The notes beneath the pieces were generated by a model. That model ran no database searches. It had not been told where the DNA came from and saw only the letters and a program-made list of their open reading frames with translations. Below, in pieces: positions 1-64,000 of a DNA stretch of 64,000 nt. A program made the position numbers and the translations under genes. How positions within the stretch are numbered: position 1 is the stretch's first letter; the number at the start of each line of letters is the position of its first letter. The stretch covers positions 62,001-126,000 of the forward strand of contig JARHVB010000025.1 of the NCBI GenBank assembly GCA_029222685.1. The letters run 5' to 3'. This DNA is from Terripilifer ovatus (GTDB lineage: Bacteria; Pseudomonadota; Alphaproteobacteria; Rhizobiales; Beijerinckiaceae).

Positions 1-1051
<1,051 letters not shown>

Positions 1052-1073
1052 CGGCGTCCAGCACCGCCCGGGC

Positions 1074-2105
1074 TCACGTCTGGGGCAGCTTGGCCACCCT
1101 AACATATTCCCGCCAGTTCTCGATATCCTTCACAAGATAGGCGCGCGTTTCCTCTGGCGTCGACAGGAAAACGTCGGAGCCGATCTTGGCGAAGAACACC
1201 CGCGTTTCCTCGCTGCTCAGCACTTCGTTGAACCACTTTGCCAGTTGCTCGCGGATGGGCAGCGGCGTGCCTGCCGCCACGTGCAGCGACCACCACACAG
1301 TCAGATCGATGCCCGGAACGCCGGCTTCCTCCATCGTCGGAATGTCCGGCGTGGCCGCGATCCTTCTGCCGGTGCTGACGGCAAGAGCTCGCATGCGACC
1401 GCTCTGCATGCCGCCGATGGCGAAAGGCGGATCGACCATCAGGAAATCGATCTTGCCCGAGGACAAATCGCCGAAAGCGTCGGCGATGGACTTGTAGGTC
1501 ACCTGTTCGGCTTCCACGCCGGCCTTCACCTTGTACATTTCGGCGAAGGCCGTCCCTATATTGGTCGACGTGCCGTAGAGGCCTTTGCCGTTCTTCTCTT
1601 TCAGATGTTGCGTGAGCTCGCTGATCGATCTGATCGGGCTTTTCTCATCGACCACCAGATACCAGCTCTGCTTGAGCACCGTCCCCAGATAATCGAAATC
1701 CTTCAGTGGATCGGCCGCCGGAGTCTTGTACAAGAACGGCAGGTAGGCGAAGCCGGTGCCGCCGCCGGACGAAATGGTGTAGCCATTCGGCTTGGAGTTG
1801 GCGACCATCGCCGTCGCGATATGACCGCCGGCGCCCGGCTTGTTCTCGACGATCACCGGCTTGCCGGCCAGCTTCTCGACGCGCTGCGCCAGATAGCGAA
1901 ACACGATATCGGCGCCGCCGCCGGCGGCGAAGCCGCAGATGAACTTGATCTCGTGCGTCGGAAACGTCTCGGCGCGAAGGCCTGTGCTGACCAGGGCGCC
2001 TGCAGCCGCCAGCCCGGAAAGCAGCACCCTTCGATCCATGCGATGGGCCACGCAGGCGCGATCGCCGCCCGCTCCGATCCATGCCTCGTCTCTGTCCTCG
2101 CCCAT
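1074..2105 (-). CDS. Bug/TctC-family tripartite tricarboxylate receptor
   Basis: Periplasmic solute-binding protein of the Bug family (TctC of tripartite tricarboxylate transporters), 343 residues from the chosen start. It carries a twin-arginine-like signal (MDRRVLLSG, then a hydrophobic stretch ending near LRAETFP) preceded by a 22-residue extension. Family marks are IKFICGFAAGGGADI, VENKPGAGG and the repeated DIPTMEEAG region. The start at 2105 was chosen because GAGAGGAGGG sits just upstream of that ATG; the inner ATG at 2039 has no visible ribosome site. It lies 80 bp downstream of the Rieske oxygenase gene on the same strand, so it probably feeds that enzyme its substrate. No TctA or TctB membrane genes are nearby. 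Confidence 0.9.
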   Translation of the reverse strand: MGEDRDEAWIGAGGDRACVAHRMDRRVLLSGLAAAGALVSTGLRAETFPTHEIKFICGFAAGGGADIVFRYLAQRVEKLAGKPVIVENKPGAGGHIATAMVANSKPNGYTISSGGGTGFAYLPFLYKTPAADPLKDFDYLGTVLKQSWYLVVDEKSPIRSISELTQHLKEKNGKGLYGTSTNIGTAFAEMYKVKAGVEAEQVTYKSIADAFGDLSSGKIDFLMVDPPFAIGGMQSGRMRALAVSTGRRIAATPDIPTMEEAGVPGIDLTVWWSLHVAAGTPLPIREQLAKWFNEVLSSEETRVFFAKIGSDVFLSTPEETRAYLVKDIENWREYVRVAKLPQT

Positions 2106-2185
2106 GTTTCCCTCCTCTCGCAAATCACCGCCTGCGGGACGCACGGCGCGGTCCCCACCGCCCGGCGCCCCCACGCTTTCGACGC

Positions 2186-3463
2186 CTAGCCTTGCGCGGC
2201 CGCGACATCCTTCTCGAAGTTGAATTCCGGCGGATTGGCCGGATCTATGTCGCGCCAGTCGAATCCCTCGGGAAACCGGATCGAGAGCGACCTGATCGCC
2301 CGATAGTCGATCTTCTGGTCTAGTCCGAACGGCAGCTTGCCCTGCTCATGCTCTTCCAGGGCCTTGAGCAACATGCGCCGCGTGCGGACAATGATGGCGT
2401 CGCTGCTGCCGAGGAACTCCTTGCTGCGATCCATGATCGGCCCCATGGATTCCTCGATGATGAAATCCTCGTAGACGAAATTTTTCAGGAGCCCGCTGAA
2501 ATGCCCGTCGGCCATGGCCGCCCGGTCCTGATGCCAGGTGTTGCCGATATCGCCCCGGTCCGCCGCAAAGTCATTATGATCGGGGCCCGCGCCGCGAAGG
2601 GCCTGGTCGATATACCACTGCGGCACAGGCCCGAACGGACTCATGTAGTAATACCAGTGCGCGCTCCGTTCATCGTCGATCGGCGTAACGACAACGACCA
2701 GGCGAGGTTCTCCGTGATTGCCCGGAATGAACGACCAGTAGGGCAGCACCACCTCGCGGATGCGCGCATAGGTCGAACCGTCCTGCATTTTCCGCAGCGC
2801 GGCTTCCCTGAACCCGTAAGGCTGCTCGATGACCTGGAACTGCGGGGCTGAATCGTGAGCGACCATCGAACCGGCGTCGTTCGGCGCCTTCGGCACTGAC
2901 GACGAATGCAGGAAGTTCAGATGCGCGGAATCGAGCTGTCCCTCGAAACCCTGAAGCCAGTTGCCGTGAACGATCGCGCAACGCACGAGCGACGCAGCCG
3001 GCGGATGATGAAACTCGAAATTAAAGAAGTTCGGCGGCTCCTTGCGGGCTCCCATATAGATCCAGATGATGCCGCCGGCTTCGCGCGCGGGGTAGGTCGT
3101 GACGGGAACACGCTCCGCGAAAGCTTCGCGGCGATCCTCCGGCTCCGTCGGCACATCGACGACCTTGCCGTCCGAGTTGAACTTCCAACCATGAAAGATG
3201 CAGCGGAGGCCATCGCCCTCGTTTCGCGCGAGGGCAAGAGAGACACAGCGATGCGGGCAGTGCCGCTGCATGAAGCCGGCCGAACCGTCGGCATTGCGGA
3301 AGGCGACGAGATCCTCCCCCAGCAGCCGGAAGGGCTTCGGCGCGCCACCGGCGACGATGCTGTCGGCGCGGACGGCTGGATGCCAGAATTCGCGCATCAG
3401 CTTCCCCATCGGGGTGCCGGGGCCGACGCGCGTGAGTTTTTCGTTGTCCTGAACCGAAAGCAT
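2186..3463 (-). CDS. Rieske non-heme iron oxygenase, alpha subunit (phthalate dioxygenase/demethylase type)
   Basis: A 425-residue terminal oxygenase of the phthalate 4,5-dioxygenase/O-demethylase type. The Rieske [2Fe-2S] ligands are visible as C69-x-H71 and C88-x2-H91. The mononuclear iron site is D178-SA-H181-LNFL-H186. The N-terminus (MLSVQDNE.LTRVGPGTPMG) is characteristic of this group. Such enzymes use electrons from a separate reductase to hydroxylate or demethylate aromatic acids or amines; no reductase or ferredoxin gene is adjacent. It sits between a marR gene upstream and a solute receptor downstream, all on the minus strand, and probably forms an operon with the receptor. The substrate cannot be deduced. 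Confidence 0.9.
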   Translation of the reverse strand: MLSVQDNEKLTRVGPGTPMGKLMREFWHPAVRADSIVAGGAPKPFRLLGEDLVAFRNADGSAGFMQRHCPHRCVSLALARNEGDGLRCIFHGWKFNSDGKVVDVPTEPEDRREAFAERVPVTTYPAREAGGIIWIYMGARKEPPNFFNFEFHHPPAASLVRCAIVHGNWLQGFEGQLDSAHLNFLHSSSVPKAPNDAGSMVAHDSAPQFQVIEQPYGFREAALRKMQDGSTYARIREVVLPYWSFIPGNHGEPRLVVVVTPIDDERSAHWYYYMSPFGPVPQWYIDQALRGAGPDHNDFAADRGDIGNTWHQDRAAMADGHFSGLLKNFVYEDFIIEESMGPIMDRSKEFLGSSDAIIVRTRRMLLKALEEHEQGKLPFGLDQKIDYRAIRSLSIRFPEGFDWRDIDPANPPEFNFEKDVAAAQG

Positions 3464-3500
3464 CTCTGTATCCTCCCACCTTCGATGTGATGTGATCAGC

Positions 3501-3995
3501 TCATGTCAACAAAAGCTGCCGGGACGCGCGATCTGCGTCCGCGACGCCGGGGCCGAGATTGGCGAGTGCAGTCACGACGAAATCGCGGAATCGCTCGGCA
3601 TCGACCGCACCCAGGCCGTGCAACGCCTCCCGCTCGACATCCTTGGCGACCTTCCTGCCGTACTCCACGGCACGCAAACCTTTGGGCGTCAGCGACATCG
3701 AAACCGCGCGGCCATCGTCGCGATTTGGTTCGCGCCGGATGAAGCCTCCGTCCTCCAGCCTATTGATGATTTTCGACACGTTGGGCGCCTTGATCCACAG
3801 CGACTCCGAAAGGTCGGTGACGCGCACACCAGGATTGCCGTGGATCATCGAAAGGGTCGTCATTTCCGAGAGCGACAAATGAATCTTCTCGAGGCGCGCA
3901 GCGCACAATGACGAGAACCGTTGATCGAGAAGCCGCAAAAGCAGACCGAGCGGTGGGGAGGGATGCTTTATCTCCATGACGGTTTCCTGCCTCAT
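3501..3995 (-). CDS. MarR-family transcriptional regulator
   Basis: A 164-residue winged-helix regulator. The core runs LSLSEMTTLSMIHGNPGVR, then the recognition region (APNVSKIINRLEDGGFI) and the wing RDDGRAVSMSLTPKG, as in MarR proteins that respond to phenolic or aromatic ligands. It is the first gene of the minus-strand set oxygenase-receptor, 37 bp before the oxygenase start, and likely controls it. A 9-bp inverted repeat lies 34 bp upstream of its start. The start could also be the ATG six codons further in. Confidence 0.9.
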   Translation of the reverse strand: MRQETVMEIKHPSPPLGLLLRLLDQRFSSLCAARLEKIHLSLSEMTTLSMIHGNPGVRVTDLSESLWIKAPNVSKIINRLEDGGFIRREPNRDDGRAVSMSLTPKGLRAVEYGRKVAKDVEREALHGLGAVDAERFRDFVVTALANLGPGVADADRASRQLLLT

Positions 3996-4028
3996 TGCGC
4001 ATCAGACGCGTCCGGTCCATCAGCGTAT

Positions 4029-4049
4029 TTAATGATAAAATATCATTAA
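4029..4049. promoter_or_regulatory. Candidate MarR operator (9-bp inverted repeat)
   Basis: Perfect inverted repeat TTAATGATA-AAA-TATCATTAA in an AT-rich patch 34-54 bp upstream of the marR start. MarR dimers typically bind 16-20 bp palindromes of this build in their own promoter. The assignment rests on symmetry and position only. Confidence 0.6.
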
Positions 4050-4290
4050 TTTTCCGGCGACGCAATAGGGAGGCGACCGCCGCTGATGACCACGCCTCCC
4101 AGGCGCAGCGAAGCGGCCGCCCGCTCAACGCATGCGGCGGTCGTGTCCTGGTGAATTGGCGAGCGGTTGCGGAGCAGCGTCCGGGTAACGCGGGGCGCCG
4201 CGACATGAATCAGGGGACCATCCGCATCGCGTAGCGAGGCAGGAGTACGCTCCGGATTCTTTCAAGAAGAAGCGGCAAGCCGGAAGCGAT

Positions 4291-4324
4291 ACGGGGCTGT
4301 CACGATCATGCGTGACAGCCCCGT
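4291..4324 (-). terminator. rpsD: Strong hairpin downstream of rpsD
   Basis: A perfect 14-bp inverted repeat (ACGGGGCTGTCACG, 6-base loop, complement) lies 36 bp beyond the rpsD stop. There is no run of T after it on the minus strand, so it is either an atypical terminator or a 3' stabilising stem. Confidence 0.5.
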
Positions 4325-4359
4325 ATTCGGTCGTGCGTTGTAGCAGTATTCGACGCCGA

Positions 4360-4977
4360 TTAGCGCGAATAGAATTCGATGACCAGGTTCGGTTCCATCA
4401 GGGTCGGATAGGGCACTTCCGACGGCAGCGGAATGCGGGTCAGCTTCGCGGTCATCTTCGAGTGATCGACCTCGTAGAAGTCCGGCACGTCACGCTCGGA
4501 GAGCTGCGTCGCTTCCATCACGAAAGCGAGCTGACGCGAGCTTTCCTTGACTTCCACCACGTCGCCCGGCTTGACCAGGTAGGACGCGATGTTGACGCGG
4601 CGGCCGTTCACCTTGACGTGGCCGTGATTGACGAACTGGCGCGCGGCGAACACCGTCGACACGAACTTGGCGCGATAGACGACGGCGTCGAGACGACGCT
4701 CGAGCAGGGCGATCAGGTTGTCGCCCGAGTCACCCTTCATGCGCACGGCTTCCTGGTAGTACTTCCGGAACTGCTTCTCGGAAATATTGCCGTAATAGCC
4801 CTTCACCTTCTGCTTCGCCTTCAGCTGGGTGCCGAAGTCGGAGAGCTTGCCCTTGCGGCGCTGGCCGTGCTGGCCGGGGCCGTATTCGCGGCGGTTCACC
4901 GGGCTCTTCGGGCGGCCCCAGATGTTCTGGCCGAGGCGGCGGTCGATTTTATATTTGGATTCTGCGCGTTTGGTCAT
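4360..4977 (-). CDS. rpsD: 30S ribosomal protein S4
   Basis: A full-length (205 residues) S4, the primary 16S rRNA-binding protein of the small subunit body. The N-terminus [20 protein letters not shown] and the S4 RNA-binding domain (about residues 93-155, [18 protein letters not shown] ... [15 protein letters not shown]) are standard, and it ends ...[19 protein letters not shown]. It stands alone on the minus strand, outside the alpha operon, as is common in alphaproteobacteria. A strong hairpin follows it. Confidence 0.98.
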
Positions 4978-5328
4978 GGTCGTCCTCTAAATCCGGTCGT
5001 ACCGGCGCAAGGACCAAGGCCAACGCCCGCGCCGAAAGGCGCGTCGCTTGTCCGCGATCCTTCCGCCATGGGAAGGAAAGCGCCCTCCTCTGCCCCTTGC
5101 GGAGCCGACAGGCTGCTCACCGCTGCGGAACAAGTCCGGATCTGGGAACGGCCACGGGTGCATGAACCCGGACGCCCAGGGCGTTCAGGTCGCGGCTGTG
5201 TAGTTTCCATGACGGGAAAAGTCAAATCGCCCATGTCCGTGGGCAAAAACATGGCTTCCGACCCAGTTGACGGCCTCGGCGCGGCGCGGGAACATCCCCT
5301 TCATAATAATCGAGCTTCTGGAGGAAGC
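4978..5328. other. Divergent intergenic region rpsD / enolase-superfamily gene
   Basis: About 350 bp between the minus-strand rpsD and the plus-strand enolase gene. It should hold both promoters and the rpsD leader. An open frame in the plus direction continues the downstream gene backwards through here and through rpsD, but it has no family similarity and is antisense to rpsD. I see no RNA gene. Confidence 0.6.
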
Positions 5329-6480
5329 GTGCCCAAAATCGCGAAAATCGATACGATTTGCCTCGACTATGCCATTCCGCCGGAAAAGGCCTATGGCACC
5401 GCCCGCGGCCTGAATTTCCGCCGCCAGTCGGCCCTGGTCGAGATCACCACCGAGGACGGCGTCACCGGCTATGGTGAAGGTCTCGGCCCCGTCCAGGCCG
5501 TCCGGACCTATGTCGACCTGATCAAGCCGTTTTTCACCGGCCGCAGCCTCTACGATTTCGAAATCGCCGCCACCTACTGCCACAACCGGCTCTATCACTT
5601 CGGCGAGGGCCATTTCATCTCGGCGCTCAGCGCCCTCAACGTCGCCTGCTTCGACGCCATGGGCAAGACGCTCGACGTTCCCGTGCATGATCTCATCGGC
5701 GGCAAGGCGATGGACCAGATCCCCTGCTACGCGACCACCGGCTACATCACCAAAGGCGGCCGCTCCGGCGAAGGCCTGAGCCAGTTGGAAGAGCAGCTTT
5801 CCAAGGTCGACAAGAGCCGCTTCGCCGGCGTCAAGATCAAGATCGGCCTCGATCCGCGTTCCGACGTCGAGCGGGTGCGCCTGGCAAGACGCATCCTCGG
5901 CGACGACATCCGCCTGATGGTCGACGTCAACGGCAATTACACCGTCGACATCGCCCTGCAGAGCCTGCGCGCCATCGAGCCTTACGACATTCACTGGTGC
6001 GAAGAGCCGCTGCCGACCCATGACATCGAAGGCCATGTGGAACTGCGGGCCAGATCGCCGATCCCCATCGCCACAGGCGAAGGCCTTAGCAACGTTGCCG
6101 AGTTCAAGCATCTCACCGACTCGCGTGGCATCGATGTGGTGCAGCCGGCCATCGGCCGTTGCGGCGGCCTTTCGGCAGCGCGCACCATCACCGCCATCGC
6201 GGCGGCAAACAATGTGCGCGTGGCTCCTGCCGTCTGGGGCGGCGCCTTCGGCCTTGCCGCTGGCCTGCATTTCATCGCCAGCATGCCGGTCGTCCCGCAC
6301 ACGGACAATGTGCCGTTCCCGGTGCTGCTCGAATATGACATCGCCGACAATCCGCTGCGCGACGATGTCGTCAGGGAAACCTTGTGGCCTGAGGAAGGCG
6401 GCGTGCGCATTCCGAACGGCCCCGGCCTCGGCCTGACGCTCGATCTCGACCGCGCCAGAAAATACTTCGCCAAAGCATAA
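5329..6480 (+). CDS. Mandelate racemase/muconate lactonizing enzyme family protein
   Basis: Enolase-superfamily enzyme, 383 residues, abstracting a proton next to a carboxylate. The GTG start at 5329 is chosen because GGAGGAAG precedes it by one base; the longer open frame upstream is antisense to rpsD. Visible catalytic parts are the lysine motif VKIKIG, metal ligands in MVDVNGN, WCEEPL and ATGEGL, and the C-terminal cap. The site where many members carry His (APH) reads APAVWGG, so a second base may be missing. It ends 25 bp before a solute receptor gene and both are probably one operon that imports and uses a hydroxy or sugar acid. Confidence 0.88.
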   Translation: MPKIAKIDTICLDYAIPPEKAYGTARGLNFRRQSALVEITTEDGVTGYGEGLGPVQAVRTYVDLIKPFFTGRSLYDFEIAATYCHNRLYHFGEGHFISALSALNVACFDAMGKTLDVPVHDLIGGKAMDQIPCYATTGYITKGGRSGEGLSQLEEQLSKVDKSRFAGVKIKIGLDPRSDVERVRLARRILGDDIRLMVDVNGNYTVDIALQSLRAIEPYDIHWCEEPLPTHDIEGHVELRARSPIPIATGEGLSNVAEFKHLTDSRGIDVVQPAIGRCGGLSAARTITAIAAANNVRVAPAVWGGAFGLAAGLHFIASMPVVPHTDNVPFPVLLEYDIADNPLRDDVVRETLWPEEGGVRIPNGPGLGLTLDLDRARKYFAKA

Positions 6481-6505
6481 AGACAAACACATATGGGAGG
6501 ATACA

Positions 6506-7534
6506 ATGCCGGCAAAATGGATTCTCGCCGCAGCATCTGCTGCGCTCGCCTGCCTGCCTGTCCACGCACTCGCCGCTGATGCGGCGCTCATCGAGGCGGC
6601 GAAGAAGGAAGGCCAGGTTACCTGGTACACGACCTTCATCGTCAATCAGGTGACACGGCCGATGATCGAGGCCTTCGAAAAGAAATACGGCATCAAGGTC
6701 AACTATGTGCGCAACGATGCCCAGGACATCGTCGTGCGCGTCGAGAATGAGATAAAAGCCGGCCAGCTGCAGGCCGATATCTTCGATGGCACCGGCAGCT
6801 CGCCCTATTTCAAGCGCAAGGGCCTGCTGGCGAAGTATCTGCCGGAGTCGACCAAGAACTATCCGAAGGAATATCTCGACCCGGACGGCTATTGGGCCGG
6901 GGTCTCGCTCTATCTTCAGACCTTCGGCTACAACACCACGATCGTGAAGAAAGGGAGCGAGCCGAAGTCCCTCGACGACCTGCTTGATCCGAAGTGGAAA
7001 GGTCAGATGGGCCTCAGCGCCAGCTCCTCGAGCCCCGGCGTCGGCGGCTTCGTCGGCTACGTGCTGTCCAAGAAGGGCGAAGCGGGCGGCATCGACTACC
7101 TGAAGAAACTGCGCCAGCAGAACGTCGCCATCGTGCCCGGCAGCGCCCGCCAGGTGCTCGACCAGGTGATCGCCGGCGAATATCCGATCGGCCTGCAGAT
7201 CCTCAATCATCACGTCGCCTTCTCGTCGAACCGCGGCGCGCCCGTCGCCTGGACGCCGATCGAGGATGCCATGGCGGTGCTGCTGACGGTCAGCATCTTC
7301 AAGGACGCGCCCCATCCCGCCGCCGCCCGACTGCTGATGGATTTCGTCTTCGCCGACGAAGGCCAGAACGTCCTGCGCGATGCCGACTACATCCCCGCCT
7401 CGCCCAGCGTCGAACCGAAGGATCCGAGCCTGCGCCCCGACGGCAAGGTGTTTCGCGCCCGCGTCTTCACACCGGAAGAACTCGACGCCAACACCCAGAA
7501 GTGGATGAAAATCTACGACCAGACACTGCGCTAG
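6506..7534 (+). CDS. ABC transporter solute-binding protein, Fe3+/thiamine type
   Basis: A 342-residue periplasmic binding protein with an Sec signal (cleavage after VHALA-A near residue 23). The mature start AALIEAAKKEGQVTWYTTF and later FEKKYGIKVNYVR, GYNTTIVKKG, DLLDPKWKGQM and a C-terminal FTPEELD are typical of the family that includes iron, thiamine and phosphonate receptors. It follows the enolase gene by 25 bp with GGGAGG before the ATG. No ABC permease or ATPase gene is next to it. The ligand is unknown; context suggests an organic acid rather than iron. Confidence 0.88.
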   Translation: MPAKWILAAASAALACLPVHALAADAALIEAAKKEGQVTWYTTFIVNQVTRPMIEAFEKKYGIKVNYVRNDAQDIVVRVENEIKAGQLQADIFDGTGSSPYFKRKGLLAKYLPESTKNYPKEYLDPDGYWAGVSLYLQTFGYNTTIVKKGSEPKSLDDLLDPKWKGQMGLSASSSSPGVGGFVGYVLSKKGEAGGIDYLKKLRQQNVAIVPGSARQVLDQVIAGEYPIGLQILNHHVAFSSNRGAPVAWTPIEDAMAVLLTVSIFKDAPHPAAARLLMDFVFADEGQNVLRDADYIPASPSVEPKDPSLRPDGKVFRARVFTPEELDANTQKWMKIYDQTLR

Positions 7535-7544
7535 CCGCCACCAT

Positions 7545-7660
7545 TGTCATTTCCGACGCGCCGCAGGCGCGAGCGGGAAACCAGGAGCCAAAGGCCGCTA
7601 TCTAGAACCGTCACGTTGCCCCTGGATTCCCGCTCTGCGCTTCGCTTGGCGGGAATGACA
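7545..7660. repeat. Dispersed palindromic repeat, family R1
   Basis: About 116 bp bounded by TGTCAT and ATGACA, whose two halves are imperfect inverted copies (TGTCATTTCCGAC...GCGAGCGGGAAACCAG against the complement of CTGGATTCCCGCTC...GGGAATGACA). Related copies lie at 12689, 22995, 50782, 50909 and 62444. It sits between two receptor genes and may act as a terminator or mRNA-end structure. Confidence 0.8.
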
Positions 7661-7683
7661 CCAAGACCGAGGAGGACAATCAC

Positions 7684-8646
7684 ATGAAGAAACAACACTG
7701 GCTCGCGCTGGCGCTAGCCATCAGCACGCTCTCACCAGCAGCAGCCCAGGCCTGGCCGGACAAGACCGTAACCATCGTCGCCCCCTTCGCGGCAGGCAGC
7801 GGCGTCGATCTTCTGGCGCGCCATCTTGCCGAGGAATTGCGCGCCAAGCTCGGCCAGTCCTTCATCGTCGAGAACCGTGTGGGCGCCAACGGCAACCTCG
7901 GCGCCGGCATTGTCGCCAAGGCGACGCCGGACGGCAGCACGCTGCTGATCGTCACGCCCGGCATCGCGGTGCAGAACAAGTTCGTCTACAAGACGATGCC
8001 CTATGACTTCGAGAAGGACTTCGACCCGATCGTTCTCGTCGCCAAGGCCCCGATGCTCCTGCTGCTCAACCCCAAGATCCCGGCAAGGACCATGCCGGAG
8101 CTCATCACCTATGCAAAAGCCAATCCCGGCCGCATCAATGTCAGCAGCACCGGCGTCGGCTCGCAGCCCCACGTCACCCTGGAACTGATCAAACAGGCCG
8201 CCGGCATCGAGATGACCCACATCCCGTATAATTCCAGCGCGCAGCAGAACAGCGACCTGATCAGCGGCCACACCGAAGCGGCCATCAACTACGTGACGAC
8301 GACACTCGGCCTGGCGATGGCAGGGCAGGCGCGCGCCCTGGCGATCACCAGCGCCACGCGGATCAAGGAACTGCCCGACGTGCCGACCCTGCAGGAAGCG
8401 GGCTTCAAGGATTTCGAGGCGGTCGGCTGGTACGGCATCTTCGCACCGCACGGCTCGCCGCCCGAAGTCGCGGCAAAGATCAACCCGGTCATCAACGCCT
8501 GGCTCAAGACCGACGCGGCGCAGAAGGCGCTCGGCGATCTCGGCATGACCGGTGCGGGCGGTACGGCAAAAGACCTCACCGACTGGATCGCCAAGGAGAA
8601 CGGCCGCTGGAGCGCGATATTGAAGAAGGTCATTGTGCCGCAGTAG
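7684..8646 (+). CDS. Bug/TctC-family tripartite tricarboxylate receptor
   Basis: A 320-residue periplasmic receptor with signal peptide MKKQHWLALALAISTLSPAAAQA. The mature part starts WPDKTVTIVAPFAAGSGVDLLAR and contains VENRVGANGNLGAG and PDVPTLQEAGF, all hallmarks of Bug proteins. GAGGAGGAC lies 7 bases before the ATG. It follows the enolase and ABC receptor genes but is separated by repeat R1. No TctAB genes are visible. The ligand is probably a carboxylate. Confidence 0.92.
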   Translation: MKKQHWLALALAISTLSPAAAQAWPDKTVTIVAPFAAGSGVDLLARHLAEELRAKLGQSFIVENRVGANGNLGAGIVAKATPDGSTLLIVTPGIAVQNKFVYKTMPYDFEKDFDPIVLVAKAPMLLLLNPKIPARTMPELITYAKANPGRINVSSTGVGSQPHVTLELIKQAAGIEMTHIPYNSSAQQNSDLISGHTEAAINYVTTTLGLAMAGQARALAITSATRIKELPDVPTLQEAGFKDFEAVGWYGIFAPHGSPPEVAAKINPVINAWLKTDAAQKALGDLGMTGAGGTAKDLTDWIAKENGRWSAILKKVIVPQ

Positions 8647-8663
8647 CGTCGGCACGATAGTAG

Positions 8664-8803
8664 AAGCCCTCATCCTGAGGAGCGCCTGAAAGGCGCGTCT
8701 CGAAGGCAAGTATTTCTTCAAGAACTGGGCGTCAGCCCCGCCCTCACAACTCCCTCGTCCTTCGAGACGCAGCGCTTCGCGCTGCTCCTCAGGATGAGGG
8801 CTT
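8664..8803. repeat. Dispersed inverted repeat, family R2
   Basis: A 140-bp element with inverted ends, AAGCCCTCATCCTGAGGAGC at one end and its near complement at the other, and CGTCTCGAAGG / CCTTCGAGACG inside each arm. A second copy lies at 44474-44629. It occupies the whole gap between convergent genes, where it could end transcription from both sides. Confidence 0.8.
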
Positions 8804-8817
8804 GGGATGCAGCCGCT

Positions 8818-9915
8818 TCAATCTATTTTGTAACGCGCCAGCATAGCCTCATCCACTTCAACACCCAGCCCCGGCCCTTGCGGCACCCTGAACATCCCAT
8901 CGACCGGCGTGGCGATCTCCCCGATCGGATTGTTCTCCAGATCGGCGAAATAGAATTCGCAGGCTGTCTCCTTCGGCATGGTGGCAAGAATATGCAGGGT
9001 CGCGGCGAGCGCCGGCCCGAACAGCGGCGAATGCGGATGCAACTCCTTGCCCGCCGCATCGGTCATGGCGAGCGCCTTGCGCATAGCGGTGATGCCGCCC
9101 ATTTTCGCCACGTCCGGCTGCAGGAAATCAACAGCACCTGCGGCCAGGATATGGCGCACATCGATCGTATTGCCGAGATTTTCGCCCGCCGCGATCGGAA
9201 TGCCGCACTCGCGGCGCAAGGCTGCTAGCGCCTCGTAGTCATCGGGCGGAAACACCGGCTCTTCCAGCCACGCGAGATTGAAGGGCCGCAGACGCTCGGC
9301 CATCTGCATCGCCTGCTCGAGCGTCCATGTGCAATTGGTGTCGAGCATCAGATCGATATCGGGGCCGACCACCTCGCGCGCAGCGACCACTGCTTCGACC
9401 GTGCGCTCATGCAGCTTGATATGCTTGAAGCCTCGCGCCAGTGCGCGGGCGCAGCCGGCGTGGACAAGCTCCGGTGTATTCAGCCGCAGCAGGCTGGCAT
9501 AGGCGGGAATGCGCTCGCGTCGCGCACCGCCAAGCAGCGCATGAATGGGCTTGCCCGCCGCCTTGCCGGCAAGGTCCCACAGCGCGATATCGAGGCCCGA
9601 CAATGCAAAGCCGACCGGCCCGTTGCGCGACATGTTCTGCGTGCGCCGCTCCAGGTCCATCATCAAGGCTGCGATATTGGAAGCCTCGCAGCCGACCGCG
9701 ATCTGCGCGACGACACGCTGGACGGCGAGATGGCTCATCCGGCACGCGGCGAAGCCGAAGGCCTCGCCCCAGCCGACCAGTCCATTGTCGGTTTCTACGC
9801 GCACATAGACCGCGTCCTGGGTCGTGCGTCCGTCGGCTGCCGTCAGCACCGGCTTGGGCGCGCCATGCTCATACGGAATGCCGATGAAATAGGAATCGAT
9901 GCGGGAGATTTTCAT
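8818..9915 (-). CDS. Mandelate racemase/muconate lactonizing enzyme family protein
   Basis: Second enolase-superfamily enzyme of the island, 365 residues. The catalytic lysine region reads HIKLHERT (K-L-H rather than K-x-K). Metal ligands are in MLDTNCTW, WLEEPVFP and AAGENLG, and a His is present in LHPHSPLFGP. It therefore differs in active-site make-up from the gene at 5329 and probably acts on a different acid. It lies 12 bp downstream of a carboxylesterase gene on the same strand, so an ester may first be hydrolysed and the acid then isomerised, dehydrated or racemised. Confidence 0.88.
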   Translation of the reverse strand: MKISRIDSYFIGIPYEHGAPKPVLTAADGRTTQDAVYVRVETDNGLVGWGEAFGFAACRMSHLAVQRVVAQIAVGCEASNIAALMMDLERRTQNMSRNGPVGFALSGLDIALWDLAGKAAGKPIHALLGGARRERIPAYASLLRLNTPELVHAGCARALARGFKHIKLHERTVEAVVAAREVVGPDIDLMLDTNCTWTLEQAMQMAERLRPFNLAWLEEPVFPPDDYEALAALRRECGIPIAAGENLGNTIDVRHILAAGAVDFLQPDVAKMGGITAMRKALAMTDAAGKELHPHSPLFGPALAATLHILATMPKETACEFYFADLENNPIGEIATPVDGMFRVPQGPGLGVEVDEAMLARYKID

Positions 9916-9927
9916 TTCAACAAGCCC

Positions 9928-11460
9928 TCAGCCGGCGGCGCGCAGGCGCGCCATGCAGGTATCCCAGACCGACATCTTGTCGGCGAACAACACCGGCCCG
10001 ACGGCGATCTCATCGCCGTCCAGATGCAGGACAGACGGCGCACCCGCGATAAGCGCCGGCCATTGCGGCAGCCCGGCTCCGTTGGGGTCGCCGGTACTGA
10101 TGAAATTCACCCAATAGGCCATCATCGTTTCCGACAGCCGACGATCCGCGTCGCGCCATGCCCACGGCCGCGCCGCCAGCGTGCCGAAGACATAAGGAAT
10201 CTCGGCGGTGTGATAGGAACCGAGTTTGTCCGATGGCTGACCGTCGAACGTCCGGCCCGCCGGCAACGGCGGCACCTTCAGGAAGTTGTAGGCGAAGGTG
10301 CGATGCCGCGACGTGCGCGCATGCAGGCGCGCCCAGGTCCAGTTCTGCCAGTTGAAGATCGTTTGGCCGGCCAGCGCGCGGCTGACATCGTATAGCTCGC
10401 CGTCGCCTCGGTAGGCATCGAAGATCATCCTGGCGTTCTCGGTACCGAAATCGGTGACGAGCGAGCCTTGCAGCGCCTCCCAGCTGGCCGCCGCCGGGCG
10501 TGTCGAGCCTTCAAAGCCGTTGGCGCCCGTCAGCACCGCCACATCGTTCTGCGCGCCGTCGCTGAAGATATCATAGAGAGGCCGCGGCACGACCCAGCCG
10601 TCGATGTTCGGCCACGGCCGGCTCATCGAATCTGTCGGCCAACGGCGCACGATCTCGTCCGCCGGCATGGCGCGCAGGTCGGCGAGCGAGCGCGCGCCAA
10701 GATGGTCCTGCGCGCGCACGCCGATCTTCTCCACATCGGCAAGGCGCAGCAGCGAGCCGTTGCCGGGCCGGCCCGGCGCGCTCATCGATCCGCCGCTTTC
10801 GCCGATCGCGCGATGAAAGAGCCCGCGCGCCAGCGGCGAGGCCGTCAGGATATTGACGCTGGAGGAACCGGCGGACTGGCCGCAGATGGTGACGGCCTGC
10901 GGATCGCCGCCGAAGCCCGCGATGTTGTCGCGCACCCATTGCAGCGCCGCGATCTGATCGAGGATGCCATAGTTGCCGGAGACGCCATGCTCGGATTCGC
11001 GCGACAGGTCCGGGTGCGCCAGAAACCCCAGCGCACCGAGCCGATAATTGATGGTGACGACGACAATGCCGCGCCGCGCCAGCGCCGTGCCCTCGAAGAT
11101 CGGCAGGGAGCCCGAACCGCAGAAAAAGCCGCCGCCGTGGAACCAGACGAACACCGGCCGGCGTTCTGATGCACGCGCCCCGCTCCACACATTCAACGTC
11201 AGGCAGTCTTCGCTCTGCGGCTCCCGCCCGAAATGCCCAAGCGAATCCGCCGGTCGCTCTTCCTGCGTGCAACAGGGCGCGAACGACCGCGCATCGCGCC
11301 GGCCGAACCAGGGTTGGGCCGGCTGCGGCGGCCGCCAGCGCAGGGCGCCGACCGGCGGCTGCGCATAGGGAATGCCCTTGAAGCTGCGCACCGCGCCATC
11401 AGCACTCGATTCGCCAACAAGCGTGCCGTCACCAATCGTCACTTCGACGCTTTCGTCCAT
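9928..11460 (-). CDS. Type-B carboxylesterase
   Basis: A 510-residue alpha/beta hydrolase of the cholinesterase-like family. The signature SEDCLTLNVW is at about residues 83-92, the oxyanion hole at HGGGFFCG (about 108-115) and the nucleophile elbow GQS196AG. A C-terminal catalytic His is probably in GSYHTAEIPYVFG. There is no signal peptide, so it should be cytoplasmic. It heads a two-gene minus-strand operon with the enolase-superfamily gene 12 bp downstream. Substrate ester unknown. Confidence 0.92.
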   Translation of the reverse strand: MDESVEVTIGDGTLVGESSADGAVRSFKGIPYAQPPVGALRWRPPQPAQPWFGRRDARSFAPCCTQEERPADSLGHFGREPQSEDCLTLNVWSGARASERRPVFVWFHGGGFFCGSGSLPIFEGTALARRGIVVVTINYRLGALGFLAHPDLSRESEHGVSGNYGILDQIAALQWVRDNIAGFGGDPQAVTICGQSAGSSSVNILTASPLARGLFHRAIGESGGSMSAPGRPGNGSLLRLADVEKIGVRAQDHLGARSLADLRAMPADEIVRRWPTDSMSRPWPNIDGWVVPRPLYDIFSDGAQNDVAVLTGANGFEGSTRPAAASWEALQGSLVTDFGTENARMIFDAYRGDGELYDVSRALAGQTIFNWQNWTWARLHARTSRHRTFAYNFLKVPPLPAGRTFDGQPSDKLGSYHTAEIPYVFGTLAARPWAWRDADRRLSETMMAYWVNFISTGDPNGAGLPQWPALIAGAPSVLHLDGDEIAVGPVLFADKMSVWDTCMARLRAAG

Positions 11461-11617
11461 GGTCGTTCCTCGAGGCTCTTGATTGTTTGGTTGCCTTATC
11501 CTGACCTGAGAACACCCGCTTCAGCAAGTCGTCAAGCCGTGGGCAGCACTTACTTCCGGCGCTCTTCCTACTCTGATAAAGCATGGGTCGCCGTTCCAGC
11601 GGCACGGGAGGGAAAAT

Positions 11618-12670
11618 ATGACCAGGAGTCCCGCGGCGCGCATCGCCGCCAGTGCCATTTTCGCATACGCCATGACGACCGCGCGATTTGCGCAGGCTCA
11701 GGACGCCATCGCCGATTTCTACCGCGGCAAGGTCGTGACCATCGTCGCCGGCTCCTCGGTCGGCGGCGGCCTCGATGTCTATGCGAGGCTTGTCGCCAGG
11801 CATCTGTCGCGCTTCATCCCCGGCAATCCGTCCGTCGTCGCCACCAATATGCCGGGTGCCGGTTCCCTGATCGCCGCCAAGCATCTTTACTCCATCGCCC
11901 CGAAGGACGGCACGCACATCGCCATCTTCCTGCCCGGCGCCATTTTCGAACCTTTGTTCGGCACCACCGACCGCAACAGTTTCGATCCGACAAAACTCAA
12001 TTACATCGGCAACGGCAATTCCGAGACCGTGGTCTGCATCACGCGGCGCGATGCCCCGGTGAAAAACTACAGCGAGATTTTCGAGAAGGAACTCGTCATC
12101 GGCGCCACCGGCCCGGGCAGCACGCTCGTCGACTATCCGGTGATGACGCGCAACCTGCTCGGCGCGAAACTCAAGATCATCGCCGGCTACAAGGGCTCGC
12201 GCGAAGTCAGCCTCGCCGTCATGCAGGGCGAATTGCAGGGCATCTGCGGCCTCGCCTGGTCGTCCGCCAAGCTGCAATATCATGACCTGTTCGAGCCCAA
12301 CGGCGTCGTCAAGGTGTTCGCCCAGGAGGACGTCAAGGAGCATCGCGAACTGGCGGGCAAGAACATCCCGCTCAGCATCGATTTCGCCAGGACGCCGGAG
12401 CAGCGCCAGGCGCTCGAACTGTTCTACACCCAGGGCATCATCACGCGGCCGTTCGCTTTGCCGCCCGGCGTCCCGCCGGCGCGCGTCGCCGCCATCCGCA
12501 AGGCCTTCATCGACACCATGCGCGACCCCGAACTGCAGGCCGACGCCGAGCGCCAGAAGACCGACGCCGTGCCGCAGACCGGCGAGGAAGTGCAGCAGAT
12601 CGTCGACAAGCTCTACGCCAGCTCGCCGGAGGTCATCAAGAAGTTGAAGGAAGCGATGGTGTCGAAATAG
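11618..12670 (+). CDS. Bug/TctC-like solute receptor
   Basis: A 350-residue periplasmic receptor, distant from the other Bug proteins here. It has a signal peptide (cleavage near ARFAQA-QDAIADFYRG), the lobe-1 motif VVTIVAGSSVGGGLDVYAR and NMPGAGSLIAAKHLY. The C-terminus is longer and lysine/glutamate rich (QQIVDKLYASSPEVIKKLKE). GGGAGGG precedes the ATG. It is transcribed away from the esterase gene and may serve that pathway. No permease is nearby. Confidence 0.85.
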   Translation: MTRSPAARIAASAIFAYAMTTARFAQAQDAIADFYRGKVVTIVAGSSVGGGLDVYARLVARHLSRFIPGNPSVVATNMPGAGSLIAAKHLYSIAPKDGTHIAIFLPGAIFEPLFGTTDRNSFDPTKLNYIGNGNSETVVCITRRDAPVKNYSEIFEKELVIGATGPGSTLVDYPVMTRNLLGAKLKIIAGYKGSREVSLAVMQGELQGICGLAWSSAKLQYHDLFEPNGVVKVFAQEDVKEHRELAGKNIPLSIDFARTPEQRQALELFYTQGIITRPFALPPGVPPARVAAIRKAFIDTMRDPELQADAERQKTDAVPQTGEEVQQIVDKLYASSPEVIKKLKEAMVSK

Positions 12671-12688
12671 CTGGAACACTATGCCAGA

Positions 12689-12725
12689 GTCATTCCCGCC
12701 AGGCGAAGCGCAGAGCGGGAATGAC
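12689..12725. repeat. Half-length copy of repeat family R1
   Basis: A 37-bp hairpin, GTCATTCCCG ... CGGGAATGAC, equal to one half of the longer R1 copies. It sits between convergent genes and could act as a bidirectional terminator. Confidence 0.7.
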
Positions 12726-12746
12726 AGTCCCTGGTTTTCGATCCGT

Positions 12747-13751
12747 CTATTCGACCAGCTTCACCAACTGCTTGCCGAAGTTGCCACCCTTCAGCATGGC
12801 GAAAAACGCCTGGGGCGCAGCCTCAAGGCCCTGCGCCACGGTTTCGCGCCAGCGGATGCGCCCCGCGGCCACATGGCCGGCGAGTTCGCCGAGCGCCTGC
12901 GGCCACAGCGCCATATGATCGGAAACGATGAAGCCTTCCATGCGCGAGCGCGTGTTGAGCAGGACGCGCACGTCCGGCAATGGCGTCGGCGTGCCGTCAT
13001 AGCCCGAGGCGACGAGGCCGCACAGCGCAATGCGCGCGAACGGATTGAGCCACAGCATCGCCTGTTCGAACGGCTTGCCACCGACATTCTCGAAAATGCC
13101 GTTGATGCCGTCCGGCAACGCCGCTTTCAATCTGTCGCCGAAATCCGCATCGCTGTGATCGACGCAGATGTCGTAGCCCAGTTCCTTCACCGCGAACTCG
13201 CATTTGGCGGCGCCGCCGGCAATACCGACCGCTTTCGCTCCGGCGAGTTTCGCCAGTTGGCCGACGACGGAACCCACCGCGCCTGTGGCTGCTGACACAA
13301 CGACGGTTTCGCCCGCCTGCGGCGCGATGATCTTGTTGACGCCATACCAGGCGGTGACGCCGGGCATGCCGACAGGTCCGAGCCAGGCCTGCATCGGCGT
13401 GCCGCCTTCGATCTTGCGCAATCCCCTGCCGTCACTCAGCGAATAGAGCTGCCAGCCGCCGCTGCCGACGACATGATCGCCCACGGCAAAGCGCGGATTG
13501 CGTGAGGCGACGACCTCGCCGACCGTGCCGCCGACCATAACCTCGCCAAGCGGTTGCGGCTGCGCATAGGATTTCGCGTCGTTCATGCGTCCGCGCATAT
13601 AGGGATCGAGCGACAGATAGTGATGGCGCACCAGCACCTGGCCGTCGCCCGGCTCGCCGATGTCGCTCTCGACATATCGGAAATTGTGCGGTCCCGCCGG
13701 CGTTTCACGCGACGGACGCGAATTCAGGACGAAGGCGCGATTGGCTGGCAT
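12747..13751 (-). CDS. NADP-dependent oxidoreductase, MDR superfamily (CurA/LTB4DH type)
   Basis: A 334-residue zinc-free medium-chain reductase, full length for the group that includes curcumin reductase and 15-oxoprostaglandin reductase, which reduce C=C bonds of enones. Characteristic parts are HYLSLDPYMRGRM near the N-terminus, the nucleotide-binding SAATGAVGSVVGQLAKLAG and FENVGGKPFEQAM. It is the last of a minus-strand run after the DsrE-like and small secreted protein genes, 20 bp from the former. Confidence 0.9.
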   Translation of the reverse strand: MPANRAFVLNSRPSRETPAGPHNFRYVESDIGEPGDGQVLVRHHYLSLDPYMRGRMNDAKSYAQPQPLGEVMVGGTVGEVVASRNPRFAVGDHVVGSGGWQLYSLSDGRGLRKIEGGTPMQAWLGPVGMPGVTAWYGVNKIIAPQAGETVVVSAATGAVGSVVGQLAKLAGAKAVGIAGGAAKCEFAVKELGYDICVDHSDADFGDRLKAALPDGINGIFENVGGKPFEQAMLWLNPFARIALCGLVASGYDGTPTPLPDVRVLLNTRSRMEGFIVSDHMALWPQALGELAGHVAAGRIRWRETVAQGLEAAPQAFFAMLKGGNFGKQLVKLVE

Positions 13752-13771
13752 GGCGATGCCTATCTCTGCGG

Positions 13772-14221
13772 TTACGGACGCAGATAGACATAGCCCATCG
13801 ATTGCAATTCCGCGAGCCGCACGACGCCGCCCTGTTCGGCCACCGTGAAACCGGGGAGAAGATCGTTCAAACCGACCTTCTGGGATTTCATCGTATTGCC
13901 GCAGGCGGCGAAACCGACCCCGCCCTTCGAGAAACGGGCGACCCGTCTGGACAGGTCCGGTTCGGCCGACCTGGCATGGAACGCCTTCAGCGCCGGGCCG
14001 TGGATGACGAGTTCGATCTTGAGGTCCTTGGGACCGCCGTCGATATGGTTCTGGATGTTGCCGAGAACGAAAGTCACCTTGTCGGCATCGGAGAGGTGAT
14101 AGGCGACCTTGCTGGCGGAAGGCCGATGAACATCGCCCGCTTCCTGCGCCACAGCCCGCGCGGCGAAGAGGCCGCCTGTTGCCGCCGTGAGAGCCGCACG
14201 GAAGATATTGCGTCTATGCAT
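13772..14221 (-). CDS. Exported DsrE-family protein
   Basis: 149 residues from the ATG at 14221, chosen because GAGGAGG precedes it. A signal-like N-terminus (MHRRNIFRAALTAATGGLFAARAVAQEA) with paired arginines suggests Tat or Sec export. The rest is a DsrE/DsrF-like domain: KVTFVLGNIQNHI, IELVIHGPALKAF, GVGFAACGNTMK with a single Cys at the place where sulfur-transfer DsrE proteins have theirs, and a C-terminal LQSMGYVYLRP. Known DsrE proteins carry persulfides; a periplasmic one could act in thiol chemistry. It is 28 bp downstream of a secreted hypothetical gene. Confidence 0.82.
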   Translation of the reverse strand: MHRRNIFRAALTAATGGLFAARAVAQEAGDVHRPSASKVAYHLSDADKVTFVLGNIQNHIDGGPKDLKIELVIHGPALKAFHARSAEPDLSRRVARFSKGGVGFAACGNTMKSQKVGLNDLLPGFTVAEQGGVVRLAELQSMGYVYLRP

Positions 14222-14249
14222 ATCGAGCCTCCTCGCAGACGCCAATCTA

Positions 14250-14840
14250 TCACTTCATGTGGCGTAGCGCTGCGGCCTCTTTCCTGTCTTCAAGCAGGCT
14301 GGCGCAGTCGGCAATGGCCGTCCGGTCAAGACGGAACAATTCGTCGTCGTCACCGCCGAAATCCGCGCCGGCTTCTTCCGCGCTCACGCCCTTCGGGGAG
14401 ACCCGAATTCTGGCGATCGACACCCGGATGGAACGATTGTCCTCTCCCATCGCGATGCCGAGCCCGCCGCCGTCACAATCGACACCGCAGCCAAGCCGGG
14501 TGACGGGGCCTTCCTCCTTGCCGTCGCGCACCTGGCCGCAATCGCCGCCCGTCGTCAGAAGCGTCTTCGATGCCCGCTTGGTCACGCCCATCACGAAGCG
14601 GAAGGTCGGCTGCCTGGTCTCCGCATCATTCTCCATCTTAACCAGGACTTTCATCGAAGTGGCTTTCTGGACCGGATGGGCCGCCAGATGCGCCGCGTCA
14701 TAGGCGCGGGAGAAGCAGGCATAGGTCTTCGGTCCCGGCGGCTTGCCCATCAGGCGGACGATCATGTCGCCATCGTCGGCCGCAAAGGCCGGTCCAACCG
14801 CGAAAAGGGCCAAAGCAAGTCCGATACCGGCGCGTTTCAT
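14250..14840 (-). CDS. Secreted hypothetical protein with several cysteines
   Basis: 196 residues starting MKRAGIGLALALFAVGPAFAADD, a clear signal peptide; GAGGGG precedes this ATG, and the longer open frame upstream is not supported. The mature protein contains YACFSRAYDAAHLA, GGDCGQVRDG, LGCGVDCDGGGLG and a C-terminal DCASLLEDRKEA, giving about six cysteines that could form disulfides. I do not recognise the family. It sits upstream of the exported DsrE-like gene, which fits a shared periplasmic thiol role, but this is inference. Confidence 0.75.
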   Translation of the reverse strand: MKRAGIGLALALFAVGPAFAADDGDMIVRLMGKPPGPKTYACFSRAYDAAHLAAHPVQKATSMKVLVKMENDAETRQPTFRFVMGVTKRASKTLLTTGGDCGQVRDGKEEGPVTRLGCGVDCDGGGLGIAMGEDNRSIRVSIARIRVSPKGVSAEEAGADFGGDDDELFRLDRTAIADCASLLEDRKEAAALRHMK

Positions 14841-14994
14841 GGCGAAACCCCTCAAATTTGATGCCGGATACTGTCCTCCTCCCTTTTCGGCGGCGGTGCG
14901 AATGCACACATGACCGGCACGGCCCCTTGACGCCACGGCCGAAGCGGGCCACCCAGCAGGTCCCGCAGGCTTCCAGAGACCCCGTCCCCATTCC

Positions 14995-16350
14995 ATGACC
15001 GGCTGGCCCGATACGTTCACTTTCGACGGTTTCGCCATCGACGAGGCCGCCCGCGAAGTCGTGCTGAAATACCGGCTGGGAGACGATCTGGCGTTTCGCG
15101 AAGTTTTGGGCTTCGACGCGCCCCTGCCGGCCGTCGGCTCACCCTTGCGCGCCGGCTTCGAGGCAGCGCTGGAAGCCTTGCACATCCTGGCCGGCGTCTC
15201 CTATTACAAGGTCTGCGTGCCCCGGCATCTCGTCATCAGGGACACGTTCCTCGACGACGGGCAGAAAAAATTCTTCCAGTCGCTCTATGTCGACGGGCTC
15301 GGCGAGTTCGGCGTGCGCAACAACATCGATGTTGCCTCGAAGGTCGATTTCCTCAACGCCCGCTTCGACACCGCCCGCAAGAGCGCGCGCGCGGCCAGCG
15401 ATGTCACGCTGCCACGCAAATCCGCCGTGCTCCTCGGCGGCGGCAAGGATTCGCTCGTCAGCGTCGAGATGCTGCGCGCCGGCGGCGAGCCGATCACGCT
15501 CTTTGCCGTCAACCCGAAGAAACCCATCCTCGCCTGCGCCGCCGCCAGCGACCTGCCCTTCGTCAAGGTGACGCGCAAGCTCGATCCGCTGCTGTTCGAA
15601 CTCAATGCAAAAGGTGCCCTCAACGGCCATGTGCCGATCACCGCCATTGTCAGCCTCATCGCTATGGCGGCAAGTTTCGTGCATGGCTTCGATACGGTCG
15701 TTCTCTCCAACGAACGCTCCGCCGACCAGGGCAATGTCACCGTTGCCGGCCATGAGGTGAACCATCAGTTCTCGAAGACGAGCGGCGCCGAGCTTGAACT
15801 GGCGAACTATGTGTCGCGCCATATCGCCCGCAACCTCGCCTATTTCTCGCTGCTGCGGCCATTGTCGGAAGCCCATATCGGCCAGTTGATGGCGCGCAGC
15901 ACCCGCTACGATCAGGCCTTCACATCGTGTAACCGCTCGTTCCAGATCAATCCGAAGGAAGAGCCGAAGCGCTGGTGCGGCGACTGCCCCAAATGCCGCT
16001 TCACCTTTCTCATCCTCGCCAATGCGATGGAAAAGGGGCGCATCGAAAGCATTCTCGGCAAGAACATGCTCGATGATCCGAGCCAGATAACCGGCTATGA
16101 GGAGCTCATGGGCCTCTCCGGCCACAAGCCGTGGGAATGCGTCGGCGAGATCGCCGAATCCGGCGCGGCATTGTTGCGCCTCGCCGCGCGCGACGAATGG
16201 AAAGACACCGCCATCGTCCGCGCCCTGGCGCCGCGTCTCGCGCCGCTGATGCCCGACTGGCGCGGCGTCTGGCAGGAGCTGATGACGCCCTCGTCCGAGC
16301 ATTTCCTGTCCCCGCATTATTCAATGCTGCTCGACGCCTATGTCCGCTGA
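14995..16350 (+). CDS. murL: UDP-MurNAc-L-Ala-L-Glu epimerase MurL
   Basis: MurL, known from Xanthomonas oryzae, inverts the terminal L-Glu of UDP-MurNAc-L-Ala-L-Glu to D-Glu using ATP, giving the normal peptidoglycan precursor. This 451-residue protein has the ATP-binding loop LLGGGKDS (about 147-153) and a cysteine cluster C312, C328, C331 and C334 (SCNRSF ... WCGDCPKC). The next gene is a MurD-type ligase overlapping it by 11 bp, exactly the partner expected. The pair replaces glutamate racemase plus MurD. The start at 14995 lacks a clear ribosome site but the open frame and domain begin there. Confidence 0.9.
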   Translation: MTGWPDTFTFDGFAIDEAAREVVLKYRLGDDLAFREVLGFDAPLPAVGSPLRAGFEAALEALHILAGVSYYKVCVPRHLVIRDTFLDDGQKKFFQSLYVDGLGEFGVRNNIDVASKVDFLNARFDTARKSARAASDVTLPRKSAVLLGGGKDSLVSVEMLRAGGEPITLFAVNPKKPILACAAASDLPFVKVTRKLDPLLFELNAKGALNGHVPITAIVSLIAMAASFVHGFDTVVLSNERSADQGNVTVAGHEVNHQFSKTSGAELELANYVSRHIARNLAYFSLLRPLSEAHIGQLMARSTRYDQAFTSCNRSFQINPKEEPKRWCGDCPKCRFTFLILANAMEKGRIESILGKNMLDDPSQITGYEELMGLSGHKPWECVGEIAESGAALLRLAARDEWKDTAIVRALAPRLAPLMPDWRGVWQELMTPSSEHFLSPHYSMLLDAYVR

Positions 16351-17656
16351 CCGCCGCAAGATCGCCATCTGGGGCTATGGCCGCGAGGGACAGGCGGCGC
16401 TGGCCCATCTGCAGATGCAGCGCCCGACCGACGATTTCACCATCCTGAACGACACGCCGCTCGATGCCGCACACGCGCCGGCCGCAGGCTTTCGCGTCCT
16501 GACCGGCGAGGACGCGAGCGCTGCGCTGCGCGGCGAACATTTTGACATCATCATCAAAAGCCCTGGCATCAGTCTCTATCGGCCCGAGGTCGCGGCAGCC
16601 CGCGCCAATGGCGCGACGATCACGTCTGCGACCAATCTCTGGTTCGAGGAAAACCCCGCCGCGCAGACCATCGCCGTCACCGGCACCAAGGGCAAGAGCA
16701 CCACGTCACGGCTGCTGCATCACATCCTGCGCAAGGCCGGACGCGACGTGGCGCTGCTCGGCAATGTCGGCGTCGCCGCGCTCGGCCAGCCGGCCGGAAG
16801 CGATCATACCGTGCTGGAGCTCTCATCCTATCAGATCGCCGATCTCGCCCATGCGCCATCGATCGCCATCATCACCAATCTCTATGTCGATCACGTGCCC
16901 TGGCACGGCAGTATCGGGCAATATCATCGCGACAAGCTGCGGCTGATCGAGAATCCGGCGACGCTCGCCGTGCTGAATTATGCCAACGATGGTTTGCGTG
17001 CCTACGCGAAAGACCGCGCCAATACGCTCTGGTACAATCGCCCGGACGGCTTTCACGTCAAGGACGGCAAGCTGTATTTCGGCGGGACTATCGTCGACAC
17101 CAGCGGCTTCCCCCTGCGCGGCAATCACAATCTTGAAAACCTCGCCGCCGCCTGCGCGGTCGCCGACAGCCTTGGGCTCACGCCGCTGCGTCAGAGAGTC
17201 GACATTCCCGATTTCGAGCAATTGCGCCATCGCCAGGAAGAGTTCCGCGCCGGCAATGGCGTGCTCTGCGTCAACGATTCGATTTCGACCGTGCCGGAAG
17301 CAACCAGAGTCGCGCTCGACGCCTATGCCGGCATACCCTGCGTGCTCATCCTCGGCGGCACCGACCGCGGCCAGGATCACGCGGCTCTGCTCGACTATCT
17401 CAGGACCAGCAGCGTCGTCGCCGTCCTGCTGCTGCCCGACACCGGCCGCCGCATCGAAGATGAAATGCGCGGCCGTGACTGGCCGTTTGCCATTGTGCCG
17501 GTGGGTGATCTCGCGGAGGCCGTGCGCGAAGCCATGGCCCGTGTGCCGAAAGACGGCGTCGTCATGCTGTCGCCGGCGGCGCCGAGCTTCGGCCAGTTCC
17601 GCGACTTCGAAGATCGCGGCGATAAATTCAAAGAACTGGCGCAGCAGACGCGATAG
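16340..17656 (+). CDS. murD2: UDP-MurNAc-L-Ala:L-Glu ligase MurD2
   Basis: A 438-residue Mur ligase. It has a Rossmann-like N-terminal domain (IAIWGYGREGQAAL), the ATP loop GTKGKST (115-121), ELSSYQIADL and NLYVDHVPWHGS of the central domain, and the C-terminal domain with LILGGTDRGQDH. MurD2 proteins add L-Glu instead of D-Glu to UDP-MurNAc-L-Ala. The distinction from MurD rests mainly on the tight coupling to murL (11-bp overlap). The product acts in the cytoplasm. The gene is followed by inverted repeat R3, the likely end of the operon. Confidence 0.9.
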   Translation: MSADRRKIAIWGYGREGQAALAHLQMQRPTDDFTILNDTPLDAAHAPAAGFRVLTGEDASAALRGEHFDIIIKSPGISLYRPEVAAARANGATITSATNLWFEENPAAQTIAVTGTKGKSTTSRLLHHILRKAGRDVALLGNVGVAALGQPAGSDHTVLELSSYQIADLAHAPSIAIITNLYVDHVPWHGSIGQYHRDKLRLIENPATLAVLNYANDGLRAYAKDRANTLWYNRPDGFHVKDGKLYFGGTIVDTSGFPLRGNHNLENLAAACAVADSLGLTPLRQRVDIPDFEQLRHRQEEFRAGNGVLCVNDSISTVPEATRVALDAYAGIPCVLILGGTDRGQDHAALLDYLRTSSVVAVLLLPDTGRRIEDEMRGRDWPFAIVPVGDLAEAVREAMARVPKDGVVMLSPAAPSFGQFRDFEDRGDKFKELAQQTR

Positions 17657-17680
17657 CCGCAGCCATCGCATCCTGTACCA

Positions 17681-17834
17681 CGTCATGCCCTCCCCGGACT
17701 TGATCCGGGGGATTGTGCCGGGCACCCACGCCGAGGTGCGCTTCGCACGTAAAGAAAAGCTTTAGTGGCAGGGACTTCTTTAAACGATGAAGTAGGTCTC
17801 GGCGTGGGTGCCCGCGACAAGCGCGGGCATGACG
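17681..17834. repeat. Large inverted repeat, family R3
   Basis: A 154-bp element with inverted ends: CGTCATGCCC...GGGCACCCACGCC on the left and the complement GGCGTGGGTGCCC...GGGCATGACG on the right. The middle (about 17745-17790) is AT-richer and unlike the arms. It separates the convergent murD2 and hydrolase genes. I found only this copy in the window. Confidence 0.75.
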
Positions 17835-17841
17835 GCGAGGC

Positions 17842-18567
17842 TTACTCCGTGATCCCCCACCCCTTCGCAATCGCCTCAATCCGATCCGCCGTCATCTGCG
17901 GGTGCGAGCGCACCACATCGTGCAGCGCATCGAACTCGCTGTAGTCCCAGCCGGGCTGGCCCTTCACCTCGTCGGCGAAGGCATGGAACGGCGAGCCTTT
18001 GTAAGCCGTGCAGAGAATATAGTGCCGCTTCGGCCAGGTGCGCTGCGCTTCCGGCCGCACCGAGACCCATTTCTCCGACATGGTGCCGATCGGCTGCGCG
18101 GTGAACAGCGGTCCCCATTTCGCGGCAAGATCCGGCGGCATCGGCGGCACGTTGGGGCGCGGCACCGAATGGCCGCCGTCATGCGCCATGGCGGCCTTCT
18201 TCTGCATCTCGACCCGCTCTTCACCGGCGATATCCCAGAGCGACTGGCCGATCTTCGGCAGGAAGGCGTCCACATAGACCATGCCGGCAATGCGCTGCGG
18301 CTCGCGATCGACCGCGCCGGTGATCACCATGCCGCCGTAGCTGTGGCCGACGATGAGCACGTTCTCCAGTTCCTCGTAGCGCAGCAGGCCGGTGATATCG
18401 GCGATATGCGTGGAGAGATTGACCGTGCGCGGATCGACATGGGAGCGCTCGGCGATGCCGGTCATCGATTGGGCATAGACGTCATAGCCTTTCTTGCGCA
18501 GCAGCCGCGCCGTATCGCGCCATGACCACGCGCCCGCCCAGGCGCCGTGCACGAGAACAATCGTCAT
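17842..18567 (-). CDS. Alpha/beta hydrolase (EstC-like)
   Basis: A 241-residue hydrolase beginning MTIVLVHGAWAGAWSWRD, with oxyanion region at VHGAWAG, nucleophile elbow GHSYGGM (about residues 88-94) and a C-terminal H in LHDVVRSHPQMTADRIEAIA. The build resembles EstC/hydroxynitrile-lyase-like esterases and salicylate esterases. There is no signal peptide. It stands alone on the minus strand between R3 and trmJ. Substrate unknown. Confidence 0.9.
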   Translation of the reverse strand: MTIVLVHGAWAGAWSWRDTARLLRKKGYDVYAQSMTGIAERSHVDPRTVNLSTHIADITGLLRYEELENVLIVGHSYGGMVITGAVDREPQRIAGMVYVDAFLPKIGQSLWDIAGEERVEMQKKAAMAHDGGHSVPRPNVPPMPPDLAAKWGPLFTAQPIGTMSEKWVSVRPEAQRTWPKRHYILCTAYKGSPFHAFADEVKGQPGWDYSEFDALHDVVRSHPQMTADRIEAIAKGWGITE

Positions 18568-18625
18568 TCGCTGTCTCCCTTTGATATTTTACCAGACTAT
18601 CTGCACGCGGCGGGAATGAAACCGT

Positions 18626-19624
18626 TTATTGCGAACCGGACTTGCGTGCCGCCTTCTTCGCGGATGTTTTGACGCCCTTCTTGGCGACTTTCTTGACAAC
18701 CTTCCTGGCAGACACTTTGGCAGCTTTCTTGACGACCGCTTTCTTAACGGGCGTTTTCGTCGATATCTCGGCGGGTTGGCCCTCCGCCTCCTTTTCAAGC
18801 TTGCGTGCCTTGGCTTCGAGCCGCGGTCCCTCGACAAGACGAACGACGGCGCCCCACAAGGTGCGCACATCCTGCTGCGTCAGTTCCATGCGATGGAACA
18901 TGTTGCGGAGATTGCGCTGCATGCTGGGGCGCTTGCTCGGCGGGCGGAAGAAGCCGTTCTCTTCGAGCTTGCGTTCGAAATAATCGAAGAAGGCGACGAT
19001 CATTTCGCGCGTCGCCGGCTGCGAGCGCTCCGGCGTCGCAAACGGCAGTGCGCCGGCATGGGCGGCGCGGAACCATTCATAGCCCGTCAGCAGCACCGCC
19101 TGCGCCAGATTGAGCGACGCATAGGCGGGATTGACTGGAAACGTGATGATGGCGTCGGCAAGTGCCACCTCATCACTGCTGAGGCCAGTGCGCTCGGGCC
19201 CGAACAGAATGCCGTGTTGCGCGCCGCCGGCCATGCCCTTCTGGGTTTCGGTCATCGCCAGCTCGGGCGCCTCGACCCGCTTGCCCTGGCCGCGCTCCCG
19301 CGCCGTCGTCGCCCAGATGAAGTTGAGATCGGCGATCGCTTCTTCCAGGCTATCGAAGAGTTTCGCGCCCTCAAGCAGATGCACAGCACCGGCTGCTGCG
19401 GCATTGGCCCCCTTGCGCAACGCGCCAGTGCGCGGCCAGCCCTCGCGCGGGCTGACGAGGCGCAGATCGGACAAGCCGAAATTCGCCATCGCGCGCGCGC
19501 ACATGCCGATGTTCACCGCCAGTTGCGGGCGCACAAGAATGACCGTCGGACCGCCCAAAATATTGAGCTGCCGTTTATCCGTACCAGAACCGCCGACCAG
19601 TTGAGCTCTCCATCCGCATTCCAA
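18626..19624 (-). CDS. trmJ: tRNA (cytidine/uridine-2'-O-)-methyltransferase TrmJ with lysine-rich tail
   Basis: SPOUT methyltransferase that 2'-O-methylates position 32 of tRNA. The domain begins GTDKRQLNILGGPTVILVRPQL and shows RAMANFGLSDLRLV and the knot motifs ILFGPERTGLSS and NPAYASLNLAQAV. After about residue 260 a low-complexity tail of lysine, alanine and valine (VKKAVVKKAAKVSARKVVKK and on) resembles histone-H1-like bacterial tails. The open frame reaches upstream to 19732, but that start lies in the helicase terminator; a TTG at 19624 is the best in-frame start I see and has no clear ribosome site, so the 5' end is uncertain. Confidence 0.88.
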   Translation of the reverse strand: MECGWRAQLVGGSGTDKRQLNILGGPTVILVRPQLAVNIGMCARAMANFGLSDLRLVSPREGWPRTGALRKGANAAAAGAVHLLEGAKLFDSLEEAIADLNFIWATTARERGQGKRVEAPELAMTETQKGMAGGAQHGILFGPERTGLSSDEVALADAIITFPVNPAYASLNLAQAVLLTGYEWFRAAHAGALPFATPERSQPATREMIVAFFDYFERKLEENGFFRPPSKRPSMQRNLRNMFHRMELTQQDVRTLWGAVVRLVEGPRLEAKARKLEKEAEGQPAEISTKTPVKKAVVKKAAKVSARKVVKKVAKKGVKTSAKKAARKSGSQ

Positions 19625-19700
19625 CGACTGCCAAGGTGGCGCACCATAGTCATTCGCGCTGATGGAGCAAGCGTGAGGCGCGGATACGCCCCCGGCCACA

Positions 19701-19730
19701 AAAATGGCCTGCATCGCAACGATGCAGGCC
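19701..19730 (-). terminator. Rho-independent terminator of the helicase gene
   Basis: Perfect 11-bp stem GGCCTGCATCG with a 3-base loop (19706-19730). On the minus strand it is followed by ATTTTT. It lies 34 bp past the helicase stop. Confidence 0.85.
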
Positions 19731-19763
19731 ACTGAACTCCAGCCGCTATCCGGCAGGCTCGAC

Positions 19764-21182
19764 CTAGTTGATAGACGTCACGCCGCCCCGGTCGCCGCCG
19801 GAACCGCGACCGGACCTGTTTGAACCGCCCGGCTTGCCAAAACCACCTGGCCGGCCGCCAGCAAACCTCTGGCCGCCCGGCTTGTGACCCGCAGGCTTGC
19901 CATAGGGCTTGCCCGAAGGCGCCGTCGCCTTCTCGCCATGGCTCTGCGGTCCGCGCCCACCGGGGCGCTGGCCATTATGCTGGCCTGGCCGCTGGCCGGG
20001 ACGGCCACCGCGCTTGGCGACACGTTCATCATAAGGCGCGCCTGCGGCCGGCGGCACGGCACGGCGCTCGATGGCCGTGATCGTGTTGCGCGTCAGCTTT
20101 TCGATGGCGCGCAGCATGCCGCGTTCATCGTTCTCGCACAGCGAAACCGCCACACCCTCTTTGCCGGCGCGCGCCGTGCGGCCGATGCGGTGAACATAAT
20201 TCTCGGGAACTTCCGGCAGTTCGAAATTGACCACATGGGACACGCCCGACACGTCGATGCCGCGCGCCGCGATATCGGTCGCCACCAGCACGCGGGCCTT
20301 GCCGAGCTTGAAGTCTTCGAGCGCGCGCTGACGCTGGCCCTGGCTCTTGTTGCCATGGATGGCGGCAGCGGAAATGCCCGAATGGTCGAGCGTCTTGCAG
20401 ACGCGATCGGCGCCGCGCTTGGTGCGCGTGAACACGATGGTGCGCTGGAATTCTTCGCGCTTCAGCAGTTCGACGAGGATCGTCTGCTTGGCGCCGCCAT
20501 CGACCATGATGACTTCCTGGCGAACCCGTTCGGCGGTCGTCGAGACCGGCGTTACGGAAACCTCGACCGGGTTGTTGAGGAATTCCCCGGCGAGCGAGGC
20601 GATCTCCCTCGGCATCGTCGCCGAGAAGAACAGGCTCTGCCGCTTCTTCGGCAGCTTCGCCAGGATCTTGCGGATCGGCACGATGAAGCCGAGATCGAAC
20701 ATGTGATCGGCTTCGTCGAGGACGACGATGTCGGTCTTGTCGAGGCGGACATTGCCGGCTTCAAGATGATCGAGCAGACGGCCGGGTGTCGCCACCAGGA
20801 CGTCGACGCCGCGCTGCAGCGCCTTCAATTGGCCGCCGTAGGAGACACCGCCGACGACAGTCGCGACCTGGACGCCCATGAAGCGGCCATAGGCGCGGAA
20901 ACTTTCGGAAATCTGCGCCGCCAGTTCACGCGTCGGCGCCATCACCAGGGCGCGCGCATGGCGCGGCTCGGCGACTTTGCGCTCGGCGGCAAAGCGGGTG
21001 AGGATCGGCAGCGCGAAGGCGGCCGTCTTGCCGGTACCCGTCTGGGCAATGCCCAGGAGGTCGCGGCCTTTCATGAGATCGGGGATCGCCTGGGCCTGGA
21101 TCGGCGTCGGCTTTTCATAACCCTCTTTGCTCAGCGCGCGGAGGATGGTCTCGGCAACGCCGAGAGCCGCAAAATCAGTCAC
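19764..21182 (-). CDS. DEAD-box ATP-dependent RNA helicase (RhlE-like)
   Basis: A 472-residue helicase from GTG at 21182 (VTDFAALG), preferred over the GTG at 21209 because GAAAGAA precedes it. Motifs in order are AQTGTGKT (46-53), PTRELA, ATPGR, DEAD (156-159), SAT, VATDIAARGID and HRIGRTAR. The tail from about residue 370 is rich in glycine, proline and arginine (RGGRPGQRPGQHNGQRPGG) and is probably disordered and RNA-binding. Such helicases act in ribosome assembly and mRNA turnover, often at low temperature. A terminator follows; the upstream gap suggests a long leader. Confidence 0.93.
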   Translation of the reverse strand: MTDFAALGVAETILRALSKEGYEKPTPIQAQAIPDLMKGRDLLGIAQTGTGKTAAFALPILTRFAAERKVAEPRHARALVMAPTRELAAQISESFRAYGRFMGVQVATVVGGVSYGGQLKALQRGVDVLVATPGRLLDHLEAGNVRLDKTDIVVLDEADHMFDLGFIVPIRKILAKLPKKRQSLFFSATMPREIASLAGEFLNNPVEVSVTPVSTTAERVRQEVIMVDGGAKQTILVELLKREEFQRTIVFTRTKRGADRVCKTLDHSGISAAAIHGNKSQGQRQRALEDFKLGKARVLVATDIAARGIDVSGVSHVVNFELPEVPENYVHRIGRTARAGKEGVAVSLCENDERGMLRAIEKLTRNTITAIERRAVPPAAGAPYDERVAKRGGRPGQRPGQHNGQRPGGRGPQSHGEKATAPSGKPYGKPAGHKPGGQRFAGGRPGGFGKPGGSNRSGRGSGGDRGGVTSIN

Positions 21183-21507
21183 GATGGAAATTCTTTCAAG
21201 AGCGCCCACCGGCGCGCACGCATGTGCCGCCGCGAAGGCTGGTGTGGGGGACGCGCCCCGCGTATCCGGGCTGTCTGTGGATCAGGTCTTGCGCTCGACG
21301 GAGGAGCCTAAGGATAAGGCTTACGCGACCGGAGCGCTCGATGCTGCGACGCAGCAACGCTCACATACACGGCTTGCCTGTCCGCGTCAAAGAAAATCGC
21401 TGCAGTCTCAAAATCATGCTAGAGACCGGACAAAGCTTTGCATTGGCGGCTCGACGACGAAAATCTCGCAGCCGCTGGTAGTGGGTATATAAGCCAGGGG
21501 GGATCAA
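21183..21507. other. Divergent intergenic region helicase / amidohydrolase
   Basis: About 325 bp that must carry both promoters. It includes short stem-forming sequence (GCTGCGACGCAGC near 21345-21357). No coding frame looks real. The length leaves room for a structured leader of the helicase mRNA, but I cannot define one. Confidence 0.5.
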
Positions 21508-22983
21508 GTGACTAATTCCAAAGACAATATCTCCGTCAGCCGCCGGAAAATGATGCAGGTCGTCGCAGCCGCCTCGGCCGCTGCGGCAACGCCCAGCCCG
21601 CTGCTGGCGCAAGCCCCCGCGCCGAGTGCCGTGTCGACCGCCCTGCCCCAGCGCGGCGAATTCGTCATCCGCAACGCCGTCGTCCTGACCATGGACCCTA
21701 CCCTCGGCGACATCGCCAAAGGCGACATTCACGTCCGCGACGGTGCCATCGTCGCCGTCGGCGCTAATCTGGCGGCGCCCGGCGCCGAGGTGATCGACGC
21801 GGCGAACATGATCGCCATTCCGGGCCTCATCGACACCCACTGGCATATGTGGGGCTCCGTCGCCCGCAACATGGCGGGCGAGGACCCCAAGACCGGCTAT
21901 TTCCTCTTCGCCCGCGCCGTCGGCGACGTCTTCACCCCCGAGGACAATGCGCGCGGCGTGCGCCTGTCCCTGGCGGAGGCCATCAACTCCGGCATCACCA
22001 CCGTCCACAACTGGGCGCACAACCTGCCCAAGCCCGAATTCGCCGACGCCGAACTGCAGGTCCACAAGGATTTCGGCACCCGTGCGCTTTATGGCTACGG
22101 CTATGCCGGCGTCGGCATGGTCGACCAGCCGGTCAATCTCGCCGATCTGCCGCGCGTGCAGAAGGAGTGGTTCCAGGAAGCCAGGGGACTGATGACCCTG
22201 GGCATCGCCTCGCGCGGCTCGGAAAGCAACAATGTCGAGATATGCAAGCGCGAATGGGATGTGGCGCGCAAGATGGGCCTGCGCATCACCACCCACATGG
22301 GCACCAGCGCGGCGAAGATCAAACAGGTGGCGGGCGTCAAGATTCTGCACCAGGCCGGCCTGCTCGGCCCCGACGTGCTGCTCGTCCACAACACCAATTA
22401 CTTCCCCGAGGATCTCGACACCCTCGCACAGACCAGAACCTTCATTTCGATGAGCCCCTATACGGAAATGCGCACCGGCTTCGGCTTTCCGCCGATCCAG
22501 GCCATGATCGACAAGGGCATCGTCTTCGGCCTGTCGATCGATACTACCGTACTGGCCGGCAATTGCGACATGTTCGCCATCATGAAGGCGATGCAGAACG
22601 TCGCCGACGGCGCCAAGCCGAGCGAATTCGGCATCACGCCGCGGCGCGTGCTGCAGATGGCCACCATCGATGGCGCCCGCGCGCTGGGCATCGAGGAGCG
22701 GGTCGGCACGCTGTCGCCGGGCAAGCGCGCCGACATCGTGCTGGTGCGCGCCGACGACCTCAACATGGCGCCGTTCACCGACGCGGTGCGCATGATCGTG
22801 CAGGCGGCGCAGCCGGCCAATGTCGACACCGTCGTCGTCGACGGACGCGTGCTCAAGCGCGGCGGCAAGCTGCTCCATGTCGATACGCGCAGGATCATCG
22901 CCGATGCCGGCGAGACGATGGGCCGCGTGCGCGCCGGCGTCGAAAAAGTACTGGAGCGCAGCGGCGTCAGCGTCGTGCGATAA
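21508..22983 (+). CDS. Tat-exported amidohydrolase (cytosine deaminase/chlorohydrolase type)
   Basis: A 491-residue metal-dependent hydrolase starting with GTG after GGGGGG. The N-terminus has a twin-arginine signal (SRRKMMQVVAAASAAAA, cut near LLAQA), so it should fold in the cytoplasm and act in the periplasm. The TIM-barrel metal sites are H111-W-H113 (LIDTHWHMWG), THMGTS, VHNTN and FGLSIDTTV. The flanking beta-sandwich (LVRADDLNM ... VVVDGRVLKRGG) is typical of the TRZ/ATZ deaminase family. Export is unusual for this family. Substrate unknown. Confidence 0.9.
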   Translation: MTNSKDNISVSRRKMMQVVAAASAAAATPSPLLAQAPAPSAVSTALPQRGEFVIRNAVVLTMDPTLGDIAKGDIHVRDGAIVAVGANLAAPGAEVIDAANMIAIPGLIDTHWHMWGSVARNMAGEDPKTGYFLFARAVGDVFTPEDNARGVRLSLAEAINSGITTVHNWAHNLPKPEFADAELQVHKDFGTRALYGYGYAGVGMVDQPVNLADLPRVQKEWFQEARGLMTLGIASRGSESNNVEICKREWDVARKMGLRITTHMGTSAAKIKQVAGVKILHQAGLLGPDVLLVHNTNYFPEDLDTLAQTRTFISMSPYTEMRTGFGFPPIQAMIDKGIVFGLSIDTTVLAGNCDMFAIMKAMQNVADGAKPSEFGITPRRVLQMATIDGARALGIEERVGTLSPGKRADIVLVRADDLNMAPFTDAVRMIVQAAQPANVDTVVVDGRVLKRGGKLLHVDTRRIIADAGETMGRVRAGVEKVLERSGVSVVR

Positions 22984-22994
22984 AGCGTCGCTTG

Positions 22995-23141
22995 TGTCAT
23001 CCCCGACGCCGCGCAGCGGCGAGCGGGGATCCAGACCTGAGGACGCAGTGCTTCGTTGCCTGAACATTGATCCTGGCAACCAGCATCCGGGCAATCGCAA
23101 CACCTGGCTTCCCGCTCGCGCTTCGCGCGTCGGGAATGACA
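22995..23141. repeat. Dispersed palindromic repeat, family R1
   Basis: 147 bp bounded by TGTCATCCCCGACGC and GCGTCGGGAATGACA. The arms are inverted copies and the middle is unrelated sequence. It lies directly behind the amidohydrolase stop. Confidence 0.8.
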
Positions 23142-23224
23142 TTGGCTGCAGCACACCCTCCGGTTAACAGCGCGGTAACCCCGCGCTGCGAAACTCCGCC
23201 ACCAGTTCAACCGGCGGAACCGAT

Positions 23225-24556
23225 ATGCTCAGCACGATTTTCAGCCGCAATCCCGATCTGCGGGAGGCCGTTCGCGGCACGGCGTTTCTGAGCGCGTTCG
23301 CCTTCATCGCCTTCTGGCTGGCCTGGTTCTCGATGGTGCAATGGCGCTCGCCGATCCCGTGGGACGGCAGCGGCATGACCATCGGCAAGGACTTCTTCAA
23401 TTTCTGGATGTACGGACGCGAGGCGTTTTCCGTCGATCCCGGCCGCTTCTACGATCTCGAAACCTATCAGGCCGCGGTCAAACAGATGCTCGGCCCCGAC
23501 AGCGAATATCAGCCGAACTGGTCCTATCCGCCCAGCATCATGCTGCTGGCGCCGCCCTTCGGCGCGCTGCCCTATGTGCCGGCGCTGGTCATCTTCACCC
23601 TTGCCGGCATTGCCGCCTATTTCGCCGTGCTGCTGCGCCGCTTTAGCGCATTTTCAAGCGAAGTGGACACCGGTTCGCGTGAAGAAAATGCGCTCTTTCA
23701 AGAGACTAAACGCGTCTTTCCGATCCAGGGGATCGGAAAACGCTATAGTGACTGGCGGCTTGCAGGCCTCGTGGCGATATCGCCCGCCGCCATCATCTGC
23801 CTCAACTCCGGCCAGTTCGCCTACGCCATCACCGCCCTGCTCGTCGCCATCTTCTGGCAGCTCGACCGGCGGCCGATCCTCGCCGGCGTCCTGATCGGCG
23901 CGCTGTCGCTGAAGCCGCAGCTTGGTCTCTTCCTGCCGGTCATGCTGATCGCGTCGGGACGCTGGCAGACGTTCGCCGTCGCGGCGCTCACCACTCTGGC
24001 GCTGGCGGGGCTTACCACGGTGCTGTACGGCGCGCAGCCCTGGCTCGACTATCTCCACAACGGCATCCCGACGCAAAATCTGGTCCTGCGCGATCCGCTG
24101 ATGCTGGGCGCGAGCGTCATGCCGACGGTTTTCATGAATCTGCGCCAGCTCGGTCTGTCCTATGAAACCGCGATGGCGCTCCAGGCCTGCGCCGCGGTGG
24201 TGGCGGCAGGCGCGATCTTCTGGGCGTTCCGCTTTCGACGCGACGCCGATCCCGATCTGCTGTTCGCCTTCTACTTCGCCTGCTGCGTCTTCGGCCTGCC
24301 CTATCTGCTCAGCTACGACACCATGCCGCTGACCCTCGGCGCCGCCGTGCTGCTGCTGCGCGGCAAACTCGATGCCTGGGGCATGCGCTGGGCGCTGCTG
24401 GTGTGGTGGCTGCCGTTTCTGCAGATGGGCATGGGCATCCTGAAGATTCCGGGCCCCGGCCTTGTCGCCGCGCCGCTGTTCGCCTGGTGGCTGTTCCAGC
24501 GCCTGCGGGACACGGCGCCGCAAGGCGCCGCGTCCGGCATTTTACGGCCTGCCTGA
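23225..24556 (+). CDS. DUF2029 (GT87) family membrane glycosyltransferase-like protein with repeat-derived insert
   Basis: A 443-residue polytopic inner-membrane protein of the GT87/DUF2029 type, which includes polyprenyl-phosphate-mannose-dependent mannosyltransferases. Family features are DFFNFWMYGREAF (acidic loop), QPNWSYPPSIMLLAPPFGALPY and GALSLKPQLGLFLPVMLI, followed by several transmembrane helices. Residues about 141-176 (SAFSSEVDTGSREENALFQE and on) are encoded by a 106-bp dispersed repeat (23645-23750) inserted in frame between two hydrophobic segments. The gene ends with TGA immediately abutting the convergent receptor gene's stop codon. Confidence 0.85.
   Translation: MLSTIFSRNPDLREAVRGTAFLSAFAFIAFWLAWFSMVQWRSPIPWDGSGMTIGKDFFNFWMYGREAFSVDPGRFYDLETYQAAVKQMLGPDSEYQPNWSYPPSIMLLAPPFGALPYVPALVIFTLAGIAAYFAVLLRRFSAFSSEVDTGSREENALFQETKRVFPIQGIGKRYSDWRLAGLVAISPAAIICLNSGQFAYAITALLVAIFWQLDRRPILAGVLIGALSLKPQLGLFLPVMLIASGRWQTFAVAALTTLALAGLTTVLYGAQPWLDYLHNGIPTQNLVLRDPLMLGASVMPTVFMNLRQLGLSYETAMALQACAAVVAAGAIFWAFRFRRDADPDLLFAFYFACCVFGLPYLLSYDTMPLTLGAAVLLLRGKLDAWGMRWALLVWWLPFLQMGMGILKIPGPGLVAAPLFAWWLFQRLRDTAPQGAASGILRPA
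23645..23750. repeat. Repeat family R4, copy inside a coding sequence
   Basis: 106 bp from AGCGCATTTTC to CTATAGTG, about 90% identical to 28014-28118. It contains an 11-bp inverted repeat (AGCGCATTTTC / GAAAATGCGCT) and a second stem CCGATCC-AGG-GGATCGG. This copy has one base more than the other and keeps the host gene's frame open. Confidence 0.9.
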
Positions 24557-26107
24557 TTATTTCCATTCCAGCAAGTTGAACATGAAGCCCTCCGGCTTCT
24601 TCGTACCGCTGACCGGTATCTTCACGTCCTTGCTGTGGGCGATCACCGCGCCCAGCGGCGTCACCGGCATGGAATAGCGCTCAGTGGTCGCCTTGTCGAA
24701 AATGCGTTTGTAGATGGCAACGCGCTTCTCCGGATCGAGCACGGACTGGCCTTCCTGCTGCAGCTTCGACAGTTCCGCGTCCTGGTTGTAGTTGCGGTCA
24801 CCAGCTTCATAGAAGAAGCCCGCCGTCGATTCGACATCCGGATTGCCGCCGCCGTTGTCCCACAGCACCATATAGGCCGGCAGTTGCCCGGCGGCGCGCT
24901 TGGTGACGAAGCCCGGCACCGTCAGCGTCTCGATTGCGGCATTGATGCCAATGCGGCGCAATTGTCCGGCCGTCGCCTCGGCGACGGGACGCGCGGCGCC
25001 CCAGGTTGTGATCGTCATATTGAAACCGTTGGGAAAGCCCGCCTCGGCGAGCAATTGTTTGGCCTTCCCCAGGTCGGTTGCCGGCGGGTCGATCGACGAG
25101 GCACAGCCGATATGCCAGGGATGGCACATCGCCTGCTGCAGCGGCATGTCGGCGATCTCCTTCGGCTGCAGCGCATTCACAAGCGCTTTGCGGTCGATGG
25201 CGCGGAAGATCGCCTCGCGCACCCGGATATCCTTGAACTTGTCGAAGCCTGAGCGGTTCGCCGCGTCCAGCATCAGATAGGTGAAGGAGATGCTGGGCCG
25301 CACCGAAATCTCGATGTTGGGATTGGCTTTCATCAGATCGGCGATGTCACTTGGCACGTCGTACATCAGGTCCTGCTCGCCGATCATCATTTTGGCGAGC
25401 TGCGTCTGCGCGTCGGGGATCGGCGTGAAGACGATCTTGCCGATCTTCGCCGCGCGCTGGCCGGCATTGATCTCCTTGAAGTCGGGGTTCTTGACCAGGA
25501 TGACGCCTTTGGTCGCGTCAACCTGAATGGCCTTGTACGGCCCGGTGCCGACCGGCGCCTTGCCGAAGGCGGACTTGTCGGCAAGCTTGCCGTGCACGTC
25601 AGAAGGATAGATCGGCAGGATCGAGGTGATGCGCGTCATGAAGGGCGCGAAAGGATCCTTCGTCTTCAGCCGCACGGTGAACTTGTCGATCTTCTCGACC
25701 CCGGCGAACTGGCCGAAGCGCGTTTCCTTGAAACGGAACTTGGACGCCGGGTCCATCACGAAGTTGACCGTATAGACTACGTCGTCGGCGTCGAACTCGG
25801 AGCCGTCGTGGAACTTCACGCCCTGGCGCAGCTTGAATTCGATGGTCGTCGGATCGAGGTATTTCCACGATTCCGCCAATCCAGGCACCACTTCGCGCTT
25901 GTCCGAATCGTAGGCCACCAGCGTGTCGAAGACGACGCGGTCCATCAGGTTGGTCTGCGGCTGCGGATCGTAAATCGCGTCGATGATCGAGATCGGCTGA
26001 TAGGCGCCGATGCGCAGCGTGTCCTGTGCCTTCTGAGCAAAAGCCTGCGGCGGCAGCAAGGCTGCTGCTGCGACGACGACTGCTTTCAAGTGATACTTTG
26101 CGTTCAT
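24557..26107 (-). CDS. ABC transporter substrate-binding protein, family 5 (peptide/opine type), copy A
   Basis: A 516-residue periplasmic receptor of the DppA/OppA family. The start at 26107 follows GGAGGGGAAC; the signal peptide is MNAKYHLKAVVVAAAALLPPQAFA. Core features are [38 protein letters not shown] and [17 protein letters not shown]. Two cysteines ([12 protein letters not shown]) occur in the middle, in both this and the next gene. It is about 85% identical to the receptor at 26336 and lies downstream of it on the same strand; no DppBCDF genes are next to either. Ligand unknown. Confidence 0.92.
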   Translation of the reverse strand: MNAKYHLKAVVVAAAALLPPQAFAQKAQDTLRIGAYQPISIIDAIYDPQPQTNLMDRVVFDTLVAYDSDKREVVPGLAESWKYLDPTTIEFKLRQGVKFHDGSEFDADDVVYTVNFVMDPASKFRFKETRFGQFAGVEKIDKFTVRLKTKDPFAPFMTRITSILPIYPSDVHGKLADKSAFGKAPVGTGPYKAIQVDATKGVILVKNPDFKEINAGQRAAKIGKIVFTPIPDAQTQLAKMMIGEQDLMYDVPSDIADLMKANPNIEISVRPSISFTYLMLDAANRSGFDKFKDIRVREAIFRAIDRKALVNALQPKEIADMPLQQAMCHPWHIGCASSIDPPATDLGKAKQLLAEAGFPNGFNMTITTWGAARPVAEATAGQLRRIGINAAIETLTVPGFVTKRAAGQLPAYMVLWDNGGGNPDVESTAGFFYEAGDRNYNQDAELSKLQQEGQSVLDPEKRVAIYKRIFDKATTERYSMPVTPLGAVIAHSKDVKIPVSGTKKPEGFMFNLLEWK

Positions 26108-26276
26108 GTGTTCCCCTCCGCAAATCACGTGAAGGAACAGCGCAACCGTTAGCCCGGTCTTTATGGCGTTCCCCCCATGTCGCCACACGATAGATCAGGA
26201 TTTCACGTCCCGCTAGAGCGGGTTCGAAACAACTTGAGACGGCAAGCTTGACGTCAACACATCGCGCCGCCGAAAT

Positions 26277-26314
26277 AAAAAGGCGGCCGCAACGCACAAC
26301 GTACTGCGGCCGCC
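26277..26314 (-). terminator. Rho-independent terminator between the two tandem receptors
   Basis: 10-bp stem GGCGGCCGCA / TGCGGCCGCC (26282-26291 with 26305-26314) followed on the minus strand by TTTTTATTT. It lies 22 bp behind the stop of copy B, so the two receptor genes are probably transcribed separately. Confidence 0.85.
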
Positions 26315-26335
26315 AATCTCAAAAGCAAGAAAAAC

Positions 26336-27913
26336 CTATTTCCATTCCAGCAGGTTGAACATGAAGCCTTCCGGCTTCTTGGTGCCGCCGGTGGGAATCT
26401 TCAGGTCCTTGCTATGCGCCAGCACGGCGCCGAGCGGCGTGACGGGCATGGAGTAGCGTTGCGTCGTCGCCCTGTCGAACATGCGGCGATACAGGTCTTC
26501 GCGCTTCTTCGGGTCGAGTTCCGACTGCGCCTTCTCCTGCAGCTCCGACAGTTCCGCGTCCTGGTTGTAGTTGCGGTCGCCAGGCTCATAGAAAAAGCCC
26601 GCCGTCGACTCGACGTCCGGCGCACCGCCGCCGTTGTCCCACAGCACCATATAGGCGGGCAGTTGCCCGGCCGCGCGCTTGGTGACAAAGCCTGGCACCG
26701 TCAGCGTCTCGATTGAAGCGTTGACGCCGATGCGGCGCAATTGGCCTGCCGTCGCCTCGGCCACGGCACGCGCCGGCCCCCAGGTCGTGATCGTCATGTT
26801 GAAGCCGTTCGGGAAGCCTGCCTCGGTGAGCAATTGCTTGGCCTTCGCGATATCCGTCGACGGCGGATCGATCGAGGAGGCGCAGCCGATATGCCAGGGA
26901 TGGCACATCGCCTGCTGCAGCGGCATGTCGGCGATCTCCTTGGGCTGCAGGGCGTTCACCAGCGCCTTGCGGTCGATGGCGCGGAACAGCGCCTCGCGCA
27001 CCCGGATATCCTTGAACTTGTCGAAGCCGGAGCGGTTGGCGGCATCCAGCATCAGATAGGTGAAAGAGATGCTCGGCCGCACCGTGATCTCGATGTTGGG
27101 ATTGCCCTTCATCAGATCGGCGACATCGCTCGGCACGTCGTACATCAGATCCTGTTCGCCGATCATCATCTTGGCGAGTTGCGTCTGCGCATCAGGGATC
27201 GGCATGAACACGATCTTGCCGATCTTCGCTGCCGGCTGTCCGGCATTGATCTCCTTGAAGTCAGGATTCTTGACCAGGATGACGCCCTTGGTGGCGTCGA
27301 CCTGGATGGCCTTATAGGGCCCGGTGCCGATGGGCGCCTTGCCGAAGGCGGATTTGTCGGCGAGCTTGCTGTGATAGTCGGACGGATAGATCGGCAGCAT
27401 CGTCGTCAGCCGCGCCAGCAGCGGCGCAAACGGCGATTTGGTCTTCAGCCGCACCGTGAACTTGTCGATTTTCTCGATGCCTGCGATCTGCCCGAAACGC
27501 TGCTCCTTGAAGCGGAACTTGGACGCCGGATCGGTGACGAAATTGACCGTATAAACCACGTCGTCGGCATCGAATTCGGACCCATCGTGAAACTTGATGC
27601 CCTGGCGCAATTTGAATTCGATCGTGGTCGGATCGATATAGGTCCACGATTCCGCCAGTCCCGGCACCACTTCGCGCTTGTCGGTATCGTATTGCACCAG
27701 CGTGTCGAAGACGACCCGGTCCATCAGGTTGGTCTGCGGCTGCGGATCGAAAATCCCGTCGATGATGGAAATCGGCTGATAGGCCCCCACGCGCAGGGTG
27801 TCCTGCGCCTTCTGCGCATAGGCCGGGGAAGCGAACAGATGAGCGGTCAGACAGGCCGTCAGGCTGACCGTGGCTCCCAGGATTGCAGACTTGAATTTGC
27901 CGTTTCCGCTCAT
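26336..27913 (-). CDS. ABC transporter substrate-binding protein, family 5, copy B
   Basis: A 525-residue paralogue of the receptor at 24557. The start at 27913 follows GGAGAGGG; the signal peptide is [20 protein letters not shown] and on, cut near [12 protein letters not shown]. Nearly all motifs match copy A, including [16 protein letters not shown]. Differences cluster in the signal peptide and in scattered single residues, which points to a fairly recent tandem duplication. It has its own terminator. Permease genes are absent from the window. Confidence 0.92.
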
Positions 27914-28274
27914 GTTTTCCCTCTCCAAAAGCCTGTTTCCAACAACACGCCCCCGGCAATGCGTTTGGATTACGCAACCAGCGGGACACAGGCCTATTTT
28001 GCCGGCGCACGATAGCGCATTTTCAGGCGAAGTGGACACCGGTTCGCATGAAGAAAATGCGCTCATTCAAGAAACTAGACGCTTCTTTCCGATCCACGGA
28101 TCGGAAAACGCTATAGTGCAGGACGGCTTTTCCCGCCAGCGCGGTGCGAAAAACAGCGTGCCTTATTTGCCGTTTCCCCGGCGCGTGCTAAGGGGGCGCC
28201 GAAACCGGACTGCCGATCTGCGTGGGCCGGCTCCGAAATCGCCGTTTTGTCGCCAACCCGAAAGGCCGCGCCTT
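27914..28274. other. Divergent intergenic region receptor B / icd
   Basis: About 360 bp holding the promoters of both genes and repeat R4 (28014-28118). The plus-strand frame that extends icd backwards through here translates the repeat and is not supported as coding. Confidence 0.6.
28014..28118. repeat. Repeat family R4, intergenic copy
   Basis: 105 bp from AGCGCATTTTC to CTATAGTG, colinear with 23645-23750 apart from one missing base in the inner stem (CCGATCC-AC-GGATCGG) and a few substitutions. It lies about 155 bp upstream of icd in the same orientation as the coding copy. Confidence 0.9.
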
Positions 28275-29489
28275 ATGCAAAAAATCAAGGTCGCCAACCC
28301 CGTCGTCGAAATGGACGGGGACGAAATGACCCGCATTATCTGGCAGCTCATCAAAGACAAGCTGATCCATCCCTATCTCGACATCGACCTTAAATATTAC
28401 GACCTGTCGGTGCAGAAGCGCGACGAGACCCGCGACCAGATCACCATCGATTCCGCCGAAGCGACGAAGAAATACGGCGTCGCCGTCAAATGCGCGACGA
28501 TCACGCCCGACGAAGCCCGCGTGAAGGAATTCAATCTCCACGACATGTGGAAGTCGCCCAACGGCACGATCCGCAACATCCTCGGCGGCACCATCTTCCG
28601 CGAGCCGATCATCTGCAAGAACATCCCGCGCCTGGTTCCCGGCTGGACCCAGCCGATCATCGTCGGCCGTCATGCCTACGGCGACCAGTATCGCGCCACC
28701 GACATGAAGGTGCCCGGCAAGGGCCGCCTGACAATCAAGTTCGAGGGCGACGACGGCACCGTCATCGAGAAGGAAGTCTTCAAGTTCCCCGGCGCCGGCG
28801 TCGCCATGTCGATGTACAACCTCGACGATTCGATCCGCGATTTCGCCCGCGCCTCCCTCAACTACGGCCTGGTGCGCAAATATCCGGTCTATCTGTCGAC
28901 CAAGAACACGATCCTCAAGGTCTACGACGGCCGCTTCAAGGATATTTTCCAGGAAGTCTTCGACACCGAATTCGCGGCAAAGTTCAAGGCTGCCGGCATC
29001 ACCTACGAGCACCGCCTGATCGACGACATGGTCGCCGCCGCGCTCAAATGGTCGGGCGGCTATGTCTGGGCCTGTAAGAACTACGACGGCGACGTCCAGT
29101 CCGACACGGTCGCCCAGGGCTACGGCTCGCTCGGCCTGATGACCTCGGTGCTGACGACGCCCGACGGCATGACGGTGGAGGCGGAAGCCGCTCACGGCAC
29201 CGTCACCCGCCACTACCGCCAGCACCAGCAGGGCAAGGAAACCTCGACCAATTCGATGGCGTCGATCTTTGCCTGGACCCGCGGCCTGATGCACCGCGCC
29301 AAGCTCGACAACAACGACGCGCTGCACAAGTTCGCCGAAACGCTTGAGAAAGTCTGCATCGATACGGTCGAATCCGGCTTTATGACCAAGGACTTGGCGA
29401 TTCTCGTCAGCGCCGACCAGAAATGGCTTTCGACGACCGGTTTCCTCGACAAGATCGATGAAAACCTGAAGAAGGCGATGGCCGCTTGA
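28275..29489 (+). CDS. icd: NADP-dependent isocitrate dehydrogenase
   Basis: Citric-acid-cycle enzyme converting isocitrate to 2-oxoglutarate with NADP. The 404-residue length and sequence match the homodimeric eukaryote-like class common in Rhizobiales: [14 protein letters not shown] at the N-terminus, [13 protein letters not shown] substrate loop, [24 protein letters not shown] with metal-binding aspartates, and [12 protein letters not shown]. The longer open frame upstream is a repeat, so the ATG at 28275 is used. A large imperfect hairpin follows. Confidence 0.97.
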
Positions 29490-29506
29490 CGGCGGCAGCC
29501 TGACGG

Positions 29507-29562
29507 TATCCCGGATCGGATAACAGGGGTGTTCGATACACGCCTGTTATCTATTCGGGATA
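29507..29562 (+). terminator. icd: Long stem-loop downstream of icd
   Basis: Nested inverted repeats TATCCCG / CGGGATA outside and GATAACAGG-G-GTGT / ACAC-G-CCTGTTATC inside, with a 5-base loop. There is no T run, so this is either a rho-dependent end structure or a regulatory hairpin. Confidence 0.55.
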
Positions 29563-29647
29563 ACAAACGTCTAAGCACGCGTTTGCATTGTCCACGGGCG
29601 GCCATTTCGCTATAAGCCGCCCACTTGAGCGGGAGAAAGTGTGACGC

Positions 29648-30070
29648 ATGGCTGCAGCGGACATTATCGACGGCGATTACAGACCGAGCGAAGACGAGAC
29701 ATTCATGAACGAGCGGCAGCGCGAATATTTTCGCCGCAAGCTGCACGCCTGGAAGGACGACATTCGAAAAGAAGCCCGTGAGACACTGGCTACTCTTCAA
29801 ACCGAAAGCGAGAATCATCCCGACATCGCCGACCGTGCATCGTCCGAAACCGACCGGGCGATCGAACTGCGCGCAAGAGACCGGCAGCGCAAACTGATCG
29901 CCAAGATCGACGCGGCCCTCACCCGTCTCGACGAAGGCACCTACGGCTATTGTGAAGAGACCGGCGAACCGATTTCGCTGAAGCGCCTCGACGCCCGGCC
30001 GATTGCGACCCTGTCGATCGAAGCGCAGGAACGCCACGAAAAGCGCGAGAAAGTCTACCGCGACGACTGA
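29648..30070 (+). CDS. dksA: RNA polymerase-binding transcription factor DksA
   Basis: A 140-residue DksA that enters the RNA polymerase secondary channel and works with ppGpp. The coiled coil (about 25-90) and the tip motif DRASSETDRAIELRARDR are present. In the C-terminal globule the zinc-finger cysteines are mostly lost: YGYCEETGEPI keeps one Cys, and ATLSIEAQERHE has none where classical DksA has CxxC. This is usual for rhizobial DksA but distinguishes it from the E. coli protein. GGGAGAAAG precedes the ATG and a terminator follows. Confidence 0.95.
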   Translation: MAAADIIDGDYRPSEDETFMNERQREYFRRKLHAWKDDIRKEARETLATLQTESENHPDIADRASSETDRAIELRARDRQRKLIAKIDAALTRLDEGTYGYCEETGEPISLKRLDARPIATLSIEAQERHEKREKVYRDD

Positions 30071-30087
30071 GGTCGTCCCGACTGCAG

Positions 30088-30119
30088 AACGGCCCGCTCT
30101 CGCGGGCCGTTTTAGTTTT
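30088..30119 (+). terminator. dksA: Rho-independent terminator of dksA
   Basis: 10-bp stem AACGGCCCGC / GCGGGCCGTT with loop TCTC, followed by TTTTAGTTTT. It separates dksA from the convergent FliO-like gene. Confidence 0.9.
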
Positions 30120-30132
30120 GGCAGACGCTACG

Positions 30133-31254
30133 TCACTGCTTGTCGGACGGACGGCCGAGCAATTTGGCCATTTCCTCTTCCAGCGCATCGAGCGGATCTG
30201 ACGCTGCCGGCGCAGCCGCCGGCTTCGCCTCGGGTGGTTTGACCTCTGCAGGCCGCGCCTCTGCAGGCCTTGCCGGTGCAGGCCTGACCTCTGGGGGTCT
30301 GGTGTCCGCCGGCTTCGTCTCGGTGGATTTCGTCTCCACAGGCTTTGAGTCAGCAGGCTTTGAATCGGCAGGCTTGGTCGAAAACGATGTCGCCGACATC
30401 GACGGCCCGGTTGTCCTGAACAGCGACGGACGCGGCGGCGCCACCGGGGGCGCGGCCGGGGCCGGCTTGATTTCTCCCGGCTTGATTTCTCCCTGCTTGG
30501 CCTCTCCCTGCTTGGCCTCTTCCGGCCTGACCTCCGCGGGTTCAACCCGCGGCGGCGTGCCCAACGGGCCTGGCGCGCGGGTCACGCCCGCAAGCGGCGG
30601 CCGGGATGGCGGCGGCGCACGCGGAACCGGCGGCGGCGGGGCGACGAACGGGCCCGGCCGGGCCGGCGGCGTGGCGCTCGGCTGCGGCCCCGCCTGGGGT
30701 GCTTTGGCGGGTGCGGGCGCAACGGCAGGGGCGACGTTATGGGCCGACGCCGGAGCTGTCACGGACGGCTGCGGCGCAACCGGCTGTGGCGCGAGAGGCT
30801 GCGGCGCAGCGACGACGACCGACGGCGCCAGCGGGGCGACCGGCACAATCGGCGCTTGTTGCGCGGCGATGGCGATGAACGGCGCACTCGGCGCCTCAAG
30901 GGAGGCTTCGCCGGCCGCGATCGGCTCCTTGATCTGCCGCGCCTCGCCCGGCTGGACCCGCGAAATCTCGGATTCGATCAGGACATCGTTGGGCCCGCCG
31001 ATCATGATCAGATGCTCGATATTGTCGCGCCGGACAAGGACAAGCTGGCGTTGGCGATCGAGATCATAGGCATCGACGACACCGAGCCGCGGCTGGCGCG
31101 CCCGCCCGCCGCCGCCGCCGCGCACCCGACGCCCGAAGACGACCCGATACAGCAGCACGACAATGAGAAGCACGACGAGCGCGGCGGCGATGGCCACGAT
31201 CCACTGCAGCAGTTGTGGCTTGCCCTCGCCCAAGAGATTGGTCAGGAACTGCAT
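30133..31254 (-). CDS. FliO-like membrane protein with long proline/alanine-rich tail
   Basis: 373 residues. A single transmembrane helix (about 17-41, WIVAIAAALVVLLIVVLLYR) is followed by a basic glycine-rich stretch and a FliO-like domain (RLGVVDAYDLDRQRQLVLVRRDNIEHLIMIGG). FliO assists flagellar export-apparatus assembly, and similar proteins of unknown role occur outside flagellar clusters. The remaining 230 residues are low complexity: Ala/Pro-rich, then repeats of the type KPADSKPADSKPVETK and EAKQGEAKQGEIKPGEIKP. No flagellar gene is near; the divergent neighbour is cckA, an arrangement I recall from Rhizobiales. Confidence 0.75.
   Translation of the reverse strand: MQFLTNLLGEGKPQLLQWIVAIAAALVVLLIVVLLYRVVFGRRVRGGGGGRARQPRLGVVDAYDLDRQRQLVLVRRDNIEHLIMIGGPNDVLIESEISRVQPGEARQIKEPIAAGEASLEAPSAPFIAIAAQQAPIVPVAPLAPSVVVAAPQPLAPQPVAPQPSVTAPASAHNVAPAVAPAPAKAPQAGPQPSATPPARPGPFVAPPPPVPRAPPPSRPPLAGVTRAPGPLGTPPRVEPAEVRPEEAKQGEAKQGEIKPGEIKPAPAAPPVAPPRPSLFRTTGPSMSATSFSTKPADSKPADSKPVETKSTETKPADTRPPEVRPAPARPAEARPAEVKPPEAKPAAAPAASDPLDALEEEMAKLLGRPSDKQ
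30463..30522. repeat. Four tandem 15-bp units inside the FliO-like gene
   Basis: Unit CGGCTTGATTTCTCC occurs twice, followed by two diverged units CTGCTTGGCCTCTCC and CTGCTTGGCCTCTTC. They encode the five-residue repeat EAKQG/EIKPG on the minus strand and keep the frame. Confidence 0.85.
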
Positions 31255-31564
31255 TTACGCTTACACTCCGCCTCGCCGGTTCAACGCTATATCCGATCCA
31301 TATTAACATGTCTGCGCAATCGGATTCGCGCGACGTTAGCAGATGGTTAACCACGATGCCGAATGGCGGGCCGATCGTGGCGGCGACAGCGTGAACATAT
31401 GTTTGCAGAATACAGGTGTTTTCGACTCGATTTATTGCAATAACCCTCCATTCGCCGCATTTCCAGCGATTCTCCGCAAGGTGATCCCAAGGCAATACGA
31501 ACTGGCGATAGGATCTGAGGCCGCGGTCCGCGGCATGCGAAACGACCCATCAGAACGAGCCATT
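31255..31564. other. Divergent intergenic region FliO-like / cckA
   Basis: About 310 bp with the promoters of both genes. It contains a TTAG-N7-TTAAC sequence (31336-31351) resembling a CtrA site. The plus-strand open frame that precedes cckA here has no similarity to CckA. Confidence 0.55.
31336..31351 (+). promoter_or_regulatory. Candidate CtrA-binding site
   Basis: TTAG-CAGATGG-TTAAC matches the alphaproteobacterial CtrA consensus TTAA-N7-TTAAC at all but one base. It lies 82 bp upstream of the FliO-like start and 214 bp upstream of cckA. CckA controls CtrA phosphorylation, so a feedback link is plausible but unproven. Confidence 0.45.
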
Positions 31565-34147
31565 ATGTCTCAGTTGTCCCAAGGATCATCGAGCCAAGGA
31601 GGATCGGCTCCCGCGGTCCTCGACCGGACCGAGCGCACCGGCAGCCCGGGCATGGTGCTGGTTCTGGCGCTTGTCCTGGTCGGCGCCGCGGCATCGTTTT
31701 CCTTCCTCAGCCCCGAGGATGCCGGACGCCTGACCATCGGGCTTCTGGCCCTGCTCGCCATCGTCGGCGTCGTCGGTCTGTTCGCCTTCGCCGTCGGCTT
31801 CCTGCAGCTTTCCGGACAGGCGGCCAAGAACGACATCACCAAGCTGATCGCCGACACCGGCGGCGAGGGCCTGCTCGTCACCGAAGGCGACACCCGCGTG
31901 CTTTACGCCAACGAGGCCTATATGGGCCTGTCGGGCGCCACCGATCCCGCCGATCTGCGCACCGTCGAACGGCTGTTTTCCGGCACGCCCGACGTCTCCG
32001 AGGCGATTTACCGCCTCGCCCAGGCGGCGCGCGAAGGCAAGCGCGGCTCCGAGGAATTGCGCCTGTCGCCGCCACTCAACGGCGATGGTCCCGTCGGCTG
32101 GTATCGCATCCGGGTGCGCCCGGTCGAGCGCTTCGGCCACAAGCGCGCCACCCTGTGGAGCGTCAGCGACGTGACCCGCGAGCGTGCCAGGCACGAGAAC
32201 GTCTTCCAGGAACTGCAGCACGCCATCGATTTTCTCGACCACGCGCCGGCCGGCTTCTTCTCCGCCGATCCTGACGGCAAGGTCAGCTACATGAACGCCA
32301 CGCTTGCCGGCTGGCTCGATTACGATCTCGCCCAATACGGCTCCGGCGGCCTGAAACTGTCCGATCTTGTCGCCGGCGACGGCGCCCATCTGATCAGCGC
32401 GATTGCCGGGCGCGCCAGCGAAGTGCGGACCGAAACCTTCGACGTCGATTTCAAGCGCCGCAACGGCCAGAGCCTGCCGGTGCGACTGATCCATCGCGTC
32501 GCCTTCGCCCAGGACCGCACGGCCGGCCCGTCGCGGACCCTCGTCATCAATCGCGCGCCGGGCGAAGAGCCGGCCGAGAACCTGCGCGCCGCGGAAGTGC
32601 GCTTCGCCCGCTTCTTCAACCAGACGCCCATGGCCATCGCCACCGTCGACAAGAACGGATCGATCATGAGCGCCAATGCGGGCTTTGCCCGCATGATGCC
32701 CGACGCCTTCACCGATGCCGGTAGCGGCGGCCGCAACATCTTCAGCAGCGTCGCCGACCGCGATCACGAAGCGCTGCGCGCCGCCATTGCCGACGCCATC
32801 GCCCATCGCACCGACATCACGCCCATCGATACCGCGCTCACCGGCGAGGCGCCGCGCTCGGCCAGGTTCTACGTCTCGCCGGGCGAAGACGCCGGCCAAA
32901 ACTCTGGTCAAGACATCGGCCAAGATGCCAGCGCGCTCGTCTTCGCGCTCGACACCACCGAACAGCGCACCCTGCAGGAAAGCTTCGCCCAGGCCCAGAA
33001 GATGCAGGCCATCGGCCAGCTCGCCGGCGGCGTCGCGCACGATTTCAACAACGTGCTGACCGCCATCATCGGCTTTTCCGACCTGCTGCTGGCGCGCCAC
33101 CGGCCGACCGATCCGTCCTTCCAGGACATCATGCAGATCAAGCAGAACGCCAATCGCGCTGCCGGGCTGGTGCGGCAATTGCTGGCCTTCTCGCGCCGGC
33201 AGACCCTGCGGCCGCAGGTGCTGCAACTGGGCGACGCGCTGTCGGACCTGCAGATGCTGCTGCGCCGCCTGGTCGGCGAGAAGGTCGAGATCGACGTGCG
33301 CCACGGCCGCGACCTGTGGTTCGTCAAGGCCGACATCAACCAGTTCGAACAGGTGCTGGTCAATCTGGTCGTCAATGCCCGGGATGCCATGCCCAACGGC
33401 GGCAAGATCACGCTCTCGACCAAAAATGTCACCGCGGCGGAATGTGCCAACGTCTCGGAACCAGGCTTCATCCCCGCCGATTATGTCGTCATCGAAGTGC
33501 AGGACACCGGCCACGGCATTCCCGCCGACGTGAAGGAGAAGATGTTCGAGCCGTTCTTCACGACGAAGGAAGTCGGCAAGGGCACCGGCCTCGGCCTGTC
33601 GACGGTCTACGGCATCGTCAAGCAGACGGGCGGCTATATTTCCTGCGAGTCGGAACCGGGCAAAGGCGCGCTGTTCCGCATCTACCTGCCACGCCATATC
33701 CTGGCGCCGGAAGAAGAAGCCGCGCGCAAGGATGAACCCAAGGCCGCAACGCCCGCGGCCGACGCCACCGGCCAGGGCATCATCCTCCTCGTCGAGGACG
33801 AGGAAGCGGTGCGCGCCTTCGCCTCGCGCGCGCTCGCGTCGCGCGGCTATACGGTGCATCAGGCCAGCAATGGCGAGGAGGCGGTCGAGGTCGCCGAGAC
33901 CATCAACGGCAAGATCGACCTGATCGTCTCCGACGTCGTCATGCCGGTGATGGACGGACCGACCATGCTCGGCGAATTGCGCAAGCGCGGCATCACCGCC
34001 AAGATCGTCTTCATGTCCGGCCATGCCGAAGACGCCTTCGCCCGCAACCTGCCGGCCGGTGAGGAATTCGGATTTCTGCCGAAGCCGTTCCCGCTGAAAC
34101 AGCTCATCGAAACGGCGAAAGCCGCCATCGGATCGGCGACACCCTAG
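31565..34147 (+). CDS. cckA: Cell-cycle hybrid histidine kinase CckA
   Basis: An 860-residue hybrid kinase at the top of the CckA-ChpT-CtrA phosphorelay. Two transmembrane helices (about 30-50 and 57-80) are followed by PAS domains (about 110-210, 220-330 and 350-470), the H box GGVAH492DFNNVLTA, an ATPase domain with [12 protein letters not shown] and [18 protein letters not shown], and a receiver with phospho-acceptor D790 in [13 protein letters not shown]. The start is set at 31565, where the conserved N-terminus begins; the open frame upstream is noncoding. It is divergent from the FliO-like gene. Confidence 0.95.
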
Positions 34148-34267
34148 AATCCTACTCCTGTTCCACGGGAGAAGGTGGCCTCTGCGCAGCAGGTCGGATG
34201 AGGGCGGCCGATCGAAACCGTTTGTTCACCATAAAATGCGACGCTCCTGACATACGAGGAGATCGCA

Positions 34268-34669
34268 TTGCCGATTCTGCTGCAGGAAGTGCGCCGTCGA
34301 CCGCCGCTGCGCCGCAAGCGCTTCCTCGGCGTGCTGCCGGTCTATCTGGTCTATGCCGCCGTCTGCAGCGGCATCCTCGCCGGCTGGCTGTTTCGCCCGG
34401 GTGGCGGCCTTTTGCCGACGCGGACGGCGGCGACGATCAGGATCATGCCCGCAGCGGTGCCCGAGCAGCGCACGCACACTGCCAGGCAGGCGCAAGCCAA
34501 GCCGCGCGAGGCCTCGCAAAGAGTAAGCGTGCCGTCGCAGCCCAAGCTGGACCGCGATCCCGTCGGCACCATCAAGGCCCCGCGCGCGGCCGCCACGGGC
34601 TTCAGCGACGTCCAGCGGGCGGCGCCTGAAAATTACACCGGCTTCCGCGAAGTGACGCAGCAGCGATAG
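34268..34669 (+). CDS. Hypothetical single-span membrane protein
   Basis: 133 residues from a TTG start preceded by GAGGAGATC. A basic N-terminus (RRRPPLRRKRF) leads into one transmembrane helix (about 20-42, LGVLPVYLVYAAVCSGILAG), so the C-terminal part, rich in Ala, Gln, Arg and Pro, probably lies in the periplasm. I recognise no family. It begins 120 bp after cckA on the same strand and could be co-transcribed. The gap before it includes sequence (34155-34203) that looks like a remnant of another dispersed repeat. Confidence 0.6.
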   Translation: MPILLQEVRRRPPLRRKRFLGVLPVYLVYAAVCSGILAGWLFRPGGGLLPTRTAATIRIMPAAVPEQRTHTARQAQAKPREASQRVSVPSQPKLDRDPVGTIKAPRAAATGFSDVQRAAPENYTGFREVTQQR

Positions 34670-34746
34670 CGTCGCTGCTTCGTTTTCGCTACTCTTCCTG
34701 CACAAACGCATGAGCCAGCCAATGGCCCGCATCGGGAGGAAACGAC

Positions 34747-35520
34747 ATGCCGCTCACAAGCGCGCCGAAAACTGCCATTGTCACCGGCGCCGCCAGCGGG
34801 ATCGGCGCTGCCAGCGTCCGCGTCCTGCTCGAAAAAGGCTGGAACGTCTGCGGCTGCGATATCGACGCCATCGCCACAGCGGATATCGGTGCCGAGGCGA
34901 TGCAGCGCTTCGTCGCTCACAAGACCGACGTCGCCGATGCCGCGAGCTGCCGCGACGCGGTACGCCGGACGATCGCGAAATTCGGCCGGGTCGATGGGCT
35001 CATCCACATGGCGGCCGTGCATTCGACCAAGACCTGGCGTGAGCTCGACGCGGCGGAATTCAACCGCACCCTGTCGATCAACGTCACCGGCTCGTTTCTC
35101 ATCTCGCAGGCGGTCGCCGAAGCCCTGTGCGACAACCCCGTACAGGAGAACGACCGCGGCGCCATTGTGCTTGCCTGCTCCGGCTCCATCGCCTCGTCGG
35201 GCGTCGGCGGCGAAGGCCGCGGCGGCACCGCCTATGTGTCCTCGAAAGCCGCGATCATCGGCCTCGTGCGCGGCCTGTCGCGCTCGCTCGCGCCGGAGCG
35301 GATCAGGGTCAATGCGGTCAGCCCCGGCTCAACTGAGACGTCGATGACCGCACATTATTCGCAGGATGCCATACGCAAGGTCGGCGAACGCGCGCTGGCC
35401 GGCCGCATGGGCAAGGCCGACGACATCGCCGACGTGGCGGCTTTCCTGCTCTCCGACGAAGCCCGCTATGTCTGGGGCGAGATCGTCAACGTCAACGGCG
35501 GCGCGACGTTTGGGCTGTGA
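34747..35520 (+). CDS. SDR-family oxidoreductase
   Basis: A 257-residue classical short-chain dehydrogenase. Cofactor motif TGAASGIG (13-20), the D at VCGCDID that favours NAD, catalytic Ser in LACSGSIASSG and Y163-x3-K167 (AYVSSKAAIIG), then the usual VSPGSTETSM. It typically oxidises or reduces secondary alcohols or ketones. GGGAGGAAAC precedes the ATG. It is a single gene between a hypothetical and a convergent acetyltransferase. Confidence 0.93.
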   Translation: MPLTSAPKTAIVTGAASGIGAASVRVLLEKGWNVCGCDIDAIATADIGAEAMQRFVAHKTDVADAASCRDAVRRTIAKFGRVDGLIHMAAVHSTKTWRELDAAEFNRTLSINVTGSFLISQAVAEALCDNPVQENDRGAIVLACSGSIASSGVGGEGRGGTAYVSSKAAIIGLVRGLSRSLAPERIRVNAVSPGSTETSMTAHYSQDAIRKVGERALAGRMGKADDIADVAAFLLSDEARYVWGEIVNVNGGATFGL

Positions 35521-35529
35521 CTCATCAGG

Positions 35530-36012
35530 TCAGAGCGTCCTGAACATGACGAGCGCATCCACATAGCCATCGCGCGGATGCAGGAACGCCAGCGGTAGCC
35601 GGCCCGCGGTTTCAAAACCGAGGCTCTCCCAAAGCCGGATCGCGCGCGCATTGGTGCCGACGACGAAGTTGAACTGCATGGCCTTGAAGCCGCGCGCCCG
35701 CGAATGATCGAGCGAATGCTCGCACAGGCGCCGCGCCACGCCGCGGCCGCCTGCCTGGCCCGCGGTCATATAGCCGCAATTGGCGACATGCCCGCCGCCG
35801 CCGGACTGATTGGCACGTAGATAATAGGTGCCGACGATGTCGTCATCCTCATCGAGAACGAAGGTCTCCCGATCCGCCGCCGTCCAATAGGCCAGCGCCT
35901 CGGCCTTGGTCATCTCGGGTGGCAGCGCATAAGTCTCCCCCGCACGGATGACAGGTTCGAGAATGCGCCAGATGGCGTCACGATCGCGTTCATGCGCGGG
36001 CCTGATCGACAT
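35530..36012 (-). CDS. GNAT-family N-acetyltransferase
   Basis: A 160-residue acetyltransferase with the full GNAT fold: N-terminal SIRPAHERDRDAIWRILEPVI, the beta4 region IVGTYYLRANQ, acetyl-CoA loop GQAGGRGVARRLCEHSL and motif B GTNARAIRLWESLGFETAGRLP. It is 3 bp downstream of a DUF2277 gene on the same strand, so the two are one operon. Acceptor substrate unknown. Confidence 0.9.
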   Translation of the reverse strand: MSIRPAHERDRDAIWRILEPVIRAGETYALPPEMTKAEALAYWTAADRETFVLDEDDDIVGTYYLRANQSGGGGHVANCGYMTAGQAGGRGVARRLCEHSLDHSRARGFKAMQFNFVVGTNARAIRLWESLGFETAGRLPLAFLHPRDGYVDALVMFRTL

Positions 36013-36015
36013 GCC

Positions 36016-36282
36016 TCAACCGAACCTCGCCCGCGACCGTTCGCGGGCCTTCTCCGCTTCGATCTGGCGGTCGCGCGCCGGCGCGTGGGCATGCAGCGAA
36101 TGCAGCAGCCGCCGCGCCGCGTCCGACACCTCCGCCACGGCACGATCGAACGCGTCCGCATTGTCGCGTGACGGCTTGTTGAAGCCGGAGAGCTTGCGCA
36201 CGAACTGCAGCGCCGAAGCGTGGATTTCGTCCTCGGTCGCCGGCGGCTCGAAATTATGCAGGGTTCTGATGTTTCGGCACAT
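36016..36282 (-). CDS. DUF2277 domain protein
   Basis: A small 88-residue protein, recognisable by the conserved N-terminus MCRNIRTLHNFEPPATEDEI and the core ALQFVRKLSGFNKPS. The family is widespread in bacteria and its function is unknown. The C-terminus is charged and helical. It is upstream of, and nearly touches, the GNAT gene. Confidence 0.9.
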   Translation of the reverse strand: MCRNIRTLHNFEPPATEDEIHASALQFVRKLSGFNKPSRDNADAFDRAVAEVSDAARRLLHSLHAHAPARDRQIEAEKARERSRARFG

Positions 36283-36490
36283 CGCTGTCTCCTGTGTTCG
36301 CGCCGCGCTGGGCTTCCGTAAAGCCGATCATTATGGCGGGACAGGAGCAGGATGCAAAAAGCGGGACTTGCCGCTGCCGTGCCTGGCGCCCGGATGGATC
36401 TGCTTAACTATATCGCATAACCAAAGCTAAATGCCTCTTCGCCATGTTTTTGCAAGGTATTGTTTTGGCAAGACATCATCGGGGACGCCT

Positions 36491-37621
36491 GTGCTGCAGA
36501 AATCCGACCACTATGCGCTGGCGGATCTGTCGCCCGGCTACGACCGCGTGCCATCGGTCGACGGACTGCGGGCATTCTGTATCCTGCTTGTTTTGTTCAG
36601 CCACTTCGCCAGCGAATTGCCCGGCAAGCCCGAGTTTCTGGCCGGCCTTCTCGGCGTTCAGATATTCTTCGTCATCAGCGGGTTTCTGATCACCCGGCTG
36701 CTGCTGGCGGAGATCGGCCAGACCGGCCGGATCGCGATCCGGTCGTTTTATTTTCGCCGGTTTGTCCGTCTGATGCCGCCGCTCTGCGCAATGCTCTGCG
36801 TCACCGTCGCCTTGCTCTGGCTTTACCGCATCAACGATTTCATGTTCCCCGTGTGCGGCCTCTTCTATGTGGCCAACTACTGCCTGACCGGCGGCGTCCC
36901 CTCGCACGCGCTCGACAGCCTGTGGTCGCTCGCCGTCGAAGAGCATTTCTACATCCTGTTCCCCCTGCTGCTCGTCACCTCGATCCGCTATGGCTTTCGC
37001 GCGGTCTATCTCTGCCTGCTGCTGGTGTTCTGCACAGCGCTTGGCGCCAGGATCGCCCACGCGCTGGCCGATCATCCGATCGCCTATATGTACTGGCACA
37101 CCGAATGCGTGATGGACATCATCATCGCGGGATGTGCGCTCTCCGTGATGAGCAGTCACGCGGCCGGCAGAACGGCCTTGCGGCGGCTCTCGTCAACGCC
37201 CGTCTTTGCGCTGGCGGCAGTGCTTTATGCGTTCGGCCTGCTGGCCGGCGCGAGCAAGCTGCACCTGGCGTTCATGCAGTCGGCGCTCTCCGTCTGGCTC
37301 GCCGTGCTGCTGATCAATGTGCTTTGCAATCCCGATCTTGCACGTATCCGCCGGCTGCTGAATCATCCCGCTATGGTCTGGATCGGCCGCATTTCCTATT
37401 CCACCTATCTCTGGCAGTGCGTCGTTTTGCTTCTCGAACGCCGCTATGACGCGATCGTCAACGTCTATTGGATCGTTGCAGCCGTCGCGCTGTCGCTGCT
37501 GCTGGGCGCAGCCTCGTATTACTGCATTGAAAAGCCGGCCGCCGCGCGCCGCAAAGCCTGGTCGCAGTTGCTGGGCCTGCCGCAGGAGCGCGCAGTAGCG
37601 AAGCCTGCCTTGACCGGCTAG
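36491..37621 (+). CDS. Acyltransferase 3 family membrane protein (OafA/YrhL type)
   Basis: A polytopic inner-membrane O-acyltransferase that acylates surface sugars. The family core starts VPSVDGLRAFCILLVLFSH and includes FFVISGFLITRLL, FYFRRFVRLMPPL, SLAVEEHFYILFPLLL and the C-terminal SYYCIEKPAAA. About ten transmembrane segments are visible. I prefer the GTG at 36491, which has GGGGA five bases upstream; an in-frame ATG at 36431 would add 20 residues. There is no SGNH domain. It stands alone, so the target polysaccharide is unknown. Confidence 0.88.
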   Translation: MLQKSDHYALADLSPGYDRVPSVDGLRAFCILLVLFSHFASELPGKPEFLAGLLGVQIFFVISGFLITRLLLAEIGQTGRIAIRSFYFRRFVRLMPPLCAMLCVTVALLWLYRINDFMFPVCGLFYVANYCLTGGVPSHALDSLWSLAVEEHFYILFPLLLVTSIRYGFRAVYLCLLLVFCTALGARIAHALADHPIAYMYWHTECVMDIIIAGCALSVMSSHAAGRTALRRLSSTPVFALAAVLYAFGLLAGASKLHLAFMQSALSVWLAVLLINVLCNPDLARIRRLLNHPAMVWIGRISYSTYLWQCVVLLLERRYDAIVNVYWIVAAVALSLLLGAASYYCIEKPAAARRKAWSQLLGLPQERAVAKPALTG

Positions 37622-37662
37622 TCTCCTCGCTCATCATGGGTTTCGCGAGGGAGGACTTGTCC

Positions 37663-38634
37663 ATGCGCATCGAAATGCTTCGTCCGGTTATCGCCGCAGC
37701 CGCGCTGCTGGCAGTTGCGGCAGTGGCCCATGCCCAGTCACAGGACTTCAAGCCGATCCGCTGGCTCGTGCCCTATCCCGCCGGCGGCGGCACCGATGTG
37801 GTGGCCCGTGCCATCGGCCAGCAGATGTCGACGCTCACCGGCCATTCCGTCGTCATCGAGAACAAGCCGGGCGCGGCGACCGCCATAGCGGCGCAGGACA
37901 CCGCCCGCAGCGCAGCCGACGGCACCACCGTGTTGAGCGGTGACAACGGCACCTTCGTGTTCAATCCGTTCCTGTTTTCGAAATTGTCCTACAAGGTCGA
38001 CGAACTGGCGCCGATCGGCCTGCTCGCCCGCTTTCCCTTGATCCTCGTCGCGGCGGCGGACGCGCCCTACAAGTCGCTGGCCGACGTCGCGGCAGCCGCC
38101 AGGGCCGATCCCGAAGCGGTGAAATTCGCCTCGCCCGGCACCGGCAGCCCGCATCATCTGGCGATGGAAATGCTGATGGCGCGCTCGGGGATCAAGGCCG
38201 TGCACGTGCCCTATCGCGGCGTCGCGCCCGCGGTGCAAGACGTGCTGAGCGGCCATGTCGCCACCATGGTGATCGATACGGTGGCCGGCATGCCGCATAT
38301 CGCCTCGGGCAAGCTGCGGCCGCTTGCCGTCTTTTCCGGCAAACGGCTGGCGAGCCTGCCGGAGGTTCCCACCATGCTGGAGCTGGGGCAATCGGGCGTC
38401 GAAATCTACGCCTGGCAGGGGCTGGCCACGACGGCGGGAACGCCCAAGGCAACCATCGACCGCCTCTCCGGGGTGTTGAACGCGGCCTTACAGAACCCGG
38501 CGACGCGCAAGCCGCTTGAAGACGTCGGCGTCGAAATCCTCGGCGGCTCGCCGCAAGTCATGGCCGACTATATCCGCTCCGAAACGGCGATCTGGGGCAA
38601 GCTGATCGCGGAGCGCGGCCTGAAGATCGAGTGA
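37663..38634 (+). CDS. Bug/TctC-family tripartite tricarboxylate receptor
   Basis: A 323-residue periplasmic receptor with signal peptide MRIEMLRPVIAAAALLAVAA (cut near AHAQ-SQD). The start follows GGGAGGAC. Bug motifs are IRWLVPYPAGGGTDVVARA, VIENKPGAATAIAA, HVPYRGVAPAVQDVLSG and PEVPTMLELG. It is an orphan receptor between an acyltransferase and recA, with no catabolic genes beside it. Confidence 0.92.
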   Translation: MRIEMLRPVIAAAALLAVAAVAHAQSQDFKPIRWLVPYPAGGGTDVVARAIGQQMSTLTGHSVVIENKPGAATAIAAQDTARSAADGTTVLSGDNGTFVFNPFLFSKLSYKVDELAPIGLLARFPLILVAAADAPYKSLADVAAAARADPEAVKFASPGTGSPHHLAMEMLMARSGIKAVHVPYRGVAPAVQDVLSGHVATMVIDTVAGMPHIASGKLRPLAVFSGKRLASLPEVPTMLELGQSGVEIYAWQGLATTAGTPKATIDRLSGVLNAALQNPATRKPLEDVGVEILGGSPQVMADYIRSETAIWGKLIAERGLKIE

Positions 38635-38722
38635 GCTTTTAAGGGTCACCGACAGTGCGACTGACGCGATGAGGCCTCTCAATGGAGCCTCATCGTGGCA
38701 GACTTTGCGGATTCGCGACCGA

Positions 38723-38737
38723 GAACAAAAAAAGAAC
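38723..38737 (+). promoter_or_regulatory. recA: SOS box (LexA-binding site) of recA
   Basis: GAAC-AAAAAAA-GAAC is a perfect match to the alphaproteobacterial LexA site GTTC-N7-GTTC read on the other strand. It lies 98 bp before the recA start; two more GAAC half-sites follow at 38742 and 38748. Confidence 0.9.
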
Positions 38738-38834
38738 TTGCGAACGAGAACAAACCACGTACACTCCCCTCCACAGGCGATCTCGATCAAGCCATTGCGC
38801 TGTCCGCCGACGCCATGCCAGAAGGAGTTTACCC

Positions 38835-39908
38835 TTGAGCCAAGCCAATCTCCGCCTCGTGGAAGGTACGTCCGTGGACAAAACCAAGGCGCTCGACGCC
38901 GCCCTCTCCCAGATCGAACGCGCCTTCGGCAAGGGTTCGATCATGCGGATGGGCAAGAACCAGCAGGCCATGGAAGTCGAGACGGTGCCGACCGGCTCGC
39001 TCGGCCTCGATATTGCGCTTGGCGTCGGCGGCCTGCCGCGCGGCCGCGTCATCGAGATTTACGGCCCGGAATCCTCCGGCAAGACCACCTTGACCCTGCA
39101 TGTCATCGCCGAAGCCCAGAAAAGCGGCGGCGTTTGCGCCTTCGTCGACGCCGAACATGCGCTCGACCCGATCTATGCCCGCAAGCTCGGCGTGCAGCTT
39201 GACGATCTCCTGATCTCGCAGCCTGACACCGGCGAACAAGCGCTGGAAATCACCGATACGCTCGTGCGCTCCGGCGCCATCGACGTCCTGGTGGTCGATT
39301 CGGTCGCGGCGCTGACGCCGCGCGCCGAAATCGAGGGCGAGATGGGCGACGTCCAGCCCGGCCTCCAGGCCCGCCTGATGAGCCAGGCCCTGCGCAAGCT
39401 GACCGGCTCGATCTCCCGGTCCAAGACCATGGTCATCTTCATCAACCAGATCCGCATGAAGATCGGCGTCATGTACGGCAGCCCGGAGACGACCACCGGC
39501 GGCAATGCTCTGAAATTCTATGCCTCCGTCCGCCTCGACATCCGCCGCATCGGCGCCATCAAGGACCGCGATGAGGTGACCGGCAACCAGACCCGGGTCA
39601 AGGTCGTCAAGAACAAGGTGGCGCCGCCGTTCAAACAGGTCGAATTCGACATCATGTACGGCGAGGGCATTTCCAAGGTCGGCGAACTGATCGACCTCGG
39701 CGTCAAGGCCGGCGTGGTCGAGAAATCCGGCGCCTGGTTCTCCTATGATTCCCAGCGTCTCGGCCAGGGCCGCGAAAACGCCAAGAATTTCCTCAAGGAA
39801 AACCCCGAGGTCGCCACCAGAATCGAACAGGCCATTCGCGAGAATTCCGGCCTGATCGCCGAGCGTATTCTCGACGCCGCCCCTGGCGAAGACGACGACG
39901 CCGAATAA
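38835..39908 (+). CDS. recA: Recombinase RecA
   Basis: A 357-residue RecA, the strand-exchange protein and LexA co-protease. It starts with TTG at 38835, which has AAGGAG seven bases upstream; an inner GTG at 38874 is less well placed. Walker A GPESSGKT is at 77-84, with later [34 protein letters not shown] and loop L2 [21 protein letters not shown]. The tail ends acidic (APGEDDDAE). It is LexA controlled, judging by the SOS box upstream. Confidence 0.98.
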
Positions 39909-40441
39909 CCTGTCGACTGATCTGTCTTAACGATCGTCTTGCGGATCTGTTTTGCGGATCTGTTTTGCAAGAACGCAGGCGTGAGAAGGGCCGGCTCCGA
40001 AAATGCCAAGCAGTGCCGCCGCAGCATTTTCGAACAGGTTTTGTGGAAAGGTCCCCTCTACAGGCCACCCCGCCCTTCTCGCCTGACACGCGGGACGGGA
40101 GCGCGTAACCGGTGCGTTTTGCCGGCATGCTCCCGTCCTGGCGCTGTCATTCCGGCGTCAATAATCTGCGCCGCTGGCAAACGCCGCCGCGCTGGCCTCA
40201 GTCGCCATCCGACCCGGCCCTGCACCCCCTATTTTCCCGGACCGCGCCCACTATTTTCCTTTGTCGGGAAAGCACGCTAGAACGATTGCGGTTTCCGGCG
40301 CGGGCGTTCCGTTTCCCGGACCAGCCGCACATCATGCAAACCCCCTCGGCCCACGGCCGGACCGGTATGACACCTGCATGAGGCGTGGCTCACGTTCACC
40401 ACCTGGCATCATTGCCCGACACAAGGTTCGAGTTCTCCAGA
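39909..40441. other. Long intergenic region recA-alaS
   Basis: 533 bp without a convincing gene. It starts with a 13-bp unit TTGCGGATCTGTT repeated in tandem (39939-39964, plus a partial third). The remainder is GC-rich. The upstream extension of the alaS frame (from 40385) has no similarity to AlaS. A structured alaS leader or small RNA would fit here but I cannot identify one. Confidence 0.5.
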
Positions 40442-43105
40442 ATGAGCGGCGTCAACGAAATCCGGTCGACCTTTCTCGACTACTTCTCCAAGAACGGTCA
40501 CGAAATCGTCCCGTCCTCCTCGCTGGTGCCGCGCAACGACCCCACCCTGATGTTCACCAACGCCGGCATGGTTCAGTTCAAGAACCTCTTCACCGGCGTC
40601 GAGAAGCGCCCCTACAAGCGCGCCACCACGGCCCAGAAAGTCGTGCGCGCCGGCGGCAAGCACAACGATCTTGACAATGTCGGCTATACCGCCCGCCACA
40701 ACACCTTCTTCGAAATGCTCGGCAATTTTTCCTTCGGCGATTATTTCAAGGAAAATGCCATCGCACTGGCGTGGAAGCTGATCACCACCGAATTCGGCCT
40801 GCCGAAGGATCGCCTGCTGGTCACCGTCTATCACACCGATGACGAAGCCTTCGGCCTGTGGAAGAAGATCGCCGGCTTCAGCGACGACCGCATCATCCGC
40901 ATCCCCACCAGCGACAATTTCTGGGCCATGGGCGACACCGGTCCCTGCGGCCCCTGCTCGGAAATCTTCTACGACCAGGGTCCGGACGTGCAAGGGGGCC
41001 CGCCCGGTTCTCCCGAGGAGGACGGCGACCGCTTTCTGGAATTCTGGAACCTCGTCTTCATGCAATACGAGCAGATCGCGCCCGGCGAGCGTATGCCGCT
41101 GCCGCACCCCTCGATCGATACCGGCATGGGGCTTGAGCGTATCGCCGGCATCCTGCAGGGCGTGCATTCCAATTTCGACATCGACCTGTTCCGTGCCCTG
41201 ATTCGCGCCTGCGCCGAAGCAACGGGCGTCGATGCCGACGGCCCGCAACAGGCGAGCCACCGGGTCATCGCCGATCATCTGCGCGCCTCGTCCTTCCTGG
41301 TCGCGGACGGCGTCACCCCGTCGAACGAAGGCCGCGGCTACGTCCTGCGCCGCATCATGCGCCGCGCCATGCGCCACGCCCAATTGCTCGGCGCCAAAGA
41401 GCCGCTGATGTGGCGGCTGGTGCCCGCGCTGGTGCGTGAAATGGGCCGCGCCTATCCCGAACTGGTGCGAGCTGAATCACTGATCACCGACACCTTGCTG
41501 ACGGAAGAAACCCGCTTCCGCACCACCCTGGCGCGCGGCCTTTCCATTCTCGACGAGGAAACGCGCACGCTTGTGCCCGGCGCCAGCCTGCCCGGCGAAA
41601 CCGCCTTCAAGCTCTATGACACCTACGGCTTTCCGCTCGACCTGACCCAGGACGCGCTGCGGGCGCGCGGCATCGGCGTCGATACGGACGGTTTCAATGC
41701 GGCGATGGAGCGCCAGCGCGCCGAAGCCCGCAAGGCCTGGTCGGGTTCCGGCGAAGCGGCGACTGAAACGGTCTGGTTCGCCCTCAAGGACAGGGCCGGC
41801 GCCACCGAATTTCTCGGCTACGAGACCGAAGTCGCCGAGGGCATCGTCAGCGCCATCGTCAGCGACGGCAAGGAAGTGGCCGAACTGCCGGCCGGCCAGC
41901 GCGGCCTCGTCATCGTCAACCAGACGCCGTTCTACGGCGAATCAGGCGGCCAGACCGGCGACACCGGCGTGATCACGGCGGCGGGCCTGCGCGCCACCGT
42001 ACATGATACCCACAAGAAGCTCGGCGATCTCTTCATCCACGACGTCGAGGTGCATGAAGGCACTCTGACGCCCGGCATGGCGGTCGAACTCGCCGTCGAT
42101 CACGTCCGCCGCAGCGCCATTCGCGCCAATCATTCCGCCACCCACCTGCTGCACGAGGCGCTGCGTCAGGTGCTCGGCGACCACATCGCCCAGAAAGGCT
42201 CGCTGGTCGAAGATGCCCGCCTGCGCTTCGACTTTTCGCATCCAAAGCCCATCACCGATGCCGAGCTTGCCGAGATCGAGGACATCGCCAACAGGGTCGT
42301 CCTGCAGAACGAGCCGGTGGTGACGCGCATTCTCGGCGTCGAGGACGCCATCGCCTCCGGCGCTCGCGCCCTGTTCGGCGAGAAATACGGCGACGAAGTC
42401 CGCGTTGTCTCCATGGGCACCAACGAAGGCGGCGACAATGCCGGCCGCACGTTCTCCGTCGAACTGTGCGGCGGCACCCATGTCGCGCGCACCGGCGACA
42501 TCGGCCTCATCACCATCGTCTCGGAAGGCGCGGTCGCGGCCGGCGTCCGCCGTGTCGAGGCCAAGACCGCCGACGGCGCCCGCCACCATCTCAACGACGA
42601 GGCCCGGCGCCTGCGCGAGATCGCGCAATTGCTGAAGACGCCGGCATCCGATGCCTCCATGAGGCTTACCGCCCTCATCGACGAGCGCCGCAAGCTCGAG
42701 CGCGAACTCACCGATGCGCGCAAGAAGCTTGCCATGGGCGGCGGCGCGTCGGGCGGCGGCGACAATGCCGTGCGCGACATCGGCGGCACCAAACTCTATG
42801 CCCGCACCGTCACCGGCGTCGAGATGAAGGATCTCAAGTCGCTGGCCGACGAGGCCAAACAGACGCTGGGCTCCGGCGTCGTCGCCATCGTCGGCGTTGC
42901 TCCTGATGGCAAGGCCGGCGTGGTCGTTGCGGTCACCAAGGATCTCACCGGCAAGGTCAATGCGGTCGATCTCGTCCGCGTCGCTTCCGAAAAGCTCGGC
43001 GGCAAGGGCGGCGGCGGCCGGCCCGACATGGCCCAGGCCGGCGGTCCTGACGGTTCGAAGGCGGATGAGGCGCTGGAGGCGATCGCCGCGGCGCTGGCCT
43101 CATAG
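40442..43105 (+). CDS. alaS: Alanyl-tRNA synthetase
   Basis: A full-length (887 residues) class II synthetase. It has the catalytic domain ([20 protein letters not shown], motif 2 with [18 protein letters not shown] and motif 3 [10 protein letters not shown]), the editing domain with zinc ligands in [12 protein letters not shown] and [13 protein letters not shown], and the C-Ala/DHHA1 domain with a glycine-rich end. The start is the ATG at 40442, where the conserved [15 protein letters not shown] begins. It stands alone and is followed by repeat R5. Confidence 0.98.
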
Positions 43106-43139
43106 TCTGACCAATAATTCGCAGTACTGGTGCGTTGAG

Positions 43140-43256
43140 ATTCACGTCAGACCGCGCCGAAAATGGCGGTTCTTGAGAACCGGAGCGGAGCGTACTTAAG
43201 TACGTGAGCACCGGAAGCGCAGAGAACCGACATTTGCAGGCCGGTATCACGTGAAT
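43140..43256. repeat. Repeat family R5, copy 1
   Basis: 117 bp from ATTCACGT to ACGTGAAT, with internal stems CGGTTCTTGAGAACCG and CGTACTTAAGTACG. Compared with copies 2 and 3 it lacks about 20 bp between the first two stems. The flanks are also inverted (TGGTGCGTTGA / TCAACGCACCA), and the right flank forms the end of the VWA gene. Confidence 0.9.
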
Positions 43257-43257
43257 A

Positions 43258-44433
43258 TCAACGCACCAGTTCCCGCATGGCGCCTTCAAGCCCGGCGATC
43301 GTCAGCGGGAACATACGGCCTTCCATCAGCGTCTTCAGCACGCCGATCGATTGCGTGTAATGCCACTGGTGTTCCGGCACCGGGTTGAGCCAGACCGCAT
43401 GCGGATAGGTGCGCAGCACGCGCTCCATCCACACGGCACCCGCTTCCGGGTTGTTGTGCTCGACCGAGCCGCCCGGCATGGTGATCTCATAAGGCGACAT
43501 CGCCGCATCGCCGACAAAGATCACCTTGTAGTCGTTGCCGTAGGTGTGCAGCACGTCCCAGGTCGGCGTGCGATCGGCATAGCGGCGCGCATTCTGCTTC
43601 CACACGCCCTCATAGAGGCAATTGTGGAAGTAGAAGTGCTCCATGTGCTTGAATTCGGTGCGCGCGGCGGAAAAGAGTTCTTGCACCTGCTTGATGTGCC
43701 AGTCCATCGAGCCGCCGATATCGAAGAACAGCAGCACCTTCACCGCATTGCGCCGCTCCGGCCGCATCTGCACATCGAGCCAGCCGCGATGGGCCGTTTC
43801 GCGGATCGTGCCGTCGAGATCGAGTTCGTCGGGCGCGCCCGTGCGGGCGAACTTGCGCAGCCGCCGCAGCGCGATCTTGATGTTGCGCGTGCCCAGTTCG
43901 ACATCGCCGTCGAGGTCCTTGAACTCGCGCTTGTCCCACACTTTCACGGCGCGGAAATTGCGGTTCTTCTCCTGGCCGATGCGCACGCCTTCGGGATTGT
44001 AGCCATGCGCGCCATAGGGCGAGGTGCCGGCCGTGCCGATCCACTTGTTGCCGCCCTGGTGACGGCCCTTCTGCTCGCGCAGCCGTTCCCGCAAGGTCTC
44101 CATGAGCTTGTCCCAGCCCATGGCCTCGATCTCCTTCTTCTCCTCGTCGGTAAGATATTTCTCGGCCAGCTTCTTCAGCCAGTCTTCGGGGATGGCAGCC
44201 TTCTCCATCGCCTCAAGCAGGCTTTCGAGCCCCTTGAAGACGGTGCCGAACACCCGGTCGAAGCGATCGAGATTGCGCTCGTCCTTCACCAGCAGCGCCC
44301 GCGACAGATAGTAGAAATCGTCGACCGACTTGTTGGCGATATCCTTGTCGAGCGCTTCCATCAGCACGAGATATTCGCGCAGCGTGACGGGCACCTGCGC
44401 ATCTTTCAAGGCGGTGAAGAAGGTAAGAAACAT
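43258..44433 (-). CDS. VWA domain-containing CoxE-like protein
   Basis: A 391-residue cytoplasmic protein of the CoxE-like VWA family, the usual partner of MoxR AAA+ ATPases in metalloenzyme or complex maturation. The N-terminal part is helical (LREYLVLMEALDKDIANKSVDDFYYLSR). The VWA domain begins with VKVLLFFDIGGSMDWHIKQV; the metal-site motif is D-I-G-G-S rather than D-x-S-x-S. The last codons lie in the flank of repeat R5. The matching MoxR gene is at 46547 on the other strand, which is an unusual separation. Confidence 0.88.
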   Translation of the reverse strand: MFLTFFTALKDAQVPVTLREYLVLMEALDKDIANKSVDDFYYLSRALLVKDERNLDRFDRVFGTVFKGLESLLEAMEKAAIPEDWLKKLAEKYLTDEEKKEIEAMGWDKLMETLRERLREQKGRHQGGNKWIGTAGTSPYGAHGYNPEGVRIGQEKNRNFRAVKVWDKREFKDLDGDVELGTRNIKIALRRLRKFARTGAPDELDLDGTIRETAHRGWLDVQMRPERRNAVKVLLFFDIGGSMDWHIKQVQELFSAARTEFKHMEHFYFHNCLYEGVWKQNARRYADRTPTWDVLHTYGNDYKVIFVGDAAMSPYEITMPGGSVEHNNPEAGAVWMERVLRTYPHAVWLNPVPEHQWHYTQSIGVLKTLMEGRMFPLTIAGLEGAMRELVR

Positions 44434-44473
44434 AGGGTGATTCTACACGATACGCCGCCTGAGTCATCCCAGG

Positions 44474-44629
44474 AGCCCTCATCCCGAGGAGCGCCTGAAA
44501 GGCGCGTCTCGAAGGACGGGGGCGTGTGAGAGGACTTGCAGAGCGGCGTTGTAGAGCCGTTGGCAGGCGGCGGCGTGACGCCCCCGTCCTTCGAGACGCC
44601 TGCTACGCAGGCTCCTCAGGATGAGGGCT
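44474..44629. repeat. Dispersed inverted repeat, family R2, second copy
   Basis: 156 bp with inverted ends AGCCCTCATCCCGAGGAGC and its near complement, plus CGTCTCGAAGGACGGGGGC / GCCCCCGTCCTTCGAGACG. It lies just upstream of the VWA start and downstream of the amidohydrolase stop, both on the minus strand. Confidence 0.8.
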
Positions 44630-44661
44630 TCTGTTGGCTCTTCATTCTCGCAACGACAGGC

Positions 44662-45624
44662 TCACGCCAGTTTCTTCAACCTCGGAAACAACAGTTCCGC
44701 CGCACCGCGCTCAACGCTCAGGCGCTGCTCATTATCAAAGCCGGAATAGGCGTCGAACCCCGACGTTTCCGACGCAGCAATATCCTCCGACACGTAAGGA
44801 TAATCCGTGCCGAACAGAATCTGCGACGGCGGCACGAAGGCGGTCAAAGCATTGAGCGGCGCCGGATGGCCGCTGAGCGCCGTGTCGTAGAAGAATTTGC
44901 TGATATAATGCAGCGCGCCCTTGGGATAATTGCCCTGCTGCTTGGTCTTCTTGTCGAACAGCGAAATGCGGTGCGCCAGCATCGGCAGGGTGCCGCCCGC
45001 ATGCGACAGGATGAACCTGATGTCCGGCAGCTTTTCCATGACGCCGTTGAAGATGAGATTGGTGGCGACCCTGGTCGTCTCGAACGGATAGTCGATCAGC
45101 ATGCGCGGAATGTCCCAGCCGCGCGCCTCGGTGCCCGGCGGATAGCACGGGTGGATGAACACCACCGCCTTGCGCCGGTTCAACTCCTCATAGACCGGCC
45201 AGAAGTCCGGATGGCCGATGTAGCGCTCATCGACGCTGGTCAGAAGGCAGATGCCGTCGAGATGCAGCTCGTCATAGATGCGCCCGATCTCGGCGATCGA
45301 TGCCTCGACGTCGGGCAGCGGCAGAAACGCGAAGGCGCCGAACCGGTCCGGCCGCGCCGAGACGGTCTCGGCGAGAAAGTCGTTGAACCGCCGCGCCAGT
45401 TCGCGCGTCTGGGCGATGTCGCCGTAGAAAATCCCCGGTGAGGTGAACGAGACGATGCTGGTGCCGATGCGCAGGCTGTCCATCAGGGCCAGCGATTTGT
45501 CGACCGACCATTCGGGGAAGGCCTGATAGGCGCTGCCCATGATGCCGGCTGCGCGCTGCACATCCTTGTAGAAATCCGGAAGCACGTGGTGGTGAACGTC
45601 CACGCGCTGAATCTGCGATGCCAT
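44662..45624 (-). CDS. Amidohydrolase family protein (ACMSD-like)
   Basis: A 320-residue metal-dependent TIM barrel of the amidohydrolase-2 family, which includes aminocarboxymuconate-semialdehyde decarboxylase and resorcylate decarboxylases. Metal and catalytic motifs are VDVHHHVLP near residue 10, VFIHPCYPPG, LSHAGGTLP and the aspartate in LFGTDYPYVSED. There is no signal peptide. It is a single gene between repeat R2 and the divergent cytochrome c gene. It probably decarboxylates or hydrolyses a ring-derived acid. Confidence 0.9.
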   Translation of the reverse strand: MASQIQRVDVHHHVLPDFYKDVQRAAGIMGSAYQAFPEWSVDKSLALMDSLRIGTSIVSFTSPGIFYGDIAQTRELARRFNDFLAETVSARPDRFGAFAFLPLPDVEASIAEIGRIYDELHLDGICLLTSVDERYIGHPDFWPVYEELNRRKAVVFIHPCYPPGTEARGWDIPRMLIDYPFETTRVATNLIFNGVMEKLPDIRFILSHAGGTLPMLAHRISLFDKKTKQQGNYPKGALHYISKFFYDTALSGHPAPLNALTAFVPPSQILFGTDYPYVSEDIAASETSGFDAYSGFDNEQRLSVERGAAELLFPRLKKLA

Positions 45625-45700
45625 CTGGTTCCTCCCCGGCCGCCGCCCGTCAATTGATCCAGGTCATAGAACCCGTACAATACTCGGTCAAACTGGGCCA

Positions 45701-46042
45701 ATGAGAATAATGTCGATTTGTCAAAAAGCCGCGATCATCGCCGTTCTGGCTCTGGCACTCCCGCAGAGTGCCTGGAGCCAGTCGCGCATCGCCGCCGGGC
45801 GCGCCCTGGCCAGCGCCAACTGTTCCCGTTGTCATGCCATCGGCAAGACCGGTGCGAGCCCGAACCCGAAATCGCCACCCTTGCGCACGCTGGCCGCAAA
45901 ATACCCTTTGCGAGATCTGGAAGAAGCCTTCGCAGAAGGGATCGAGGTCGGCCACGAGGGACAGGAAATGCCCGAATTCGTCCTTGAGCCCGTCGAGATC
46001 GACGCCCTGCTGGCCTATATCGGCAGCCTCAACCGCAAATAG
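45701..46042 (+). CDS. Class I cytochrome c, periplasmic
   Basis: A 113-residue mono-heme cytochrome. The signal peptide runs to about LPQSAWS-Q; the heme attachment site is C41-SR-C44-H45, and the distal ligand is probably Met in EGQEMPEFVL. The C-terminal helix EIDALLAYIGSL is typical. No oxidase or dehydrogenase gene is beside it. It is divergent from the amidohydrolase gene. Confidence 0.9.
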   Translation: MRIMSICQKAAIIAVLALALPQSAWSQSRIAAGRALASANCSRCHAIGKTGASPNPKSPPLRTLAAKYPLRDLEEAFAEGIEVGHEGQEMPEFVLEPVEIDALLAYIGSLNRK

Positions 46043-46210
46043 CCGCTTGAGCCATCCTCCAGCCCTATTGCTGCTCCGCCTTGTTACGACGCCCAGATAA
46101 TTCTCCAACAAACCACTCGCCATCCGCCATCGGTCGCACTAGTTTTTGTCAGCCGCTTCGGTCCATGCATGTGCGCCGGACTGGAATTTCGCGGCGTGGG
46201 GAGATATTTC

Positions 46211-46465
46211 ATGGATGGTTTCGGCATTATCGCGACCCTGATCATCGGTGCCATTGCTGGCTGGCTGGCGGGTCTGATCGTTAGCGGCGGCGGCTTCGGC
46301 CTCCTCGGTAATATTGTTCTGGGCATTCTCGGTGCTTTCGTGGCCGGATGGATTCTGCCCAAGCTGGGCCTCTACATCGGCGGCGGTGTTATCGGGGCAA
46401 TTATCAATGCCGCCATAGGTGCCGCCATCATTCTGGTGGTGATATCGCTTATCAAGCGAGCTTGA
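46211..46465 (+). CDS. GlsB/YeaQ/YmgE family stress-response membrane protein
   Basis: An 84-residue, very hydrophobic protein with three membrane segments and the glycine-zipper-like pattern of the Transgly_assoc family: IIGAIAGWLAGLIVSGGGFG, NIVLGILGAFVAGWILP and GGVIGAIINAAIGAAIILV. The start at 46211 fits the family; the open frame extends further upstream without similarity. Role unknown, often stress induced. Confidence 0.9.
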   Translation: MDGFGIIATLIIGAIAGWLAGLIVSGGGFGLLGNIVLGILGAFVAGWILPKLGLYIGGGVIGAIINAAIGAAIILVVISLIKRA

Positions 46466-46546
46466 CGTAGCCTGAATGTCACATGCCAGCCCTTTGATAC
46501 GCCATGCGGGCGGCGCGGACGGAATAAAGGAAGCTGGAACCAGCGC

Positions 46547-47389
46547 ATGCGCTTTGAAGGCACGAAAGACTATATCGCTACCGACGATCTGAAAATCGCC
46601 GTCAACGCGGCGATCGTTCTCGAGCGGCCGCTCCTCGTCAAGGGCGAGCCCGGCACCGGCAAGACCGTTCTGGCGGAAGAGATCGCCAGAGCGGTCGATG
46701 CGCCGCTGCTCACCTGGCACATCAAATCGACCACCAAGGCCCAGCAGGGGCTTTACGAATATGACGCCGTCTCGCGCCTGCGCGACAGCCAGCTCGGCGA
46801 TGCCCGCGTCTCCGACATCGGCAATTACATCAAGCGCGGCAAGCTGTGGGAGGCTTTCGCCCATCCGCAGCGGCCCGTCCTGCTGATCGACGAGATCGAC
46901 AAAGCCGACATCGAATTTCCCAACGATCTGCTGCTCGAACTCGACCGCATGGAATTCCATGTCTACGAAACCGGCGAAACGGTGCGCGCCGCCAGGCGGC
47001 CGATCGTCGTCATCACCTCCAACAACGAGAAGGAACTGCCGGACGCGTTCCTGCGCCGCTGCTTCTTCCACTATATCCGCTTCCCCGATCACGAGACGAT
47101 GCAGCAGATCGTCGACGTGCATTTCCCCGGCATCAAGAAACGCCTGGTCGAAGAGGCGCTGCGCATTTTCTTCGAGGTGCGCGACGTGCCCGGGCTGAAG
47201 AAAAAGCCATCGACCTCGGAACTGCTCGACTGGCTGAAGCTCCTGCTCAACGAGGATGTCGGCGCCGAAACCCTGCGCGAGCGCGATCCCAAGAAGACCA
47301 TTCCGCCACTGCACGGCGCCCTCATCAAGAACGAGCAGGACGTGCATCTGTTCGAACGCCTCGTCTTTCTCAACCGGCGGGAGCGGTAG
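46547..47389 (+). CDS. MoxR-family AAA+ ATPase
   Basis: A 280-residue AAA+ protein. Walker A GEPGTGKT (33-40), Walker B VLLIDEIDKA (111-120), sensor-1 SNNEKELPDAFLRRC and a MoxR-type C-terminal helical lid. MoxR proteins act with VWA partners as chaperones in cofactor insertion or complex assembly; the likely partner is the CoxE-like gene at 43258. The stop is 6 bp before the sixA-like gene, so those two form an operon. Confidence 0.93.
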   Translation: MRFEGTKDYIATDDLKIAVNAAIVLERPLLVKGEPGTGKTVLAEEIARAVDAPLLTWHIKSTTKAQQGLYEYDAVSRLRDSQLGDARVSDIGNYIKRGKLWEAFAHPQRPVLLIDEIDKADIEFPNDLLLELDRMEFHVYETGETVRAARRPIVVITSNNEKELPDAFLRRCFFHYIRFPDHETMQQIVDVHFPGIKKRLVEEALRIFFEVRDVPGLKKKPSTSELLDWLKLLLNEDVGAETLRERDPKKTIPPLHGALIKNEQDVHLFERLVFLNRRER

Positions 47390-47395
47390 CGGAGC

Positions 47396-47932
47396 ATGTT
47401 GCAGCTTCTCCTTTTGCGCCATGCGAAGACCGAGCGATCTTCGCCCGACGGCGACCACGGCCGGGCCCTGACCAAACGCGGCACGGCGGATTCGGCTTTG
47501 ATGGGAGCCTATCTGCACCAGCATAAACTCGTACCCGACCGTGCTCTTGTGTCCGATGCGCTGCGCACCCGGCAGACCTATGACATCGCCGCCGCTAAAT
47601 TCCGCAGCAAGGTCGACGCCATGCTGGAGAACGAGATCTATCTCGCCGACAGCCTGACCCTGCTGCGCGCCATCCTGCAGACGCCCGACGACGTCAGCCG
47701 GCTGCTCGTCGTCGGGCACAATCCGGGCATCGCCGAACTGGCGCATTCCCTGAGCGCCGTCGGCGATGAAGCGGCGATCGCCGGCCTGCTCGAGAATTTT
47801 CCCACTGCCGCGCTGGCGATCATCGAATTCAATGCGCTGCGCTGGCTCGACATAGCCGACACGAAAGGCCGGCTTATGCGTTTCGTAACTGCGAAGTCAC
47901 TTCGTTCCGATACGGACGGCGAAGACGAGTAG
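47396..47932 (+). CDS. SixA-like histidine phosphatase
   Basis: A 178-residue phosphatase of the histidine phosphatase superfamily. The catalytic LLRHAKTE is at the N-terminus and the second His in VVGHNPGIAEL. SixA proteins remove phosphate from phosphohistidine of signalling HPt domains. It is cytoplasmic, co-transcribed with the MoxR gene, and followed by repeat R5 after 9 bp. Confidence 0.92.
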   Translation: MLQLLLLRHAKTERSSPDGDHGRALTKRGTADSALMGAYLHQHKLVPDRALVSDALRTRQTYDIAAAKFRSKVDAMLENEIYLADSLTLLRAILQTPDDVSRLLVVGHNPGIAELAHSLSAVGDEAAIAGLLENFPTAALAIIEFNALRWLDIADTKGRLMRFVTAKSLRSDTDGEDE

Positions 47933-47941
47933 TATGTATTT

Positions 47942-48068
47942 AATTCACGTCAGACCGAGCCGAAAATGTCGGTTATCGAGAGCCGGCAGTTTTAATTTAA
48001 GACTTGGCGTACTTAAGTACGTGAGCACCGGAAGCGCAGAGAACCGGCATTTGCCGGTATCACGTGAA
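47942..48068. repeat. Repeat family R5, copy 2
   Basis: 127 bp from ATTCACGT to ACGTGAAT, in the same orientation as copies 1 and 3. The stem CGTACTTAAGTACG is intact; the first stem has one mismatch and one wobble pair (CGGTTATC / GAGAGCCG); the last stem keeps CCGG / CCGG. Confidence 0.9.
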
Positions 48069-48083
48069 TGACGGGATGCCACC

Positions 48084-49076
48084 ATGCTTGCCGAGCTTTT
48101 TGCCATCTTCATCGCTACCGGCGCCCTTGATCAATGGCCGGCGCCGGTTCTCTACCAGCCGGTGGAACGCGCCGTCAGCAATTGGCGCTTGCAGGCGGCG
48201 CTGCATCTCGACGGCCCGGCCGAGCGCCGCGTCGGTTTCGTCACCGCCACGGCGCAGCCAGCGAACCTGCCGCGCTGCATCCGCCTCAACAATTACTGGT
48301 GCATCAAAAGCGCCCGCTGGAACGGCGAGATCGCCACCGACAACGAGGGCCATGTAGCGTTTTCCTCGGCCGACGAGGGTGCCACTGTCGCGGCTCAACT
48401 GCTGCGCCGCTATTACGTCGATTTCGGCCGCAAGAGCGCCATGGCCATCGTCTCGCGCTGGGCGCCGGCCGAATGCGGCGGCCCTGTCGTCGCCGGCCGC
48501 GGCGGCGCCAGGCGGACGCGGGCGAACCTCAACGGTCTTGCCGTGCGCGGCATCGGCAACACCCTGCGCGCTCGCTGGCTCGCCTCGCACCGGCCCGGCG
48601 GCGCCCGGCGCGGCAGCCGCGTCGCGGTCGTGCGTTCGCGCGTGCCCGACCGCGCCACGCCGATGCTACGCGCGCCTTCCATCGCCGTCGGCATGGGTGA
48701 ACGCACCGCGCCTGTGGCGCTCGCGCCCGTGCGCCTCGCCTCGCTCGGCCCGTTGCCGGCGCTGGGCAAGCCGGAACCGGCAGTGCCGCTGATCGCCTGC
48801 GCCGGCGAGGCAGTGCGCATCCGCAATTACGCCGGCAGGATCATCGACGGCATCGCCGCCAGCAGCACCGACGACCTGAAGCTGTTCGACGACCAGGGCC
48901 GGCCGACGCCCAATCTGGCCCACGCCATGCTGAACATGGCCTCGGTCGAGATCGGCCCCTTCCGCGTCGAAACCAGCCTCGTGTATCGCGCGATCGACCT
49001 GCTCTCCGCCGCCCCCAGACCGGAACCCAAGGTCGATTCGAAGCCGGATTTGAAACCCAATCCGAAGACGGACTAG
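48084..49076 (+). CDS. Hypothetical protein with P5-like (peptidoglycan-hydrolase-type) N-terminal region
   Basis: A 330-residue protein I cannot assign with confidence. Residues about 60-130 (CIRLNNYWCIKS, EGHVAFSSADEGATVAAQLL, RRYYVDFGRKSAMAIVSRWAP) resemble the 'structural protein P5' type domain linked to lysis proteins of phages. The middle is basic and low complexity (ARRTRANLNGLAVRG ... RRGSRVAVVRSR), and the end is Lys/Pro/Asp-rich. There is no clear signal peptide, though the first 15 residues are hydrophobic. The gene lies between two direct copies of repeat R5 (16 bp before, 13 bp after), so it may be a movable unit. Confidence 0.7.
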   Translation: MLAELFAIFIATGALDQWPAPVLYQPVERAVSNWRLQAALHLDGPAERRVGFVTATAQPANLPRCIRLNNYWCIKSARWNGEIATDNEGHVAFSSADEGATVAAQLLRRYYVDFGRKSAMAIVSRWAPAECGGPVVAGRGGARRTRANLNGLAVRGIGNTLRARWLASHRPGGARRGSRVAVVRSRVPDRATPMLRAPSIAVGMGERTAPVALAPVRLASLGPLPALGKPEPAVPLIACAGEAVRIRNYAGRIIDGIAASSTDDLKLFDDQGRPTPNLAHAMLNMASVEIGPFRVETSLVYRAIDLLSAAPRPEPKVDSKPDLKPNPKTD

Positions 49077-49088
49077 GGTGTGGTTGAG

Positions 49089-49219
49089 ATTCACGTCAGA
49101 CCGCGCCGAAAATGGCGGTTCTCGAGAACCGGCAGTTCTAATTTAAGACTTGGCGTACTTAAGTACGTGAGCACCGGAAGCGCAGAGAACCGGCATTTGC
49201 AGGCCGGTATCACGTGAAT
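49089..49219. repeat. Repeat family R5, copy 3
   Basis: 131 bp, the most symmetrical copy: ends ATTCACGT / ACGTGAAT, stem CGGTTCTC-GAGAACCG (perfect), stem CGTACTTAAGTACG and stem ACCGGC / GCCGGT. These four stems would give a cloverleaf-like fold. It starts 13 bp after the stop of the hypothetical gene. Confidence 0.9.
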
Positions 49220-49248
49220 ATCGACACAACCGCCGCTGGAACCCCGCC

Positions 49249-50742
49249 TTGAGCCTGCTTTCCAATCTTGCCAACGAAGCCCGCATCGCCGCCTGGAGCG
49301 TCGCCGACTATGTCACCGGATCGGGCCTGCGGCTGGGCGTCACCGGCCTGTCGCGCTCGGGCAAGACCGTGTTCATCACCGCCCTGGTGCATCACCTGCA
49401 ACGCCTGGCGGGCGAAACGGCCTCGAGCGGCCAGCGCAGCTTTCCGGTGTTCCGTGTCCACGCGGAAGGCCGGCTGACCCGCGCCTTCCTCGATCCGCAG
49501 CCGGACGATGCCGTGCCGCGCTTCGCCTACGAGGATCATCTGGCCGACCTGACCGGCGGCGACAAGGGCCCCGACGAGCGCATCTGGCCGCAATCGACCC
49601 GGCGCATTTCCGAACTGCGCATCGTGCTCGAATTCGAGCGCCGCGAGGGCTGGCGCAAGGGCCCCGCGTCGCTGGCGCTCGACATCGTCGATTATCCCGG
49701 CGAATGGCTGCTCGACCTCCCGCTGCTCGCCAAGGACTACCGGCAATGGTCGCGCGAGACCCTGGAGGCCAGCGCCACGGCCGGCCGCGCCCACCTCGCC
49801 GCCGACTGGCGCGGCTTCCTCGGCACGCTCGATCCCCAGGCCAAGGCCAGCGAGGACATGGCGCGCAAGGCGGCCGACCTCTTCACCGCCTATCTGCGCG
49901 CCTGCCGCGACGACCGCTATGCGCTGTCGACCCTGCCGCCGGGCCGCTTCCTGCTGCCAGGCGACATGGAAGGCTCACCAGCCCTGACCTTCGCGCCGCT
50001 ACCCGTCACCGAAAGCACGATCATCGCTTCGGGCTCGCTCGCCGCCATGATGGAGCGCCGCTACGAGGCCTATAAATCCCATGTGGTGCGGCCATTCTTC
50101 CGCGATCATTTCGCCCGGCTCGACCGCCAGATCGTGCTGGTCGACGTCCTGTCGGCCCTGAACTCCGGCCCCGCCGCCGTGCGCGATCTCGAGACCGCGA
50201 TGACGGATGTGATGACGGCGTTCCGCGCCGGCCGCTCCTCGCTGCTGTCGACGATCTTCCGGCCGCGCATCGACCGCATCCTGTTCGCCGCCACCAAGGC
50301 CGATCACCTGCATCACACCAGCCACGACCGGCTGGAGGCGATCCTCGATCTCCTGGTCGAGCGCGCCATCAAGCGCGCCGAGGCGGTCGGCGCCAAGGTC
50401 GATATCATCGCGCTCGCGGCGGTGCGCGCCACGCGCGAGGCGGCCGTGCGCCACCATGGCGAAAATCTGGAAGCCATCGTCGGCATTCCCATGCGCGGCG
50501 AGGCGGTCGGCGGCGAGGTGTTCGACGGCAAGACCGAGGCAGCGATCTTTCCCGGCGAACTGCCGGCCGATCCCAAGCGCGTCTTCCGCGGCGATGGCCT
50601 GGCCCTGCCCGATGCCGACTGGCGCTTCGCCCGCTTCCGCCCGCCGATCATCGGCCCGCCGGTGGACGGCAAGCCGGCGCCGCTACCGCACATCCGCATG
50701 GATAGGGCGCTGGAGTTTTTGCTCGGGGATAAGACGGTTTAG
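49249..50742 (+). CDS. ycjX: YcjX family P-loop protein (DUF463)
   Basis: A 497-residue GTPase-like protein starting with TTG. P-loop GLSRSGKT is at 33-40, later DIVDYPGEWLLDLPLL as the switch region, DVLSALNSGPAAVRDLE and a C-terminal FARFRPP. YcjX proteins are stress-associated and normally sit next to YcjF; here ycjF is 3.9 kb away with four other features between. Ribosome site weak (TGGA). Confidence 0.92.
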   Translation: MSLLSNLANEARIAAWSVADYVTGSGLRLGVTGLSRSGKTVFITALVHHLQRLAGETASSGQRSFPVFRVHAEGRLTRAFLDPQPDDAVPRFAYEDHLADLTGGDKGPDERIWPQSTRRISELRIVLEFERREGWRKGPASLALDIVDYPGEWLLDLPLLAKDYRQWSRETLEASATAGRAHLAADWRGFLGTLDPQAKASEDMARKAADLFTAYLRACRDDRYALSTLPPGRFLLPGDMEGSPALTFAPLPVTESTIIASGSLAAMMERRYEAYKSHVVRPFFRDHFARLDRQIVLVDVLSALNSGPAAVRDLETAMTDVMTAFRAGRSSLLSTIFRPRIDRILFAATKADHLHHTSHDRLEAILDLLVERAIKRAEAVGAKVDIIALAAVRATREAAVRHHGENLEAIVGIPMRGEAVGGEVFDGKTEAAIFPGELPADPKRVFRGDGLALPDADWRFARFRPPIIGPPVDGKPAPLPHIRMDRALEFLLGDKTV

Positions 50743-51212
50743 CTGACGCAAACCTCGAAAGTATGACCGAAAATAAACGCCTGTCATTCCCGACGCGCAC
50801 GCAGTGCCTATGGCATTCACACATCTCTCGCGGGCATCCGATGCACTGAATTTTCAGGTCTGGATCCCCGCTCGCGCCTGCGGCGCGTCGGGGATGACAG
50901 GACCTCAATGTCATTCCCGACGCGCGAAGCGCGAGCGGGAAACCAGACGTCGAAGCTGCATCAATGCCTATCGAAAGACGAATCTTTTCAAAGCTTCGTT
51001 CCGTCCTGCGCCTATCGCGCTCGTCATCAAGGGCCATCCCGATCCCGATTCGGCCTCCTGGATGAGTGAATCCGGTAGCACGCAGTGCGCGAGCGGGAAA
51101 CCAGGAGTCAAAGACCGCAGTTGACCGTCAGGTGCCTCTGGATTCCTGCTCTGCGCTTCGCTTGGCGGCGGGCTACGTTAAACGAGCAAATCCCGCCGCC
51201 CGGACTACAGAC
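50743..51212. repeat. Repeat-filled intergenic region (family R1, three copies)
   Basis: About 470 bp with no gene. It holds an R1 element at 50782-50899 (TGTCATTCCCGACGC ... GGGGATGACA), a single R1 arm at 50909-50946 (TGTCATTCCCGACGCGCGAA and on), and a decayed double arm at 51081-51172 (GCGAGCGGGAAACCAGGAG ... CTGGATTCCTGCTCTGCGC). The copies face each other in different states of decay. Confidence 0.8.
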
Positions 51213-52286
51213 TTACGGCGTAATCGCCACCTTCAGCACACCATCGCGCTGATGACTGAAAAGATCATAAGCCGCTTCGATGTCGTCGAGTTTGAAGCGG
51301 TGCGTCACCAGAGGCTTCAGGTCGATGCGGCCGGACGAAATCACGGACATCAATCGACGCATCCGTTCCTTGCCGCCCGGGCAAAGCGTGGTGACGATGC
51401 TCTTGTCGGCCAGCCCCGCGCCGAAGGCGCCCAGGGGAATGGTGAGGTCAGAGGAATAGACGCCGAGGCTCGACAAGATTCCGCCCGGCCGCAGTGCCTT
51501 GAGACCGTTCGCGAAGGTCGCCTGTGTGCCGAGCGCCTCGATAGCGACGTCGACGCCGCGTCCATCGGTCAGCCGCATGATCTCCTCCACCGGGTCCACC
51601 TTGGTGAAGTCGATGCAATGGTCCGCGCCCAGCCCGCGCGCGACGTTCATTCGCTCAGGCACCGCGTCGACCCCGATGATCGTCGTCGCGCCGGAAAGCT
51701 TGGCCCCGGCCACCGCGCACAGTCCGATCGGCCCCAGGGCAAAGACCACGACCGTGTCGCCGATGCGGATACGTCCGCTTTCCGCGCCCGAAAAGCCCGT
51801 CGACATGATGTCAGGGCACATCAGCACCTGCTCGTCGGTGAGTTCGTCGGGCACGGCCGCGAGGTTCGCCGTCGCATCGGGCACACAAAGGAATTCGGCC
51901 TGCGCACCGTCGATCGTATTGCCGAACCGCCAGCCGCCAAGCGCTTTGAAGCCGTGCTTCGTTCCGGCGCCGTCCTGGCTGAGACAGCCGCACAGACAGG
52001 CGTTGCTTTGTCCGCTCGGCGTGATCGCGCCGGCGATGACTCGCTGCCCCTCCTGGTAGCCCTTGACGGCCGAGCCGAGCTTTTCGATGACGCCGACCGG
52101 TTCATGCCCGATCGTCAAGCCGCGCTCGACCGGATATTCGCCTTTCAGGATGTGAACATCGGTGCCGCAGATCGTCGTCGTCGTGATGCGCACGAGAGCG
52201 TCAAGCGGACCGATTTCGGGAATGGGCTTTTCGTCGAGGACGATCCGTCCCGGCTCTACAAATACGGCGGCTTTCATCTTTTTCAT
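51213..52286 (-). CDS. Zinc-dependent alcohol dehydrogenase, MDR superfamily
   Basis: A 357-residue Zn-alcohol dehydrogenase beginning MKKMKAAVFVEPGRIVLDEK after GGAG. Catalytic zinc ligands are C in TTICGTDVH, H in TIGHEPVG and a D/C further on (VLMCPDIMSTGFSGAE). The structural-zinc cysteine cluster is reduced (NACLCGCLSQDG), as in NADP-dependent secondary alcohol dehydrogenases. The cofactor region VVVFALGPIGLCAVAGAKLSG follows the usual GxGxxG shape. It is a single gene that separates ycjX from ycjF. Confidence 0.9.
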   Translation of the reverse strand: MKKMKAAVFVEPGRIVLDEKPIPEIGPLDALVRITTTTICGTDVHILKGEYPVERGLTIGHEPVGVIEKLGSAVKGYQEGQRVIAGAITPSGQSNACLCGCLSQDGAGTKHGFKALGGWRFGNTIDGAQAEFLCVPDATANLAAVPDELTDEQVLMCPDIMSTGFSGAESGRIRIGDTVVVFALGPIGLCAVAGAKLSGATTIIGVDAVPERMNVARGLGADHCIDFTKVDPVEEIMRLTDGRGVDVAIEALGTQATFANGLKALRPGGILSSLGVYSSDLTIPLGAFGAGLADKSIVTTLCPGGKERMRRLMSVISSGRIDLKPLVTHRFKLDDIEAAYDLFSHQRDGVLKVAITP

Positions 52287-52669
52287 CCGAAATCTCCGGA
52301 TTGATGGCACGGGAAGCGCTGTCGGCTTCACCGCAATGTACGAGCCCTCCATGTCTCTTTTATTGTCGCCTTTATTCATTTTGTGCGTTGCGGCAGATCA
52401 AGGACGCCTTCGCCAGACGGCGCAGCCCAAGCCTGTGTCCGGCCCATGCTCGCGGTGCCACCATTTGACCGCAGCTTTCCCGCTCCGGCCAGATAGCGCC
52501 AAGGCGTTGTACTCTAACTATTTTATTCCAAATTCAAACGGGGCTGATGTGGCATAAAAGCAACATGTCTTTATTTCGACAAGAAACATGGGAGCCTTTT
52601 CGCCGGCCGCCAGTTGTAGCGCCGTGAACTCGCCGCGTTGCGTTGCGGGCGAAGCTGGAGGACTAGCAT
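52287..52669. other. Intergenic region upstream of the outer-membrane protein gene
   Basis: About 380 bp. The last part (about 52500-52600) is AT-rich compared with the surroundings and is the likely promoter and leader of the outer-membrane gene, which starts with ATG after GGAGGACTAGCAT. I see no gene in it. Confidence 0.6.
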
Positions 52670-53503
52670 ATGAAGCATACCCTTGGTTTGGCGGCGCTCG
52701 GCGCCGCGCTGATGACGACCACCGCCTTTGCGGCTGACCTGCCGCGCCGCTCGATGGCGCCGGCCCCCGCGCCCGTCTATGCCGTGCCTGTGTTCACCTG
52801 GGCCGGCTTCTACGTCGGTCTGAATGCCGGCGCCGGTTTCGCCAGCAACAACAATGGCAGCAACACCTACTTCCTGCCGGCCGGTTCGGTCGTCAATTCC
52901 GCCGGCACCAACGGCACCCTCTTCGTCCCGGGCGGCAACAACAATCGCAGCGGTTTCATCGGCGGCGCCCAGATCGGCTATAACTGGCAGTTCGGTTCAC
53001 TGGTGGCCGGCCTCGAAACCGACTTCCAGTATGCCGACCTGAATCGCGGCAATGGCCAGTTCGCCATCCCCGCCGGCTACACCTTCGTCGGCGTTCCGGG
53101 CGCAGCCATCACCAACGGCGCGGCGGTCGTCACCAACAACGGTTCGAGCAACCAGAAGTACTTCGGTACCGTTCGTGCCCGCCTCGGTTACGCCATCGAC
53201 CGCACCCTCATCTACGGTACAGCCGGTCTCGCCTACGGCGGCAGCAACTCGCGGGTCGGCTATGCGGTTGGTGGCGGTGTCGAATATGCCTTCAACAATG
53301 CCTGGAGCGCCAAGCTCGAAGCCATGTATGTCGGCTTGAACCGCGGCAACAGCAACAGCGTCGGTGGCGTCTACGACCCAGGCAACAACCTGCTGTACCT
53401 GTCGAACAACGCCCGCAGGAAGAACGACTTCGTCGTCGTCCGCGCCGGCCTCAACTACCGCTTCGGCAGCACCAGCTCCGCCCCGGTGCTGGCGCGCTAC
53501 TGA
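52670..53503 (+). CDS. Outer-membrane beta-barrel protein, Omp25/Omp31 type
   Basis: A 277-residue small porin-like surface protein of the Rhizobiales Omp25 family. The signal peptide is MKHTLGLAALGAALMTTTAF (cut AFA-ADLPRRS), followed by the hallmark VFTWAGFYVGLNAGAGF. Alternating strands (NWQFGSLVAGLETDFQYADL, FGTVRARLGYAIDRTLIYG) and an end in an aromatic residue (VLARY) fit an 8-stranded barrel. The extracellular loops are rich in Asn and Gly. A strong terminator follows. Confidence 0.93.
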   Translation: MKHTLGLAALGAALMTTTAFAADLPRRSMAPAPAPVYAVPVFTWAGFYVGLNAGAGFASNNNGSNTYFLPAGSVVNSAGTNGTLFVPGGNNNRSGFIGGAQIGYNWQFGSLVAGLETDFQYADLNRGNGQFAIPAGYTFVGVPGAAITNGAAVVTNNGSSNQKYFGTVRARLGYAIDRTLIYGTAGLAYGGSNSRVGYAVGGGVEYAFNNAWSAKLEAMYVGLNRGNSNSVGGVYDPGNNLLYLSNNARRKNDFVVVRAGLNYRFGSTSSAPVLARY

Positions 53504-53523
53504 GGCATGACGTCTTGATCACG

Positions 53524-53550
53524 AGCCCCAGTCGAAAGACTGGGGCTTTT
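53524..53550 (+). terminator. Rho-independent terminator of the outer-membrane gene
   Basis: Perfect stem AGCCCCAGTC / GACTGGGGCT with loop GAAA, then TTTTG. Confidence 0.92.
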
Positions 53551-53559
53551 GTGCGTCAT

Positions 53560-54534
53560 TCAGCGCGCCGGGATCTGGATGGCTTCCTTGATCTGCGCCG
53601 CGCTCATGCGCTCCGGCAGGAACTTCATGCGCACCGCATCGTCCATGACATCGTCGATACCCGCGATGCGATAGGGATCGATCGCCGCCGGCGGCAGAAA
53701 TTCCGTGAGAGCCGTTTTTGCGGCAGCCTCTGAAGAGAGGCCGGACCATTCCGTATAGGCCTTGAGGCCTTCAGGCGTCGTGGCCACCCAGTCCTGGGTT
53801 TCCTTGTAGGCGCGGATAAACCGCGCATAGACGTCCGGATTGGCTTTCAGATTGTCGGAGCGGGCGATGATGACGCGGATGGTCTGCTTGTCCATGTCGG
53901 GCGCCGCGGAGGCTTTCCAGACCAGGCGAATGTCTCCCTTCTGCAAGGCATCGAGTCCGAACGGCGCGCCGGCCCAGCCGACATCGACCTGCCCGCTCAT
54001 GACAGCGGCGAACGTGCTCGGCGTCGAGCCTGTGGCCGTCATTTTAAAATTGACGCCGCTGTATTTCTGCAGCGCCATCACCGATGCATAGGCGGACGAA
54101 CCGGCAGTCGAATAAGCCACCGTGTGGTTTTCCGCATCCTTCACCGATTTGATCGGCGAGTTGGCTTTCACGTACCAATAGAGCTGGCTGCCGCCGGTGA
54201 AGGATCCGCCGATGATGCGCACCGGCGCACCTTTCGAAATCGGCCCCAGCGTACCGCCAAAGCCGGTGCCTATGCCGACCTGCGCCGCACCCGAAATGAC
54301 CGCCTGCAAGGTCTCGCCGGTGCCTTCCGTGTAGAGCACTTCGAGATCGAGGCCGTGCTTTTTGAAGATGCCGGCTTTCTGACCCATTTCCGGCGGAAAG
54401 GTCTCGCCGACCCCGCGCTGGCCGCCGACGGCGATTTTCAGCTTGTCTTGCGCGGCCGCCGTTTGCAGGCTCGCGACGAAACCCAAAACAGCCAGGCCTG
54501 ATAGGGCAGCGCGCTGCCAGAACACGATCTTCAT
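53560..54534 (-). CDS. ABC transporter solute-binding protein, NitT/TauT type
   Basis: A 324-residue periplasmic receptor of the nitrate/sulfonate/taurine class. The start at 54534 follows GGGAGG; the signal peptide is MKIVFWQRAALSGLAVLGFV and on to TAAA-QDKLK. Family features are PPEMGQKAGIFKKHGLDLEV, GTGETLQAVISGAAQVGIG and FAAVMSGQVDVGWAGAPFG. No permease or ATPase gene is nearby. Ligand unknown; aromatic or sulfonated compounds are common for this class. Confidence 0.92.
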   Translation of the reverse strand: MKIVFWQRAALSGLAVLGFVASLQTAAAQDKLKIAVGGQRGVGETFPPEMGQKAGIFKKHGLDLEVLYTEGTGETLQAVISGAAQVGIGTGFGGTLGPISKGAPVRIIGGSFTGGSQLYWYVKANSPIKSVKDAENHTVAYSTAGSSAYASVMALQKYSGVNFKMTATGSTPSTFAAVMSGQVDVGWAGAPFGLDALQKGDIRLVWKASAAPDMDKQTIRVIIARSDNLKANPDVYARFIRAYKETQDWVATTPEGLKAYTEWSGLSSEAAAKTALTEFLPPAAIDPYRIAGIDDVMDDAVRMKFLPERMSAAQIKEAIQIPAR

Positions 54535-54673
54535 GGAATCCTCCCTGATTCTGCTGGCCTCTTGCGAGCCGTGCGGCATTTTAGGTCGGTTTGTGTTGCC
54601 AGGGCAATGGCAGCGGGTGGAACGTCGGCCTGCGCTCTTGACTGGGAGCGTATCGCCCCTCACCTCTACGAGC

Positions 54674-55711
54674 ATGAGCGACAGTCCCACCGCCACCCGC
54701 CGGCCGCGCGCCTTCCGCCTTGACGGCGACGGCGCCTCCGCAGCCACGCTCGAGGAGCAGCCCGACGTCTACGCTTACGAGGCGGACGCGCCCGAGGCCG
54801 CCAACGAGGCGGTGGAATATGCCCAGCGCCACGGCATCGTCGCCCGCCGGCTGATGTCATGGAGCGGCGTCTTGTTTTCGGCGCTGAGCGGTCTGGTGAC
54901 CTTGGCGCTCGGCCTCTGGTTCAACCGTCTGCTCGAGGATCTTTTCGCGCGATCGCTGACCCTGGGCTGGCTCGGCGTGGCGCTGCTCGGCCTCGCCATC
55001 ATCGCCCTTCTGGTGCTGTGCGGCCGTGAAATCGCCGGCATCCTGCGCCAGCGCCATATCGCCAAACTGCATGCGGCCCTCACCGACGCCCGCGCCAGGG
55101 ACGATCGCGACGCCGCCCGCGCCCAGACGGCCGTTCTCACCTCGCTCTATCTCAAACGGCCCGAGACGGCGCAGGGACGCGCGCGCGTCACCCAGGCGGC
55201 GCGCGAAATCGTCGACGGCCGCGATCTCATCGACATCGCCGAACGCGCCCTCGTGCATCCGCTCGACGCCCTGGTGCAGCGGGAGATCGCCAATGCGGCG
55301 AAGCGCGTTTCGGTCGTCACCGCCATTTCGCCGCGCGCCGTCATCGACGTGCTGTTCGTTGCAGCCCAGGCGATCCGGCTCATCCGCCGCACTGCCGAAA
55401 TCTACGGCGGCAGGCCTGGCCTCCTCGGCTTCCTGCGCATCATGAAATCCGTCGGCTCGCATCTGGCGGTCACCGGCGGCATGGCGGTCGGCGATTCGCT
55501 GGTGCAGCAATTGCTCGGCCATGGGCTTGCCGCGAAACTGTCGGCGCGGCTCGGCGAAGGCGTGCTCAACGGCATGCTCACCGCACGCGTCGGTATTTCG
55601 GCCATGGCCGTCTGCCGGCCGATGCCGTTCGCGGTCGAGGACCCGCCGGGCATCAGCGATGTCGCGCCATTCCTGTTCAGCGGGAAGCCGGAGAAGAAGC
55701 CGACACCTTGA
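54674..55711 (+). CDS. ycjF: YcjF family membrane protein (DUF697, TIGR01620)
   Basis: A 345-residue inner-membrane protein. The start at 54674 (MSDSPTATRRPRAFRLD) matches family members; the open frame upstream is antisense to the receptor gene. Two transmembrane helices (about 70-92 and 98-122) are followed by a conserved domain with TSLYLKRPETAQGRARV, RVSVVTAISPRAVIDVLFV and GRPGLLGFLRIMKSV. It is the usual partner of YcjX. Its end overlaps the convergent msrQ gene by 35 bp. Confidence 0.92.
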   Translation: MSDSPTATRRPRAFRLDGDGASAATLEEQPDVYAYEADAPEAANEAVEYAQRHGIVARRLMSWSGVLFSALSGLVTLALGLWFNRLLEDLFARSLTLGWLGVALLGLAIIALLVLCGREIAGILRQRHIAKLHAALTDARARDDRDAARAQTAVLTSLYLKRPETAQGRARVTQAAREIVDGRDLIDIAERALVHPLDALVQREIANAAKRVSVVTAISPRAVIDVLFVAAQAIRLIRRTAEIYGGRPGLLGFLRIMKSVGSHLAVTGGMAVGDSLVQQLLGHGLAAKLSARLGEGVLNGMLTARVGISAMAVCRPMPFAVEDPPGISDVAPFLFSGKPEKKPTP

Positions 55712-56579
55712 GAGTGTCGGAACGCGCGCTGCGCTTGGCCGCGACCGCGGGCTTCCGCCACCAGCGCATCAGCGCCAGCACGACGCCGGCGCCGACCACA
55801 TACCATGACGGCCTGATCTTGTAGGTGAAGTCGAAATTGGCTGCGAGCAGGCGATGCACGTCGACACCCGTCGAATAGGCATAATAGCCGGCCTCGATCA
55901 GCGCGGTCGCGATGCCGCCGAGCACTGCAAGCCCAAGCAGGCTGAGCGGCGCGAACGAATGATCGCGCTTGCGCAGGAAGCGGAACCCCGCCGACAGCGC
56001 CAGCAGGCCCGCCATCAGCGCCGGCTCATAGGCATCGAGGCGGATCAGCATGAAATAATGCACCAGGCTGGCGATGGCGGCGGGATAGACCCACCAGTGC
56101 AGATTGTTCCAGCCGACGGATCCCAGCTTGCGCACGCCCCAGTCGTTCGACGTGATGCCGAGCACGATCATGATCAGCGTCGCGGCAAGTCCGACCGACA
56201 GATAGGTGCGCAGCACCATCTCCATCACGATCGGCCACCACTCGAAATCCTGCTGCCAGAACCAGAAGATCACATGGACGACCGTATAGCTGAGCGCAGT
56301 GACGCCGAGCATGCGTCGAATCGAATAGAGGCGGTTCCAGTGCGCGGTGAAACGCAAAGGCGTGATCGCGAGGGTGAGAACGAGAATCCGCATCGCCCAA
56401 TCGCCGGTCTGGCGCAGGATGTCGGTGACGGGCTTCGGCGACAGCCAGCCCATCTGCCATTGCACGCCGATCCATACCGCCGGCGCGATGCAGAGCAGGA
56501 AGGCGACAAGCTTGATCAGCGGAACCCGCCCGGTACGGTCGGCGAACGGCAGCCAGGACGGAACAGTAAAATCGGCCAT
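55677..56579 (-). CDS. msrQ: Heme-binding subunit of the periplasmic methionine sulfoxide reductase, MsrQ
   Basis: A 300-residue b-type cytochrome of the inner membrane with six predicted helices. It passes electrons to MsrP, which repairs oxidised Met in the periplasm. Family marks are GDWAMRILVLTLAITPLRF, RRMLGVTALSYTVVHVIFWF (heme His), SVGWNNLHWWVYPAAIASLVHYFM (heme His residues) and a C-terminal basic tail. The catalytic partner msrP is not next to it, which is unusual. The 3' end overlaps ycjF. Confidence 0.92.
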   Translation of the reverse strand: MADFTVPSWLPFADRTGRVPLIKLVAFLLCIAPAVWIGVQWQMGWLSPKPVTDILRQTGDWAMRILVLTLAITPLRFTAHWNRLYSIRRMLGVTALSYTVVHVIFWFWQQDFEWWPIVMEMVLRTYLSVGLAATLIMIVLGITSNDWGVRKLGSVGWNNLHWWVYPAAIASLVHYFMLIRLDAYEPALMAGLLALSAGFRFLRKRDHSFAPLSLLGLAVLGGIATALIEAGYYAYSTGVDVHRLLAANFDFTYKIRPSWYVVGAGVVLALMRWWRKPAVAAKRSARSDTLKVSASSPASR

Positions 56580-56715
56580 GCCGTGATTTTAGTGCGGTAA
56601 AGTCCGAAAGCCATCCATTTTAGCGACAGATGGCCTCACAATTGCAGTGAGCGGTTTCGTGAGTTGCGCGTCGCTGCTGTCGCAAAGGGAAAAGACCCGG
56701 CGGCACTTCCAATGC

Positions 56716-57183
56716 TTATGCAGGCCGCCATTTCATCCGGTAGGTCAGTCGCTGTGAGGCATTCCTGTCCTCGCCGGTCGTAACAAAGCCCTGCTTCTCA
56801 TAGAAGCGGATGGCGCGAGCATTGTCCTGGTTCACCTGCAGGTCGAGGCCCGCGGGCGACAGACGCCGCGCGGCGGCCATCAGTTCCTCTGCTATGCCCG
56901 CGCCCCAGGCTTCCGGCGCCACCACGATCTGGTCGAGATAATGTGTCTTCGGATCGACGGTGACGAAGCCGGTCAAGACACCGTCGCTTTCCGCCACCGT
57001 GATCTGGGCCTGCGTCACAAGATCGTTGCGCCAGCGATCACGCCACCAGCCAAGCCGCGCGACGAAGTCGATATCGGGATAGGTCTGCTGCCAGGTGCGC
57101 AGCCACAGGGCGATCGCCGCCTCCTCGTCGGCGGCTGTATACGGGCGAAGGGTCGCGTGTGAATCAGCTTTCTTGTTGCGAAT
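56716..57183 (-). CDS. GNAT acetyltransferase with apparent ATT start
   Basis: A GNAT-fold enzyme. The region from 57018 (GTG) gives only 100 residues, but the same frame continues upstream with typical family sequence (TLRPYTAADEEAAIALWLRT, then WQQTYPDIDFVARLGWWRD) and reaches the stop codon of the iclR gene. No ATG, GTG or TTG lies in that part; an ATT at 57181-57183 has GAAGGA eight bases upstream and would give 155 residues. Further motifs are LDQIVVAPEAWGAGIAEELM and DNARAIRFYEKQGF. Either a rare ATT start or a lost start codon. Confidence 0.8.
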   Translation of the reverse strand: MRNKKADSHATLRPYTAADEEAAIALWLRTWQQTYPDIDFVARLGWWRDRWRNDLVTQAQITVAESDGVLTGFVTVDPKTHYLDQIVVAPEAWGAGIAEELMAAARRLSPAGLDLQVNQDNARAIRFYEKQGFVTTGEDRNASQRLTYRMKWRPA

Positions 57184-57195
57184 GAAGCGGATCCT

Positions 57196-58017
57196 TCAGT
57201 AATCGAGCTTCTTCAGTTCGGACGAGATCGCGGCGGCGGCCTCGCGCACTGCCTTGATCATCTTCGGCAGTTTGTCGTCCGTCATCCGGAATGACGGCCC
57301 GCTCGTCGTTACGCAATAGGGTGCATCGTTGCGCTCGAAGATCGGTGCGGCGATGGCGCGGATGCCTTCGTCGCGTTCCTGATCGGAATAGGCATATCCC
57401 TCCTGCACGATCTTGCGGATCGTCAGTTTCAGATCCTTCATGCTGGCGATGGTCTGCGGCGTGTATTTCGTCGGGATCATCTGCGCGAACAGGTCTTCCT
57501 GGATCGGCGCCGGTGCAAAGGCGAGGAGCACTTTGGCGCTCGCCGCACCCGGCCAGGGCAACATGGAGCCGCGGCTGTAGAGCAGCTTCACCCGATGATG
57601 GGTTTCAAGCCGTTCCAGCGCGATGGATTCAAAGCCCCGGCGCTCATAGAGGGTGACGGCTTCGCCGAAGCCGTCGTTCAACTGCTGCAGGAAGGGCGCC
57701 GCCACGCTCAGGATCGAATAGGAGGCTTTCGCAGCGCGCGCCAACGGAAACAACATCGGGCCGAGATGCCAGCTTCCGGCATTGTTTTCGACGAGCAGCG
57801 CGCGCGCCTTCAGGCTGGTGATGTAGCGATAGGTGGTGGTGCGCGGCATGTCGAAATGATCGGCGATCTCCTGCATCGTCCACACCGGCCGCTCCAGTGT
57901 GAACAGCAGCAGGATGTCGAGCGCCTTGTCGGCGGTTGAATTGGCTGCGGCGGCGCGCACGGCTTCGCCGCCGCCTGCGGGCGCTGCCGCCGATGTGCGC
58001 GTCTGCGATGCCTTCAC
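57196..58017 (-). CDS. IclR-family transcriptional regulator
   Basis: A 273-residue regulator starting with GTG (KASQTRTSAAA). The winged helix is at about 28-85 (ADKALDILLLFTLERPVWTMQEIADHFDMPRTTTYRYI) and the effector domain after it (LYERRGFESIALERLETHH, GAASAKVLLAF, GYAYSDQERDEGIRAIAAPIF). IclR proteins often sense aromatic acids or glyoxylate-type ligands. It is divergent from the hydratase-dehydrogenase-CoA-transferase operon and probably controls it through the operator at 58085-58123. The GNAT gene follows directly in the same frame. Confidence 0.92.
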   Translation of the reverse strand: MKASQTRTSAAAPAGGGEAVRAAAANSTADKALDILLLFTLERPVWTMQEIADHFDMPRTTTYRYITSLKARALLVENNAGSWHLGPMLFPLARAAKASYSILSVAAPFLQQLNDGFGEAVTLYERRGFESIALERLETHHRVKLLYSRGSMLPWPGAASAKVLLAFAPAPIQEDLFAQMIPTKYTPQTIASMKDLKLTIRKIVQEGYAYSDQERDEGIRAIAAPIFERNDAPYCVTTSGPSFRMTDDKLPKMIKAVREAAAAISSELKKLDY

Positions 58018-58084
58018 TGCTTCCGCCTTTTCGCGAATCCGATGCTCCTGCCTACACGAGCCGATTGCGGCTGGAAAGTCCGCC

Positions 58085-58123
58085 TGTCCAAATATTGGTT
58101 TGACATGTCCAAATTATGGACAT
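58085..58123. promoter_or_regulatory. Candidate IclR operator
   Basis: A perfect 7-bp inverted repeat ATGTCCA-AATTA-TGGACAT (58105-58123) is preceded exactly 21 bp upstream by another TGTCCAAA half-site (58085-58092). It lies in the 173-bp gap between the divergent iclR and hydratase genes. Symmetry plus two-turn spacing suits a regulator that binds as a tetramer, as IclR proteins often do. Confidence 0.6.
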
Positions 58124-58190
58124 ACGTTTCCGGCCATCGGGCGACGCGAACGATCGCCCTGTGAGGCCGCGGAGCAAGGGAGGAAGCACG

Positions 58191-59027
58191 GTGCGCTACG
58201 AAACAGTGCTGGTTGAGGTGAAGGACAAGATCGCCAAGGTGATCATGAATCGTCCCCAGGCCAAGAATGCGATGAACCCGCAACTGGTGCAGGACATGGC
58301 GCAGGTGCTGGAAGACCTGCGTTATGAGGACGATGTCAAAGTGCTCGTCCTGACCGGCGCCGGCGACGCTTTCTGCGCCGGCATGGATCTCAAGCAGTTC
58401 TTCTACGAGCTGAAAGGCAAGAAGCCGAAGGAATACGATCGCATCTTCCGGCTGCTGCAGGACTGGCGCGGGCGCACCCTGCGCTTCTATCCCAAGCCGA
58501 CGATCGCCATGATCAACGGCTATTGCTTCGGCGGCGCCTTTCCCAATGTCGAGTGCTGCGATCTCGCCATCGCCGCCGACGAGGCGCAGTTCGGCTTGTC
58601 CGAAATCAACTTCGGGCTTTTCCCCGGCGGACAGGTTTCCAAATCGCTGGCCAATCTGTTCCGCCCGCGCGATGCCCTGCTCTACGGCATGACCGGCCGG
58701 CGCTTCGACGGCAGGAAGGCCGCCGAGATCGGCTTCGTGAACTATTCGGTGCCGCTTGCCAATCTTGAAAAAGAGGTCATGGACCTGGCGCGCGAGATCG
58801 CCGGCAAGGATGCCGATGCCCTGCGCGCCACCAAGGACGCCTATCGCCACTCCCTCGACATGGGCTGGGAGGCCGCCATCAACTACAGCGCCGCCAAGGA
58901 AAACGAACTCTACCTGCTGCAGAAGGGCGCCTGGGTCGAGAGCGGCATCGGCGACTTCATGAAGGGCCTCTACAAGCCCGGACTGGGCGGGCATGAGGAC
59001 GTGCGATCGCAGCCCCCCGGCGAGTGA
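58191..59027 (+). CDS. Crotonase-fold hydratase/lyase similar to hydroxycinnamoyl-CoA hydratase-lyase
   Basis: 278 residues from GTG, which has GGGAGGAAG just upstream; the longer frame lacks a ribosome site. The sequence follows the p-hydroxycinnamoyl-CoA hydratase/lyase of Pseudomonas: KVIMNRPQAKNAMNP, GAGDAFCAGMDLKQFF (oxyanion loop), KPTIAMINGYCFGGAF and FGLSEINFGLFPGGQVSK with E138 at the site of the catalytic glutamate. Those enzymes cut feruloyl-CoA to vanillin and acetyl-CoA. It is first gene of a four-gene operon, so its substrate is probably a related enoyl-CoA made by the next enzyme. Confidence 0.85.
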   Translation: MRYETVLVEVKDKIAKVIMNRPQAKNAMNPQLVQDMAQVLEDLRYEDDVKVLVLTGAGDAFCAGMDLKQFFYELKGKKPKEYDRIFRLLQDWRGRTLRFYPKPTIAMINGYCFGGAFPNVECCDLAIAADEAQFGLSEINFGLFPGGQVSKSLANLFRPRDALLYGMTGRRFDGRKAAEIGFVNYSVPLANLEKEVMDLAREIAGKDADALRATKDAYRHSLDMGWEAAINYSAAKENELYLLQKGAWVESGIGDFMKGLYKPGLGGHEDVRSQPPGE

Positions 59028-59036
59028 GACCGTCCC

Positions 59037-60191
59037 ATGGACTTCCGATTGACCGAGGAACAGATCATCCTGCGCGACAGCACGCGCCGGATGATGGATC
59101 GCCACGCCACGCCCGATTACATCCGCCGCCTCGACCGCGAAGACGCCTATCCCGAAGACCTCTACGCCCAATGGGTGGAGATGGGCCTCCTCAGGCTGCC
59201 CTTCGCAGAAGAATTCGGCGGCCTGTCTGGTGACGGCATCGATCTCATCCTCGTTGCCGAGGAGCTCGCAGCCAAGAGCTATGACTTCTTCAGCGCCTTC
59301 GGCGCCAGCATCTTCTGCGGGCTCAACGTCGTCAGGCACGGAACGGATGAGCAAAAACAACTCTGGATTCCGCCGCTGCTGGCAGGCAAGATCAAGATGT
59401 CCATTTCCATGTCGGAGCCCGATGCGGGTTCGGACGTCGGCGCCATGCGCTGCAGCGCCGTGCGTGACGGCTCGGACTGGATCATCAACGGACAGAAGGT
59501 CTGGGCCTCGGGCGCCGGCGCGCGCAACAACGTCATCAATCTCTACGTTCGCACCGATCCGAACGCGCCCCATCGCTCGGCGCTCTCGCTCTTTCTCGTG
59601 CCCAATGACCTGCCCGGCATTACCCTGCGCAAGCTCGACATGCTCGGCCGCCGCTGCGTCGGCACGTATGAAATCTTCTTCGACAATGTCCGCGTGCCGG
59701 CCGACAATCTTATCGGCCAGGCGGGGCACGGCTGGCAGTGCATGCTGTCGGGCCTGCAGATCGAGCGCGTGACGGCGGCGGCCGGCTATTGCGGCGGCGC
59801 CCGCTCCGCCTTCGAACTGGCGCTTGACTACGCCAAGGAGCGCAAGCAGTTCGGCCGCGCCATCGGCACCAATCAGGTGATCGCCCACATGCTTGCCGAT
59901 CTGCAGGCCGAGATCGAGGTGGCGCGCACCATGGTCTGGCGTGCGGGCTGGGCCATGGGGCAAGGTGACCCCGATGCGCTGCGGCTCATCACCATCGCCA
60001 AGCTGGTTGCCTCCGAAACCTATGTGAAGGCGGCGAACTGCGGCATGCAGGTGTTCGGCGGCGCCGGCTACAACATGGAATACGACATGCAGCGCCACTT
60101 CCGCGATTCACGCAGTTGCACGATCGCCGCCGGCACATCGCAGATGCAGCGCAACCTCCTGTCCGGCCTGATGGGCCTGAAGGTCCATTGA
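59037..60191 (+). CDS. Acyl-CoA dehydrogenase
   Basis: A 384-residue FAD enzyme that inserts a trans double bond next to the acyl thioester. N-terminal helix MDFRLTEEQIILRDSTRRMM, FAD/substrate loop MSISMSEPDAGSDVGAM, and C-terminal QVFGGAGYNMEYDMQRHFRD. The late Glu of medium-chain enzymes is replaced by Ala (IAAGTSQMQR), while E243 in GLQIERVT matches the base of isovaleryl-CoA dehydrogenase. So it belongs to the branched-chain or aryl type with relocated base. It starts 9 bp after the hydratase gene. Confidence 0.9.
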   Translation: MDFRLTEEQIILRDSTRRMMDRHATPDYIRRLDREDAYPEDLYAQWVEMGLLRLPFAEEFGGLSGDGIDLILVAEELAAKSYDFFSAFGASIFCGLNVVRHGTDEQKQLWIPPLLAGKIKMSISMSEPDAGSDVGAMRCSAVRDGSDWIINGQKVWASGAGARNNVINLYVRTDPNAPHRSALSLFLVPNDLPGITLRKLDMLGRRCVGTYEIFFDNVRVPADNLIGQAGHGWQCMLSGLQIERVTAAAGYCGGARSAFELALDYAKERKQFGRAIGTNQVIAHMLADLQAEIEVARTMVWRAGWAMGQGDPDALRLITIAKLVASETYVKAANCGMQVFGGAGYNMEYDMQRHFRDSRSCTIAAGTSQMQRNLLSGLMGLKVH

Positions 60192-60206
60192 CATGCGGGT
60201 TTTTAA

Positions 60207-61373
60207 ATGAGGGTTCTGCAGGACATCCGCATTCTCGACCTGGGCAGCTTCATCACCGGACCTTTCGCGGCGATGCTGCTGGCCGAACTCGGCGCCGATG
60301 TCGTCAAGGTCGAATGGCCGGGCAAGGGCGACAAATTCCGCGCCGCCGGCGGAGGCCTCTTCAGCCCGCAGTTTCAGGCTCACAACCGCCACAAGCGCTC
60401 GATCGCCCTCGACTATTCAACCCCTGTGGGGCGCGACGTGCTGCTGCGGCTGGTGCGTCAATGCGATGTCGTCATCAGCAATTCGCGTCCCGGCGTCATG
60501 GAAAAACTGAAGGCCACCTGGGACGATCTGCGCGAGATCAATCCACGCCTGATCTATTGCTCGATCACCGGCTTTGGCCGCGACGGTCCCTATGCCAACC
60601 GCCCGGCCTTCGACAATGTCGGCCAGGCGCTGTCCGGCTGGATGAGCCGCCATCGCCGCGGCGACGATCCGCGCGTCGCCGGCCCCGCCATCGCAGACCC
60701 GATCACCAGCTATTACGCCGCCATCGGCATTTTGGGCGCGCTGCATGATCGCGACCGCACGGGGCAAGGCCGGCATGTCGAAGTCAACCTGATCGAATCG
60801 ATGATCGGCCTGGCGGTGGAGCCCATCGCCTCTTACTTCGCGCGCCGCGAGCCAATCCCGGTCTACGAACGCGCTGCGACCTCGCAGGCCTATAATCTCA
60901 CCTGCCGCGACGGGCGCCGCATCGGACTTCACGCATCGATGCTCGACAAGTTCTTCTTCCAGCTTTGCAGGGCCGTCGATCATCCCGAGTGGATCGACGA
61001 CTATCCGACGCGCGAGCACAGGATTTCCCAATACGAACAGATTGCAGAACGCCTCAGCCAGGTCTTCGCGACCCGCGACCGGGAGGAATGGATCAGACGG
61101 CTTGAAGAAGCCGTCGTTCCTTTCGCGCCGGAGAACGAGTTGCAGGATCTCGAGGGCGATCCGCAGATCCGCCATCTCGACGTCTTCTACGAGATCGATC
61201 ATCCCAGGCATGGGAAGCTGAAGGCGCCGCGGCGGCCGATCCGGATCGGCGGCAGCCGCGAAATCACGCCGAAGCCGCCGCCCGAAGTCGGCGAGCACAC
61301 GGACGTCATTCTCAACGAACTGGGCCTGTCGCCCGCCGAGATCGCATCCCTGCGGGAGCGCATGATCGTGTGA
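60207..61373 (+). CDS. CaiB/BaiF family CoA-transferase (class III)
   Basis: A 388-residue class III CoA-transferase that moves CoA from one carboxylate to another. Features are RILDLGSFITGPFAAMLLAELGADVVKVE, a typical N-terminus, NRHKRSIALDYS, SITGFGRDGPYANRPAFDN and the active-site helix GQGRHVEVNLIES. By eye the catalytic carboxylate position carries Glu rather than the Asp of formyl-CoA transferase. It starts 15 bp after the dehydrogenase gene and probably activates the incoming acid of this operon, as no CoA ligase is present. Confidence 0.92.
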   Translation: MRVLQDIRILDLGSFITGPFAAMLLAELGADVVKVEWPGKGDKFRAAGGGLFSPQFQAHNRHKRSIALDYSTPVGRDVLLRLVRQCDVVISNSRPGVMEKLKATWDDLREINPRLIYCSITGFGRDGPYANRPAFDNVGQALSGWMSRHRRGDDPRVAGPAIADPITSYYAAIGILGALHDRDRTGQGRHVEVNLIESMIGLAVEPIASYFARREPIPVYERAATSQAYNLTCRDGRRIGLHASMLDKFFFQLCRAVDHPEWIDDYPTREHRISQYEQIAERLSQVFATRDREEWIRRLEEAVVPFAPENELQDLEGDPQIRHLDVFYEIDHPRHGKLKAPRRPIRIGGSREITPKPPPEVGEHTDVILNELGLSPAEIASLRERMIV

Positions 61374-61434
61374 CGGGAAGCAGCAACGCGTTCAAGAAGC
61401 AGCACATGGCAAGAAAAGCATTGGGGAGGGACAT

Positions 61435-62421
61435 ATGGCATTGGATCGCATCGCAATCGATCGCAGAACGTTCACGCTCGGGCTTGCTTCAAGCCTTGCC
61501 GGCGGAAGCCTCGCGCGTGCGCAGACATTTCCGTCGCAGACCATCCGCATCATCAATCCCAATGCACCCGGCGGCGTCAACGACGTTCTGGCGCGTCTCT
61601 ACGCCAACGAGTTCCAGACGATCTTCGGCAAGCCGTGCATCGTCGAGAACCGGCCCGGCGCCGGCGGCGACATCGGCTTTGAAGCCGTGTCGCGGGCCGA
61701 TCCCGATGGCCATACCTTGCTGATGGGCTCGATCTCTCTGACGGTGAAGCCGGCCATCACAGCCAATCTCAAGCTCGATCCGCGCAAGGATCTCAAATCG
61801 ATCGCGCGTGTCGCCAGCCAGCCGATGGTGATCGTGCTGCGCCCCGACTTTCCGGCAGACACGCTCGACGGCTTCATCAAGCTGGCGAGAGAAAATCCCG
61901 GCAAGTACAGCTACGGCACGCCGGGCCATGGAACACCGCAGCACTTCGGCACCGAGATGCTCTGTTCCGAGGCGGGCATCAGGATGAAACATGTTCCCTA
62001 TCGTGGCGCCGCACCCGCCATGATGGACCTGTCTTCAAGCCACATCGACTTCTACTACGGCACCGAGACAAGCGCCGGTGGCCTGATCAAGGAAGGCAAG
62101 ATGAAGGCCGTTGCCGGCACCGGCCTGAAACGCCTGTCGATGTTTCCGGAGATCAAAAATCTGGTCGAACTCGGCTATCCGAAGTCGGTCATCGAAATCT
62201 GGTACGGCGTCTTCGGGCCGCCGGCTCTGCCGGCAGCCATCACCGACCAGATCGTCTCCGCCCTGAGGAAGATCGATGCCTCGCCGGACTACAAAGCAAA
62301 GCTCACCGAACTCGCCATCCTCAATTCCCTCAGCACGCCTGATGAGTTGAGCAGGCAGCTTGAGGTCGAGATCGCCCAGTGGCAGAGCGTCGCCGCGGCA
62401 GCCGGCATCAAGCCGGAATAG
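61435..62421 (+). CDS. Bug/TctC-family tripartite tricarboxylate receptor
   Basis: A 328-residue periplasmic receptor with a twin-arginine-like signal (DRRTFTLGLASSLAGGSLARA). Mature part: TIRIINPNAPGGVNDVLARL, CIVENRPGAGGDIGFEAV, HVPYRGAAPAMMDLSSSHID. It starts 61 bp after the CoA-transferase gene with GGGGAGGGAC upstream and is the last gene of the IclR-controlled operon, followed by repeat R1. It likely binds the aromatic or branched acid that the operon degrades. Membrane subunits must be encoded elsewhere. Confidence 0.92.
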   Translation: MALDRIAIDRRTFTLGLASSLAGGSLARAQTFPSQTIRIINPNAPGGVNDVLARLYANEFQTIFGKPCIVENRPGAGGDIGFEAVSRADPDGHTLLMGSISLTVKPAITANLKLDPRKDLKSIARVASQPMVIVLRPDFPADTLDGFIKLARENPGKYSYGTPGHGTPQHFGTEMLCSEAGIRMKHVPYRGAAPAMMDLSSSHIDFYYGTETSAGGLIKEGKMKAVAGTGLKRLSMFPEIKNLVELGYPKSVIEIWYGVFGPPALPAAITDQIVSALRKIDASPDYKAKLTELAILNSLSTPDELSRQLEVEIAQWQSVAAAAGIKPE

Positions 62422-62443
62422 GATGGCCGAAGCCTGGCGCGGC

Positions 62444-62546
62444 TGTCATCCCCACGCCCGCGAAAGCGGGTGAGCGGGCTTCAGAAACCAGGTGACGTCG
62501 CATTGCCCTGGATTCCCGCTCTGCGCTTCGCTTGGCGGGAATGACA
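62444..62546. repeat. Dispersed palindromic repeat, family R1
   Basis: 103 bp from TGTCATCCCC to GGGAATGACA. The left arm has diverged (CACGCCCGCGAAAGCGGG) while the right arm (CTGGATTCCCGCTCTGCGC and on) matches those at 7622 and 51139. It lies between convergent genes. Confidence 0.75.
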
Positions 62547-62561
62547 CCAGGGTCGAATCTC

Positions 62562-63647
<1,086 letters not shown>

Positions 63648-63760
63648 TCATTGGCACGAAGCCCAACGGCCTCTCAAGCCGAAAAACAGAAACGATAACT
63701 GTCCGGAAAGCGGCTGCTGCTGGCGCAGACCTATTTCAACGGAATAATTTTGTAAAGCAG

Positions 63761-63791
63761 ATTTAAATACATATATTTTATGTATTTAAAT
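63761..63791. promoter_or_regulatory. 31-bp AT-only palindrome between ferredoxin and FNR genes
   Basis: A perfect 13-bp inverted repeat ATTTAAATACATA with a 5-base spacer, 162 bp before the FNR start and 48 bp past the ferredoxin stop. It could be a regulator-binding site of FNR or an end structure of the ferredoxin mRNA. There is no T run attached. Confidence 0.5.
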
Positions 63792-63838
63792 GGATCAGCA
63801 TCCCCCGTGCGCCGTGCGCCGGGAAGCAACCGCCGCGG

Positions 63839-64000
<162 letters not shown>

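Follow-up and report, generated by a model that had tools for sequence, protein, structure and literature searches.

A dispersed palindromic repeat lies in frame within a membrane glycosyltransferase gene of Terripilifer ovatus

The same DNA repeat is found both between genes and in frame within a conserved GT87 (DUF2029) membrane glycosyltransferase gene of Terripilifer ovatus (assembly GCA_029222685.1). Analysis of the window, a stretch of 64,000 nucleotides from contig JARHVB010000025.1, and of the genome to which it belongs makes it very probable that the repeat entered the GT87 gene in frame and is read through. The features concerned are listed in Table 1.

Table 1. Coordinates in the window of the GT87 gene, its repeat copy and palindromes, and the intergenic copy R4.
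Feature	Position	Strand	Basis
GT87 (DUF2029) membrane glycosyltransferase gene with insert, 443 aa	23225..24556	+	ORF, Pfam PF09594, coding-score gene call
In-frame repeat copy, 102-bp core (residues 141-174); conserved family 3' end reaches 23748	23645..23746	+	
Palindrome 1, long stem-loop, GAAGTGG..CCGGTTCGC core	23645..23694	+	Consensus structure, pair counts over 30 copies
Palindrome 2, TTTCCGATCC loop GGATCGGAAA	23717..23739	+	Consensus structure, pair counts over 30 copies
R4, intergenic repeat copy, core 101 bp	28014..28114	+	

The intergenic copy, R4, is flanked by a gene for an ABC substrate-binding protein (minus strand) and the gene for NADP isocitrate dehydrogenase (plus strand). 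Alignment of this copy with the one in the glycosyltransferase gene (28013-28118 and 23644-23750, respectively) gives 107 columns, one gap included, with 92.5% identity (E ~7e-40 in the window), and the reading frame of the gene continues uninterrupted across the repeat, as had been claimed in an earlier note on this DNA, made from the sequence alone. Searched with a pattern of the 43-base core, allowing three mismatches at most, the window gave matches at these two places only, and 100 dinucleotide shuffles gave none; no Rfam family reached its gathering score anywhere in the window. The PF09594 (GT87) profile aligns with residues 99-357 of the protein (E 5e-30; 105.4 bits, compared to a gathering cut-off of 25) and its match spans the insert. 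Hexamer coding scores are high on either side of the insert (0.73 and 0.61). The 34 inserted residues include five K/R and five D/E and, judging from a hydropathy scan, would lie between hydrophobic segments at about residues 105-123 and 189-207.

The surroundings of the gene have features of their own. Just upstream, positions 22985-23150 are occupied by a different dispersed repeat (TCATCCCCGACGCC.../CGTCGGGAATGACA), pieces of which recur at several sites of the window and in other segments of the genome examined. On the other side lie two adjacent minus-strand genes for substrate-binding proteins of peptide/nickel-type ABC systems (24557-26107 and 26336-27913). The two are very similar by eye and apparently represent a tandem duplication.

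A search of 41 genomes at E 1e-20 and another of 397 genomes at E 1e-25 supplied the homologues of the GT87 protein, all of which were used: a paralogue encoded on contig C81 of this genome (44% identical), together with 11 proteins from 10 other genomes. The interval corresponding to residues 131-187, 57 residues long in the query, measures 20-28 residues in each of the 12 homologues; all of them lack the segment, align on both sides of it and carry a short linker of variable length in its place. The claim of an insertion thus withstood the comparison by which the earlier note had proposed to refute it. The paralogue has 23 residues in the interval, that is, 34 fewer than the query, equivalent to 102 bp. 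The hydrophilic segment described in the earlier note is real, and the 36 residues attributed to it come down to a net addition of about 34 (141-174) relative to the paralogue. When positions 23645-23746 were removed in silico, the frame remained open, with ...AVLLRRF joined to SDWRLAGL... at a point where the paralogue reads ...VARGDLHDWKLVA.... No orthologue close enough for an exact empty-site comparison was among the homologues found, the nearest being 44% identical. Outside the insert, the query agrees with every one of the 24 columns invariant across the 12 homologues; of the 37 columns conserved in at least 11 of them, it keeps 36.

These data bear on two alternatives to insertion. It is barely conceivable that the gene had the segment from the start and that the homologues lost it, seeing that all 12 are without it and that the same DNA exists at tens of other, mostly intergenic sites. 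It is also extremely improbable that the repeat led the assembler to join unrelated sequence. The assembly is admittedly a draft in 86 contigs and some copies of the repeat are near contig ends; however, the flanks are the two halves of one GT87 gene in a single frame and both match the paralogue, an outcome that a chance misjoin would not produce.

The distribution of the repeat was analyzed in the draft genome (7.2 Mb, 99.4% complete), with all copy numbers to be taken as lower bounds. Blast detected at least 42 matches (40 of 147 first-look candidates were scored). The core pattern, again with up to three mismatches, gave 91 matches, compared to none for a reversed control, and a profile search of the regions around the matches yielded 104 copies scoring at least 38 bits. 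Divided at 54 bits, these comprise 44 copies of type A (the R4 type), of which 38 are full length, and 60 of type B, with some partial copies in either class. Most B-type copies have palindrome 1 in common with type A, a different second palindrome, and ends reading CTAGAGC...GCTCTAG, which are more complementary to each other than the imperfectly matching A-type ends, AGCGCATTTTC and GAAAACGCT(AT).

In the genome-wide count that the earlier note had called for, a single copy out of the 104 examined, the GT87 copy, is located within a gene and flanked by coding sequence at either end; a relaxed test also returned one, and the figure could be an undercount because the automatic both-flanks test overlooks copies close to the end of a gene or embedded in stacks of other repeats. 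Overlaps with the edge of a gene number 33 (10 of type A and 23 of type B), mostly by one or two bases. A role of the A-type repeat as a regulatory element near gene starts was considered and found no support: its gene-pair contexts (27 unidirectional, 12 divergent, 2 convergent and 2 contig ends) are similar to those of the background gaps (85, 45 and 11, respectively), which are the 141 gaps measuring 100 bases or more within the genome segments examined. Type B is found between convergent genes in 36 of the 53 cases in which both neighbours were called, compared to 11 of the 141 background gaps. More than 20 B-type copies start exactly at a stop codon, to which they provide the TAG, and copies of this type can be near-identical across about 99 bp, as in L112 (contig C41) and L098 (contig C11). 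Finally, contig C2 harbors, at positions 453193-453325, three palindrome-2 units in tandem with no adjoining palindrome-1 match. This row suggests a mosaic build of the element, from hairpins that disperse independently.

In the 30 best copies, which align well with one another, the core measures 102 bp (13 copies), 101 bp (7), 99 bp (3), 104 bp (3), 100 bp (2) or 103 bp (2); 102 bp is also the commonest length in the set of 38 full-length copies (14 of them). The earlier note had argued that one extra base in the coding copy keeps the frame open. The lengths just given show this argument to be backwards: the coding copy has the normal length and it is R4, with 101 bp, that is one base short. 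The conserved right end of the repeat may reach two bases past the 102-bp core and the exact length of the inserted DNA is therefore not fixed. The stems are paired in 95.0% of cells in 30 copies from this genome. Shuffling gives a mean of 4.2 cells changed on both sides and slid controls give 3 to 12, compared to 15 in the real structure. By another measure, pairs with a change on both sides, the real structure scores 6 and the slid controls 2 to 10, with one of them exceeding it.

The insertion in the GT87 gene is recent in family terms. This copy departs from the consensus by three substitutions and no insertion or deletion, which makes it joint least diverged of the 38, and its core residues are those of the translated consensus except for R to K and W to G changes in the second half. 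The family consensus is open in the frame used by the GT87 gene. Counted in register, 20 of the 38 copies are open in this frame and 28 in the next plus frame. As these frames are open in many copies, an in-gene insertion would often stay open by chance, length permitting. We propose that a non-autonomous dispersed element, 102-104 bp long with two stem-loops and at least 38 full-length copies in the genome, inserted into the GT87 gene; the gene would have stayed open because the core amounts to 102 bp (34 codons) and its consensus is open in that register. The element would then be translated as a polar loop between the two hydrophobic segments. Once insertion and read-through are granted, the insert is probably tolerated rather than selected, considering its consensus-like sequence and the scarcity of in-gene copies.

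Tolerance is the point disputed by a rival explanation which accepts the insertion, and whose odds overlap with those of the reading just given. The insertion might have inactivated the protein, the frame being open only from youth in what would be an incipient pseudogene. We consider this rather unlikely. With the GT87 copy among the least diverged of the 38 there was perhaps little time for decay, the paralogue could cover the function, and the finding of just one in-gene copy in 104 suggests that such copies are usually removed. Yet, all 443 codons are intact, coding scores are high after the insert, the Pfam match extends across it and none of the 24 invariant columns is altered. An open frame and kept columns would, for their part, likewise be expected soon after inactivation. 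A further possibility, that the insert has been co-opted, perhaps serving the enzyme as a regulatory or binding loop, appears very improbable. Nothing speaks for it beyond the presence of the insert in one genome, since the dnaE2-type and oppD-like cases found in relatives (see below) concern unrelated proteins; the near identity of the core residues with the translated consensus gives no sign of refinement at the protein level, and the insert is kept by none of the homologues.

Insertion of a dispersed element, which we favor, implies that the element is or was mobile. Near-identical copies dispersed in the genome point in this direction. Scanning of 37 A-type copies revealed no target-site duplication, TA or longer, above the level of shuffled flanks (best z 2.4 among several hundred length/offset combinations). 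A search for the REP-associated Y1_Tnp transposase (PF01797) gave no matches in this 99.4% complete genome, and was positive in 5 of 14 control genomes. Mobilisation of the element by a RAYT was therefore rejected. With no A-type target duplication and no Y1_Tnp, the transposase type searched, the transposition step is unproven.

Related copies extend well beyond this genome. Matches to the encoded peptide were found in 77 of 397 genomes of the bacterial family (the present one included), distributed over 16 of 43 genera, in agreement with the remark of the earlier note that such motifs are common in the intergenic DNA of Rhizobiales. Weak peptide matches (E 0.01 to 0.5) were obtained with five plasmid records, four from Bradyrhizobium and one from Xanthobacter, none with a listed gene at that place; R4 DNA matched one Methylobacterium plasmid over half the length of R4. 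Of the matching sites in relatives that have long open frames, 20 were examined, and inspection placed two of these in genes. The first, in genome G357, is a dnaE2-type frame of 1279 codons which matches PRK05672 above the cut-off and holds an in-frame 102-bp relative of the element. Coding scores in this frame are positive on both sides over its whole length, and not in the 300 bases immediately upstream; a sister copy of the element, 99% identical, is present within the same genome. The element belongs to an inverted-repeat-rich stretch of some 110-120 residues, all in frame, at about 2750-3130 of this locus (L205, G357:C32:26686-32754), which we read as a putative stack of repeats. The second case, an OppD-like ATPase in genome G408, is less sure than the dnaE2-type one and its assignment is uncertain. 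The PRK09473 profile, scoring below its cut-off, matches up to position 304 of 318 and is followed by the element, near the end of the gene, and by a short HAAACWH tail, which we take to be the normal OppD ending; the 66 bases after the element score negative for coding (-0.24).

None of the other 18 sites had positive coding scores on both sides, with the upstream portion too short to score at three of them. Eighteen further regions, 15 from a search with another frame and three from the peptide search, contained none that passed the automatic both-flanks test. This test passed none of 97 copies in 90 loci from relatives, and it missed the dnaE2-type and oppD-like cases too. It is possible, even if we are inclined to doubt it, that, throughout the bacterial family, the repeat superfamily recurrently supplies a single frame (SAFSSEVDTGSREENA...) to proteins unrelated to one another. 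The idea derives from three cases, the glycosyltransferase, the DnaE2-type polymerase and the OppD-like ATPase, all found by searches with that very frame. The one other frame searched provided no case in 15 candidates, the test applied being one that had likewise failed to detect the polymerase and ATPase cases, and the proportion of copies open in the other plus frame (28 of 38 versus 20 of 38) does not favor a preferred frame. If the idea were true, the commonest 34-codon core and its open frame would make the repeat a recurrent donor of protein loops.

Altogether, the GT87 gene offers a clean and seemingly recent instance of a dispersed palindromic repeat turned protein-coding, in a 7.2 Mb genome where a paralogue serves as the unoccupied reference. 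That such insertions can survive is simply explained by a 34-codon core with an open frame. On the practical side, annotators should be aware that recurring SAFSSEVDTGSREENA peptides, or recurring peptides of a second, 15-residue kind, can be repeat-derived in this group.

The element was not found in print by text searches, core strings included, whose coverage stopped short of figures and most subscription papers. A possible named relative, on our assumption, is RIME1, reportedly a mosaic intergenic element of rhizobia, about 106 bp long and made of two palindromes. RIME1 (Osteras 1995) is cited as a Rhizobium-specific intergenic mosaic element in PMC2573895 and PMC1273637. PMC5082802 describes Br-REP1 and Br-REP2 as dispersed palindromes of Bradyrhizobium and its kin, the latter within a larger repeat; compared by eye, the consensus printed there is unlike the present element. 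More generally, REPs are presented in PMC3733652 as sequences of 20-40 bp with a single stem-loop, which in the CGTC type has a stem of 8-9 bp, a loop of 4-5 bases and mostly a CCA tail, with other loop lengths also seen in the CGTC-1 REPs of Bradyrhizobium. Like the GTAG/CGTC-tagged REPs, our element is a dispersed palindrome; unlike CGTC-tagged REPs, it is a two-stem unit of 102-104 bp. Its palindrome 2 follows CGTC and starts with T-A pairs; the stem there measures 10 bp, the loop is of 3 bases in most copies, and a CCA tail is missing. According to PMC3733652, REP families occur in Bradyrhizobium and Rhodopseudomonas, and REPs lie wholly within ORFs in several species, including in genes for DnaE2 polymerases.

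The element also resembles Correia/NEMIS, ERIC, YPAL, the QMITE of Coxiella and RUP, several of which are similar in size and yield stem-loop transcripts; PMC2229807, PMC5896051 and PMC10969869 report in-frame fusions for several of the first four and none for RUP. Open frames of MITEs fused in genes are on record for Neisseria, enterobacteria, Yersinia and Rickettsia (PMC2229807), and further cases appear in PMC10969869 and PMC5896051. Most such MITEs have terminal inverted repeats and target duplications, as tabulated in PMC2229807, whereas the A-type repeat has only an imperfect match between its ends (AGCGCATTTTC / GAAAACGCT) and no detectable target duplication. The RPEs are described, in PMC2229807 and PMC10969869, as stem-loop-forming repeats of 105-150 bp, dispersed both between genes and in frame within unrelated conserved genes, and an RPE-bearing guanylate kinase is reported to be translated and active with a changed substrate affinity (PMC2229807). 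By description, the present element is like the RPEs as a kind, being a dispersed stem-loop repeat found between genes and in frame in a conserved gene; it differs in that in-gene copies are rare here (one of the 104 examined), while RPEs are often in genes. The earlier note's likening of the in-frame glycosyltransferase copy to the in-gene elements of Rickettsia is thus supported. The novelty implied by its occurrence in another lineage is weak, cases outside Rickettsia being already in print in PMC3733652, PMC2229807, PMC10969869 and PMC5896051. Translated in-gene palindromic repeats are indeed already known as a kind, because in-gene translated MITEs, REPs and RPEs have been documented in Rickettsia, Neisseria, enterobacteria, Coxiella and others, and the GT87 gene adds one more case outside Rickettsia.
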